Below, piece by piece: positions 1 to 42,430 of a stretch of 42,430 nucleotides of DNA (within the stretch, counting starts at the first letter, position 1; each line of letters begins with the position of its first letter). Both the position numbers and the translations under genes were made by a program. The DNA lies in NCBI GenBank assembly GCA_947473125.1, contig CANJDH010000038.1, positions 1-42,430 on the forward strand, in the 5' to 3' direction. The notes under the pieces were generated by a model. That model saw only the letters and a list, made by a program, of their open reading frames with translations, made no database searches and was not told the DNA's origin. Source of the stretch: Burkholderiales bacterium. Lineage in GTDB: Bacteria; Pseudomonadota; Gammaproteobacteria; Burkholderiales; JAEUOS01.

Positions 1-975
1 ACCTCTCTGACGCTTGAAGAACTGGCGCCTTGGCTGGCGCAGTACCGGCTCGGTCGCGCCGTGGAGTTGCGCGGTATCGCCTCGGGCATCGAGAACAGCA
101 ATTTCTTCCTGACGACAACACATGAAGGGGCGCTGCACGAGTACGTCCTGACGATTTTCGAGAAACTGAGCGCCGCCGAATTGCCGTTTTACCTCGACCT
201 GACCGCGCACCTGAGTGCCGCAGGCATCCCCTGTCCGGGACCGGAACTGGGCAACGACGGCCGAAATTTCCACCCCCTCAAGTCCAAACCCGCGGCCGTA
301 GTACGGCGCCTGCCCGGCACCTCGCACATGCGCCCCGGGAATGGCGAGCGCGCCCAAGTGGGCGCAATGCTGGCCGCAATGCATGTGGCCGGCAACTCAT
401 TCCCCGAGATTCAGGACAACCCGCGCGGACCGCATTGGTGGGCGATCACAGCGCCGCGCGTAGTGCCGTTTCTCGACGCCGGCAGGCGTGAGCTGCTCGA
501 GGACGAACTGGCATTTCAGATGTCGCACCGCCATGACACCTTGCCGCGCGGCCCGATCCACGCAGACCTGTTTCGCGACAACGTGTTGTTCGACATCGCA
601 CCCGACGGGTCGAGTCGCCTGGGCGGTTTCATTGATTTCTATTTTGCCGGCTGCGACTGCCTCTTGTTTGATGTCGCGGTATGCGTCAACGACTGGTGCA
701 TTGTCCATGAAGGTGACAGCGCCGGCGCATTGGTTGCAATTGAAGTCCACGCATTCCTGGAAGCGTATCAGGCGGTACGCCCCTTCACGCCGGCCGAACA
801 GGCGGCGTGGCCGGTCATGCTGCGCGCCGCCGCATTGCGTTTCTGGCTGTCGCGCGTGTTCGATTTTCACTTGCCGAGAAGCGGCGAGATGATCACCCCG
901 CACGACCCGGGCCATTTCGAGCGTATCCTGCGCCTGCGCCGATGCGCGACCACACTTCCCTGGACCACACGATAA
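1..975 (+). CDS. thrB: Homoserine kinase ThrB, 5' end outside the window
   Basis: Phosphorylates L-homoserine with ATP on the route to threonine; cytoplasmic. The reading frame is open from base 1 and the first codons (TSLTLEELAPWLAQY) match the usual start region of the family, so only a few N-terminal residues are missing and the GTG at 61 is not the true start. The protein has the aminoglycoside-phosphotransferase-type kinase fold of the Pseudomonas/betaproteobacterial ThrB: an IENSNFF segment near the N terminus, the catalytic loop GPIHADLFRDNVLF, and a metal-binding GFIDFYFAGCD segment. It ends in TAA at 973-975, with the next gene starting at the very next base, so the two are probably co-translated. 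The family call is firm; the exact start cannot be seen. Confidence 0.93.
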   Translation, partial: TSLTLEELAPWLAQYRLGRAVELRGIASGIENSNFFLTTTHEGALHEYVLTIFEKLSAAELPFYLDLTAHLSAAGIPCPGPELGNDGRNFHPLKSKPAAVVRRLPGTSHMRPGNGERAQVGAMLAAMHVAGNSFPEIQDNPRGPHWWAITAPRVVPFLDAGRRELLEDELAFQMSHRHDTLPRGPIHADLFRDNVLFDIAPDGSSRLGGFIDFYFAGCDCLLFDVAVCVNDWCIVHEGDSAGALVAIEVHAFLEAYQAVRPFTPAEQAAWPVMLRAAALRFWLSRVFDFHLPRSGEMITPHDPGHFERILRLRRCATTLPWTTR

Positions 976-1836
976 ATGGAGCAACCTCCCAACCTCCCCG
1001 ATGCGGCGCCTACTTCCCCGGGGGACGTCTCGCCCAAGACCTTGCCGGCCCTGCACGGCTGGCTCTGGGTGGTGCATGGATTCGCCTTGTTTCGCGCCTA
1101 TCCGGCATTCTGGTTCCTGCTGTTGCTGTTCTACTGGTTGCTGCTGCTGCTCACCGGCTCGGTTCCTGCCATCGGCGCCTGGGTTGCAACCATCCTGATT
1201 CCGGGCTTGTCGGGCGGCTTCATGGTGGCCTGCCACGCCGCCCAGAACAAGCTGCCGCCGCTGCCGGCCCATTTGTTCTGGCCGTTTCGCAGCAAGGCTA
1301 CGCGCAATGCGCAGTGGCAACTGGGGGTCGCCTACCTGTTGTGCCTGATCGCAATACTCGGCGCCAGCGCCCTGGTCGATGGCGGCGCGTTGTTTCGCAT
1401 CATGCTGGTCGGCGTCAAGCTCAATGACGAGGCCCTAAAGGCCCCGGGCCTGCAGCAGGCCGGCTTGCTTGCGATCATGCTTTATTCCCCGGTGATGCTG
1501 GCCTTCTGGTTCGCGCCGGCACTGTGTTTCTGGCAGGGCATGGGTGCCGGCAAGGCGCTGTTTTTCAGCTTTTTCGCCGGGATGCGCAACACCAAGGCTT
1601 TCTTCGTCTATGGCTTGGGCTGGATGCTGTTTGCCGGCGTGATTCCGCTGCTGGCAGGCGCGCTGCTCAGTTTCGTGCTGCCGAGCGGCGCCGAAGGGGC
1701 ATCGCTGGCGGCGCTGATCATCGCTCCGTATATGGTGGTGGTGGTGTGCGCGATGATCCTGTCGTTTTACTCCAGCTTCGTCGACGTTTTTGGCCCACCG
1801 CCGAGCACCGCCGCACCAGCCAGCGCGCCTAAGTAG
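976..1836 (+). CDS. BPSS1780-family multi-pass membrane protein
   Basis: A 286-residue membrane protein of unknown function resembling the BPSS1780 family found next to thrB in betaproteobacteria. It has a hydrophilic, proline-rich N terminus of about 25 residues, then roughly six strongly hydrophobic segments (for example around residues 45-62, 65-85, 112-132, 155-175, 205-228 and 238-260), and a proline/alanine-rich tail. The ATG abuts the stop of thrB with no spacing, which indicates translational coupling. No catalytic motif is visible, and a link to threonine metabolism is only positional. Confidence 0.75.
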   Translation: MEQPPNLPDAAPTSPGDVSPKTLPALHGWLWVVHGFALFRAYPAFWFLLLLFYWLLLLLTGSVPAIGAWVATILIPGLSGGFMVACHAAQNKLPPLPAHLFWPFRSKATRNAQWQLGVAYLLCLIAILGASALVDGGALFRIMLVGVKLNDEALKAPGLQQAGLLAIMLYSPVMLAFWFAPALCFWQGMGAGKALFFSFFAGMRNTKAFFVYGLGWMLFAGVIPLLAGALLSFVLPSGAEGASLAALIIAPYMVVVVCAMILSFYSSFVDVFGPPPSTAAPASAPK

Positions 1837-1840
1837 GTCG

Positions 1841-1860
1841 AGCGAGAGCGTCCCCTCGCT
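1841..1860. terminator. Possible weak terminator hairpin between convergent genes
   Basis: AGCGAG and CTCGCT form a 6-bp stem with an 8-nt loop just after the stop of the membrane-protein gene and ahead of the convergent helicase gene. It is followed by TTAAA rather than a real T tract, so termination is only a suggestion. Confidence 0.3.
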
Positions 1861-1996
1861 TAAACCCCCCAGCGCTGCAGCGGCCCGAAAACAGGGGCGT
1901 GGCAATCGCAGGGGCCCGGCAGTACGGCGAAAGCCGGCTTGCTGCGCAGCCCACCACAGATCGAGGCAGTGGATGCGAGCAGGTTGGCGATCGCGC

Positions 1997-4183
1997 TCAT
2001 ACCTTTTCAAGTTTGGCGTAGGCGAGCGCCAGCCACTTGACGCCGTTACGCCCGAAGTTGACTTGCAACCTGCCATCCTGGCCCGAGCCTTCGGCATCGA
2101 CGATCACCCCATTGCCAAACTTGGCATGCAGAACATTCTGGCCGATGCGCCATCCGGAATCGCCCGGTGCCTTGGACTTGGCATAGGTTGGCTTCTCGGT
2201 CGCAACAAAATCATCGTCGCCAGCCCACACGGAACCAAAGCGCGGCGTCAGCCACTTCAAGCCCTGCTCGGGAATTTCATTGAGAAATTGCGACTTCGAG
2301 TTGTAGCGGGTCTGGCCGTGCAGCATGCGCGTCTGCGCGAACGACAAATACAGGCGATGGCGCGCACGCGTGATCGCCACATACATCAGGCGCCGCTCTT
2401 CGTCGATGCCATCGAGTTCCTTGGTCGAGTTCTCGTGCGGAAACAGCCCTTCCTCGAGACCGGTGATGAACACCTGGTTGAACTCCAGGCCTTTCGATGA
2501 ATGCACGCTCATCAGTTGCACCGCGTCCTGGCCGGCCTCGGCCTGATTGTCACCCGCTTCGAGCGACGCGTGGGTCAGAAAAGCGATCAGGCTGTCTTCA
2601 TCTTCCTGCGTGAAGTTGGCCGCCGCATTGATCAACTCGTTCAGATTCTCCAGCCGTTCCTGTCCTTCGCGCTCCGCCTTGTAATGGGCGCGCAGGCCGG
2701 AATGGTCGAGCACGTGGTCGATGATTTCCTTCAGCGGCAGGTGTTGCGTCGCCTCGCGCATGCCGTCGATCAGCTTGTTGAATGCCGCGAACGACTGCGC
2801 TGCCTTGCCCTGCGGCAACAGCGGCACCGCGCGATAGAAGGAGATGCCGGCCGGATTGGCCATGTCGCGCGTTTTCGCTGCGTCGTTGAGCTGCTCGAGC
2901 GAGCGCGCACCGATGCCGCGCGCCGGGAAGTTGACGACGCGTGCATACGAGGTGTCGTCGTCGGGGTTGGCGAGCAGGCGCAAATACGCGATCGCGTGTT
3001 TGACCTCGGCGCGCTCGAAAAAGCGCAGGCCGCCGTAGACCTTGTACGGAATGCCCTCCGCGAACAACATCTGCTCGATCACGCGGCTTTGCGCGTTGGA
3101 GCGGTACAGCAGCGCGATTTCGCTGCGCTTCGAACCGTCGGCGATCAGTGCCTTGATTTCGGAAATCAGCCAGCGTGCCTCGTCGAGGTCGGTCTGCGAC
3201 TCGAATACCCGCACCGGCTCGCCATGGCCGGCGTCGGTCCAGAGATTTTTTCCGAGGCGCTGCGCGTTGTTCTTGATCAACGCGTTGGCGGCATCGAGGA
3301 TATGGCCGTGCGAGCGGTAGTTCTGCTCCAGCTTGATCAGGTTCTGCACATGAAAGTCGCGCTCGAAGTCGAGCATGTTGCCGACCCGTGCTCCGCGGAA
3401 CGCGTAGATCGACTGGTCGTCGTCGCCGACCGCGAAGATCGCATTCGCCGTGGCCGGCGCCGCACCTTGAAGACCCGCTCCAGCCAACAGTTTCAGCCAT
3501 TTGTATTGGAGCACGTTGGTATCCTGGAATTCGTCCACCAGGATGTGCTTGAAGCGCGACTGGTAATGTTCGCGCAGCAACTCGTTTTTCAGCAGCAGCT
3601 CGTAGGTGCGCAACAACAGCTCGGCAAAGTCGACCACGCCCTCGCGCTGGCACTGCTCGTCGTAGGCGCGGTAGTACTCGACGCGCTTGCGCCCGAATTC
3701 GTCGTCGGCCTCGACATGCTGGGGGCGCAGCCCGGCGTCCTTGTTGCCATTGATGAAATACATCACTTCCTTGGGCGGATGCTTTTCATCATCGACGTTC
3801 AGCGCCTTGAGCAGGCGCTTGATCGCAGAAAGCTGGTCCGCCGAGTCGAGGATCTGGAACATCGCCGGCAGCCCCGCGTCCTGGTGGTGCGCGCGCAGGA
3901 AGCGGTTGCACAGGCCATGGAAGGTACCGATCCACATGCCGCGCAGGTTGATCGGCAGCATCGCCGAGAGGCGCGCCGTCATTTCCTTGGCAGCCTTGTT
4001 GGTGAACGTGACGGCGAGGATGTTCGCCGGTGTGGCCTGCCCGGTCTGGATCAGCCAGGCGATGCGGGTGGTGAGCACCCGGGTCTTGCCGGAGCCCGCG
4101 CCGGCGAGGATCAATGCGGATTGGTTGGGTAAAGTGACAGCGGCAAACTGTTCCTGGTTCAGATTCGCGAGGAGTTCGGACAT
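1997..4183 (-). CDS. uvrD: UvrD/PcrA-type superfamily 1 DNA helicase
   Basis: ATP-driven 3'-5' DNA helicase of nucleotide-excision and mismatch repair. The 728-residue protein carries all SF1A motifs: Walker A AGAGSGKT at 27-34, FTNKAAKEM (motif Ia) at about 60-68, Walker B DEFQD at 217-221, GDDDQSIYAFRGA at 253-265, then SVHSSKGLEF and YVAITRAR toward the C terminus. It ends in the short Tudor-like tail typical of PcrA/UvrD (NFGRNGVKWLALAYAKLEKV). The ATG at 4183 (MSELLANLNQEQ) is preferred because family homology begins there. A further 96 codons are open upstream, but they run antisense into the divergent amidohydrolase gene and have no family character. No LexA box is visible in the 106-bp divergent gap. 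Rep is a less likely alternative because of the C-terminal tail. Confidence 0.92.
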   Translation of the reverse strand: MSELLANLNQEQFAAVTLPNQSALILAGAGSGKTRVLTTRIAWLIQTGQATPANILAVTFTNKAAKEMTARLSAMLPINLRGMWIGTFHGLCNRFLRAHHQDAGLPAMFQILDSADQLSAIKRLLKALNVDDEKHPPKEVMYFINGNKDAGLRPQHVEADDEFGRKRVEYYRAYDEQCQREGVVDFAELLLRTYELLLKNELLREHYQSRFKHILVDEFQDTNVLQYKWLKLLAGAGLQGAAPATANAIFAVGDDDQSIYAFRGARVGNMLDFERDFHVQNLIKLEQNYRSHGHILDAANALIKNNAQRLGKNLWTDAGHGEPVRVFESQTDLDEARWLISEIKALIADGSKRSEIALLYRSNAQSRVIEQMLFAEGIPYKVYGGLRFFERAEVKHAIAYLRLLANPDDDTSYARVVNFPARGIGARSLEQLNDAAKTRDMANPAGISFYRAVPLLPQGKAAQSFAAFNKLIDGMREATQHLPLKEIIDHVLDHSGLRAHYKAEREGQERLENLNELINAAANFTQEDEDSLIAFLTHASLEAGDNQAEAGQDAVQLMSVHSSKGLEFNQVFITGLEEGLFPHENSTKELDGIDEERRLMYVAITRARHRLYLSFAQTRMLHGQTRYNSKSQFLNEIPEQGLKWLTPRFGSVWAGDDDFVATEKPTYAKSKAPGDSGWRIGQNVLHAKFGNGVIVDAEGSGQDGRLQVNFGRNGVKWLALAYAKLEKV

Positions 4184-4289
4184 CGAGTGGGGGAAAATTG
4201 GCGCCGGTGAGGTCGGCGCGAATGAAGCAGCGGGTAGAATCGAAATTATAGACGCCCGCCTCTGTTCCTCTGAAAGCGACCCGCCGGCA

Positions 4290-5966
4290 ATGCACGATCT
4301 CCTGATCAAAAACGCGCAAATCTTCGATGGCAGTGGTGCTGTCCCCACGCAGGGCGATCTGGCGGTAGCACAGGGCCGTATCGCCGCGCTGGGCGCCGAT
4401 CTGGGCCCGACCCGGCAGACCATCGATGCCACCGGCCTGGCGCTGATGCCCGGCATCATCGACAACCACACGCATTACGACGCGCAAATCACCTGGGATA
4501 ACGGCATCGCGCCCTCCCCTGCGCTCGGGGTGACTACCGCGATCATCGGCAACTGCGGCTTCACCATCGCGCCGTGCCGCCCTGCGGACCGCGAGTTGAT
4601 CATGCGCAATCTCACACAGGTCGAGGGCATGTCGCTCGACGTATTGCGCCAGGGCATTCGCTGGGAGTTCGAATCGATTCCCGAATACCTGGACTTGCTT
4701 GAACGCCAGGGCTCGACCACCAACATCGCCGCCTTTGCGGGACATTCGTCGATCCGTACCTACGTGATGGGCGCGGACGCGCCAAAACGCGCCGCCACCG
4801 CAGCAGAAGTCGACGAGATGAAGGGCATCCTGGAAGAGGCGATGCGCGCTGGTGCGATCGGCTTTGCCACCAGCACCTCTCCTGCCCACAACGGCCACGA
4901 TGGCATTCCGATGCCCTCGCGTCTGGCCGATGACTACGAATTGCGCACGCTGGTGGGCGCGCTCAGGCAGTCCGGGCACGGCGTGTTCATGCTCACCAAA
5001 GGCGGCCACACCAAAATCGAATTCCTCGAGGAACTCAGCGTCGAGTCGGGTCGCCCGGTGGTGATTGCCGCGTTGCTGCACAACAAGACCAATCCCCAGG
5101 CGGTGTTCAACGATCTCGACGCGATTGCTGCGGCCAATTCACGCGGACGAGCCCTCAGCGGCGCCGTTTCATGTTGCGTCCTCACCATGGATTTCACGTT
5201 GCACTCGCCCTATCCGGTCGAAGGTCTGCAATCCTGGAAACCGGCGCTGGGCCTCGCGCCCGACGCGTTCAAGGCAAAGATTGCCAGCCAGGCATTTCGC
5301 GACGCGATGCGCGCCGAGATTGCCGCGCCGACCACATTCCGCCTGTTCAACGGCGAATGGGACCAGGTCCAGGTGGTGGAAGTTGCCGATCCTGCGCACG
5401 CACACTACGAGCAGCGCAGCATCGCCGACCTTGCCCGTGAAGCAGGCCGTGACCCGCTCGACTTCATGTTCGACCTGTCGCTCGCAGAAAACCTCGACAC
5501 GGTTTTCACCGCCACGCTCCTGAATTCGGACGAAGATGCCGTCGGACGCATGCTCAACCATCCGAACAGCCTTGTGAGCCTATCTGACGCCGGTGCACAC
5601 CTGACGTTTTTCAACGATGCCGCATTCGGCCTGCACCTGTTGGGTCATTGGGCGCGCGACCTCCGGAAAATGTCCATGGCCGAGGCGGTGCGCCGCCTCA
5701 CCGGCCAATCGGCAGCAGTCTACGGCATCAAGGAGCGCGGGCTGCTCAAGGCAGGCTACGCCGCCGATCTTCTGCTGTTCGACCCTGCCAGCGTCGGGCG
5801 CGGACCGAAGCGCCGCGTCAACGACCTGCCGGGCGGCGCCGGAAGGCTGCACACCGACGCCATCGGCGTGCACGGCGTGTGGGTCAATGGCGTGCTGGTG
5901 GCTGATGCCGGCGGCCTTACCGGAATGCAGCGGCCCGGCAAATTGTTGCGTGAGTTCTCCGTTTAA
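4290..5966 (+). CDS. Amidohydrolase, N-acyl-D-amino-acid deacylase-like
   Basis: A 558-residue metal-dependent amidohydrolase resembling D-aminoacylase / N-acyl-D-aspartate(glutamate) deacylases, which release D-amino acids from N-acyl derivatives. The N-terminal part is the small beta-sandwich (LLIKNAQIFDGSG), followed by the TIM-barrel start PGIIDNHTHYDAQ with the metal-binding HxH at 60 and 62 and D64. NCGFTIAP follows, and SDAGAH supplies the late catalytic Asp (D433). The C terminus returns to the sandwich (AGYAADLLLFDP). The ATG at 4290 was chosen over a much longer open frame because the family begins with MHDLLIKNA. The gene is divergent from uvrD and is followed by a repeat element and a solute-binding protein gene on the same strand. 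The precise substrate cannot be read from sequence; dihydropyrimidinase-like or other N-acyl substrates remain possible. Confidence 0.8.
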   Translation: MHDLLIKNAQIFDGSGAVPTQGDLAVAQGRIAALGADLGPTRQTIDATGLALMPGIIDNHTHYDAQITWDNGIAPSPALGVTTAIIGNCGFTIAPCRPADRELIMRNLTQVEGMSLDVLRQGIRWEFESIPEYLDLLERQGSTTNIAAFAGHSSIRTYVMGADAPKRAATAAEVDEMKGILEEAMRAGAIGFATSTSPAHNGHDGIPMPSRLADDYELRTLVGALRQSGHGVFMLTKGGHTKIEFLEELSVESGRPVVIAALLHNKTNPQAVFNDLDAIAAANSRGRALSGAVSCCVLTMDFTLHSPYPVEGLQSWKPALGLAPDAFKAKIASQAFRDAMRAEIAAPTTFRLFNGEWDQVQVVEVADPAHAHYEQRSIADLAREAGRDPLDFMFDLSLAENLDTVFTATLLNSDEDAVGRMLNHPNSLVSLSDAGAHLTFFNDAAFGLHLLGHWARDLRKMSMAEAVRRLTGQSAAVYGIKERGLLKAGYAADLLLFDPASVGRGPKRRVNDLPGGAGRLHTDAIGVHGVWVNGVLVADAGGLTGMQRPGKLLREFSV

Positions 5967-5967
5967 C

Positions 5968-6030
5968 AAGCCCCGAACCTTTGGTGGGAGCCCTTTCCAG
6001 CGGTGTTGCACGCTTTTTTCAGCGGTCGCG
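5968..6030 (+). repeat. Interspersed repeat, copy a (single half-unit)
   Basis: The motif CCTTTGGTGGGAGC (from about 5979) sits directly after the stop of the amidohydrolase gene and matches the first half-unit of the repeats at 18.1, 19.6, 22.8 and 26.2 kb. The second half-unit expected 40 nt later is not recognisable. The repeat separates the amidohydrolase from the following gene. Confidence 0.5.
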
Positions 6031-6070
6031 CTACAATAATTTTCACCCCTCCAACGAGCACAAAACCGCC

Positions 6071-7027
6071 ATGCGCCGCACCCTCGCAGTAATCGCCCTT
6101 GCCCTCATTGCCGTCGCCGCTGCGGCGCAAGGCTACCCGAACAAGCCGATCCGCCTGGTGGTGCCCTACCCGCCCGGCGGTGGCACTGATGCGCTGGGCC
6201 GCATCATGGCCGAGCGCCTGGCCGACCGGCTCGGCGTTGCGGTGGTGGTCGCCAACGTACCCGGCGGCTCGGGCACCGTCGGCAGCGAACAGGTACGCCG
6301 CGCCGAGCCCGACGGCTACACCCTTTTGTTCAACGCCAGCCTGTTCCTGCTTGGCAAGCATGTCGTCAAGAGCACACCCTATGACCCGCTGGAAGATTTC
6401 ACCGCCCTGGGTCGAGTCGGCCAGGCGCCGTTACTCATCATCGCGTCAAACAAGGTCGAAGCGACCACCCTGACCGATCTGGTCAAGGCGGTGCGTGCCA
6501 ATCCGGCCGGATTCAACATGGCGATCTCGGGCATGGGCTCCGCCGGCCATCTGGGAACGCTTGAATTCATGCGCCTGACCGGCGTCAACCTGCAGGGGAT
6601 TCCCTACAAGGGCACCGCCCCGGCACTCGCAGACGTGATGGGCGGCAGCGTGCAATTGATGATCGACTCCGCCACCGTGCTGTTGCCGCAGACCAGGGGC
6701 GGGCGGGTGCGTGGCATCGCGATCACCGGCACCAGTCGCAGCAAGGTCAACCCCGACGTTCCCACCACTGCGGAAGCGGGCATGCCCGAACTGACCATCG
6801 CCTCCTGGTACGGCGTGTGGGGCCCTAAAGGCCTGCCGCCCGCAATCACCAGCCGCATCGCGACGGCAATTGCCGAAGGAGTGAAGCAGCCGGAATTTAG
6901 CGCGCGCATCGACGCGGCCGGCATCGTGCCGGGCTATCTCGATCCGGCTGCGTTCGTGGAGTTCATGCGCGCTGATTTGACCAAAGGCGTCAATCTGCTC
7001 AAGGCGGCAAACTTCCAACCTGAATAG
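6071..7027 (+). CDS. Bug/TctC-family periplasmic solute-binding protein
   Basis: A 318-residue tripartite-tricarboxylate-transporter (TctC/Bug) receptor that would bind a carboxylated solute in the periplasm. A Sec signal peptide (MRRTLAVIALALIAVAAAAQG) is followed by the family start YPNKPIRLVVPYPPGGGTDALGR and the later signatures MGSAGHLGTLEF and QGIPYKGTAPALADVMGG. The ATG at 6071 fits the signal peptide; a longer open frame starting at 5981 runs through repeat DNA and was rejected. A TACAAT-like -10 box lies at 6032-6037. No TctA/TctB membrane subunits are nearby. Lying 3' of the deacylase-like gene, it could deliver an acyl-amino acid, but that is inference. Confidence 0.87.
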   Translation: MRRTLAVIALALIAVAAAAQGYPNKPIRLVVPYPPGGGTDALGRIMAERLADRLGVAVVVANVPGGSGTVGSEQVRRAEPDGYTLLFNASLFLLGKHVVKSTPYDPLEDFTALGRVGQAPLLIIASNKVEATTLTDLVKAVRANPAGFNMAISGMGSAGHLGTLEFMRLTGVNLQGIPYKGTAPALADVMGGSVQLMIDSATVLLPQTRGGRVRGIAITGTSRSKVNPDVPTTAEAGMPELTIASWYGVWGPKGLPPAITSRIATAIAEGVKQPEFSARIDAAGIVPGYLDPAAFVEFMRADLTKGVNLLKAANFQPE

Positions 7028-7078
7028 GTCGGCTGGAATACCACCTGAAATCTGCTGTAAACCGCCCACTGGCCGGCA

Positions 7079-8050
7079 CTACTCCGGCTGCACGCCGGCT
7101 GCGCGCAGGATGCGCGCATAGGCTTCCTTCTGCGCCTTGACGTGCTCGCCCAACTGCTCGGGCGTGGACGGTGTCAACACGAAAGCCTGTTTCTCCATGG
7201 CGGCGAGCACGTCAGGGCGCTTCATCGCGGCAGTGAATTCACGATTGAGGCGTTCGACCACGTCTTTTGGCGTCTTCGCCGGTGCAAACAGGCCCGCCCA
7301 CGAGACGATGGCGAATTGCGGCATGCCGGCCTCGGCCATGGTTTGCACCTCGGGAAACGCCGGGCTGCGGCGCGGCAAGGTGGTGGCAATGGCGCGCAGC
7401 TTGCCGTCGCGTACGTGTGCGCCGCCCGTGGTGAGTGTGGCGATCATCATCTGAACGCGGTTCGCCACCAGATCGGCGACGGCAGCCGGTTCGCCCTTGT
7501 ACGGAATGTGCGCAATGTCGATGCCCGCCAGTGAGCCGATCTGTGCGAACGACACGATGCCGGTGGCATTGCCGGTGGCGTAATTGAGCTTGCCGGGGTT
7601 GGCCTTGGCATGGGCAACCATCTCGCCCAAGGTCTTGAACGGCTGTGTCGCATTGACGTAGAGGAAGAAGGTATAGCGACCGACATCGGTCACGGGCGCG
7701 AAATCGGTCACCGGGTCAAACGGCGGGTTCTTGCGCAACGACGGCACGGCCGACATCGGGCTGTTGGTCGCGAGCAGCATGGTGTAGCCGTCCGGTGCGG
7801 AGTTCATCACCTCGGCGGCGCCGATCGCGCCATCCGCACCGGCCTTGTTGTCGATCAGGACCGGCTGGCCGATCGCATTCGAGACCGACTGCCCGAGGAT
7901 GCGCGCCACCACGTCGGTCGCCGATCCTGCGGGGAACGGCACGATGATCTTGAGTGGCTTGGACGGAAATTGCGCCTGCACCGCAGTCGCAAATACGGCA
8001 CTTGCCGCAACGGACAAGGCAAGCACGGTCTTGAGGGCGCGATGCAACAT
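7079..8050 (-). CDS. Bug/TctC-family periplasmic solute-binding protein
   Basis: A 323-residue Bug receptor with a signal peptide ending in AVQA and the family sequence QFPSKPLKIIVPFPAGSATDVVARI. Further landmarks are the INKAGADG-like loop (LIDNKAGADGAIGAAEV), the central DPVTDFAPVTDVG segment and IPYKGEPAAVADLVA. It is convergent with the Bug gene at 6071, 51 bp apart, and they are clearly paralogues rather than a recent copy, because the two proteins differ throughout. A good ribosome-binding site (AGGAGACAAACG) precedes the ATG. No transport partner is encoded next to it, so it is an orphan receptor whose ligand is unknown. Confidence 0.88.
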   Translation of the reverse strand: MLHRALKTVLALSVAASAVFATAVQAQFPSKPLKIIVPFPAGSATDVVARILGQSVSNAIGQPVLIDNKAGADGAIGAAEVMNSAPDGYTMLLATNSPMSAVPSLRKNPPFDPVTDFAPVTDVGRYTFFLYVNATQPFKTLGEMVAHAKANPGKLNYATGNATGIVSFAQIGSLAGIDIAHIPYKGEPAAVADLVANRVQMMIATLTTGGAHVRDGKLRAIATTLPRRSPAFPEVQTMAEAGMPQFAIVSWAGLFAPAKTPKDVVERLNREFTAAMKRPDVLAAMEKQAFVLTPSTPEQLGEHVKAQKEAYARILRAAGVQPE

Positions 8051-8282
8051 CGTTTGTCTCCTAGTTGGAATGGTGCTGGGCCGATACCCGGCGCATCACC
8101 GATTTAAACACGGGAGGCGAACGCCCGACGAGCGCAAGCCGGTGCCGCCCCATGCATCTGTCGAGTCTTGCTGCAAACGCGACGGTTCGCGGCGCGTTTG
8201 GGGTCGGCCGATCCGGTCAGGCAATGCCAAACGGCGTCGGCACGTCAACTTCCGGATCCGCGGCTTGCGGAGCGAGTTGGTT

Positions 8283-10355
8283 TCAGGCGGGAACCACCGG
8301 CCGGCCGTGGGTGCGAAACACCTGGATGGCGTTTTCCATGGTTTTTGCAATGTCCGCCAGGTGGATTGCGGCATTCGAGGTGCTGCCGGCTTCGTTGCTA
8401 TTGGACTCGGACATGCGCGCCACGTCTTCGACATGGCGTGCCATGTTGTTGCTCGCGGAGGCCTGCTCGGCCACCGCATCGGATATTTCCTGAACCAGAT
8501 TCGAGACCACGTTCGCCTGATCGCTCAACTTGCCGATCACGCCCTCGGCATCCTTGACTGCCGCACTCCCTTCCTGCACCCTTTCGACCGCACCGCGCAT
8601 GCCGACCACGGCGCTGTCGGACGCTTTCTGGATGGTGGCGATCATGCCGCTGATTTCCTGTGTGGATTTTCCGGTGCGCTCGGCCAGTTTGGCAACCTCG
8701 TCGGCAACCACGGCGAATCCTCGTCCCTGTTCGCCGGCACGTGCGGCTTCAATGGCGGCATTCAAGGCCAGCAGGTTGGTCTGCTCGGCAATTTCAGTAA
8801 TGATCCTGGCAATCCCCGAAATCTTGCGCGAATGCTCACCCAACTCTTTGAGGGTGATCTCGGATTGCGCCACCGAATCCGTCGCCAGGCTGATTTGCCC
8901 CCGGACGCGTTCAAGCGTAGTGGCGCCATCCTTGGCAAGCAGCTTCGCCGCTTGGGTCAATTGGGTTGCGTTACGCGCATTTTCACTGACAACCTGGACG
9001 CTGGTGTTGACTTGCTCGACATTGGCCGCCATGGCTCCCGCGGCATCGCTTTGGCGACGCGCCCCATCCGCCATGCTACCCGCAGTACGGGTCATTTCCC
9101 CAGATGATGCAATCATCGCCGTCACGCCATTGCGCACGTCGCCAATCAAGGCTTCAAAACTTGCGGCCATGCCATTCATTTCACCGGCCAGTACCGCCAG
9201 TTCATTGCACGTGCCGGTCGCGCTTTGCATCGCGCTTCGTGCCCTCAGGTTGCCGCCACCCAGTTCCCGTGCCAGCGCGGCGAGGTCTTGCAGCGGTTTC
9301 AGGCGCACTGACAGCAACCAGTAGAGCAACAAGACAAGCAGCATCGCCGCCCCGACCCCGGCACCGATGAGCAGAAATCCGAGAGTGCGCCCGTCGCGCG
9401 AAAACTCATCGCGAAAGGTGCCCCCGGCAACTGCCCAGCCGCCGAAGCCCGATGTGCGTGTAAACGCGATGACTTTCTCGCGCGCCGCCCCGGATTCATC
9501 ATTCCACAGATACGTGATCTTGCCCTCCGCTTGCTCCAGCAGCGGCGCCAGGAACCCTGCCTTCCCGGCAACGTCCTTGAGTTCCATCGCATCGCTGCCC
9601 ACCAGCTTCGGATGAAAAATGAATTTGCCTTTTTCCGGCCCCTGGGTGCCGACCGCATACACATAACCGGTCTCACCAAAGCGAATCTTTGCAATCGATT
9701 GCGACAGCGAACTGAAAATTGGCGTCAGATCAAACCCGACGAACAGGATCGCCACGACTTTGCCCGAAGTGTCCTTGACGGGCACATATTTGGTCATGTA
9801 ATCCTTGCCGAACAGCCTGGCCTTGCCCAGATATTCCTTCCCGGCCAACATGCTCGCATGGGCCGGATGCGCCTTGCCGAGAAAAGTGCCGATGGCGCGC
9901 TCGCCGTTTTCTTTTTTCAGCGAAGTGGTAACGCGCACAAAGTCGTCGCCCTGACGCGCAAACACCGTGGCCACGCCTCCGGTACTTTTGGAAAAGGCAT
10001 CCACATCCTTGAAATTGAGATTGACGCCCATCTCGCCCGACTTCAACGTCGGCGCATCAATCGCGCCCACCTTGATGCTCGCGGACTCATTGACGGCAAG
10101 CCCATCGGGAAACATGCCGACAAAGAATGTGGCGAGGCGGTCGGTCGAGTCGACTGAAATCGAGTAGGCGGTATCGATCAGGCGTCGTGCGCTGTCGACT
10201 TGCTGCTTCAGGTTCACCTCGGCCTGGGTTTCAAGCGACGCGGCGCTGAAACGTGCCGAAAACACACCCAAGGCGCCCACCACCAGAAGCACCAGGAGGG
10301 CGGTAACCTGTACGAATTGACGAACCAGGCCTTGACGGCTGAATTGGTACAGCAT
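8283..10355 (-). CDS. Methyl-accepting chemotaxis protein with periplasmic Cache domain
   Basis: A 690-residue inner-membrane chemoreceptor. Transmembrane helix 1 lies at about 15-34, followed by a large periplasmic region of about 310 residues that looks like a Cache3-Cache2 fusion ([24 protein letters not shown], then [10 protein letters not shown]). Helix 2 is at about 345-368 ([21 protein letters not shown]), followed by a HAMP linker and a long cytoplasmic coiled coil. The coiled coil carries the conserved hairpin tip [20 protein letters not shown] and the [13 protein letters not shown] segment. The ATG at 10355 is preferred because AAAGGGGA lies just upstream and the membrane helix follows; an open extension of 18 codons lacks a ribosome-binding site. 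There is no C-terminal NWETF-type pentapeptide. It lies between two Bug genes on the same strand, which suggests sensing of a small organic acid, though that is inference. Confidence 0.9.
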
Positions 10356-10464
10356 GCGTATCCCCTTTTGCGCATCGAACCACATGGAAACCGGCACAGT
10401 GTGCCGCATGGAGCGCTGCCTTCGTAGGGGGAATTGGCCTCGATTCAGCCCTCAGTTGCCTGCA

Positions 10465-11436
10465 TCAATCAAATTTGATGCCGGACTCCTTGATCACCTG
10501 CGCCCAGCGCGTCTTCTCGCCGGCGATGAATGCGCCAAGGGCTTCCGGTGTGCCGCTGCGCACTTCGGTACCCTGCGACGCAAGCTTATCGCGCAGTTCC
10601 TGGGTCGCGAGGATCCGGGTGATCTCGGCGTTGATCTTTGCGACAACATCGCGTGGCGTACCGGCCGGAGCCAGGATGCCCTGGTAGGAGCCGGTCTCGA
10701 ACCCCGGCAGCGTTTCGGCAATCACCGGGAGTTCCGGTGCCGATGCCACGCGCTTTGCGCTCGATACCGCCAGCCCCTTGATACGGCCCGATTTAACCGT
10801 CGGGTAGGTGGCAAGCATGCCGTTCATGATCACGTTGGCCTGCCCGCCGGCCACGTCGGCCACCGCCTGCGACCCGCCCTTGTACGGAATGTAGGTCCAG
10901 GAAATGCCGGTGCGCTGGGCAAAAGCGATACCCGCCAGGTGCGGCGCGCCGCCGTTGCCGGAATTGGCAAAATTCATCTTGCCCGGATTGGCCTTGGCGT
11001 AGTCGATCAGCTCCTTGACACTGTTTACCGGTATCGAGGGGTGTACGCCGAGGACGTGGGGCGAGTATGACACCATGAGTACCGGCGCAAAATCCTTGAC
11101 CGGGTCGTACGGCATATTGGCGTAGACGCTCGGGTTGATCGACAGCGCGCCCACGTCCGAGAGCAGCATGGTGTACCCGTCCGGCGGCGACTTGGCGACG
11201 AAGTCGGCACCGACGTTGCCGTTGGCGCCGACCCGGTTTTCGATCACCACCGGCTGACCCCAGACCTCGGTGAGCTTTGCGCCGATTGCACGTGCAAGGA
11301 TGTCGGAGGTGCCCCCCGCCGCAAACGGGACGATGATGCGAACCGATTTGGTCGGATAGGCGGTTTGTGCCTGGGTCGGGGCCAACAACAGCGCACAGAG
11401 GAAAAGTGCTGTCACATGTGCCAAATTCTTGAACAT
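10465..11436 (-). CDS. Bug/TctC-family periplasmic solute-binding protein
   Basis: A 323-residue Bug receptor. The signal peptide (MFKNLAHVTALFLCALLLAP..AQA) leads into AYPTKSVRIIVPFAAGGTSDILARAIG, and the family landmarks VIENRVGANGNVGADFV, DPVKDFAPVLMVSY and IPYKGGSQAVADVAGG follow. The ATG at 11436 is preferred because the signal peptide starts there; an upstream in-frame start would add 16 charged residues. It is followed, 109 bp on, by the chemoreceptor gene on the same strand. It is divergent from the Bax-inhibitor gene across a 226-bp gap. No TctA/TctB genes are present. Confidence 0.88.
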   Translation of the reverse strand: MFKNLAHVTALFLCALLLAPTQAQTAYPTKSVRIIVPFAAGGTSDILARAIGAKLTEVWGQPVVIENRVGANGNVGADFVAKSPPDGYTMLLSDVGALSINPSVYANMPYDPVKDFAPVLMVSYSPHVLGVHPSIPVNSVKELIDYAKANPGKMNFANSGNGGAPHLAGIAFAQRTGISWTYIPYKGGSQAVADVAGGQANVIMNGMLATYPTVKSGRIKGLAVSSAKRVASAPELPVIAETLPGFETGSYQGILAPAGTPRDVVAKINAEITRILATQELRDKLASQGTEVRSGTPEALGAFIAGEKTRWAQVIKESGIKFD

Positions 11437-11583
11437 TTTTCGTCTCTTGAAGTCTTTGTTGGAATGGCCGGTCTTGACTACCACGCGGCGCAGACTGCAT
11501 GAGGGATTTTACACGCAGCCGCCCGGACAACTTCCAGGGCGATCAGGGCTTGATCAGACCTTGAAATATGTATCTTCGTGGCT

Positions 11584-11612
11584 CTTGAAACTTTTCGCGC
11601 GCATGCTAATCT
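11584..11612 (+). promoter_or_regulatory. Putative promoter for the Bax-inhibitor-1 family gene
   Basis: CTTGAAA at 11584-11590 and TAATCT at 11607-11612 are separated by 16 nt, about 50 bp ahead of the ATG. The -35 part also matches the heat-shock sigma-32 consensus, but the matching CCCCAT-type -10 is not clear. A TAAGGAGA ribosome-binding site lies at 11648-11655. Confidence 0.35.
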
Positions 11613-11662
11613 TATGTATGTTACAGACTCAATAACCCTGATCCCCGTAAGGAGACCAACAA

Positions 11663-12361
11663 ATGGCTTTTGAACAAAACGTTGCACCGATCGAGATGTC
11701 CCCGGTAGCGGCTGTCGCGCGCACCAACAAGGTAATGCGCCAGACCTACATGCTGCTTGCGCTGTCGATGATTCCGACGGTTATCGGCGCATGGTTCGGC
11801 ATCGCCAGCGGCATCAACCAGACCATGCTAGCCAGCCCCGGCATCAGCCTCGTCGTGTTTCTCGGCGGTGCTTTCGGCTTCATGTATGCCATCGAGAAAA
11901 ACAAGGAAAGCGGCTTGGGTGTCGTATTCCTGCTGGCCTTCACGTTCTTCATGGGCATCATGCTGTCGCGCATGGTCGGCATGGTTCTCGGCCTCAAGGG
12001 CGGCGCTGCGCTGGTGGGCATGGCCTTTGGCGGCACGTCGCTGATTTTCCTCGGCATGGCGGCGCTCGGCACGGTGATCAAGCGTGATCTGTCGGGCATG
12101 GGCAAGTTTCTGGCCATCGGTGCGATGATCACCTTCGCTGCGAGCCTGATCATGTTCATCTTCCCGATGCCGGCCATGATGATGGCACTGCTCGTGATGG
12201 TGCTGATCATTTTCTCGCTGTTCATCCTGTACGACGTGAACCGTATCGTCAAGGGCGGCGAGACTAACTACATCTCGGCGACCCTGGGCCTCTACATGAG
12301 CATCTACAACGTGTTCCAGGTTTTGCTCGCCTTCGCCGGCATCGGCGGCAGCCGCGACTGA
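11663..12361 (+). CDS. Bax inhibitor-1/YccA family inner-membrane protein
   Basis: A 232-residue protein of the BI-1 (YccA/YbhL) family with seven predicted transmembrane segments filling residues about 28-225 and a short polar N terminus. The characteristic final segment (LFILYDVNRIVKGGETNYISATLGLYMSIYNVFQ is its core region) contains the conserved Asp and Asn residues of the family. In E. coli YccA interacts with the FtsH protease; whether this protein does so here is not visible. The start is supported by a strong TAAGGAGA ribosome-binding site. A clear intrinsic terminator follows at 12384, so the gene appears monocistronic. Confidence 0.87.
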   Translation: MAFEQNVAPIEMSPVAAVARTNKVMRQTYMLLALSMIPTVIGAWFGIASGINQTMLASPGISLVVFLGGAFGFMYAIEKNKESGLGVVFLLAFTFFMGIMLSRMVGMVLGLKGGAALVGMAFGGTSLIFLGMAALGTVIKRDLSGMGKFLAIGAMITFAASLIMFIFPMPAMMMALLVMVLIIFSLFILYDVNRIVKGGETNYISATLGLYMSIYNVFQVLLAFAGIGGSRD

Positions 12362-12383
12362 CCATCAACACCGTTTCAACCAG

Positions 12384-12411
12384 AAACCGCCTTCGGGCGG
12401 TTTTTGTTTTT
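12384..12411 (+). terminator. Rho-independent terminator
   Basis: AAACCGCC-TTCG-GGCGGTTT followed by TTTGTTTTT is a textbook intrinsic terminator with a UUCG loop, 22 bp after the stop of the Bax-inhibitor gene. Confidence 0.9.
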
Positions 12412-12427
12412 CTGCGAAAGGCATGGC

Positions 12428-12937
12428 ATGACTGACCAGGCAGGCACAGCTCAGGATACTCCCGAACCGGGCCGCGACCCACGCACCCAGGATCCGCGTC
12501 TGTGGCGCGACGACGGCTGGACCGCGCGCGTCATCAAGAACATCGACGACGAGGGCTGGGCTGTGGAAATGGTCAAGGACGGCGAAGCCGAACCTGCTCT
12601 CACTGGCCCCTGGACCATGGGGCGCGACAAGAAAAACCCCAAACCGCTCGACGCGTTTGCCTTCAGCACCTTGGTCAAGACCGCCTCCGAAGTGCTGGCG
12701 CGCCACGAGCAGCATACGCATGCGATGCTGCACAAGTCGATTGACGTTACTGTTGGCACGAAGCGCATCACCGTCAACCTGGACATCGAGCCGGACGAAG
12801 ACAACCCGTCCGCACGCCTGACAGCCCTTGACGAGGGTGGCGACCAGCTCGCGAGCGTGGTGGTGGCGCCTGCATTCAAGCTCACACGCGCCAGCGCCAC
12901 CTCCTGGGTCGAGAAGGATTTCAAGGCGCCGCGCTAG
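12428..12937 (+). CDS. Conserved-looking hypothetical protein, 169 residues
   Basis: Not assigned to a family. The protein is acidic and soluble with no signal peptide or membrane segment. It has a short proline-rich N terminus, an aromatic module (RLWRDDGWTARVIKNIDDEGWAVEMV is the core region) followed by GPWTMGRDKKNPKPLD, and a C-terminal beta-rich part. Codon use is that of a normal gene. The ATG at 12428 was chosen because the open frame upstream of it lies in the terminator of the preceding gene. It converges with dnaE2 with a gap of only 14 bp. Function unknown. Confidence 0.7.
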   Translation: MTDQAGTAQDTPEPGRDPRTQDPRLWRDDGWTARVIKNIDDEGWAVEMVKDGEAEPALTGPWTMGRDKKNPKPLDAFAFSTLVKTASEVLARHEQHTHAMLHKSIDVTVGTKRITVNLDIEPDEDNPSARLTALDEGGDQLASVVVAPAFKLTRASATSWVEKDFKAPR

Positions 12938-12951
12938 CGGCAATACGCCAT

Positions 12952-15900
12952 CTAGTGAAAGTTGCGCGCCGTCGTACCCAGCCGCCCAAGCAATGCCGTA
13001 TGGTCAAACAGGCGCCGTGCCACCAGGTTGAGCACAATCCCCTGCCGCTGCAACTGGCCATACACGCCTAACAGCCGTGCAGACAGCAGCTCGCGCCGCT
13101 GCAGTTCCACCAGATCGCGCCACACAATCACGTTGATCGAGCCGGTTTCGTCTTCCAGGGTGACGAACACCGTACCTTTGGCGGTGCCGGGGCGCTGGCG
13201 GCAGGTGACGATGCCGCTGACGCGCACCCAGGCCCGGTCCGGCAATTGCCCGATGCGTTCGGCGGTGAGATGCTTCGCAAGCCGCGGACGTAGTAGCGCG
13301 AGCGGGTGGCGCCGCAGCGTGAGCCCGGTGGCGGCATAGTCCATCACGATCTCGTGCCCCTCGGCGGCTGCCACCAGATCGGCTGCGCTGCTGTCGGGGC
13401 GGATGGTGATGGTGCGGTTGATCGTGCGTGTGATCCCGCGGTCATCGATCGTGCCATCGACATGACCCTCCAGGGCCAGCGCTGTCTCCAACCCCAGCGC
13501 CTGCCAATACGCCTCACGCCGATGCCCGGCCAGAGTGAGAAAGGCATCGGCGCGCGCCAGGGCATCCATGTCGCACCGCTGCAGGCCGACGCGCTGTTTC
13601 AGGTCGGCAATATCCTGGAATGGTGCACTGGCTCGCGCTGCTACGATGGCCAAGCCCGCTTCGCGTGCCAATCCATCAACCAGCCGAAAACCCAGTCTCA
13701 GAGCGGGTCTTGGCGCATTACCTGTCTCATTAGTTAGGACATTGAACATCGCATTCGTCATGGCATCTGCCACTTCGAGCGCGCAATCCCAATCACTCGC
13801 CGTCACATCGACGGCACGCACGGTGACGCCATGGCGTTGCGCATCCTGCACCAACTGTGACGGCGCATAAAACCCCATCGGCTGGGAGTTGAGCAGGCCA
13901 CAGGCAAACGCCGCCGGGTGGTGGCACTTGAGCCAGCACGATACATACACCAGCAGCGCAAAGCTGGCTGCGTGTGATTCCGGAAAACCATACTCCCCAA
14001 AACCCTGGATCTGCTTGTACAAACTCTCGGCAAACTCCGGCGTATAGCCGTTCTGCGCCATGCCGGCGAGCATCTTGTCGCGAAATGGCGCCAGCCCCCC
14101 CTTGCGCTTCCAGGCGGCCATGGCGCGGCGCAACTGGTCCGACTCGCCCGGCGTGAAGTTGGCCGCGGCCACCACCAGTTGCATCGCCTGTTCCTGAAAA
14201 ATCGATACACCGAGAGTGCGCTCGAGCACCCCGCGCACCGTTTCGCTCGGGTAACTCACCGGCTCCAGACCCTGGCGCCGGCGCAGATACGGATGCACCA
14301 TGCCGCCCTGGATCGGCCCGGGCCGCACAATCGCCACTTCAATCACCAGATCGTAAAAGCAGCGCGGCAGCAAGCGCGGCAACATACTCATCTGGGCGCG
14401 CGATTCAATCTGGAACACCCCTACCGTGTCAGCCTTGCAGACCATGTCGTACACCACCGGGTCTTCAGCGGGAATGTCCTCGACGCGCATCGCCTGTTCC
14501 GCATCACGGCCCTGAAACACATTGAGCACGTCGAGCGTGCGCCGAATCGCCGTGAGCATGCCCAGCGCCAGCACATCGACTTTCAGCAGACCGAGAGTGT
14601 CAAGGTCGTCCTTGTCCCACTGGATCACCGTGCGTTCCGGCATGGCGGCGTTTTCGATCGGCACCAGTTCCGAGAGTGGGCCGGCGGCGATCACGAATCC
14701 GCCCACATGCTGCGAGAGATGGCGCGGAAAGCCGATCAACTCGCGCGTCAGCTGCAGGGTCTGGCGAATCGCCGGGCTGTGCGCATCGAGCCCGACTTCG
14801 GCAAGACGCGCCTCGACCGAACTAATGTCATCCCACCATTGCACTGTCTTGGCCAGTTGTTCGGCCTGCTCGATCGAGAGCCCCAGCGCCTTGCCGACAT
14901 CCTTCAAGGCCGAGCGCGGCCGGTAAGTGGTGAGTGAGGCAGCCAGCGCGGTGCGCTCGCGCCCGTATTTACGGTAGAGATACTGAATCACCTCTTCACG
15001 CCGCTCGTGTTCGAAATCGACGTCAATGTCGGGCGGCTCGTTGCGCTCCTTGGAGATAAAGCGCTCGAACAGCACCTGGATGCGCCCGGGGTCGATCTCG
15101 GTGATGCCCAGGCAATAGCACACTGCCGAATTGGCCGCCGACCCCCGCCCCTGACACAAAATGCCCTGCCCGCGCGCAAAACCCACGATGTCATGCACCG
15201 TCAGGAAGAACGGCTCATACGCCAGATCGCGAATCAGCAGCAGTTCACGCTCGATCAGCGCCACCACGCTCACCGGTACGTGCGCGGTGCTGCCATCACT
15301 GCCCACCACGGCGGTGTGCGCCACGCCTTCGAGCTTCTTGCCGCCCTGCATGCGCGCCGAGATCGACGGACGGGCATAGCGCCCCACCAGGCCATCAAAG
15401 GTAAGACGGCGCAGATGGCTGGCCGGGGTTTCACCGGGCGGCACGATTTCCTGTGGGTATTCATAGCGCAATTCATCGAGACTGAAGCGGCAGCGGTCGG
15501 CAATGACCAAGGTCTCGGCCATCAGCTCGGGCGGATACAAATCAGCGATCGCATTGATCGGCCGCAGCGCCTGCTCGGCATTGGGTTGCGCGTCCAGCCC
15601 CAGTTCGGCAAGCGGCTTGCGCAGGCGAATTGCCGTCAAGACATCTTGCAAAGGTTTGCGGCGCTTCTCGTGCATCAGCACATGGCCGGTGGCGACTGCC
15701 GGCAGACCTGCCGTCGTTGCCAGCGCCATCGCCTGTGCAAATGCACGCATGTCATCGGCCCCCTTGAGTTGCTCGACGGCAATCCAGAGCGCTACCGGAA
15801 AACACGCCTTAAGCACGCGTAGCGCGTCATCCGGCCAAGCCATCTGGGACAGCATGACGCACAAGCAATCGGTCATCGGCTGCGCAGCAAGGTCAACCAT

Positions 15901-16227
15901 GCGCAGGCAATAACGTCCCTTGACCGCACGCCGCCGCGCCTGCGTGATCAGGGCGCACAGCCGGGCATAGCCGCGCCGCGAGGCGGCGAGCAGCACCAGC
16001 TTGCCGCCATCTTCGAGCGTGAACTCGCTACCGATGATCAGCTTGAGCTTGGTGCTCTTGGCTGCCACGTGGGCGCGCACCACCCCCGAGACCGTGCATT
16101 CATCGGTGATCGCCAGCGCCGTGTAACCGAGCAGACTGGCGCGCGCCACCAGCTCTTCGGGGTGTGAGGCACCGCGCAGAAAGCTGAAGTTGCTCAGCGC
16201 GTGGAGCTCGGCATAGTCAGGTTTCAT
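12952..16227 (-). CDS. dnaE2: Error-prone DNA polymerase DnaE2
   Basis: Alpha-subunit-type (C-family) translesion polymerase that acts with ImuA and ImuB in SOS mutagenesis. The 1091-residue protein opens with the PHP domain (ELHALSNFSFLRGASHPEE, ITDECTVSG) and carries the catalytic PDIDVDFEH at 399-407. A third palm Asp lies in GLLKVDVLALGML, helix-hairpin-helix and OB-fold regions follow, and it ends RRLFDHTALLGRLGT. It is in line with the family length apart from an apparent extra stretch of about 30 residues near 286-320 (glycine/serine/valine-rich) between the PHP and palm parts. It lies 27 bp downstream of imuB on the same strand, so both are probably expressed from the LexA-regulated promoter at 18.0 kb. 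Confidence 0.94.
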   Translation of the reverse strand: MKPDYAELHALSNFSFLRGASHPEELVARASLLGYTALAITDECTVSGVVRAHVAAKSTKLKLIIGSEFTLEDGGKLVLLAASRRGYARLCALITQARRRAVKGRYCLRMVDLAAQPMTDCLCVMLSQMAWPDDALRVLKACFPVALWIAVEQLKGADDMRAFAQAMALATTAGLPAVATGHVLMHEKRRKPLQDVLTAIRLRKPLAELGLDAQPNAEQALRPINAIADLYPPELMAETLVIADRCRFSLDELRYEYPQEIVPPGETPASHLRRLTFDGLVGRYARPSISARMQGGKKLEGVAHTAVVGSDGSTAHVPVSVVALIERELLLIRDLAYEPFFLTVHDIVGFARGQGILCQGRGSAANSAVCYCLGITEIDPGRIQVLFERFISKERNEPPDIDVDFEHERREEVIQYLYRKYGRERTALAASLTTYRPRSALKDVGKALGLSIEQAEQLAKTVQWWDDISSVEARLAEVGLDAHSPAIRQTLQLTRELIGFPRHLSQHVGGFVIAAGPLSELVPIENAAMPERTVIQWDKDDLDTLGLLKVDVLALGMLTAIRRTLDVLNVFQGRDAEQAMRVEDIPAEDPVVYDMVCKADTVGVFQIESRAQMSMLPRLLPRCFYDLVIEVAIVRPGPIQGGMVHPYLRRRQGLEPVSYPSETVRGVLERTLGVSIFQEQAMQLVVAAANFTPGESDQLRRAMAAWKRKGGLAPFRDKMLAGMAQNGYTPEFAESLYKQIQGFGEYGFPESHAASFALLVYVSCWLKCHHPAAFACGLLNSQPMGFYAPSQLVQDAQRHGVTVRAVDVTASDWDCALEVADAMTNAMFNVLTNETGNAPRPALRLGFRLVDGLAREAGLAIVAARASAPFQDIADLKQRVGLQRCDMDALARADAFLTLAGHRREAYWQALGLETALALEGHVDGTIDDRGITRTINRTITIRPDSSAADLVAAAEGHEIVMDYAATGLTLRRHPLALLRPRLAKHLTAERIGQLPDRAWVRVSGIVTCRQRPGTAKGTVFVTLEDETGSINVIVWRDLVELQRRELLSARLLGVYGQLQRQGIVLNLVARRLFDHTALLGRLGTTARNFH

Positions 16228-16254
16228 GCGTCGGCAACATGCTCGGAGGAAAGA

Positions 16255-17838
16255 TCAGGCAAAAAAGCCGTGCAGATACCAGCCACCGCGCGCCAGGTCG
16301 TGAAACACCCACAAGGTTTCGCCCTCGCGATTGGCCATCACGTAGTAATCGCGCCGTGCGGGCGCGCCATCCCACCAGCCGGTTTCGATGCGCTCCGGCC
16401 CGGCCAGGTGGCGCAAGGCACCGCGATGCACCGGCTCGCCCTGCAGCAGGATCAACGAGCGCGGCTGGCGCAGCAGCCAGATCGGCCGCGGCGGCGCTAC
16501 GCTCGCCGGCAAGAGCTGCCGTAGCGGTGCACTGTTTACCGACAAGGGCAACCGCGACAGCGCCTTCCCCTCACCTTCCGCCTTACGCCCCACCACACGA
16601 TGCGGCCGATACGCTTTGCGCTCCTCCTTCACACCGTGCACTACCTCGTGCGACGCCCTTTCAGGCCGATGATCGCTGCCCTCCTCCACCATCAATATCG
16701 ACCCAGCCCCCATGCGCGCCAGCAATTGCTCGGCCAGCAAATCGATATTGCTCGCGCGTGAACCTGCATCCGGGAAAAACCCGCCACTGGGTGGCTGGTA
16801 CACCTGCATGTCAGTCAATGTCAGGCCTACCGCGCACACCGTGTCTTCAAGCGGCTGGCGCGCCAGTTGCTCGCGCAGCAGCCGGCTCCAGCGCCGCACA
16901 TCACGCGCCGGCTCGCGCGTGCCGACCATCAGCGGCGTGGCGCGGTGCCGGCCATGCTCCAGATTCAACTCCATGCGCGTCGTGGCCTGCCCGCGCGCGC
17001 GCAAGAAATCATCGGCCTCGGCAAACAATAGTTCAGCCGCATGCAGCACCTGGGCACTGTCGGTGGTTTCGCACACCAGCTCAAGCCGGGTGGTGAAACC
17101 CTCGGGCAAGGCCAGCGGCGTGCGCGGATCGGCGCGTTCGCCGAGAATCGCTTCAATATCACGCACAACCTCCACACCAAAGCGGCGCGCAATGCCATCA
17201 CGCGGCAGGCGCGCCAGATCACCGAAACGCGCAATGCCCAGCGCCGCCAGCGCATCGGTCACCTTCTGCGGCCAGCCAGTGAGCGCCAGCGGCACCTTCG
17301 CCAGCGTCTCCGGCAAAGCCTCAAGCCGCCGCACATGCTGCACCTCAACCCCGCAAGCGCGCGCATGCGCCAGCAGCCAAGCCGCACGCGGCGTCGGCGC
17401 ACAAGCCGCCACGGCACGCACCTCGGCACGCCGCACCTCGCGCTTGATGCGATTGGCCAAAGCCTTGAGGCCGCGAAACAGCATCAGGCTCGGCGCCACT
17501 TCAAGCAGCACCGCATCGGGCGCCAGCGCCACCATCGGCGAAAAATTGAGCGCCACCAACCCCACGCGCTGCTGCAGCGCCGCCTCGCGCGCAAGCTCAC
17601 GCCGCCACACCACAAGATCAGCCACCAGCGCCCGCGCCGCACCCAGCGCCATGCCGGTACAAATGCCGCAATCGCGCGCCGCCTCATTGGCTGCCAGAAT
17701 CAATGGCCGCTCGTCAGGCCCATCGATCACCGCAAACGGCACATCGACCAGCAAGCCGCGCCCGGCCGCCTGCAAGGGCAGTTCCGGCAAAAACAGCGCA
17801 ATCCAGAGAGGCTTGGCCACGTCCATGCCACCTGGCAC
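16255..17838 (-). CDS. imuB: ImuB, Y-family polymerase-like SOS mutagenesis protein
   Basis: ImuB is a catalytically inactive relative of Y-family polymerases that bridges DnaE2 and the sliding clamp. The 527-residue protein starts with WIALFLPELPLQAAGRG, lacking the acidic residue of active Y-family enzymes. It continues through a palm/fingers region with LEVAPSLMLFRGL, a helix-hairpin-helix region (ALAALGIARFGDLARLPRDGIARRFG) and a long C-terminal domain ending DYYVMANREGETLWVFHDLARGGWYLHGFFA-like. The GTG at 17838 is preferred: GGAG lies 7 nt ahead and the codon follows the stop of the mini-imuA frame by 1 nt. An ATG at 17826 is the alternative. The normal full-length imuA partner is missing here and lies at 20784-21611 instead. 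Confidence 0.9.
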   Translation of the reverse strand: MPGGMDVAKPLWIALFLPELPLQAAGRGLLVDVPFAVIDGPDERPLILAANEAARDCGICTGMALGAARALVADLVVWRRELAREAALQQRVGLVALNFSPMVALAPDAVLLEVAPSLMLFRGLKALANRIKREVRRAEVRAVAACAPTPRAAWLLAHARACGVEVQHVRRLEALPETLAKVPLALTGWPQKVTDALAALGIARFGDLARLPRDGIARRFGVEVVRDIEAILGERADPRTPLALPEGFTTRLELVCETTDSAQVLHAAELLFAEADDFLRARGQATTRMELNLEHGRHRATPLMVGTREPARDVRRWSRLLREQLARQPLEDTVCAVGLTLTDMQVYQPPSGGFFPDAGSRASNIDLLAEQLLARMGAGSILMVEEGSDHRPERASHEVVHGVKEERKAYRPHRVVGRKAEGEGKALSRLPLSVNSAPLRQLLPASVAPPRPIWLLRQPRSLILLQGEPVHRGALRHLAGPERIETGWWDGAPARRDYYVMANREGETLWVFHDLARGGWYLHGFFA

Positions 17839-17839
17839 G

Positions 17840-17980
17840 TCACCGCTCCGGCAAGGGGTAACGCCGCCCGGCCAGCGGCACCATGATCAGCAACAGCGAG
17901 GGTAATGACGCAGACAGTGGTGATGGATCACCAGTGCGCCAGGCGGCGGAGCGCTGAAACAATTCTTGCAAGGGTGACAC
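17840..17980 (-). pseudogene. Mini-imuA: in-frame internally deleted ImuA, 46 codons
   Basis: Starts with GTG at 17980 and ends with TGA at 17840, one base before the imuB start. Residues 1-18 (VSPLQELFQRSAAWRTGD) match residues 1-18 of the full-length ImuA at 21611 at 15 of 18 positions. The last 13 residues (VPLAGRRYPLPER) match its C terminus at 11 of 13. About 230 codons of the middle are gone, yet the frame is kept. It retains the upstream LexA-controlled promoter and the tight spacing to imuB, so it would still be translated and could couple translation into imuB. The RecA-like core is absent, so it cannot act as ImuA. It could be a decayed relic or a retained leader; the sequence cannot distinguish these. 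Confidence 0.85.
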
Positions 17981-18011
17981 GGCGTGTTCGGCTCTTCGGG
18001 GGAAGGGCTGC

Positions 18012-18036
18012 ACAGTATAACTGTAATTTTGTACAG
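18012..18036 (-). promoter_or_regulatory. LexA (SOS) box and -10 of the mini-imuA/imuB/dnaE2 operon
   Basis: CTGTAATTTTGTACAG at 18021-18036 is a perfect CTGT-N8-ACAG LexA box, extended to the dyad AACTGT...ACAGTT. On the - strand a TATACT -10 hexamer (18014-18019) overlaps its downstream edge, about 34 bp ahead of the GTG of mini-imuA, so LexA binding would cover the promoter. An additional ACAGT-ATA-ACTGT dyad spans 18012-18024. Confidence 0.88.
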
Positions 18037-18081
18037 TTATTAATTGGCAATGAACAAAGCCTCAATTTCTATCACAGGCAT

Positions 18082-18155
18082 GGCCTGAAAGCTTTGGTGG
18101 GAGCAGGTCTCAAAGGATTAGTGATGAAAACCTTTGGTGCGTGCGGGTTACAGAG
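18082..18155 (+). repeat. Interspersed repeat, copy b (two half-units)
   Basis: GGCCTGAAAGCTTTGGTGGGAGCAGG begins the element. The first TTGGTGGGAGC starts at 18094 and the second half-unit, TTGGTGCGTGCGGGTTAC, starts at 18134, 40 nt later. It lies between the LexA box and the hydrolase fragment, and it supplies the last codons of that fragment's frame. Confidence 0.7.
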
Positions 18156-18730
18156 ACTTTCTGAAGTGCTCGCTTTGTACCAAATACAAACTCCTGCCAG
18201 AGGCTAACCTTTCGATAGAACGAATGCGGCGCCCCAGGGAATATGTGGCTGGTGGCCAGTCCGCTCCTTTCAAGTGCGCGCAGATTGCCTTCAATGTGGT
18301 AAACGCTGTAGTAGCTGTCCGCGGTTCCGTAGAAAGAAATTATCGGAACTTTTATTTTTTTACCAAACTCTTCGAACAAGGTTCTGTTGAAATCGGCGTA
18401 ACAGCGCTCTGGATACCACCCGCCGGAGAAGTTGATTACTTCAGTTATACCGGGAAGGCCTTCTGCAGCCAGCGCTAGAGACAAGAAGCCTCCTCGTGAC
18501 TGCCCCATAAGGGTGATATTCATTAAGTCAAGGTCTGTCCGTCCTTCCAGTGCTTTAAGCACCGCCCTCGTGTCCAAAATGGCCGATTTGAGACCCGCAA
18601 TTGAGGCGGAGTAGTTGTTGCAAGAGATGGGCTCGCTTGAGTCTACTCTTACTTCTGAAGGAGGCCTTCCTTTGACATTGAATCCCTTTCGAATCGGGAG
18701 AAGGAAGGCGTACGGCCTATAGGGGGCAGG
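18110..18730 (-). pseudogene. 5'-truncated alpha/beta hydrolase (dienelactone-hydrolase-like)
   Basis: A frame open from 18730 to a TGA at 18110 encodes the C-terminal two thirds of an alpha/beta hydrolase. It shows RPYAFLLPIRKGF, the nucleophile elbow GQSRGG, NFSGGWY, a late Asp in FYGTADSYYS, and a catalytic His in PGAPHSF. Conserved sequence starts without any ATG or GTG and a stop lies immediately upstream (18731-18733), so the N-terminal part with the oxyanion hole is lost. The only internal start, TTG at 18577, would leave 155 residues lacking the first strands. The last 15 or so residues are encoded by the interspersed repeat. Base composition is visibly less GC-rich than the flanking genes, suggesting transfer. 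Confidence 0.7.
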
Positions 18731-18836
18731 TCACATCCAGCCAGCTTATCGGCTTGCCGGCCTTCCATCAAGTCCTCCCGCGTCTTGTTTGCAAGACACG
18801 GCGCAGATTGCAAAAAGCCGCTGCCAATGGTATCCT

Positions 18837-18853
18837 TGTATTACAGCAATACA
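18837..18853 (+). promoter_or_regulatory. Probable operator of the toxin-antitoxin pair
   Basis: TGTATT-N5-AATACA is a perfect 6-bp dyad ending 12 bp ahead of the antitoxin ATG, with an AAGGAA ribosome-binding site immediately after. Ribbon-helix-helix antitoxins usually repress their own promoter through such dyads. A second hairpin-like dyad, GTCTTG-N4-CAAGAC, lies at 18782-18797. Confidence 0.5.
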
Positions 18854-18865
18854 CAAGGAATCGTC

Positions 18866-19105
18866 ATGGCAGTTTCCGTTCGTCTCGATCCCGTAATCGA
18901 AGCCAAACTCACCCAGCAGGCCACGTTGCTGGGCATCACCAAATCCGATTTCATCAAAGACGCCATCGAACGTGTGCTGGGAATAAAAAATCCCGCCACC
19001 CTGCTCAAGCAGGTACGTAGCAATGGCAAGATGGGTCGGCCGCACGCTTCGGCCAATGTCTCCGCAACGATGAAGGCCCGGTTGCGTGCGAAACGTCCTG
19101 ATTGA
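18866..19105 (+). CDS. Ribbon-helix-helix (CopG-like) antitoxin
   Basis: A 79-residue protein with the RHH fold at its N terminus: the strand MAVSVRLDPVIEAKL, then the helix-turn-helix QATLLGITKSDFIKDAIERVL. A basic C-terminal tail would bind and inhibit the toxin. The ATG at 18866 is chosen for its AAGGAA ribosome-binding site and because the RHH strand must be near the N terminus. Its 3' end overlaps the PIN-domain gene by 20 bases, the usual arrangement for co-translated toxin-antitoxin pairs. Autoregulation through the dyad at 18837 is inferred. Confidence 0.82.
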   Translation: MAVSVRLDPVIEAKLTQQATLLGITKSDFIKDAIERVLGIKNPATLLKQVRSNGKMGRPHASANVSATMKARLRAKRPD

Positions 19106-19505
19106 CGCCGGCCCGCTGGTTGCGCTGTTTGCTACCGACGATGCCCACCATGTCCGTTACGACCGGCTCGTCAGCGATGCCTCTGCAGAGGGCTTGAGAC
19201 TCGTCACCACGTGGCCGTGCATCGTCGAGGCCTCCTACATCCTCGACGCACCCTGGCGGTTTGAATTGCTGCACTGGATCGAACAAGGCGGCGTGCAGGT
19301 GTTCCCGTTTGACCCGTCGCATCTCGCGGTGATGCTGCCGTGGATGCGCCGCTACACCGAAAAAACCAAGCGCGACATGGACCTCGCGGATGCCTCGCTG
19401 CTTTGGCTTGCGTCTGAGACTGGCTTGCGCGAAATCATGACCATTGATGTGAAGGACTTTGCGCGCTACAGGCTGCCCGATGGCGCGGCCTTGATGCTGC
19501 TCTGA
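19086..19505 (+). CDS. PIN-domain (VapC-like) toxin ribonuclease
   Basis: A 139-residue PIN-domain protein, presumably a metal-dependent RNase toxin neutralised by the RHH protein encoded just upstream. The acidic active-site set is complete: D7 in VLIDAGPLVAL, E48 in CIVEASYIL, D99/D102 in DMDLADASLL and D121 in TIDVKDF. The start is GTG at 19086, inside the antitoxin gene. The length is normal for VapC, so the toxin appears intact. RNA target unknown. Confidence 0.85.
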   Translation: MRNVLIDAGPLVALFATDDAHHVRYDRLVSDASAEGLRLVTTWPCIVEASYILDAPWRFELLHWIEQGGVQVFPFDPSHLAVMLPWMRRYTEKTKRDMDLADASLLWLASETGLREIMTIDVKDFARYRLPDGAALMLL

Positions 19506-19561
19506 ACGGCCATCACCGTCACCGGCCATGACGGTCCAAATGGGGTTTCCCTGATTTGCGT

Positions 19562-19632
19562 ATGGCCTGAAAGCCTTGGTGGGAGCGGGTCTCAGAGCAC
19601 TATTGATGGAAACCGTTGATACCGGGCGGGTA
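19562..19632 (+). repeat. Interspersed repeat, copy c (two half-units)
   Basis: TGGCCTGAAAGCCTTGGTGGGAGCGGGTCTCAG region: first TTGGTGGGAGCGGG at 19576, diverged second half-unit (TTGATACCGGGCGGG) at 19616, again 40 nt apart. It lies in the 264-bp gap between the PIN toxin and the SOUL protein, in which I see no gene. Confidence 0.65.
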
Positions 19633-19769
19633 TCGGATCGGGAGCGCACATCAACGACGACGGTTTTCACGGTTCCACCTCGCAATATCGGCGTTGAAAT
19701 CAGTTGATCGGGTGTGGAGAAATCTTCTCAAAATTCGTGCGCAGCCCCTACTCCCCCTACGCTCTATCT

Positions 19770-20441
19770 CTACTCAACAGTAAGCAAAATCTCGTTGCGC
19801 CGAAACGGCGGCGGCGTGAGCGGCGGGTTGTAGCGCGCCAGTTGTGCGGTGCCAATTGGCTTCAGGGTATTTTTCGCTACCCACAGATTGAGCTCTGCAG
19901 TTTTTTCTGCGACCTTGGTTTCGCCCGAGAATCCGGAAAAGCGATGAACGGCCACACGTTGCGGCGCAATCTGGCGCAGCGTGACGGCGGGATTTTTGGG
20001 TGTCGGCAGGGACTCAAGGGTATATTTTCCCGGCATCACAAAATGCATGCGCCAGCGATCCGGCGTGGAGCCCGGTTCCATCGTGACCGGGGCGGTCATC
20101 GCGATCTTTTCACCGTCACGCGGATTCCCCGCAGCGGTTTCGGGTGCCATGGTGACGGGTGCGGTCATGGCAATTTTTTCACTCGATGATGCGCCCTTGC
20201 TCGTATTGGCACCAAAAATATAACCGGCAATGGCACGAAAGCCATCACCCCCGGCGCGATCGAGCGAACCCGAAACGGTCGTTTCGGCGACGATCATCGA
20301 CCGGTACAAGCGAATCTCGAAATCACCTTCCTGCTTGATAACGGTGTACGCGGGCTCTTCGATGTTGGCGATCGCGTCGATGGTGGCGCAGCCGGACAAA
20401 AACACTGTGGCCGACAGGGCAATGGCAAATTTTGCTTTCAT
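19770..20441 (-). CDS. SOUL-family heme-binding lipoprotein
   Basis: A 223-residue outer- or inner-membrane-anchored lipoprotein. The signal peptide ends in the lipobox LSGC (Cys about residue 18), followed by a SOUL/HBP domain (EPAYTVIKQEGDFEIRLYRS, then KIAMTAPVTM and the C-terminal NPPLTPPPFRRNEILLTV). The family binds heme or tetrapyrrole in eukaryotes; the bacterial role is poorly known. The motif EKIAMTAPVTM occurs twice, about 24 residues apart, within an acidic/glycine-rich insert. The start ATG at 20441 is dictated by the signal peptide. It sits on the strand opposite to the toxin-antitoxin pair and has no obvious partner gene. Confidence 0.87.
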   Translation of the reverse strand: MKAKFAIALSATVFLSGCATIDAIANIEEPAYTVIKQEGDFEIRLYRSMIVAETTVSGSLDRAGGDGFRAIAGYIFGANTSKGASSSEKIAMTAPVTMAPETAAGNPRDGEKIAMTAPVTMEPGSTPDRWRMHFVMPGKYTLESLPTPKNPAVTLRQIAPQRVAVHRFSGFSGETKVAEKTAELNLWVAKNTLKPIGTAQLARYNPPLTPPPFRRNEILLTVE

Positions 20442-20624
20442 GGGTCATCCGGACAAGTTGTTGGAATATGACAGGGGCCGGCGTAAAAGAGTTCAAACAA
20501 GGATAGAAGGATGGGGCACCGGGAGTGCATGGAGATCGATCTGCGACCACCAAGCTTGCTACAGTTAGAGGGTAGGCATAGATAGAGATGACGGAACTAT
20601 CTCGCCCTCGGAACAAGTTGCAAG

Positions 20625-20699
20625 CTACGCCATCACCGCACAAGGCTCAATCTCACGTTCAATCGTCTTGCCCGCAGGCATGCCATTGACGATAGCCAT
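20625..20699 (-). CDS. Possible 24-residue small protein or gene scrap
   Basis: MAIVNGMPAGKTIEREIEPC followed by AVMA and a stop. An AAGGAA sequence lies 6 nt ahead of the ATG and it begins 12 bp after the stop of the fragment at 20712, as a downstream gene of an operon would. It may be the start of a gene whose remainder was lost. No family recognised. Confidence 0.3.
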   Translation of the reverse strand: MAIVNGMPAGKTIEREIEPCAVMA

Positions 20700-20711
20700 A
20701 TCAAGTTCCTT

Positions 20712-20783
20712 TCAGCGGTAATCGACAATCGCGACGTTGGCGGCTTCGCCACCGTCGAACTTGAAGCAGACTCTCGATTGATA
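20712..20783 (-). pseudogene. C-terminal scrap of an unknown gene abutting imuA
   Basis: Directly after the imuA stop the same frame continues as YQSRVCFKFDGGEAANVAIV, then DYR and a stop. It has no start codon and looks like the tail of a gene cut at the imuA junction. The protein family is not recognised; it could also be chance. Confidence 0.35.
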
Positions 20784-21611
20784 TCACCGCTCGGGCAAGG
20801 GATAACGCCGCTCGACCAGTGGCACCTTGATCGACGAAGGCACAGTTACTGGTGGCCGTACCGGCCCCAGCGCCGGCTTCTCCAGCCCGGCTGACTCCGC
20901 GCGCGGCACCCACGCCCCCTTTTGTGACGCATCCTGCGGCACCTTTTCCGGCATCCCCACCTGCGGCTGCGTCAACAAATCCGCCCAACGGTTCGACGCC
21001 GTTTCCAGACACAACATGCGCGAGGTGGCAAAGCCGCGCCGTTTCAACAGATTGACCGCCAGCCGCCCCTGCACCGGGTTCAACTCCAGCCGCAGCGCCG
21101 CCGGCGATGCCGTCCGCGCAGCCGCACGCGGGCGATACACAAACCCGGCGCAATTGCCATGGGCCGCGGCCAGTTGCAGGCGCCGCAACGCCGCGTAATC
21201 GACCTGGGCGCCCAGCCACAGCACTGCCATGGCACAGGCACCATCGCGCAAGATGCGCTCGGCCGCCCACAAGGCCACGGCGGGTTTCTCGGGCTGCACC
21301 AGCAACAGACGCTGCGGCTCGACGCCATCGGCGGTCAGGCGCGGTGCATACGGCATGTGCGGCGGCGCCACCCAGGCAACCGTCTCGCCCTCACCCGTCA
21401 GCCGGGCCAGTGCGGGCAGCATCAGCGCCAGTTCACCAATGCCGGTGTGGTCGCACAACAACTCGGTCAACGCCCCGCGCGGCCAGCCGCCATCGGGCAG
21501 CTCGCGGTCAAGGGAGGTAAAGCCGGTGGCCAGGCCATCCGTGCGCGGTGGCGGGCGATCACCAATGCGCCAGACGGCGGAGCGCTGAAACAGTTCCTGC
21601 AGGGTAGACAC
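20784..21611 (-). CDS. imuA: Full-length ImuA (SulA/RecA-like SOS mutagenesis protein)
   Basis: ImuA is the RecA-like accessory partner of ImuB and DnaE2. The 275-residue protein starts with a GTG at 21611 (MSTLQELFQRSAVWRIGD) and continues with the RecA-like core (TGFTSLDRELPDGGWPRGALTELL, VAWVAPPHMPYAPRL, ACAMAVLWLGAQVDYAALRRLQLAA). It ends in VPLVERRYPLPER. The canonical Walker A is degenerate, as expected of ImuA. Gene order is unusual: it is normally followed by imuB, but here it is followed by gene scraps, a SOUL gene and a toxin-antitoxin pair, and imuB begins about 2.9 kb downstream. It has its own LexA-type promoter. A proline-rich linker near residues 225-262 precedes the conserved tail. 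Confidence 0.86.
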   Translation of the reverse strand: MSTLQELFQRSAVWRIGDRPPPRTDGLATGFTSLDRELPDGGWPRGALTELLCDHTGIGELALMLPALARLTGEGETVAWVAPPHMPYAPRLTADGVEPQRLLLVQPEKPAVALWAAERILRDGACAMAVLWLGAQVDYAALRRLQLAAAHGNCAGFVYRPRAAARTASPAALRLELNPVQGRLAVNLLKRRGFATSRMLCLETASNRWADLLTQPQVGMPEKVPQDASQKGAWVPRAESAGLEKPALGPVRPPVTVPSSIKVPLVERRYPLPER

Positions 21612-21645
21612 GATGTGTGCAGCTCTTCGGGAAGAACGGTCGCAC

Positions 21646-21668
21646 AGTATAACTATATTTTTTTACAG
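21646..21668 (-). promoter_or_regulatory. Degenerate LexA box and -10 of the full-length imuA
   Basis: CTATATTTTTTTACAG at 21653-21668 keeps the CTGT-N8-ACAG spacing but with CTAT in one half-site. On the - strand a TATACT -10 (21646-21651) stands in the same place as in the mini-imuA promoter, and the flanking GCACAGTATAACT is identical in both. LexA binding is predicted to be weaker than at 18021. Confidence 0.65.
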
Positions 21669-21709
21669 CTATCAGCTTATGTCTGAAGATGACGACCATC
21701 TCCCGATTC

Positions 21710-22693
21710 TCACTCCGGCTGAATACCGATTTCACGTGCCATGGTTTGATAGAGCTTGACCTCGGAATCGAAAAATCGCGCAAGTTCCGCAAGCGTCATC
21801 GGCGGTGCCGGGTCGCTTCCGCTTGACAGGGTCTGCGCCTGAAATTGCGGTTCGTGGCATGCCACGGTCAGTGCCTTGTGCAGACGCACCACTTCGTCTT
21901 TGCGCAGGGAGCGTGAAACAAACACAGCGCCCCATGTGCCATGCACAAAATCGGCCAGGGGTGCATTGAACTTTGAAATCGGCTGCACCGTCGGGAACTT
22001 GTCGGAGGCTGTAGCACCGGTGGTTCCAAGTGCTTTCAGCTTTCCAGTTGCAGCCAGATCGCGTACCGAGCTTTGGGGTACGAAGGCAAGATCGATTTGC
22101 CCGCCAATGATGTCCTGCATGACAGGCGGCACCCCCTTGTAAGGCACCTGGATGAGGGAAATGTCCGCCTTGCGCGCCAAGCGCTCACCCAGCAAATGGA
22201 TCATGGAGCCATTGCCGATGTGGCCGAAACTCAAGGGTTTTGCCGAGCGACTGCGGGCTAGCGTCATCAATTCGCCGAAGGTGTTGGCTGGCAAATCGGG
22301 ACGCCCCACCAGTACATACGGCCCCCGGGTGATCAGCAAGACCGGTCGCAGGCTGTCGCTGGTGTAGCGTGCAGAGCGCACCGACAGGGGCGTGAGAATC
22401 GATTCTGTCTGTGAGGCGATCATCAGCACCGGAGCGCCAGCAGGCGCCGCCAACATCTTGTTGACGCCCAGAGATCCGCCGGCGCCAGGAATGTTTTCCA
22501 CCACCAGCGGTTGGCCCAACTCACGTTGTAGGGCAGTCAGCAAGCGCCGCGCCAATGTGTCCGTGGGATTGCCGGCGGGCTGCGGTACGAGGAAACTTAA
22601 CGGGGGACCCGATGACGTTTGCGCATGGGACGCGCCATGGTTCCAGAGCCCGACCCCCAGGAATGACACGATCAGTCGGCGGTGTTCATTCAT
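21710..22693 (-). CDS. Bug/TctC-family periplasmic solute-binding protein
   Basis: A 327-residue Bug receptor, more diverged than the others in the window. The signal peptide (MNEHRRLIVSFLGVGLWNHGASHAQ) is followed by PLSFLVPQPAGNPTDTLARRLL, the loop VENIPGAGGSLGVNKML, and VPYKGVPPVMQDIIGGQIDLAF. The ATG at 22693 has a GGAGAG ribosome-binding site at the right distance; an in-frame extension of 22 codons was rejected. It lies downstream of a 400-bp gene-free stretch and just upstream of imuA, pointing the same way but with imuA's own SOS promoter between them. Confidence 0.83.
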   Translation of the reverse strand: MNEHRRLIVSFLGVGLWNHGASHAQTSSGPPLSFLVPQPAGNPTDTLARRLLTALQRELGQPLVVENIPGAGGSLGVNKMLAAPAGAPVLMIASQTESILTPLSVRSARYTSDSLRPVLLITRGPYVLVGRPDLPANTFGELMTLARSRSAKPLSFGHIGNGSMIHLLGERLARKADISLIQVPYKGVPPVMQDIIGGQIDLAFVPQSSVRDLAATGKLKALGTTGATASDKFPTVQPISKFNAPLADFVHGTWGAVFVSRSLRKDEVVRLHKALTVACHEPQFQAQTLSSGSDPAPPMTLAELARFFDSEVKLYQTMAREIGIQPE

Positions 22694-23093
22694 ATTTACT
22701 CTCTCCGTTGTGGCGGATACGCCTCGTTCTTTGTTTTTGCTGGCCAGGCAAGCGAGCATCGGCCAGTCTGCGGTGCACGATACACCAACCGGTCAACGTC
22801 GACGAATGGAGTCTGGATCTTCATAGCGACACGGCCTGAGCCCTTTGGTGGAAGCGGGTCTTGGCCATTTTTTTCATGAAACCCGTTGGTGCAGGCGGGT
22901 CACAGAAGCATCATGACTCGCGGAATTCCAGTTCGCCAACTGCCAACGATGGCGACTCGCTGGCCACATGTAACGACGAATTGAACCTGCATCATCTGGG
23001 CACCGTTAAGGAAACGCATACGTCGGCGTTCCTGACTGCCTGACGCAACTGCTTGCCGGGCGAGCGCTGCAAGCGTGGCGCAGGAAATCCCGG
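22694..23093. other. 400-bp gene-free stretch
   Basis: Holds the leader of the Bug gene at its left end and interspersed repeat copy d at 22829-22910. I see no supported coding sequence in the rest, which lies ahead of the 3' end of the AllA-like gene. Confidence 0.5.
22829..22910 (+). repeat. Interspersed repeat, copy d (two half-units)
   Basis: CGGCCTGAGCCCTTTGGTGG leads the element. The half-units TTGGTGGAAGCGGGTC at 22845 and TTGGTGCAGGCGGGTCACAG at 22886 are 41 nt apart, with ATGAAACCCG before the second unit as in copy b. Confidence 0.68.
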
Positions 23094-23648
23094 TTAAACC
23101 ACCAGCCGCCACTCCGCTGCGTCAAGGCTTGCCAGTTCAACCATGCTGGTTTCCGCTGCAGCTGATCCACGCGCCAGATGCGCCACCAGCTCCTGCGTAG
23201 TGGAATGCCGTGTCAGCATCATGCAGGTCACTTGCCCTCCCAATACAAAACTGGCGTGCCAGCAGCCGGCGCGCATGCATACACCCTGCCCCAATTCGAT
23301 CCTGAAGGCGCGCAAACGGGTGAGGTCAGGCAAGCGGCTGCTATCTTCCCGCCCCGGGCACACCACATGCACCAGGCCATCGCCCAGCGGCACTATTGCC
23401 TGCTCTGTCAGCCAATGCACTTCAAGCCGGGTAACCCGTAAGCTGGCATTTCGGTAATTCACCCAGAGCACTTCGGTGTTGCCGCCGGCACCGGGGTTGA
23501 AGTCGTGCACATGCCAAAAATCACTGCCCGGATGGCCATACGCAATAGCGCTGGGGTCGGGCGGAAACGGCGAGCCGAGCATCTGCCCGAAGGGGGCAAA
23601 TTCTTGTTCGTCGAGGGGTTCGACCTGAATGGATTTTGCGGGTTTCAT
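23094..23648 (-). CDS. Ureidoglycolate lyase (AllA)-like cupin-fold protein
   Basis: A 184-residue protein resembling the AllA family, which splits ureidoglycolate into glyoxylate and urea. Visible family landmarks are EFAPFGQMLG near the N terminus, the central TRLEVHWLTEQAIVPLGDG (AllA: ErHplgsQaFvPl), VVCPGRE, and RAFRIELGQGVCMRAGCWH with the conserved Trp-His. The usual ErHP signature is changed to EVHW, so the substrate may differ. The start at 23648 sits 13 bp after the stop of the molybdopterin oxidoreductase, on the same strand, so the two form an operon. No other purine or allantoin genes are present in the window. The first open codons upstream lie inside the oxidoreductase gene and were rejected. 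Confidence 0.7.
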   Translation of the reverse strand: MKPAKSIQVEPLDEQEFAPFGQMLGSPFPPDPSAIAYGHPGSDFWHVHDFNPGAGGNTEVLWVNYRNASLRVTRLEVHWLTEQAIVPLGDGLVHVVCPGREDSSRLPDLTRLRAFRIELGQGVCMRAGCWHASFVLGGQVTCMMLTRHSTTQELVAHLARGSAAAETSMVELASLDAAEWRLVV

Positions 23649-23661
23649 CTTCGCCAGACAT

Positions 23662-26094
23662 TCATGTGGTGAGCCGTTCCAGCTCGCACCAGGAGGCACG
23701 TAGCGGAATCGAACCTGAGACCGGGTCGGCACGTGAGGTATCGATCGCCTGGTTGAGGTTGGCGGCCAGCAGATCAGTGGCTCCCGCAGTTCGTCCCGCA
23801 TTTCGTCCCGCATTTCGTCCGTAGGGGCTGCCCGTTGGCCCTTCGACCCACCAGCCGTGCTGGGCGCACACAGTGCCGGGCGCCAAGTCACGCGAAAATT
23901 TGGCGCGCGCCACGACGCTGCCGACCGTGGTGCGAATCCTGACCCACTCGCCATCGGCAATGCCGCGCGCGGCGGCCGTCTCATGCGCCACTTCCACCAG
24001 CGGGTCCGGCATCAGGCGCCGCAGCGAGTCGAGGTTCCGGTGCTGGCTGTGGCAATAGGCAACGATCTTTGCTGCTCCCAGGCGCAGCGGATACCCCGGG
24101 GGGGCTTGCGGCAGATCGGCTTCTTCGAGCGTGGGAAGTGGCGCGATGCCGTGGTCGAGCAGCGTCTCGGAATAGATTTCCACGCGGCGGCTGGGGGTGG
24201 CGAAGCCCGCAGTACGTTTGCCGTGAATGCCATCGACCTCCCGCGCATACGCCATGAGCGGCACTTCGCTCGCCAGCTCCACGCCGCCAGGCGCGGCGCG
24301 CAATTGCGCCACCGTAAGCCCGGCCGGCGCCAGCAGCGCGTCGTGCCCCGCATCGGCGGAGAGGTCGAAGAATTGGTCGCCCATGCCAAGGCGTTCGGCC
24401 AGGCCCAGCACGATGTCGGTATCGCTGCGCGCTTCGCCAATCGGCGCAATCACCGCCGGGCGCAACTGCACGCGCTTCAACGATGCCAGACTCGTGTCGA
24501 AGCCGGCACGCAAGCCTTCGCGCTCCCATGAGGTGGCAGCGGGCAGCACGATGTCGGCGTACTGCGCGGTCGGGTTGAGAAAAAAGTCCGCATGCACATG
24601 GAACTCCAGCTTCTCGAGCGCGGCGCGCGCCAGGGCGGTGTCGGGCTGGGATGCGAGCAGGTTGGTGCCAAACGACAACAGCATACGCACCGGGTAGGGC
24701 ATGGCCTCAAGCACGGCGCGATACACGTCGCGCGCGGTCACAAAGCCGAGGCGCCCGGGGCCGAGCGGCCGCTCCGCCAGACCCAACGCCTTGTCGCGCT
24801 GCGCCGGTGGCAGCAGATCGCCCCCGGAGATGTCAACGAACGGCGCCACACCGCCGGGTACATTGCCGCCGCGCGCGCCGACGCTGCCGGTGAGTGCATA
24901 GAGCAGGGTCAGGGCGCGGTCGGTCTGCGTCGCCGTGGCGCTTTGGCCAATGCCATTCCAGGCGTAATACGCCACCGATTTCGCCGAGCCGATGATCTGG
25001 GCCGCATGGCGCAGGTCTGCTTCGGGTACCCCCGTGACCTGCGCGACCCGCACTGGCGGCCACTCCGCGGCCGCAGCGGCGTAGAGTTCGAAGGCGGTGC
25101 GGCACGCCACGCGGCCTGACCGCGTTTCTACGTGGATGGTGCCCGACAAGGCGACGCCCGCAGCGCCTTGCGGCCAGAGCACGTGTGCGGCATCGTAAGG
25201 CAGCAGCGTTTCACCTTCGCCCAGACCATAAAACACAGATTCGCTGCCGTCCTCCTCCAGATCACTCTCGCGCAACAGCCGCCCGGTGTCCGTGCGCACC
25301 AGCAACGGCGCATTGGTCCACTCGCGCATGAAGGCGTGATCGAAGGTGCCGGCCTCGATCAACAAACGCGCCAGCCCCAGTGCCAGCGCCTGGTCGGTTC
25401 CTGGCAGCACCTGCAGCCATTGCGTCGCCTGCCTGGCGAAGGCCGCCGGACGCGGGTCCACCACTACCATGCGTGCGCCGCGCCTCAACGCCCCCTGAAT
25501 CTCGGCCACGCGCGCCAGCCATGTCACCGCCGGATTGTTGCCCCACAACAGCACACAATCGGTGTTAGCAAAATCCGGCGTGCCAATGTCATGGCCGAAG
25601 GTGAAGCGCGTAGCGTGGTCCTTGTGCCAGTTGCAGATTTCGGTGGCGTAGATCGTGTTCGGGCTGCCATAGGCGCGAATCAGGCGCTCGATCCACGAGA
25701 TCGAATCCTGCAGGTGCGAGCCCGACGGCGTGGTCACCGAAAACGCCACCTGCTCGGCGCCGTGCTCGCGGCGAATCGTTGTCATGCGCGCGGCGATCTC
25801 CGCCAGCGCTTCGTCCCACGAAATGGGCCTCCAGCCCGGATCAGGCGCATCTTTGGGCGCCGTACGCCGGAGCGGCGTGGTCAAGCGATCGGGGTGATAC
25901 ACCAGTTCCGGCGCCGCACGGCCCTTGGGGCAGAGCTTGGCGCCGGTAGGATGGGTGGGATCGGGCTCGACCGATATCAGCTTGCCGCTCTCGACGACGG
26001 CGATGCAGCCGCAGCGCGAGCGGCATTGGGTGCAGAAAGCGGCAACCGCGGCCTTGATGTCCCGACCATGTTCGCCCGTCACGCCCTTGCCCAT
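23662..26094 (-). CDS. Molybdopterin-dependent oxidoreductase with N-terminal 4Fe-4S site
   Basis: An 810-residue member of the bis-MGD (DMSO reductase) superfamily. The N terminus holds the 4Fe-4S ligands C21-x2-C24-x3-C28 and C55 (KLCPKGRA). The molybdopterin core follows, with TTPSGSHLQDS, the segment IYATEICNWHKDHA that offers C154 as candidate Mo ligand, LLWGNNPAVTW, and the C-terminal cofactor-binding domain (ETAAARGIADGEWVRIRTT). There is no Tat signal, so it is probably cytoplasmic. It starts at ATG 26094 behind GGGAGACAGA. A 12-bp tandem repeat encodes GRNAGRNAG near residue 765. The AllA-like gene follows directly. No electron-transfer subunit is nearby and the substrate is unknown. 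Confidence 0.86.
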   Translation of the reverse strand: MGKGVTGEHGRDIKAAVAAFCTQCRSRCGCIAVVESGKLISVEPDPTHPTGAKLCPKGRAAPELVYHPDRLTTPLRRTAPKDAPDPGWRPISWDEALAEIAARMTTIRREHGAEQVAFSVTTPSGSHLQDSISWIERLIRAYGSPNTIYATEICNWHKDHATRFTFGHDIGTPDFANTDCVLLWGNNPAVTWLARVAEIQGALRRGARMVVVDPRPAAFARQATQWLQVLPGTDQALALGLARLLIEAGTFDHAFMREWTNAPLLVRTDTGRLLRESDLEEDGSESVFYGLGEGETLLPYDAAHVLWPQGAAGVALSGTIHVETRSGRVACRTAFELYAAAAAEWPPVRVAQVTGVPEADLRHAAQIIGSAKSVAYYAWNGIGQSATATQTDRALTLLYALTGSVGARGGNVPGGVAPFVDISGGDLLPPAQRDKALGLAERPLGPGRLGFVTARDVYRAVLEAMPYPVRMLLSFGTNLLASQPDTALARAALEKLEFHVHADFFLNPTAQYADIVLPAATSWEREGLRAGFDTSLASLKRVQLRPAVIAPIGEARSDTDIVLGLAERLGMGDQFFDLSADAGHDALLAPAGLTVAQLRAAPGGVELASEVPLMAYAREVDGIHGKRTAGFATPSRRVEIYSETLLDHGIAPLPTLEEADLPQAPPGYPLRLGAAKIVAYCHSQHRNLDSLRRLMPDPLVEVAHETAAARGIADGEWVRIRTTVGSVVARAKFSRDLAPGTVCAQHGWWVEGPTGSPYGRNAGRNAGRTAGATDLLAANLNQAIDTSRADPVSGSIPLRASWCELERLTT
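23783..23818. repeat. Three 12-bp tandem repeats inside the oxidoreductase gene
   Basis: CCCGCAGTTCGT followed by two exact CCCGCATTTCGT units. In the coding (-) strand each unit adds four residues (R-N-A-G type), so copy-number changes keep the frame. It lies near the C terminus, after the conserved SPYG segment. Confidence 0.85.
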
Positions 26095-26190
26095 TCTGTC
26101 TCCCGCGCAGTTTGTGGTTCTCGCCGACTATACGTGAGAACCGTTCCATCGAGCATGGCTCACATTTGTCCGGACTTCCGCGACCATCGC

Positions 26191-26260
26191 CTCAAATCCT
26201 TGGTGGGAGCGGCTTTCACGAGATGGCCGCTCGAATTCCTTGGTGCGTGCGGCTCCTGGG
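26191..26260 (+). repeat. Interspersed repeat, copy e (two half-units)
   Basis: CGCCTCAAATCCTTGGTGGGAGCGGC: the first half-unit starts at 26200 and the second, CCTTGGTGCGTGCGGCTCC, has its TTGG at 26240, 40 nt away. It occupies the 263-bp divergent gap between the oxidoreductase and the next Bug gene. Confidence 0.7.
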
Positions 26261-26357
26261 CGCATGCCGTCGCGCCATGCAGTGGCGTTTTTGGTGCACT
26301 ATGCAAAAGCTGCGGCACTTGCATAATGCAGACCACCATCCACGGAGCAGACAAAAC

Positions 26358-27320
26358 ATGCGACAAATCGTCCTTTTCATCAGCACCCTGATGCTATGCG
26401 CTGCGGCCCTGGCCCAGCAACCCTACCCGAACCGGCAACTGCGCATGGTCATTCCATGGCCACCGGGGCAAGCTACGGATCTGGTGGCACGCGTGGTTGC
26501 GCAAAAGCTCTCCGAGGTGTTGGGGCAACCGGTCGTGCCTGAGAACCGGCCCGGCGCCGGTGGCATGACCGGCACCGACTTCGCTGCCAAAGCGCTCCCT
26601 GACGGCTACACCCTCCTGATGGGCTCCAGCGGGCCGATCAGCATCAATCCGCTGCTGCAGAAAACGCCATTCGATGTTGATCGCGACCTGGTGCCGGTAG
26701 CCAAGTCCGCACGGGCGCCTTTCATGCTGGTGACAGCGCCGTCCTTTCCAGCCGCCAATGCGCGTGAATTTGTCGCGCTGGTCAAGGCCAACCCCGGCAA
26801 GTACAGCTTTGCATCATCGGGAACCGGGGCCACCGCACATATCCTGGCCGAAGCCTTCAATGCAGGAGCCGGCTTGACAGTGACGCACGTGCCCTACAAG
26901 GGCAGCGTGCCGGCCCTCACAGACGTCGCCGGCGGTCAAGTCCATTACGCGCTCGAGACCGTGGCCGCAGCGATGCCGCTGGTGCGTGCCGGCCGCCTGC
27001 GTGCCTACGGCCTGAGCACCGGTACCGCCACCCCGCTGGCGCCGGGCGTCGAGCCTCTCGCCGAAGCGGCCAACATACCCGGCTACAACCTCAGCGCCTG
27101 GATTGGCGTGATGGTGGCTGCGGGCACGCCCAAGCCGGTGATCGACCGTCTTTCTGCCGCCATGCAAACCGTGATGCAGTCAGCCGACGTGCGCGAGCGC
27201 CTCAACAGCGTGGGCCTTGACGTCGATTACGCCGGCGCAGAGGAGTTTGCGCGCGACCTGAGGGACCAGAAAGCCCGATTTACCGAAACGATCAAACGCG
27301 CCGGCATCAAGATCGAGTAA
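26358..27320 (+). CDS. Bug/TctC-family periplasmic solute-binding protein
   Basis: A 320-residue Bug receptor. The signal peptide MRQIVLFISTLMLCAAALAQ leads into PYPNRQLRMVIPWPPGQATDLVARVV, followed by VPENRPGAGGMTGTDFAA, the DGYTLLMGSSGPISINP loop and VPYKGSVPALTDVAGG. The ATG at 26358 is preceded by a GGAGCAG ribosome-binding site, and the long upstream extension of the frame crosses repeat copy e and was rejected. It is divergent from the molybdopterin oxidoreductase/AllA-like operon, so it could supply that pathway's substrate; this is inference only. Confidence 0.88.
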   Translation: MRQIVLFISTLMLCAAALAQQPYPNRQLRMVIPWPPGQATDLVARVVAQKLSEVLGQPVVPENRPGAGGMTGTDFAAKALPDGYTLLMGSSGPISINPLLQKTPFDVDRDLVPVAKSARAPFMLVTAPSFPAANAREFVALVKANPGKYSFASSGTGATAHILAEAFNAGAGLTVTHVPYKGSVPALTDVAGGQVHYALETVAAAMPLVRAGRLRAYGLSTGTATPLAPGVEPLAEAANIPGYNLSAWIGVMVAAGTPKPVIDRLSAAMQTVMQSADVRERLNSVGLDVDYAGAEEFARDLRDQKARFTETIKRAGIKIE

Positions 27321-27362
27321 GTACACAAGACTTTTCCACCTCTCTTGTATGAGAGCCCGGCC

Positions 27363-27995
27363 GTGAAAACCCTGCTGATCCTGGGCGCCACCGGCCAGGT
27401 GGGCCGGCAGGTGCTCGCGCAGGCATTGGCGCATCCGCAGGTGGGCCGGGTGGTTGCACCAAGCCGGCGCGCTCTCCCGCACAACACCAAGCTGCTGAAC
27501 CCGATTGTCGATTACAAGGCTTTATCCCCGGCGCCATGGTGGCACGCCGATGCCTGCCTGTGCGCTTTGGGCACCACGCTGCGCCAAGCCGGGTCAAAAC
27601 CAGCCTTCTTTGAGGTGGATCACGATCACGTGCTGGCGGCGGCACGCCTGGCGCGCGCTGCCGGCACGCTCGCCTTTGTGCTCAATTCGTCATTGGGCGC
27701 CAGCGCCAGCGCGGGCAACTTCTACCTGCAGGTCAAAGGCCGGACAGAAGACGATCTCGCCGCCATCGGTTTTGAGTCATTGACGCTGGTGCGCCCGTCC
27801 TTGCTCGACGGCGGGCCGCGCCCCGATGCACGCCCTGCCGAGACATTGAGCCTGTTGCTGGTCAAGGCTGCCGGACGCCTGGTGCCGCGCCGCTACCGTG
27901 CGGTGACTACCGATGCGGTCGCGCGCAGCATGCTGGCCAGCGCGCTTGCGGCAGTGCCGGGGCGGCATGTGATCGAATCCGAGGACCTGCCCTGA
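27363..27995 (+). CDS. NAD(P)-binding short-chain oxidoreductase (TIP30/NmrA-like)
   Basis: A 210-residue atypical short-chain dehydrogenase-like protein. The N-terminal Rossmann motif TLLILGATGQVGRQVL is complete, a LGTTLRQAGS segment follows, and NSSLGASASAGNFYLQVKGRTEDDL contains the Tyr-x3-Lys pair (YLQVK) of the family; LVRPSLLDGG closes the core. The start is not ATG: GTG at 27363 directly precedes the first strand, with TTG at 27345 as an alternative. Substrate unknown. It is the first of five + strand metabolic genes. Confidence 0.78.
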   Translation: MKTLLILGATGQVGRQVLAQALAHPQVGRVVAPSRRALPHNTKLLNPIVDYKALSPAPWWHADACLCALGTTLRQAGSKPAFFEVDHDHVLAAARLARAAGTLAFVLNSSLGASASAGNFYLQVKGRTEDDLAAIGFESLTLVRPSLLDGGPRPDARPAETLSLLLVKAAGRLVPRRYRAVTTDAVARSMLASALAAVPGRHVIESEDLP

Positions 27996-28137
27996 TGCGG
28001 ACCGAACGCCGCGCCGGTTCGTGGCGCTTGCCTGCCCGGGACGCCTGGACCCCGCGTTCCCCCACATTCCCTGATAATCCATGCTCCGCAATGCTGCGGC
28101 CCTCACCTCACCCGCCCACCCTTTCAAATTACCCCTC

Positions 28138-29118
28138 ATGACCGCTCCTGCCCGCAGCCTTCCGCCCGTTCTGAAAAAGATCCAATTCCCCGTGATCGGC
28201 TCGCCGCTGTTCATCATCAGCAACCCGAAGCTGGTCATCGCGCAATGCAAGGCCGGTGTGGTGGGCGCGATGCCCGCGCTCAACGCCCGGCCGGCGGCGC
28301 AGCTGGACGAATGGCTCGCCGAAATCACCGAGGCCCTGGCCGCGCATGACAAGGCCCACCCGGAATCGCCCGCCGCCCCGTTCGCGATCAACCAGATCGT
28401 CCATCGCAGCAATGACCGCCTCGAGCAGGACATGATGGTGTGCGCCAAATACAAGGTGCCGATCATCATCACCAGCCTGGGTGCGCGCGAAGACGTGAAC
28501 CAGGGCGTACACAGTTGGGGCGGCGTGGTGTTGCACGACGTCATCAACAACCTGTTTGCCCACAAGGCGATCGAAAAAGGCGCCGACGGCCTCATTCCGG
28601 TCGCTGCCGGTGCCGGTGGCCACGCCAGCGTCAAGAGCCCGTTTGCCATGGTGGCCGAAATTCGCGAATGGTTTGGCGGCCCGATCGCCTTGTCAGGCGC
28701 GATTTCATCGGGCGGTGCGATCCTGGCGGCGCAAGCGATGGGGGCCGATTTTGCCTACATCGGATCGGCCTTCATCGCCACCGATGAAGCGCGGGCGGCA
28801 GAAGGCTACAAGCAGATGATCACCCAATCGAATTCGGACGACATCGTCTACAGCAATTTCTACACCGGCATCCATGGCAATTACCTGAAGGGCAGCATCA
28901 AGAACGCCGGCATGGACCCCGACAACCTGCCGCAAAGCGACCCGAGCAAAATGAACTTTTCCACCGGCGAAGGCGCCAATGCCGCCAAGGCCTGGAAAGA
29001 CATCTGGGGCTGCGGCCAGGGCATCGGCGCGATCCGCGAAGTGGTACCGGCGGCCGAACTGGTGGCGCGCTTCAAACGCGAATACGCCGAGGCCAAGGCG
29101 CGCATTTGCGCGGGCTGA
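28138..29118 (+). CDS. Nitronate monooxygenase-like FMN protein
   Basis: A 326-residue TIM-barrel flavoprotein of the NMO / 2-nitropropane dioxygenase family, which oxidises nitronates with FMN and oxygen. Features are FPVIGSPLFIISNPKLVIAQ at the N terminus, VPIIITSLGA, the glycine-rich GAGGHASVKSPFAMVAEI, and the FMN phosphate loops ALSGAISSGGAILAAQAMGADFAYIGSAFIAT. The ATG at 28138 is chosen over an upstream in-frame ATG (28081) because the family starts near LKKIQFPVIGSP. An alternative role, as with other annotated NMO relatives, is enoyl reductase. It is separated from the preceding gene by 142 bp, in which I see nothing notable. Confidence 0.85.
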   Translation: MTAPARSLPPVLKKIQFPVIGSPLFIISNPKLVIAQCKAGVVGAMPALNARPAAQLDEWLAEITEALAAHDKAHPESPAAPFAINQIVHRSNDRLEQDMMVCAKYKVPIIITSLGAREDVNQGVHSWGGVVLHDVINNLFAHKAIEKGADGLIPVAAGAGGHASVKSPFAMVAEIREWFGGPIALSGAISSGGAILAAQAMGADFAYIGSAFIATDEARAAEGYKQMITQSNSDDIVYSNFYTGIHGNYLKGSIKNAGMDPDNLPQSDPSKMNFSTGEGANAAKAWKDIWGCGQGIGAIREVVPAAELVARFKREYAEAKARICAG

Positions 29119-29176
29119 GCCGGCGCTTGCCGCAACCCTTGATTCCACACAAGTAAAAACTGACTACATCGAACCC

Positions 29177-30151
29177 ATGAAATTCAAACCTCTCGGCCGA
29201 TCCGGCGTCCAAGTCTCCGAACTGTGCTTCGGCACGATGTCTTTCGGCGGCGACGCCGATGAAGCCGCCTCTGCGGTGATGTACGCGGCCTGTCGCGAGG
29301 CCGGCATCAATTTCTTCGATTGCGCCGACCAGTACAACAAGGGCCGCTCAGAGGAGATCCTCGGCGGCCTGATGCAGGGACACCGCGACGACCTGATCAT
29401 CACCACCAAATGCTACAACCCCGTCAGTGACGACGTCAACGCCCGCGGTACGTCACGGCGCCATGTGGTGCGCGCCGTTGAATCGAGCCTGAGACGCCTC
29501 AAGACCGATCGCGTCGAGGTGCTGTTCCTGCACCAGTTTGACAAGCGCACGCCGATCGACGAGTCGATGCGCGCCCTGGAAGACCTGGTGCGCTCGGGCA
29601 AGGTGTTGTACCCGGCGGTGAGCAACTACGCAGCCTGGCAGGTGCAGCGCGCCGTCGGCATCCAGGAACACAACAACTGGGCGCGCCTGCAGTTGATTCA
29701 GCCGATGTACAACCTGGTGAAACGCCAGGCCGAAGTGGAACTGTTGCCGATGGCCGAAGCCAACGGCATCGGCGTGATCCCTTACAGCCCGGGCGCGGCG
29801 GGCTTGCTGTCCGGCAAGTATGCGGGCGGCGCCAGCGGCCGCCTCAAAAGCAACAAGATGTACGAAGCGCGTTACGGCGAGGAATGGGTGTTCGAGGTCG
29901 CCGAAAAATTTGTCGCCTTCTGCAAAGGCAAGGGCCTCAACCCGGTCGCCACCGCCGTCGCCTGGGTCGGCGCCCATCCGGCCGTGACCGCACCGATCAT
30001 CGGCGCCCGCAATCTGGAGCAGTTGCGTGATTCGCTGGCATCGGTGCATATCGACATGCCGCCCGCCTTGCGCGCGGAAATTGCCGCCCTGTCGCGCACG
30101 CCGCCGCCGGCCACTGATCGGCTCGAAGAAATCCAGCCGCCGCGCGCCTGA
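29177..30151 (+). CDS. Aldo/keto reductase
   Basis: A 324-residue NAD(P)H-dependent aldo/keto reductase. The family opening MKFKPLGRSGVQVSELCFGTMSFGG is present, with the catalytic tetrad recognisable as D in FFDCADQYNKG, Y in DQYNKG, K in ITTKCYNP and H in LFLHQFD. The C-terminal cofactor signature is APIIGARNLEQLRDSLA. Start ATG at 29177, 58 bp after the preceding stop. A longer upstream open frame overlaps the NMO-like gene and was rejected. Substrate unknown. Confidence 0.9.
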   Translation: MKFKPLGRSGVQVSELCFGTMSFGGDADEAASAVMYAACREAGINFFDCADQYNKGRSEEILGGLMQGHRDDLIITTKCYNPVSDDVNARGTSRRHVVRAVESSLRRLKTDRVEVLFLHQFDKRTPIDESMRALEDLVRSGKVLYPAVSNYAAWQVQRAVGIQEHNNWARLQLIQPMYNLVKRQAEVELLPMAEANGIGVIPYSPGAAGLLSGKYAGGASGRLKSNKMYEARYGEEWVFEVAEKFVAFCKGKGLNPVATAVAWVGAHPAVTAPIIGARNLEQLRDSLASVHIDMPPALRAEIAALSRTPPPATDRLEEIQPPRA

Positions 30152-30189
30152 GGCGCGGGGCCGTTCCGCTCCGTCACGGAATTGCTTCC

Positions 30190-30948
30190 ATGAGCACGCA
30201 TGAGGCGCGCATCGACGCGGTGCGCGGCTGGGTCGATGCCGCCGCGCGCGTCGTGGTGCTAACCGGCGCCGGCATTTCGACCGAATCGGGCATCCCGGAC
30301 TTTCGCGGGCCGCAAGGCGTGTGGACCAAGGATCCGCAGGCCGAGAAACTCTCCAACATCCACTACTACATGGGCGACCCAGCCATCCGCAAGGCCGCCT
30401 GGCAATCGCGCCTGACACACCCGGCCTGGACCGCCCAGCCCAACGCCGGCCACGCCGCCCTGGCGGCTCTCGAGGCGCGCGGCAAACTGCATGCGCTGAT
30501 CACCCAGAACATCGACGAGCTGCACCAGATCGCCGGCAACTCTGCAGACAAGGTCATCGAGGTGCACGGCACGGTGCGCAAGGTGGTATGCATGGACTGC
30601 GGCATGACGGCGCCGATGTCGGTCGCGCTCGATCGGGTGCGTGCCGGCGAGGCCGACCCGCACTGTCGCGCATGCAGCGGTATCCTGAAAAGCGCCACGG
30701 TCTCGTTCGGCCAGAACCTGGTGCCCGACGTCATCGACCGGGCATTGCGCTGCGCGGCGGAGGCCGACCTGTTTTTTTCCATCGGCACCAGCCTGCAGGT
30801 GTATCCGATCGCCGAGGCGGTCGACATCGCCAGGCGGGCCGGCGCGCGCCTGGTGATTCTCAATGCCGAAGCCACGCCGTTCGATCATCTCGCCGACAGC
30901 GTGTTTCGCGAACCCATCGGCACGCTGCTGCCGCAATTGCTGCGTTAG
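30190..30948 (+). CDS. cobB: NAD-dependent protein deacylase (sirtuin, CobB-like)
   Basis: A 252-residue sirtuin that removes acyl groups from lysines using NAD. All signatures are present: GAGIS at 26-30, IPDFRG, QNID at 106-109, the catalytic His (H126) in EVHG, four zinc cysteines C134, C137, C159 and C162, VSFGQNLVP and the late GTSLQVYP. Start ATG at 30190, 38 bp after the aldo/keto reductase. It is intact and of normal length. Acyl specificity is not clear from sequence. CobB's link to acetyl-CoA synthetase control is known in other bacteria but not shown by neighbours here. Confidence 0.93.
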   Translation: MSTHEARIDAVRGWVDAAARVVVLTGAGISTESGIPDFRGPQGVWTKDPQAEKLSNIHYYMGDPAIRKAAWQSRLTHPAWTAQPNAGHAALAALEARGKLHALITQNIDELHQIAGNSADKVIEVHGTVRKVVCMDCGMTAPMSVALDRVRAGEADPHCRACSGILKSATVSFGQNLVPDVIDRALRCAAEADLFFSIGTSLQVYPIAEAVDIARRAGARLVILNAEATPFDHLADSVFREPIGTLLPQLLR

Positions 30949-30999
30949 CAGTCGACACGGCCACGCCTGCCACACCGTACACCACATCAAGGACATGCA

Positions 31000-31935
31000 A
31001 TGAACATTGCCATCATGGGCGCCGGCGCAGTCGGAGGCTATTTCGGCGGGCTGCTGGCACTGGCCGGGAATGACGTCACGTTTATCGCGCGTGGCGAACA
31101 TCTGCGCGCCATGCAAAAAAACGGCCTCACGCTTGAAACGCCCAAAGGCAGCCTGCGCGTCACCAAGGCGCGCTTTGTCGCCGAGCCTGCCGAGGTCGGC
31201 CCCTGTGACATGGTCCTGTTCGCGGTCAAGGCCTATGACATCGAGGCCGCTGCAGCACCGCTCAAACCCCTGGTCGACGCGGGCGCCACCATCGTTTCGG
31301 TGCTCAACGGTGTTGACCACCAGGACCGCATCGGCGCGTTGCTGGGCGCCGACCGCATACTCGGCGGGCTCGCCCTGGTGTCGGGCGTGATCACCGCCCC
31401 GGGCGTGATCCGCTACACCTCGCCGATGTCGAGCCTGCGCTTTGGCGAGGCCGACGGCAGCACCAGTGCGCGCGCCGCGGCATTTCGCGATGCCTGCAGC
31501 GCCGCGGGTTTCAACGCCGAGGTGGTAGCCGACATTCGCGCGGCGCAGTGGGCCAAGTTTGTCGGCCTCGCCACCAACGCCGCGCTCACCAGCCTGTTGC
31601 GCCTGCCGGCTGGCTACATCTATCACGACCCCGAGATCATTCCGTTGGCGCGGCGCGGATTCGAGGAGGTCGCCGCAGTGGCGCACGCGCTCGGCATTGC
31701 CTTGCCCGACGACGTCGCCGCGCGCGCACTGGCGCTGCACCAGTCGTTCCCCAAGACCATGTACGCGTCGATGTATCACGATGTCGCCAAAGGCAAGCCG
31801 ATGGAACTGGACAGCCTGTCGGGCTACATCGTCAGAAAGGGCCGCGAACTGGGCGTGCCGACTCCCGTGCATGAAATGGCCTACCTGGCCCTCAAGCCCT
31901 ACAAGGACGGTACGCCGCGCCCCTTGCAGGACTGA
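31000..31935 (+). CDS. panE: 2-dehydropantoate 2-reductase (ketopantoate reductase)
   Basis: A 311-residue NADPH-dependent reductase of the PanE/ApbA family, which makes pantoate for coenzyme A. The N-terminal GAGAVGG (7-13) binds NADPH, LFAVKAYD carries the conserved lysine, VLNGVDHQDRI follows, and the C-terminal helical domain contains WAKFVGLATNAALTSLLR and SMYHDVAKGKPMELDSLSGYIV. The start ATG at 31000 has an AAGGACA ribosome-binding site. Many Burkholderiales carry several paralogues, so a role with another 2-keto acid cannot be excluded. It converges with the methyltransferase gene 25 bp on. Confidence 0.87.
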   Translation: MNIAIMGAGAVGGYFGGLLALAGNDVTFIARGEHLRAMQKNGLTLETPKGSLRVTKARFVAEPAEVGPCDMVLFAVKAYDIEAAAAPLKPLVDAGATIVSVLNGVDHQDRIGALLGADRILGGLALVSGVITAPGVIRYTSPMSSLRFGEADGSTSARAAAFRDACSAAGFNAEVVADIRAAQWAKFVGLATNAALTSLLRLPAGYIYHDPEIIPLARRGFEEVAAVAHALGIALPDDVAARALALHQSFPKTMYASMYHDVAKGKPMELDSLSGYIVRKGRELGVPTPVHEMAYLALKPYKDGTPRPLQD

Positions 31936-31960
31936 ATCGCATCGGGCGGCGGGGCCGGTC

Positions 31961-32656
31961 TCAGGCTTTCTTGAGTGCTGCCCAGGTGCGGTATTGGCTC
32001 CACACGCTGTCCGGCTCGACCCGCTCCGTCACCATCAATTCGAGGTGATTGAGGTTGACAAACTGGTGCACTTGCTCCATCACCAGCGGCCACTGTACGT
32101 CGTAGTCGTCGCCGGCGATCAGCCCGCCGACCTTGAGCTTGTCGTACCAGTCGTGGATGGTGGCGCCGCCGTTCTCGCCGGTGTGGGCGTAACCGTCGAC
32201 ATAGATGAAATCAAAGTACTCGTCGTCGAACAAATCGAGCGCTTCATCAAAGGTCATCCTGAAAAGCTTGTAGGGCGAGTCGATGCCGATGGATTTGACG
32301 GTGTCTACGTATTCCGCAACCGAATGGTGGTCGGCATACATGTCGACCCCGTAAAACGCCCGGAACCGCCCCGACTCCACCATTTTTTTGGAATACACGC
32401 CCTGGGCAACGCCGAGTTCGATCCCGACGTTCCGGCTTCCGTTGAGCAGCTTGACCACGTCGAACCGCGTGAACCCCTCCAGGGTCACCAGGTTTCGCGG
32501 CGCACGCGACAACGGGTCCGGGTGGGTGTTGTCGATCAACTGCTGCCGCTTCACTTGCAGCAGGTCGGCAATGTCGTTCGCAGGCGCTGCCGACCTGTCG
32601 ACGGGCGCAGCAGCGGCCGTGTTGCGCCCGAACCAGGAGCGCGGATCCAGTTTCAT
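31961..32656 (-). CDS. Class I SAM-dependent methyltransferase
   Basis: A 231-residue protein with a Rossmann methyltransferase core like Methyltransf_24. The AdoMet-binding motif is VGIELGVAQGVYSKKM (E acting in motif I), then FYGVDMYAD, FDFIYVDGYAHTGENGG and KVGGLIAGDDYD. A variable N-terminal extension of about 60 residues precedes the core. The ATG at 32656 (MKLDPRSWFG) is preceded by GGGGAGGG; an upstream in-frame extension lies over the VOC gene's end. Substrate not identifiable; such enzymes often act on small molecules or sugars. Confidence 0.75.
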   Translation of the reverse strand: MKLDPRSWFGRNTAAAAPVDRSAAPANDIADLLQVKRQQLIDNTHPDPLSRAPRNLVTLEGFTRFDVVKLLNGSRNVGIELGVAQGVYSKKMVESGRFRAFYGVDMYADHHSVAEYVDTVKSIGIDSPYKLFRMTFDEALDLFDDEYFDFIYVDGYAHTGENGGATIHDWYDKLKVGGLIAGDDYDVQWPLVMEQVHQFVNLNHLELMVTERVEPDSVWSQYRTWAALKKA

Positions 32657-32688
32657 CGTGTAGCCCTCCCCATTCCCCGGCGTCGCGC

Positions 32689-33516
32689 TCAGCTGCGCAT
32701 GATCGCATTGCCCCACAGGTTGAGCGTATGCTGCGCGTGCGGCCACACGCCTGCGACACGCCCCGCCGCGCAGACTTCCAGGTCGCAGGAAATTTCACCG
32801 AGGTTGCCGTCCGGGTCCTGCACCATGAAAAACGTGTCGTTGCCCGGGCCATGGCGGCCGATGCCCCAGACGATCGGTACGTATTCGCGACCCATGTGGT
32901 CGGCCCAGTCGCGCATCGCCTGCCAGCCGGTGGTCTCGAAGGATTGGTGGTCGAAACGCGTTTCGGGCGAGCGAAACAGCGCGAGCGCGTGGTGCATCTC
33001 ATCGGTGCGCAAAAAGCAGGCGCGCAATGTGTCCTGGTCATCCAATACCCGATCCGACAGCGCAAAGGCGAGCTTGTCCTGGTAGAAGGCGAACAACGCG
33101 TCGGGCTGCGTCGTGCGCAAGGCCAGGTGTTGCGATACCGCCTGCGGCAGGGCCGGATGCGCGGCAGTGGCACCGGTATCAGAATCGGCTGCAATGAAAA
33201 CAACGCGGTTGCCGTCCGGATCGACGAACGACATCGCCGCCGCACCGATCAGCGCCGAGGCCGGCGCGGCTTCACCCGAACCGACGCGCGCCGCATAGGC
33301 GGCCAGCGCGGCCGCATTCGGGAAGGCAAACGCGATGTGCCGGATCTGGTGCGCCGGCCCGGGCGAGAACACAATGCGCCGACCAGCCGTGCGGCACACC
33401 CACTCGGCGCCATGCAGCTGCGCTTCAAAGCCGAATGCCCTGGCGTAAAACTGCGCCAGCTGGGCGGGTTGCGGTGACGACAAATGCAGGTGATGCAGGG
33501 TTGCGCCGATCGGCAT
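32689..33516 (-). CDS. Two-domain VOC-superfamily protein (extradiol dioxygenase-like)
   Basis: A 275-residue protein with two vicinal-oxygen-chelate modules. The first starts LHHLHLSSPQPAQLAQFYARAFGF and ends FVDPDGNRVVFI. The second begins HLALRTTQPDALFAFYQDKLAFAL and ends MVQDPDGNLGEISCDLE. The second module shows the His-His-Glu type metal set (H in SQHLALR, H in EMHHALAL, E in GEISCD), as in catechol 2,3-dioxygenase-like enzymes. The first lacks a complete set. Likely a ring-cleavage or related enzyme, but the substrate is unknown. Next gene upstream, rlmD, ends 20 bp away. Confidence 0.82.
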   Translation of the reverse strand: MPIGATLHHLHLSSPQPAQLAQFYARAFGFEAQLHGAEWVCRTAGRRIVFSPGPAHQIRHIAFAFPNAAALAAYAARVGSGEAAPASALIGAAAMSFVDPDGNRVVFIAADSDTGATAAHPALPQAVSQHLALRTTQPDALFAFYQDKLAFALSDRVLDDQDTLRACFLRTDEMHHALALFRSPETRFDHQSFETTGWQAMRDWADHMGREYVPIVWGIGRHGPGNDTFFMVQDPDGNLGEISCDLEVCAAGRVAGVWPHAQHTLNLWGNAIMRS

Positions 33517-33536
33517 GGTGGTCTCCTGTTGGCAGC

Positions 33537-34865
33537 TCAGCCGGGCTCAAACACCGCCATCGACTCGACGTGCGAGGTGTGCGGGAACATGTTGACCACG
33601 CCGGCACTCTTGAGGGCATAACCGAATTCGTGGTGCAACACGCCGGCATCGCGCGCCAGCGAGGCCGGATTGCATGATACGTAGACGATGCGCCGCGGTT
33701 TCCAGGTGGCGTCACCCTGCCCAAGTATGCCGATCGCCTTGATCAGTTCGAGCGCGCCTTCGCGCGGCGGGTCGATCAGGATGCGCTCGAAGCGCCCGAG
33801 TTTCACGAGTGTCTCCGGCGTCGCCTCGAACAGGTTGGCCGCCTGGAACACGGCTTTGCCGGCCAGCCCATTGAGCGCGGCGTTGTCGCGCGCGCGGTTC
33901 ACCAGCGGCACGCTGCCTTCGACCCCGACCACTTCACGCGCCTGGCGCGCCAGCGGCAGGGTGAAGTTGCCCAGGCCGCAGAAAAAATCGCCGACGCGCT
34001 CCTGCGGCTGCGCATCGAGCAGGCGCAGCGCGCGGCTCACCAGGACTTCATTGATCTGGTGGTTCACCTGGGTAAAGTCGGTCGGCTTGAACGGCATCGT
34101 TACGTTGAATTCGGGCAATTCATAGCTGAGCGGCGCGCCATCCAGCGGCCAGAACGGCACTGCCGTCTCGGGCCCCTTGGATTGCAGCCAGAACTGCACC
34201 TTGTGCAGTTCTGCGAAGCGCTTGAGCTGGTCTTCGTCTTCCCGGGACGGCGCTTCGAGAATGCGCAGCACCAGCGCATCGACGCGGCTGCCGATGGCTA
34301 GTTCGAACTGCGGCATGCGATCGCGGATCGACAACCCTGACACCAGCGCACGCAAGGGCAGCAGCAGCGCCGAGATGCGCGGCGGCAGCACATGGCATTG
34401 GCGCATGTCGGCAACGAAACTGCTTTTCTTTTCGTGGAAGCCGACCAGCACCCCGCCCTTCTTGGCGATATGGCGCACCGACAGGCGCGCACGATAGCGA
34501 TAACCCCAGCTGGGACCATGGATCGCGCGCAGCAGCGTCTCGGGTTCGACCCGGCCGATGAAGCGCAGATTGTCTTCGAGCACGCGCTGCTTGATCGCCA
34601 CCTGGGTGCGCACGTCGGCGTGCTGCATCGAGCAGCCGCCGCAGATGCCGTAATGCGGGCACTGCGGCGCGATGCGCGAGCCGCCCGGCTGCAACACTTC
34701 GATCAGCTGCGCGTTCTCGTACTTCGCTTTCTTCCGGTACGGCGAGGCAAGGACGGTTTCGCCGGGCAGCGCACCGTCGACAAAAATCACCTTGCCGTCG
34801 ATGTGCGCCACACCGCGCGCTTCGTGGTCAACCGATTCGATCAGGAGTTCGTAGGAGCCGGACAT
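33537..34865 (-). CDS. rlmD: 23S rRNA (uracil-C5)-methyltransferase RlmD
   Basis: Methylates U1939 of 23S rRNA with AdoMet. The 442-residue protein has an N-terminal TRAM domain (ELLIESVDHEARGVAHIDGKVIFV), the RlmD-type Fe-S cysteines C69, C75 and C78 (CPHYGICGGCSM) plus a later RQCHVLP. The AdoMet motif is VGDFFCGLGNFTLPLA, DPPREGA follows, and the catalytic Cys lies in YVSCNPASLARDAGVL. The Fe-S cluster distinguishes it from TrmA. Start ATG at 34865. Complete. Confidence 0.93.
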   Translation of the reverse strand: MSGSYELLIESVDHEARGVAHIDGKVIFVDGALPGETVLASPYRKKAKYENAQLIEVLQPGGSRIAPQCPHYGICGGCSMQHADVRTQVAIKQRVLEDNLRFIGRVEPETLLRAIHGPSWGYRYRARLSVRHIAKKGGVLVGFHEKKSSFVADMRQCHVLPPRISALLLPLRALVSGLSIRDRMPQFELAIGSRVDALVLRILEAPSREDEDQLKRFAELHKVQFWLQSKGPETAVPFWPLDGAPLSYELPEFNVTMPFKPTDFTQVNHQINEVLVSRALRLLDAQPQERVGDFFCGLGNFTLPLARQAREVVGVEGSVPLVNRARDNAALNGLAGKAVFQAANLFEATPETLVKLGRFERILIDPPREGALELIKAIGILGQGDATWKPRRIVYVSCNPASLARDAGVLHHEFGYALKSAGVVNMFPHTSHVESMAVFEPG

Positions 34866-34903
34866 GGGAGGTGATATTCAAACGGGGCATCGGCCCGCAA
34901 TCG

Positions 34904-34954
34904 TTGGTGGGTGCGGCTTCTCGCAGGCATGCCGCCAGAAGCCGCACCCACCAA
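34904..34954. repeat. Interspersed repeat, copy f: perfect 18-bp inverted repeat
   Basis: TTGGTGGGTGCGGCTTCT at 34904-34921 and its exact reverse complement at 34937-34954 enclose a 15-nt loop. The arm matches the half-unit of the other repeats (TTGGTGGGAGCGG). It fills the 94-bp gap between rlmD and the exonuclease gene and would form a strong hairpin in either transcript. Confidence 0.85.
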
Positions 34955-34959
34955 TGGTC

Positions 34960-35736
34960 TCAGACCGGCCACGCGGCCAGATATTCCTTCCAGTGGGCGT
35001 CGGGCGCGGCGGCCAGTGTCTCGCGCACCAGCGCCACCTCGCGCGCATGGGCCGCCTCGTTCAGTACGCCGCGCATTTTCTGGAAGCGCAGGAACACCAG
35101 ATAAGTGTTGACCACGTCGGTCTCGCAGTAATTGCGGATTTCGACGATGTTGCCGGCTTCGTAGGCGCCCCATACGGCGGAGCCGTCCATGCCGAGCTTG
35201 CCGGGAAACCCGCACAACTTGGCCAGCGCATCAAGCGGCGCGGCGCCGCGCGGCTGGTACATCGCCAGCAGGTCCATCAGGTCGGTGTGGCGCGCGTGGT
35301 AGCGGCTGATGTAGTTGTTCCACTTGAAGTCCTTGTTGTCTTCGCCCTGGTCCCAGAAGCGCTCCGCGGTGACGCCGTGCATCAGGCCGCGATAGTTGAG
35401 CACCGGCAGGTCGAAGCCGCTGCCGTTCCATGAGACCAGCGTCGGCGTGAATTTTTCGATGCCGTCGAAAAAGCGCTGGATCAGCTCGGCCTCCGGATCG
35501 TCGGGTTTGCCGATCGACCAGACTTTCCAGTGGTCGCCGGAACGCAGCACGCAGGAGATCGCCACGACCTTCTGCAAATGCAGCGGCATGAAATCGCTGC
35601 CGGTCTTGGCACGCCGCTCGTGAAAGGCGATCTCTGCAACATCGTGGTCCGACACATCGCCCGACAAGCCGTGCAGGGCCCGATAGCCCGCTACGTCGGG
35701 GATGGTCTCGATGTCGAACACCAGGGTCGGCGTCAC
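34960..35736 (-). CDS. PolB-like 3'-5' exonuclease (DnaQ fold)
   Basis: A 258-residue predicted 3'-5' exonuclease of the PolB-associated type. Exo I is VFDIETIPD (D8, E10), Exo II is SWNGSGFDLPVLNYR, and Exo III is represented by the C-terminal NYCETDVVNTYLVFLR. A central HTDLMDLLAMY follows the usual pattern. There is no polymerase domain, so it is a stand-alone nuclease. Its ATG overlaps the stop of the esterase gene by four bases (ATGA), which indicates coupled translation. Confidence 0.8.
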   Translation of the reverse strand: MTPTLVFDIETIPDVAGYRALHGLSGDVSDHDVAEIAFHERRAKTGSDFMPLHLQKVVAISCVLRSGDHWKVWSIGKPDDPEAELIQRFFDGIEKFTPTLVSWNGSGFDLPVLNYRGLMHGVTAERFWDQGEDNKDFKWNNYISRYHARHTDLMDLLAMYQPRGAAPLDALAKLCGFPGKLGMDGSAVWGAYEAGNIVEIRNYCETDVVNTYLVFLRFQKMRGVLNEAAHAREVALVRETLAAAPDAHWKEYLAAWPV

Positions 35737-36656
35737 GCCAGCCCCTGCTTGAGGGCGGCCATCGCCTCATTCATGAGCACATCGGCCGCGCTGCATACCG
35801 GGAACAGGCGCGCAAACCCATGGGTCATGCCGGCACCGCGGCAGGCGGCCACGCTGACGCCCGCTTGCTTGAGCTGCGCTGCATACTGCTCGCCTTCATC
35901 GCGCAGCAGGTCGGCTTCGGCCGTGAGCACGTAGGCGGCCGGCAGGCCGGCGAGCGAGGCCGCGCGCGACGGCGCAACGCGGTAGTCGTTGGCAGCGGCA
36001 TCGGCGCCGAGCTGGCTCCAGAACCACTGCATGTCGTCAAGCGTCAGGCCCGGCCCGGCCGCACATTGACTGCGTGACGGCAGCGTGGATAGCGGATCCA
36101 CGGTCGGATACACCAGCCATTGGTAACGCAGCAGCGGCGCGGCGCGGTCGCGCGCGGTGATGGCCGCCACCGCGGCCAGGTGCGCCCCGGCACTGTCGCC
36201 CCCCACCGCGAGTCGTCTGGTATCGCAAGCCAGTTCATCGCCATGGGCCGCGGCCCAGAGCACGCTCTCGTAGGCGTCGTCAACCGGCGCCGGGAACGGG
36301 TGCTCCGGCGCCATCCGGTAATCGACCGACAGCACGGCCACGCCGCTGCGCGCCGCGATGCGGGCGCACAACTGGTCGTGCGAATGGATCGAACCGACCA
36401 CCCAGCCGCCGCCGTGAAAAAACACCATCAGCGCCGGCGTGCCTCCGGGATGGTACAAACGCGCGTCGAGGTTGCGCCCCGGCAAGGCCAGGTGGAAATT
36501 GCGAATCCCGACATGGGCGCGCGGCTGCAGCGTGGCAAGCAGGTCGGTTATCTCTTCATAGCGCCGGCGACGCGCGCCGGCCGAGGCATCGGGCATCGGC
36601 CCGAATTCGCGTCCGAGCCGCTCGAACCACGCCATCAGTTGTGCATCGACGGACAT
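35733..36656 (-). CDS. Alpha/beta hydrolase of the hormone-sensitive-lipase (esterase) family
   Basis: A 307-residue esterase. HGGGW at 81-85 forms the oxyanion hole, GDSAGA holds the nucleophile (S155), a late Asp lies in LTAEADLLRDEGEQYA, and the catalytic His is in GMTHGFAR. The start at ATG 36656 has AAGG 8 nt ahead; a GTG at 36665 would overlap the nlpD stop by four bases and is a real alternative. It occupies the position after nlpD where rpoS is found in many proteobacteria. Confidence 0.86.
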   Translation of the reverse strand: MSVDAQLMAWFERLGREFGPMPDASAGARRRRYEEITDLLATLQPRAHVGIRNFHLALPGRNLDARLYHPGGTPALMVFFHGGGWVVGSIHSHDQLCARIAARSGVAVLSVDYRMAPEHPFPAPVDDAYESVLWAAAHGDELACDTRRLAVGGDSAGAHLAAVAAITARDRAAPLLRYQWLVYPTVDPLSTLPSRSQCAAGPGLTLDDMQWFWSQLGADAAANDYRVAPSRAASLAGLPAAYVLTAEADLLRDEGEQYAAQLKQAGVSVAACRGAGMTHGFARLFPVCSAADVLMNEAMAALKQGLA

Positions 36657-36661
36657 CGTGA

Positions 36662-37561
36662 TCACCTTTCCGGCAGCATTTTGATCGGGTCAATCGGCTT
36701 GCCCTGGCGACGGATCTCGAAATGCAGTTTGGGCACTTCGCTGTCGGTGTTGCCGGCTTCGGCGATCTTCTGTCCCTTGGTTACCGCCTGCCCTTCTTTC
36801 ACCAACAGCGTGCTGTTGTGCGCGTAGGCCGACAGGTAGGTGTTGTTGTGCTTGATGATCACCAGCCTGCCATAACCGCGCAAGCCCTGCCCGCTGTACA
36901 CCACCTTGCCGGGACCGGCGGCAATCACCGGGTCGCCGACCTTGGCGGCAATGTCGATGCCCTTGTTGGCACCCGATTCGCTGAATTGCCCGATCAGCTT
37001 GCCGGCGGCCGGCCAGCCCCAGGCGACGTCGTCGGACACCACCGCAGGTTTCGCTTCTGCCGGCTTCTCGGCAGGCTTTTCAGCCGGCTTGGCAGCGGAG
37101 GGTTTGCCCTGCGCCTGCGCCAGGGCTTCATCGGAATAGGGGCGCTTGTCGCCGCGCGGCTCGGTGACTGTACCGGGCGGCAGCGACGCTGCGCCTCCCG
37201 ATGGCGTGATCGGCCGCACCACCACGCCCGATTCGGCCGCGCCCGGTGCACCGGGCGGCGGCGTCACGCGCAGCACCTGCCCAACCTGGATCACGCCCGG
37301 ATTGGTGATGTTGTTCCAGGCCGCCATTTCGCGGTAATCGTGGCCGTGGTCGAGCGCGATGCCGAACAGCGTGTCGCCGCGCTTGACGGTGTAGAAATCC
37401 GCACCCAACGCTGCGGCAGGCTTCGCCGCAGGCGCGGGTGCCGCAGCGCCGGGGGATCGGTCAATCACCGGCGCGCTTTGCCGCGTGGAACAGCCGGCCG
37501 CCAGCAACGCGGCGAGTGCCACCAAGCCTCCAAACTGCCGAAAAGTGTATTTCATGGTCAT
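36662..37561 (-). CDS. nlpD: NlpD-like LysM / M23-domain lipoprotein
   Basis: A 299-residue envelope lipoprotein, related to the activator of cell-separation amidases. It has a lipobox LAAGC with Cys24, then a LysM domain at about 55-100 (DFYTVKRGDTLFGIALDHG, VIQVGQVLRV). A low-complexity lysine/proline/alanine linker (repeated KPAEKPAE) leads into a C-terminal M23 (LytM) domain from about residue 200. The first zinc histidine is replaced (NKGIDIAAK instead of HxGxD), consistent with a degenerate, non-catalytic LytM domain of the NlpD type; AYAHN and KLHFEIR retain His. It starts at ATG 37561, 3 bp after the pcm stop, within the surE-pcm-nlpD run. Confidence 0.9.
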   Translation of the reverse strand: MTMKYTFRQFGGLVALAALLAAGCSTRQSAPVIDRSPGAAAPAPAAKPAAALGADFYTVKRGDTLFGIALDHGHDYREMAAWNNITNPGVIQVGQVLRVTPPPGAPGAAESGVVVRPITPSGGAASLPPGTVTEPRGDKRPYSDEALAQAQGKPSAAKPAEKPAEKPAEAKPAVVSDDVAWGWPAAGKLIGQFSESGANKGIDIAAKVGDPVIAAGPGKVVYSGQGLRGYGRLVIIKHNNTYLSAYAHNSTLLVKEGQAVTKGQKIAEAGNTDSEVPKLHFEIRRQGKPIDPIKMLPER

Positions 37562-37564
37562 ACC

Positions 37565-38290
37565 CTATTTCACCAACCCGCCCAGCATCGGGACAAACCG
37601 CACCAGGTCGAGCTGTTTTTCAATCACTGTCATGCCGCGCTTGTCGATCAGCTTGAGCTGCTGCGCGGCCCCCGCTTCGCTTTGCCCCACCGGAATGATC
37701 ATTTTGCCACCGCGCTTCAACTGCTGCACCAGCGCCTGGGGCAAGTCGGGGGCCGCGGCAGCGACGATGATGGCGTCGAAGGGCGCGGCATCCGGCAGGC
37801 CCTGGTAGCCGTCGCCGTAAGCGAGCCGCACGTTGGGGATGCGCAGCGGGCGCAGGTTGGCACGGGCCTTGTCGTAGAGCGCCTTGATGCGTTCGATCGA
37901 ATAGACCTCGTCGGCCAGTTGCGCCAGCACCGCCGCCTGGTAGCCGCAGCCGGTGCCGACTTCGAGAATCTTGCCGAAGCGCCCCGTGCTCGCGGAGCCG
38001 GACGGCAGGATCGCCTCGATCATGCGCGCCACCACAAACGGTTGTGAAATGGTCTGGCCGTGGCCGATCGGCAGGGCATCATCCTGATACGCGCGGCTCC
38101 ACAAGGCTTCGTCGATGAAGCGCTCGCGCGGCACGCGCAGCATCGCGCTCAGCACCGCTTCGGAGCGAATACCCTTGTCGCGCAAACGCTTGACCAGGGC
38201 CGTTCTGGGCGCGGTCGGTGCCGACCAGTCGGCCTCGTTGAGCACCTGGTTTTTCGGCGGCTTGGTGTTGGCGGCCGGATTCGCGCTCAA
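37565..38290 (-). CDS. pcm: Protein-L-isoaspartate O-methyltransferase
   Basis: Repairs isoaspartyl residues in damaged proteins with AdoMet. The 241-residue protein has the family landmarks VPRERFIDEALWSRAYQDDALPIGHGQTISQPFVVARM, the AdoMet motif LEVGTGCGYQAAVLA, and the DGYQGLPDAAPFDAIIVAAAAPDLP region. It starts at TTG 38290, one base after the surE stop, so translation is probably coupled. An N-terminal extension of about 30 residues precedes the conserved core. Part of the classic surE-pcm-nlpD order. Confidence 0.93.
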   Translation of the reverse strand: MSANPAANTKPPKNQVLNEADWSAPTAPRTALVKRLRDKGIRSEAVLSAMLRVPRERFIDEALWSRAYQDDALPIGHGQTISQPFVVARMIEAILPSGSASTGRFGKILEVGTGCGYQAAVLAQLADEVYSIERIKALYDKARANLRPLRIPNVRLAYGDGYQGLPDAAPFDAIIVAAAAPDLPQALVQQLKRGGKMIIPVGQSEAGAAQQLKLIDKRGMTVIEKQLDLVRFVPMLGGLVK

Positions 38291-38291
38291 A

Positions 38292-39035
38292 TCAACGCCC
38301 TAGCCAGTCGCGCACCTGCGTCACTTTTTCAAAGTGCGTCAGGTCGATCTGCAGCGGCGTGACCGAGGCGTAGCCGCTCGCCACCGCGTGGAAATCGGTG
38401 CCCGGGCCGTCGTCGGCAGCCGGGCCGGCGGCGCCGACCCACCACACCGGCTCGCCATGCGGGTTTTCGGCGCGCACTGCCGCCTCGGCCTTGTGGCGCC
38501 GCCCGAGGCGCGTCGCCTGGATGCCCTTGAGGCTGGACGCCGCAATGCCCGGAATGTTGACGTTGTACAGCACCGGCTCGACCGTCGGGTCGCGCTGAAA
38601 GCGCGCCACGATCTCGGCGGCGACGCCGGCCGCCGTGGCCAGGTGTTCCCAACTTCTGCCGACCAGTGAAAACGCAATCGACGGGATGCCGAGCAGGTAG
38701 CCTTCGGTGGCGGCGGCCACGGTACCCGAATAAATCGTGTCATCGCCCATGTTGGCGCCGTTGTTGATGCCGGCGACCACCATGTCGGGCTTGAAATCGA
38801 GCAAGCCGGTCACGGCAAGGTGCACACAGTCGGTCGGCGTACCGTTCACGTACAGAAATCCGTTGTCGGCGGTGCGCACCGAAAGCGGCCGGTTGAGGGT
38901 GAGCGAGTTGGAGGCGCCGCTGTGGTTTTGCTCGGGGGCGATTACCATCAGGTTTCCGAGCGGCTTGAGGGCTTCAACCAGCGCTGCAAGACCAGGAGCC
39001 GAGTAACCGTCGTCGTTGCTGACCAGAATTTTCAT
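38292..39035 (-). CDS. surE: 5'/3'-nucleotidase SurE
   Basis: Metal-dependent nucleoside monophosphate phosphatase of stationary-phase survival. The 247-residue protein starts [16 protein letters not shown] with the metal-binding N7-D8-D9-G, and continues with [29 protein letters not shown] and [24 protein letters not shown]. It is complete and starts at ATG 39035. The pcm start follows its stop by one base. The 76-bp gap upstream toward the channel gene shows no clear promoter. Confidence 0.94.
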
Positions 39036-39111
39036 TGTGAAGCGTTACCGGGTGGGAAAAACCGAGCAAAGGACAAGTTTAGCAAACCCCCTTGCGCAAT
39101 CCGCTGCTCCC

Positions 39112-40116
39112 TCAGGCAGACAACAAGTCGGCGAGTTGCGCCCGCCCGCCCGGGTTGGCCATCACCACCATGGCGTAGCCGGTGCGGATCACATGGTCGT
39201 CATCCGGATTGAATACCCAGCGGCCGCCTTCGTGGGTCGCCACCAGGATGAAGTCGCGTGACTTGAGTTTCAGGTCGCCGAGGCGGCGCGCCGGAAATCC
39301 CTCCGGTACGATCACCTCTTCCACGCGCAACCCATCATCGCTGCGCAGCATCTGGTCCATGAAATTGACCACGTTGGGGCGAATCATTGCCGAGGCAATG
39401 CGCATGCCCCCGGTGAAATCGGGTGAGACGATTTCGTCTGCGCCAGCACGGCGCGTCTTGTCGGCGTTGCGAATGTCGTGCACCCGTGCCACCACTCTCG
39501 CTTTCGGATTCAGTTGTTTGACCGACAGCGACACCACCAGGTTGTGGCTGTCATCCCCGGTAACGGCAAATGCCCCGGCGGCGCGCTCAACTCCCGCGAC
39601 GCGCAGCAAGTCGTCATCGGCTGCGTCACCGTGCAGGTACAGCGCTTCGTCGTGGATTTCCAGATAGTTGTCGAGGGCCTGGCGATCCGTCTCGATCACG
39701 ACAAACATGCGCCCGGTCTTGCGCAATTCATTCGCCACATTGCTGCCCACGCGGCCGACGCCGCAGACAATGTAGTGATCGGCCAGTTTCGCAATTTCCT
39801 TGTGCATGCGTTTTCTCCTGAGCGCACTGTTGAGGTCGGATTCGAGGATCAGCGCGGTGACCGACGAGAACATGTAGGTCATGGTGCCGATGCCGAACAA
39901 GGCGATGACGATGGTAAACACGCGCCCTGCCGGACTGTGGGTCAAATCGACGACCTCGCCGTAACCGATCGTAGCCACGGTGATGAAGGTCATGTAGAAG
40001 CCGTCGAGCCAGGTGGTGTTGGCGCCGCCGATCAGCTTATAGCCGACCATGCCGACCAGATGCACCGACAACAGCGCTAGCGCCGCCCAGGCCAAGCCGC
40101 GAAAATGCGCACCCAC
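39112..40116 (-). CDS. Potassium channel with TrkA-type RCK domains
   Basis: A 334-residue inner-membrane channel subunit. It contains two transmembrane helices (about 7-28 and 65-90) around the pore loop, with the selectivity filter TIGYGE at 49-54, and then an RCK domain (YIVCGVGRVGSNVANEL, the GDAADDDLL acidic turn and ADEIVSPDF). The C-terminal RCK-C domain contains EEVIVPEGFPARRLGDL. The likely start is GTG at 40116 as no nearby ATG fits. This two-helix plus RCK architecture resembles MthK-like channels; ligand control is not visible. It is followed by surE, 76 bp on. Confidence 0.9.
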   Translation of the reverse strand: MGAHFRGLAWAALALLSVHLVGMVGYKLIGGANTTWLDGFYMTFITVATIGYGEVVDLTHSPAGRVFTIVIALFGIGTMTYMFSSVTALILESDLNSALRRKRMHKEIAKLADHYIVCGVGRVGSNVANELRKTGRMFVVIETDRQALDNYLEIHDEALYLHGDAADDDLLRVAGVERAAGAFAVTGDDSHNLVVSLSVKQLNPKARVVARVHDIRNADKTRRAGADEIVSPDFTGGMRIASAMIRPNVVNFMDQMLRSDDGLRVEEVIVPEGFPARRLGDLKLKSRDFILVATHEGGRWVFNPDDDHVIRTGYAMVVMANPGGRAQLADLLSA

Positions 40117-40179
40117 GCTACAACACTCCCTTGTTCAACCCCGCGCGCCGGCCGCTGCCGGCGCTCCCCTGCCCGGCAT

Positions 40180-41136
40180 CTACTTCAGAAACGAGGTTTC
40201 GTGCAGTGTGCCGATGTCGGGGATCGTGCGGATCACGTTGTTCTCGAGCAGCAACTCGGCCGCTTCCTTGCTGAATGTGCCGATCTCGCTGCCAAAGAAC
40301 TTGTGGTTGGCCTCGCGCCCTTGCCAGGCGATGAAGGTGGACGACTTGGCAAACTGTTCGCCCGACTGCTTGACCGCGGCGCCCATGATCTCGTTCGACT
40401 TGGCCGGGTCCTTCTTGATCATTTCCAGCGCCTCGAACCAGCTGTTCACCAGCGCCTGGGTGACTTTCGGATTCTGGCGGATGAAATTGCGCGGGCAACC
40501 GAGGGTATCGACCACGATCGGGTAATCCTTGGTCGTCAGCAGGATCTTGCCCGACTCGGGCTTGTCGCCGATCGCCGACATGTAGGGCTCGTAGGTTTGG
40601 GCGGCGTCGATCTGGCCGGCAATGAAGGCATTGGCGGCAGCCTGCGGCGAAAGCGACACGCGTTTGATGTCGTTCATGGTCATGCCGTTTTTCTTGAGCA
40701 TGTAGGCGAGCACGAAGAATGGCGAGGTGCCGGGCGCGTCGACGCCGATGCTCTTGCCTCTGAGGTCCTTGATGCTGTTGACCTCCTTGCGCACGGCGAT
40801 GCCGTCGCCGCCGTTGGACTTGTCGAGCAGCAGGATCTGCGTGATCTGCACGCCGTTGGCATTCCAGGTGACATGGGTCTCGACGGTGGTGGCGGCGCAC
40901 TGGATCGCGTTCGACGCCAGCGCCAGGTGGCGTACGCCCTGCGGGATGAACTTGATCTCGACATCCACGCCGTTCTTCTTGAAAATGCCCGCCTTCTCGG
41001 CCAGGGTCAGCGGTGCAAAGCCGGTCCAGCCGCTCATGCCGATGCCCACCTTGGGCAGCTTTTGCGCCTGCGCCGAAGTCGTCAGTCCCGCAGTGACGCC
41101 GATTGCCAGCATCACTCCTGCAAACAGTTTGTTCAT
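40180..41136 (-). CDS. ABC transporter substrate-binding protein, NitT/TauT type
   Basis: A 318-residue periplasmic receptor of the nitrate/sulfonate/taurine/thiamine-precursor family. The signal peptide is MNKLFAGVMLAIGVTAGLTTSAQA. The mature part begins KLPKVGIGMSGWTGFAPLTLAEKAGIFKKNGVDVEIKFI and includes the hinge region LRGKSIGVDAPGTSPFFVLAYML and FIAGQIDAAQTYEPYMS. No permease or ATPase gene is next to it, so the rest of the transporter lies elsewhere or is lost. hutG is upstream on the same strand with a 54-bp gap. Ligand unknown. Confidence 0.85.
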   Translation of the reverse strand: MNKLFAGVMLAIGVTAGLTTSAQAQKLPKVGIGMSGWTGFAPLTLAEKAGIFKKNGVDVEIKFIPQGVRHLALASNAIQCAATTVETHVTWNANGVQITQILLLDKSNGGDGIAVRKEVNSIKDLRGKSIGVDAPGTSPFFVLAYMLKKNGMTMNDIKRVSLSPQAAANAFIAGQIDAAQTYEPYMSAIGDKPESGKILLTTKDYPIVVDTLGCPRNFIRQNPKVTQALVNSWFEALEMIKKDPAKSNEIMGAAVKQSGEQFAKSSTFIAWQGREANHKFFGSEIGTFSKEAAELLLENNVIRTIPDIGTLHETSFLK

Positions 41137-41190
41137 GCCGACCCCTCGTCAGTTGAGCGCTTCAAAGCGCGAGTGTAATGGATACCGCCC

Positions 41191-41988
41191 CTAGGCCAGG
41201 GCAGTGCCGGCATGAATCAGCCGTTCGACCAGCGCACGCAGGGTCGGGCGGATGCGTGCGGCGCGCGCTTCGTCAAAGGCAAAGCTGCCGGCCTCGTCCA
41301 TGTAGCAACGCCAGGTCAACTCCAGCTGCACCGCGTGGATGCCGCGCGCCGGATGACCGTACGCGCGGGTGATGTAACCGCCCTTGAAGCGGCCGTTGAG
41401 CACGCTGGCGTAATCCGGAAAGCGTTGCGCCGCTTCGAGCAGCTGCGGCCCGATCGCGGGTGCAGCACTCGCCTGGTCGGCAGTGCCGAGGTTGATGTCC
41501 GGCAGGCGGCCTTCAAAGAACCGTGGCAGTTCCGACCGGATCGAATGCGCGTCGAACAGCAGGGCGTAGCCGTGCCGCGCACGGATCGCGTCCAGGGTGT
41601 GCCTGAGCTGGTCATGATAGGGCTGCCAGTAGCGCGCGGTGCGTTCGGCAATCTCGTCGGGGCCGGGCGCCTGCCCTTCTCGGTACAGCGGCTCCCATTG
41701 CGCGGTGCTGGTCGGGCACAGTTCGGTGTTGTCGGCGCCCGGATACAGCGGCACGCCGGACGGGTCGCGGTTCAGGTCGATGACGTAACGTGAATGCGTC
41801 GCGTGCAACACGTGCGCCCCCAGATCGCGCACGAAGTCGTAGAGGCGCGGCATGTTCCAGTCGGTGTCGGCGCGCTGCAGTGCGGCCGGTGTCATGCGCG
41901 CTTCGAGTTGCAGGGGAATGTGGGTACCCGGGTGCGGCGCGCTCCACAACAGCGGGATCGTGCCGGGAACAAACTCGAACAGGCGCAT
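41191..41988 (-). CDS. hutG: N-formylglutamate deformylase
   Basis: Hydrolyses N-formylglutamate to formate and glutamate, the last step of a histidine-degradation branch. The 265-residue protein contains LLWSAPHPGTHIPLQL, RYVIDLNRDPSGVPLYPG, LFDAHSIRSELPRFFEG and PARGIHAVQLELTWRCYMDE with the metal-binding His and Glu residues of the FGase family. It starts at ATG 41988, four bases after the dcd stop. No other hut genes are in the window, so the assignment to histidine use rests on the family alone. Confidence 0.9.
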   Translation of the reverse strand: MRLFEFVPGTIPLLWSAPHPGTHIPLQLEARMTPAALQRADTDWNMPRLYDFVRDLGAHVLHATHSRYVIDLNRDPSGVPLYPGADNTELCPTSTAQWEPLYREGQAPGPDEIAERTARYWQPYHDQLRHTLDAIRARHGYALLFDAHSIRSELPRFFEGRLPDINLGTADQASAAPAIGPQLLEAAQRFPDYASVLNGRFKGGYITRAYGHPARGIHAVQLELTWRCYMDEAGSFAFDEARAARIRPTLRALVERLIHAGTALA

Positions 41989-41992
41989 GGCG

Positions 41993-42430
41993 TTACATTT
42001 TCGGCAGGGTCACGCCCTTTTGGCCCTGGTATTTGCCGCCGCGATCCTTGTAGGAGGTCTCGCAAATTTCGTCGGCTTCGAAAAACAGCACCTGGGCGCA
42101 ACCTTCGCCCGCGTAGATCTTGGCCGGAAGCGGAGTCGTATTGGAGAACTCCAGCGTGACGAAGCCTTCCCACTCCGGCTCGAACGGCGTCACATTGACG
42201 ATGATGCCGCAGCGTGCGTAGGTGCTCTTGCCCAGGCACACGGTGAGCACGCTGCGCGGAATCCGGAAATACTCGACGGTGCGCGCCAGGGCAAACGAAT
42301 TGGGTGGAATGATGCACACCTCGCCCTTGAAATCGACGAACGATTTTTCGTCGAAGTTCTTCGGGTCGACGATGGTCGCGTTGATGTTGGTGAAGATCTT
42401 GAATTCGTCGGAGCAGCGGAGGTCGTAACC
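41993..42430 (-). CDS. dcd: dCTP deaminase, N-terminal part outside the window
   Basis: Deaminates dCTP to dUTP for thymidylate synthesis. The frame is open to base 42430, where it reads [20 protein letters not shown], as in the middle of Dcd. About 146 codons are visible of a family length near 188. Later landmarks are [58 protein letters not shown] and [18 protein letters not shown]. The ATG at 42319 is internal and is not the start. It is followed directly by hutG. Confidence 0.94.

Follow-up and report, generated by a model that had tools for sequence, protein, structure and literature searches.

The genes imuA, imuB and dnaE2 are known as a LexA-controlled operon (imuABC), and the locus described here raises the question of what remains of such an operon, and why, when its first gene has been reduced to a shell. 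The window, by which we mean the whole stretch of 42,430 nucleotides that was analysed, carries on its minus strand a short frame, mini-imuA, followed in order by imuB and dnaE2, while an intact imuA lies about 2.7-3 kb upstream of the short frame. The genes concerned are the following.

Positions 17980 to 17840, minus strand: mini-imuA, a GTG start followed by 45 codons and a TGA (46 codons plus stop).
Positions 16255 to 17838, minus strand: imuB, 527 aa, IMS/Y-family (PF00817), the only imuB match in its own genome.
Positions 12952 to 16227, minus strand: dnaE2, 1091 aa, error-prone polymerase (NF004225, 1397 bits, cut-off 939).
Positions 20784 to 21611, minus strand: intact imuA, 275 aa (NF033429 ImuA, 211.9 bits, cut-off 150).

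The own genome of this locus is a draft of 209 contigs, in which the only other match to the intact ImuA was RecA, on contig 80; the draft holds a single intact ImuA and a single ImuB. The two imuA copies are separated by DNA of different composition, with several genes of its own.

Positions 18041 to 20783: DNA between the imuA copies, GC 0.548 as against 0.688 in the intact imuA.
Positions 19770 to 20441, minus strand: SOUL gene.
Positions 18785 to 19505, plus strand: RelB-like/PIN pair, the RelB-like match being weak and below its cut-off.
Positions 18110 to 18577, minus strand: dienelactone-hydrolase fragment, covering positions 82-192 only of the 217 of the family.

The last of these frames is likely to be a gene fragment, beside what resembles a toxin-antitoxin pair. 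We also observed a dispersed short intergenic repeat at 18079-18148, 19561-19631 and 22830-22900 of the window, and a 131-nt query around its first copy matched 8 places on 7 contigs of the own genome.

The first-pass annotation had described mini-imuA as an imuA gutted in frame, and this description was reproduced by direct comparison with the intact, 275-residue ImuA: 15 of the 18 N-terminal and 11 of the 13 C-terminal residues are identical, and the loss given there as about 230 codons was measured as a net 229, with the frame open throughout. The GTG start, the perfect LexA box at 18021-18036 and the TGA one base before the imuB GTG were likewise found as described. At the DNA level, the resemblance falls into two blocks.

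Positions 17926 to 18040, minus strand: 5' homology block with the SOS box, the leader and codons 1-18; identity to the 5' region of the intact imuA (21557-21672) is 83%.
Positions 17840 to 17888, minus strand: 3' homology block, 88% identical over 49 nt to the end of the intact imuA (20784-20832).

This two-block homology is not due to chance, the 5' block having been matched to 21672-21557 with an E value of 1.8e-26 in a DNA search of the own genome. It begins about 4 nt ahead of the LexA box and ends with the stop codon, and DNA comparison found no sequence common to the two loci beyond the two blocks. Between the blocks lies a junction of about 15 codons with no clear counterpart in the intact imuA, and the longest exact run shared by the two copies, read off the DNA alignment, is 18 nt. 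Judged from these alignments, mini-imuA is what is left of a second imuA copy that has diverged from the intact one (DNA identity 82-88%). Because the homology spans the LexA box to the stop codon, the sequence that was kept coincides with the regulatory need: its 5' block contains the SOS box, the -10 region and the start region.

The regulatory elements ahead of the two copies are listed below.

Positions 18021 to 18036: perfect LexA (SOS) box, CTGT-N8-ACAG (CTGTACAAAATTACAG, read on the minus strand), within the promoter spacer.
Positions 18014 to 18043, minus strand: sigma-70-like promoter, TTAATA-18-TATACT, a consensus match only.
Positions 21653 to 21668: LexA-like box ahead of the intact imuA, imperfect by one mismatch, at the homologous position.

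One promoter-like pair was found, where shuffled sequence had a mean of 0.2; its TTAATA starts at 18043 and its TATACT ends at 18014, so that the CTGTN8ACAG box lies between the hexamers and overlaps the promoter, as it does in LexA-controlled operons. Sites with one mismatch to the LexA motif are as common in shuffles as in the window (mean 10.7, against 11 found), and the box of the intact imuA is therefore supported by its homologous position alone. Elsewhere in the own genome, a box with one mismatch (TTGTACGTATGTACAG) precedes recA; it is one of two such sites there against 0.36 expected, and 11 of 200 shuffles reach two. One LexA match is encoded, and the lexA gene is preceded by a weak one-mismatch site only, of a kind present in 59 of 200 shuffles. 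As lexA's own site is weak, the evidence for the SOS motif in this species comes from recA, from the box of mini-imuA and from the literature; CTGTN8ACAG is given as the SOS box of beta- and gammaproteobacteria, and placed ahead of an imu operon, in excerpts of PMC4151985.

A narrower form of the LexA motif occurs at five distinct sites in the own genome. At one place on contig 30 (43444-43459; L150, 1045-1060), a perfect CTGTATTTTTATACAG box was observed 16 nt before a frame of 134 aa with no NCBIfam match. This frame is followed by a 108-aa helix-turn-helix protein with antitoxin matches below the cut-off, and the pair is possibly an SOS-controlled toxin-antitoxin system.

At the other end of mini-imuA, the frame runs almost directly into imuB.

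Positions 17849 to 17846, minus strand: GGAG, a putative Shine-Dalgarno sequence of imuB, in the last codons of the mini frame and 7 nt ahead of the imuB GTG.
Positions 17842 to 17840, minus strand: TGA of mini-imuA.
Position 17839: the single base between the two frames.
Positions 17838 to 17836, minus strand: GTG of imuB.

The stop of the short frame thus adjoins the next start, which is the arrangement seen in coupled leaders, and at the same place the displaced intact imuA reads CGAG instead of GGAG.

In order to see how common such a junction is, we used imu loci of relatives, numbered L004 to L112 (109 in all). L085 was dropped, being the same place as L004, and so were L052, L059, L076 and L094, which had no imuA match (in L052, L059 and L094 imuB lies near the sequence end), leaving 104 loci, which may contain repeats of one species. 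With distances measured to codon 11 of imuB, the imuA stop lies within 60 nt of this codon or overlaps it in 60 of the 104 loci, whereas the gap is 61-300 nt in 38 and exceeds 300 nt in 6. By the same measure, imuA and imuB overlap or abut in all four of the other genomes of the same family (L086, L100, L105 and L106). From these 60 loci and the four genomes, we conclude that imuA and imuB lie close together more often than not and that the mini frame preserves this arrangement. Base pairing between the start regions, considered as a regulatory device, was given no weight: the regions are predicted to pair (z -1.59, with 8 of 200 shuffles folding as well), and 21% of 276 control pairs are predicted to pair equally well.

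The first-pass annotation had offered two uses for the remnant, a leader that couples translation into imuB and a peptide that binds a partner of ImuA, and the evidence separates them. The leader proposal fits the anatomy, namely the promoter with its LexA box, the start regions, the putative Shine-Dalgarno sequence inside the frame and the tight spacing of stop and start, and ribosomes would then hand over at the mini-imuA/imuB junction. The binding peptide is not supported, for reasons given below. We consider it probable, though well short of certain, that the gene shell has been retained because it serves imuB-dnaE2 as a leader under SOS control, rather than for any protein that it encodes. 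The sequence of events may have been as follows. The ancestral imuA would have been duplicated, or a sister copy regained, mini-imuA being the copy at the ancestral place before imuB. DNA would then have built up between the copies, leaving the intact imuA alone upstream, preceded by an imperfect SOS-like box of its own. The redundant copy before imuB, freed from making ImuA, could have lost its RecA-like core by deletion, and what was retained would be what imuB-dnaE2 need: the LexA-controlled promoter, the start region and the 3' end with the putative Shine-Dalgarno sequence and the stop-start junction. Upon DNA damage, LexA would fall and the promoter would fire; ribosomes translating the short frame would probably hand translation to imuB, and ImuA would be supplied in trans, the short peptide itself presumably being inactive.

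A leader of this kind is the most likely explanation, and the next is that mini-imuA is a pure relic, a decaying pseudogene of which only the LexA box and promoter matter, with imuB starting on its own Shine-Dalgarno sequence. We regard this as a serious alternative, but a clearly less probable one. Survival of the frame is weak evidence, as one third of 900 simulated deletions in the intact imuA were in frame and open, so that an in-frame deletion had one chance in three. The relic explanation also gains from the fact that imuB has a GGAG of its own, from a near-invariant hydrophobic position of ImuA that has already changed in the mini peptide, and from the lack of a second case among the 104 loci. 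Nevertheless, 46 codons have stayed without a stop or frameshift although the kept blocks have diverged by 12-18% from their intact counterparts, and synonymous changes are in excess: the 30 comparable kept codons show 7 synonymous and 5 non-synonymous differences (raw values of 0.29 and 0.076 per site, respectively). This excess suggests some constraint on the peptide and was for that reason also counted against the leader, although much of the substitution history may predate the gutting and stem from the time when the copy was whole.

If the peptide is under constraint, it could be functional, either through an N-terminal arm competing at RecA or at ImuA-ImuB interfaces, or as a small hydrophobic SOS peptide. 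We consider this unlikely. Residues 4-18 of ImuA align without gaps to the N-terminal oligomerisation segment of RecA, and against the fused RecA chain 3cmu the score is 30.0 bits for the units whose alignment starts at query residue 4, compared with 23.2 bits for the first unit, whose alignment does not start until residue 24. Two positions of this segment have changed in the mini peptide, however. Residue 13 is Ala (V13A), where 103 of 104 ImuAs have Ile, Val or Leu, and residue 16 is Thr (I16T), a residue found there in none of the 104, so that the mini peptide lacks the conserved hydrophobic residues of the RecA-NT oligomerisation motif. We take these two positions to line up with Ile26 and Leu29 of RecA (RecA numbering). 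Furthermore, PMC6511836 reports no clustering of the RecA-NT motif of Y-family tails with the N-termini of RecA homologues, a collection that included ImuA.

The predicted model of the intact ImuA has a confident fold at about residues 21-200; residues 2-8 form a short helix near the N-terminus, and the tail beyond about residue 211 is modelled with low confidence. The NCBIfam ImuA model covers residues 13-193. The RecA-like core (about 21-200) is absent from the mini frame, which has clear counterparts only for residues 1-18 and 263-275. Scanned as a longer frame of 57 aa, the mini frame gave no Pfam match at an E value of 0.001, nor did it give an NCBIfam match at this threshold, and the cut-off of NF033429 (ImuA, 150 bits) was not reached. 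The C-terminal match was rejected as a protein motif, as 74-98 of the 104 ImuAs have no residue at its last 13 alignment columns. For the mycobacterial ImuA', excerpts of PMC11791113 give a predicted ImuB-binding site at G97-M144, and the equivalent part of the core is lost in mini-imuA. The same excerpts mention an earlier two-hybrid study in which an N-terminal interaction region was sought and not found, and in which a 40-residue C-terminal deletion seemed to abolish binding, with a caution that folding might have been lost. With the RecA-like core gone, residues 13 and 16 altered and a C-terminal tail that is no conserved motif, the proposed binding of an ImuA partner finds no support, and the mini peptide, which has no family match, looks non-functional as a piece of ImuA.

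The junction gives the mini peptide a hydrophobic middle (residues 20-38), which the intact copy lacks, with a mean of 1.51 over 19 residues that is reached by 4.4% of 1784 open 46-mers of the window, and the hydropathy of its best 15 residues is reached by 2.0% of them. The usual cut-off for membrane helices is 1.6, and the value of 1.51 falls just below it. A single-sequence model of the peptide has two helices, at moderate confidence (pLDDT 77, pTM 0.39). A new SOS microprotein could be imagined, with an arm resembling the RecA segment and a new hydrophobic segment, that would be produced alongside ImuB and would modulate ImuA-ImuB, RecA or the membrane in the SOS response; we hold this to be a slim possibility, and nothing favours it over the leader. 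An assembly or sequencing artefact at 17840-17980 is the least probable explanation of all. The genome is a draft in 209 contigs, but both blocks of mini-imuA differ by 12-18% from the intact copy and are joined by codons without a clear counterpart there, a combination that would not result from collapsing a single intact gene or from a chimera of it.

We then asked whether relatives carry anything similar. In each of the 104 loci we scanned for a second imuA N-terminal block with the first 18 ImuA residues of that locus, placed by alignment to the ImuA of the window; the scan took in the imuA-imuB DNA where this was at least 60 nt long (54 of the 104) and, for all 104, the DNA upstream of imuA, up to 3 kb and often much less. 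No locus had a second block within this range, and the best ratio to the self-match was 0.41, compared with 0.84 for the window. Apart from L004, the loci with gaps above 300 nt (five of the six) showed no second imuA-like stretch at an E value of 0.01, and a weak ImuA match about 1.5 kb upstream of imuB in L065, one of 12 chosen loci (E 8e-4), was taken as chance. The gap of about 1.5 kb in L018 (4440-5960) was seen to hold mutually repetitive frames, a stretch of unread bases and a frame of 111 aa, which resembles a DUF559-type endonuclease.

Close relatives of this genome were looked for at several levels. At the level of the genus only the own genome was found, and there was no near relative among 60 relatives' genomes (own included). 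In a DNA search of 369 genomes of the class, 8 matched besides the own, with matches of 24-44 nt only; among the best 80 of 277 relatives in a search of genome contigs, none exceeded 39% identity in its best segment, and all of 667 plasmid records stayed below 60%. Taking the 60 genomes and the contigs together, the best ImuB identity was 39-41%. A xenologous origin of the intact imuA was also considered and rejected, with no sign of a distant source, although a sister copy may have been regained. In the ImuA tree, the protein of the window pairs with its L004 counterpart (support 0.94) within nine loci that group together (0.60). These nine are also a clade in the ImuB tree (0.96), with low support for its inner order (0.12-0.37), and so surround both proteins.

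L004 (the same place as G019) carries, at 4114-5835, a C-terminal piece of imuA before imuB, together with a complete imuA and a REP-associated tyrosine transposase. As in the present locus, the intact imuA is displaced from imuB, in L004 by about 1.2 kb, and part of an imuA lies in the intervening DNA. However, the fragment there is C-terminal, without the imuA N-terminus, and stands beside the transposase; it is 96.5% identical over 115 nt and then mostly diverged. The kept part and the neighbours being different, we rejected L004 as an instance of the same event. Since L004 has a separate and different partial duplication, the imuA-imuB junction has been disturbed more than once.

Among known systems, the imuABC operon is the closest, with the same order of imuB and dnaE2, a CTGTN8ACAG box, one ImuA, one ImuB and a DnaE2; it differs in that the first gene here has 46 codons and the intact imuA is separate upstream. 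Split imu cassettes, in which each gene has its own locus and SOS box, are similar in that imuA stands here apart from imuB-dnaE2, with an SOS-like box of its own. According to excerpts of PMC3901139, almost all configurations of the imu cassette exist, but an imuA remnant kept at the old place, as here, is absent from the descriptions given in them. Short leader frames whose translation is coupled to that of the following gene are known more generally. Mini-imuA shares with them the short frame with its own start region, the stop by the next start and a putative downstream Shine-Dalgarno sequence inside the frame, and differs in deriving from a gutted gene and in that its translation and coupling are putative. 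TisB is a small hydrophobic peptide under LexA control. Like TisB, mini-imuA is a short frame behind an SOS promoter and has a hydrophobic stretch; unlike it, it derives from imuA, leads an operon and has a hydropathy just below the membrane-helix cut-off. The open-access imu literature searched, as far as its excerpts go, shows split and rearranged cassettes and variants without imuA and describes no gutted imuA leader, which is no proof of absence.

The imu operon with a gutted imuA at its head is a new form of a known operon, and it suggests that an operon can lose the product of its first gene and yet keep the regulation and the translation start on which its later genes rely, the shell of the gene serving as a leader. 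Should the peptide prove functional after all, a gutted repair gene would have given rise to a new SOS microprotein. If, instead, the coupling of the leader to imuB holds, nature would have provided here a test of whether it is translation of the frame upstream that imuB requires, as opposed to ImuA in cis.
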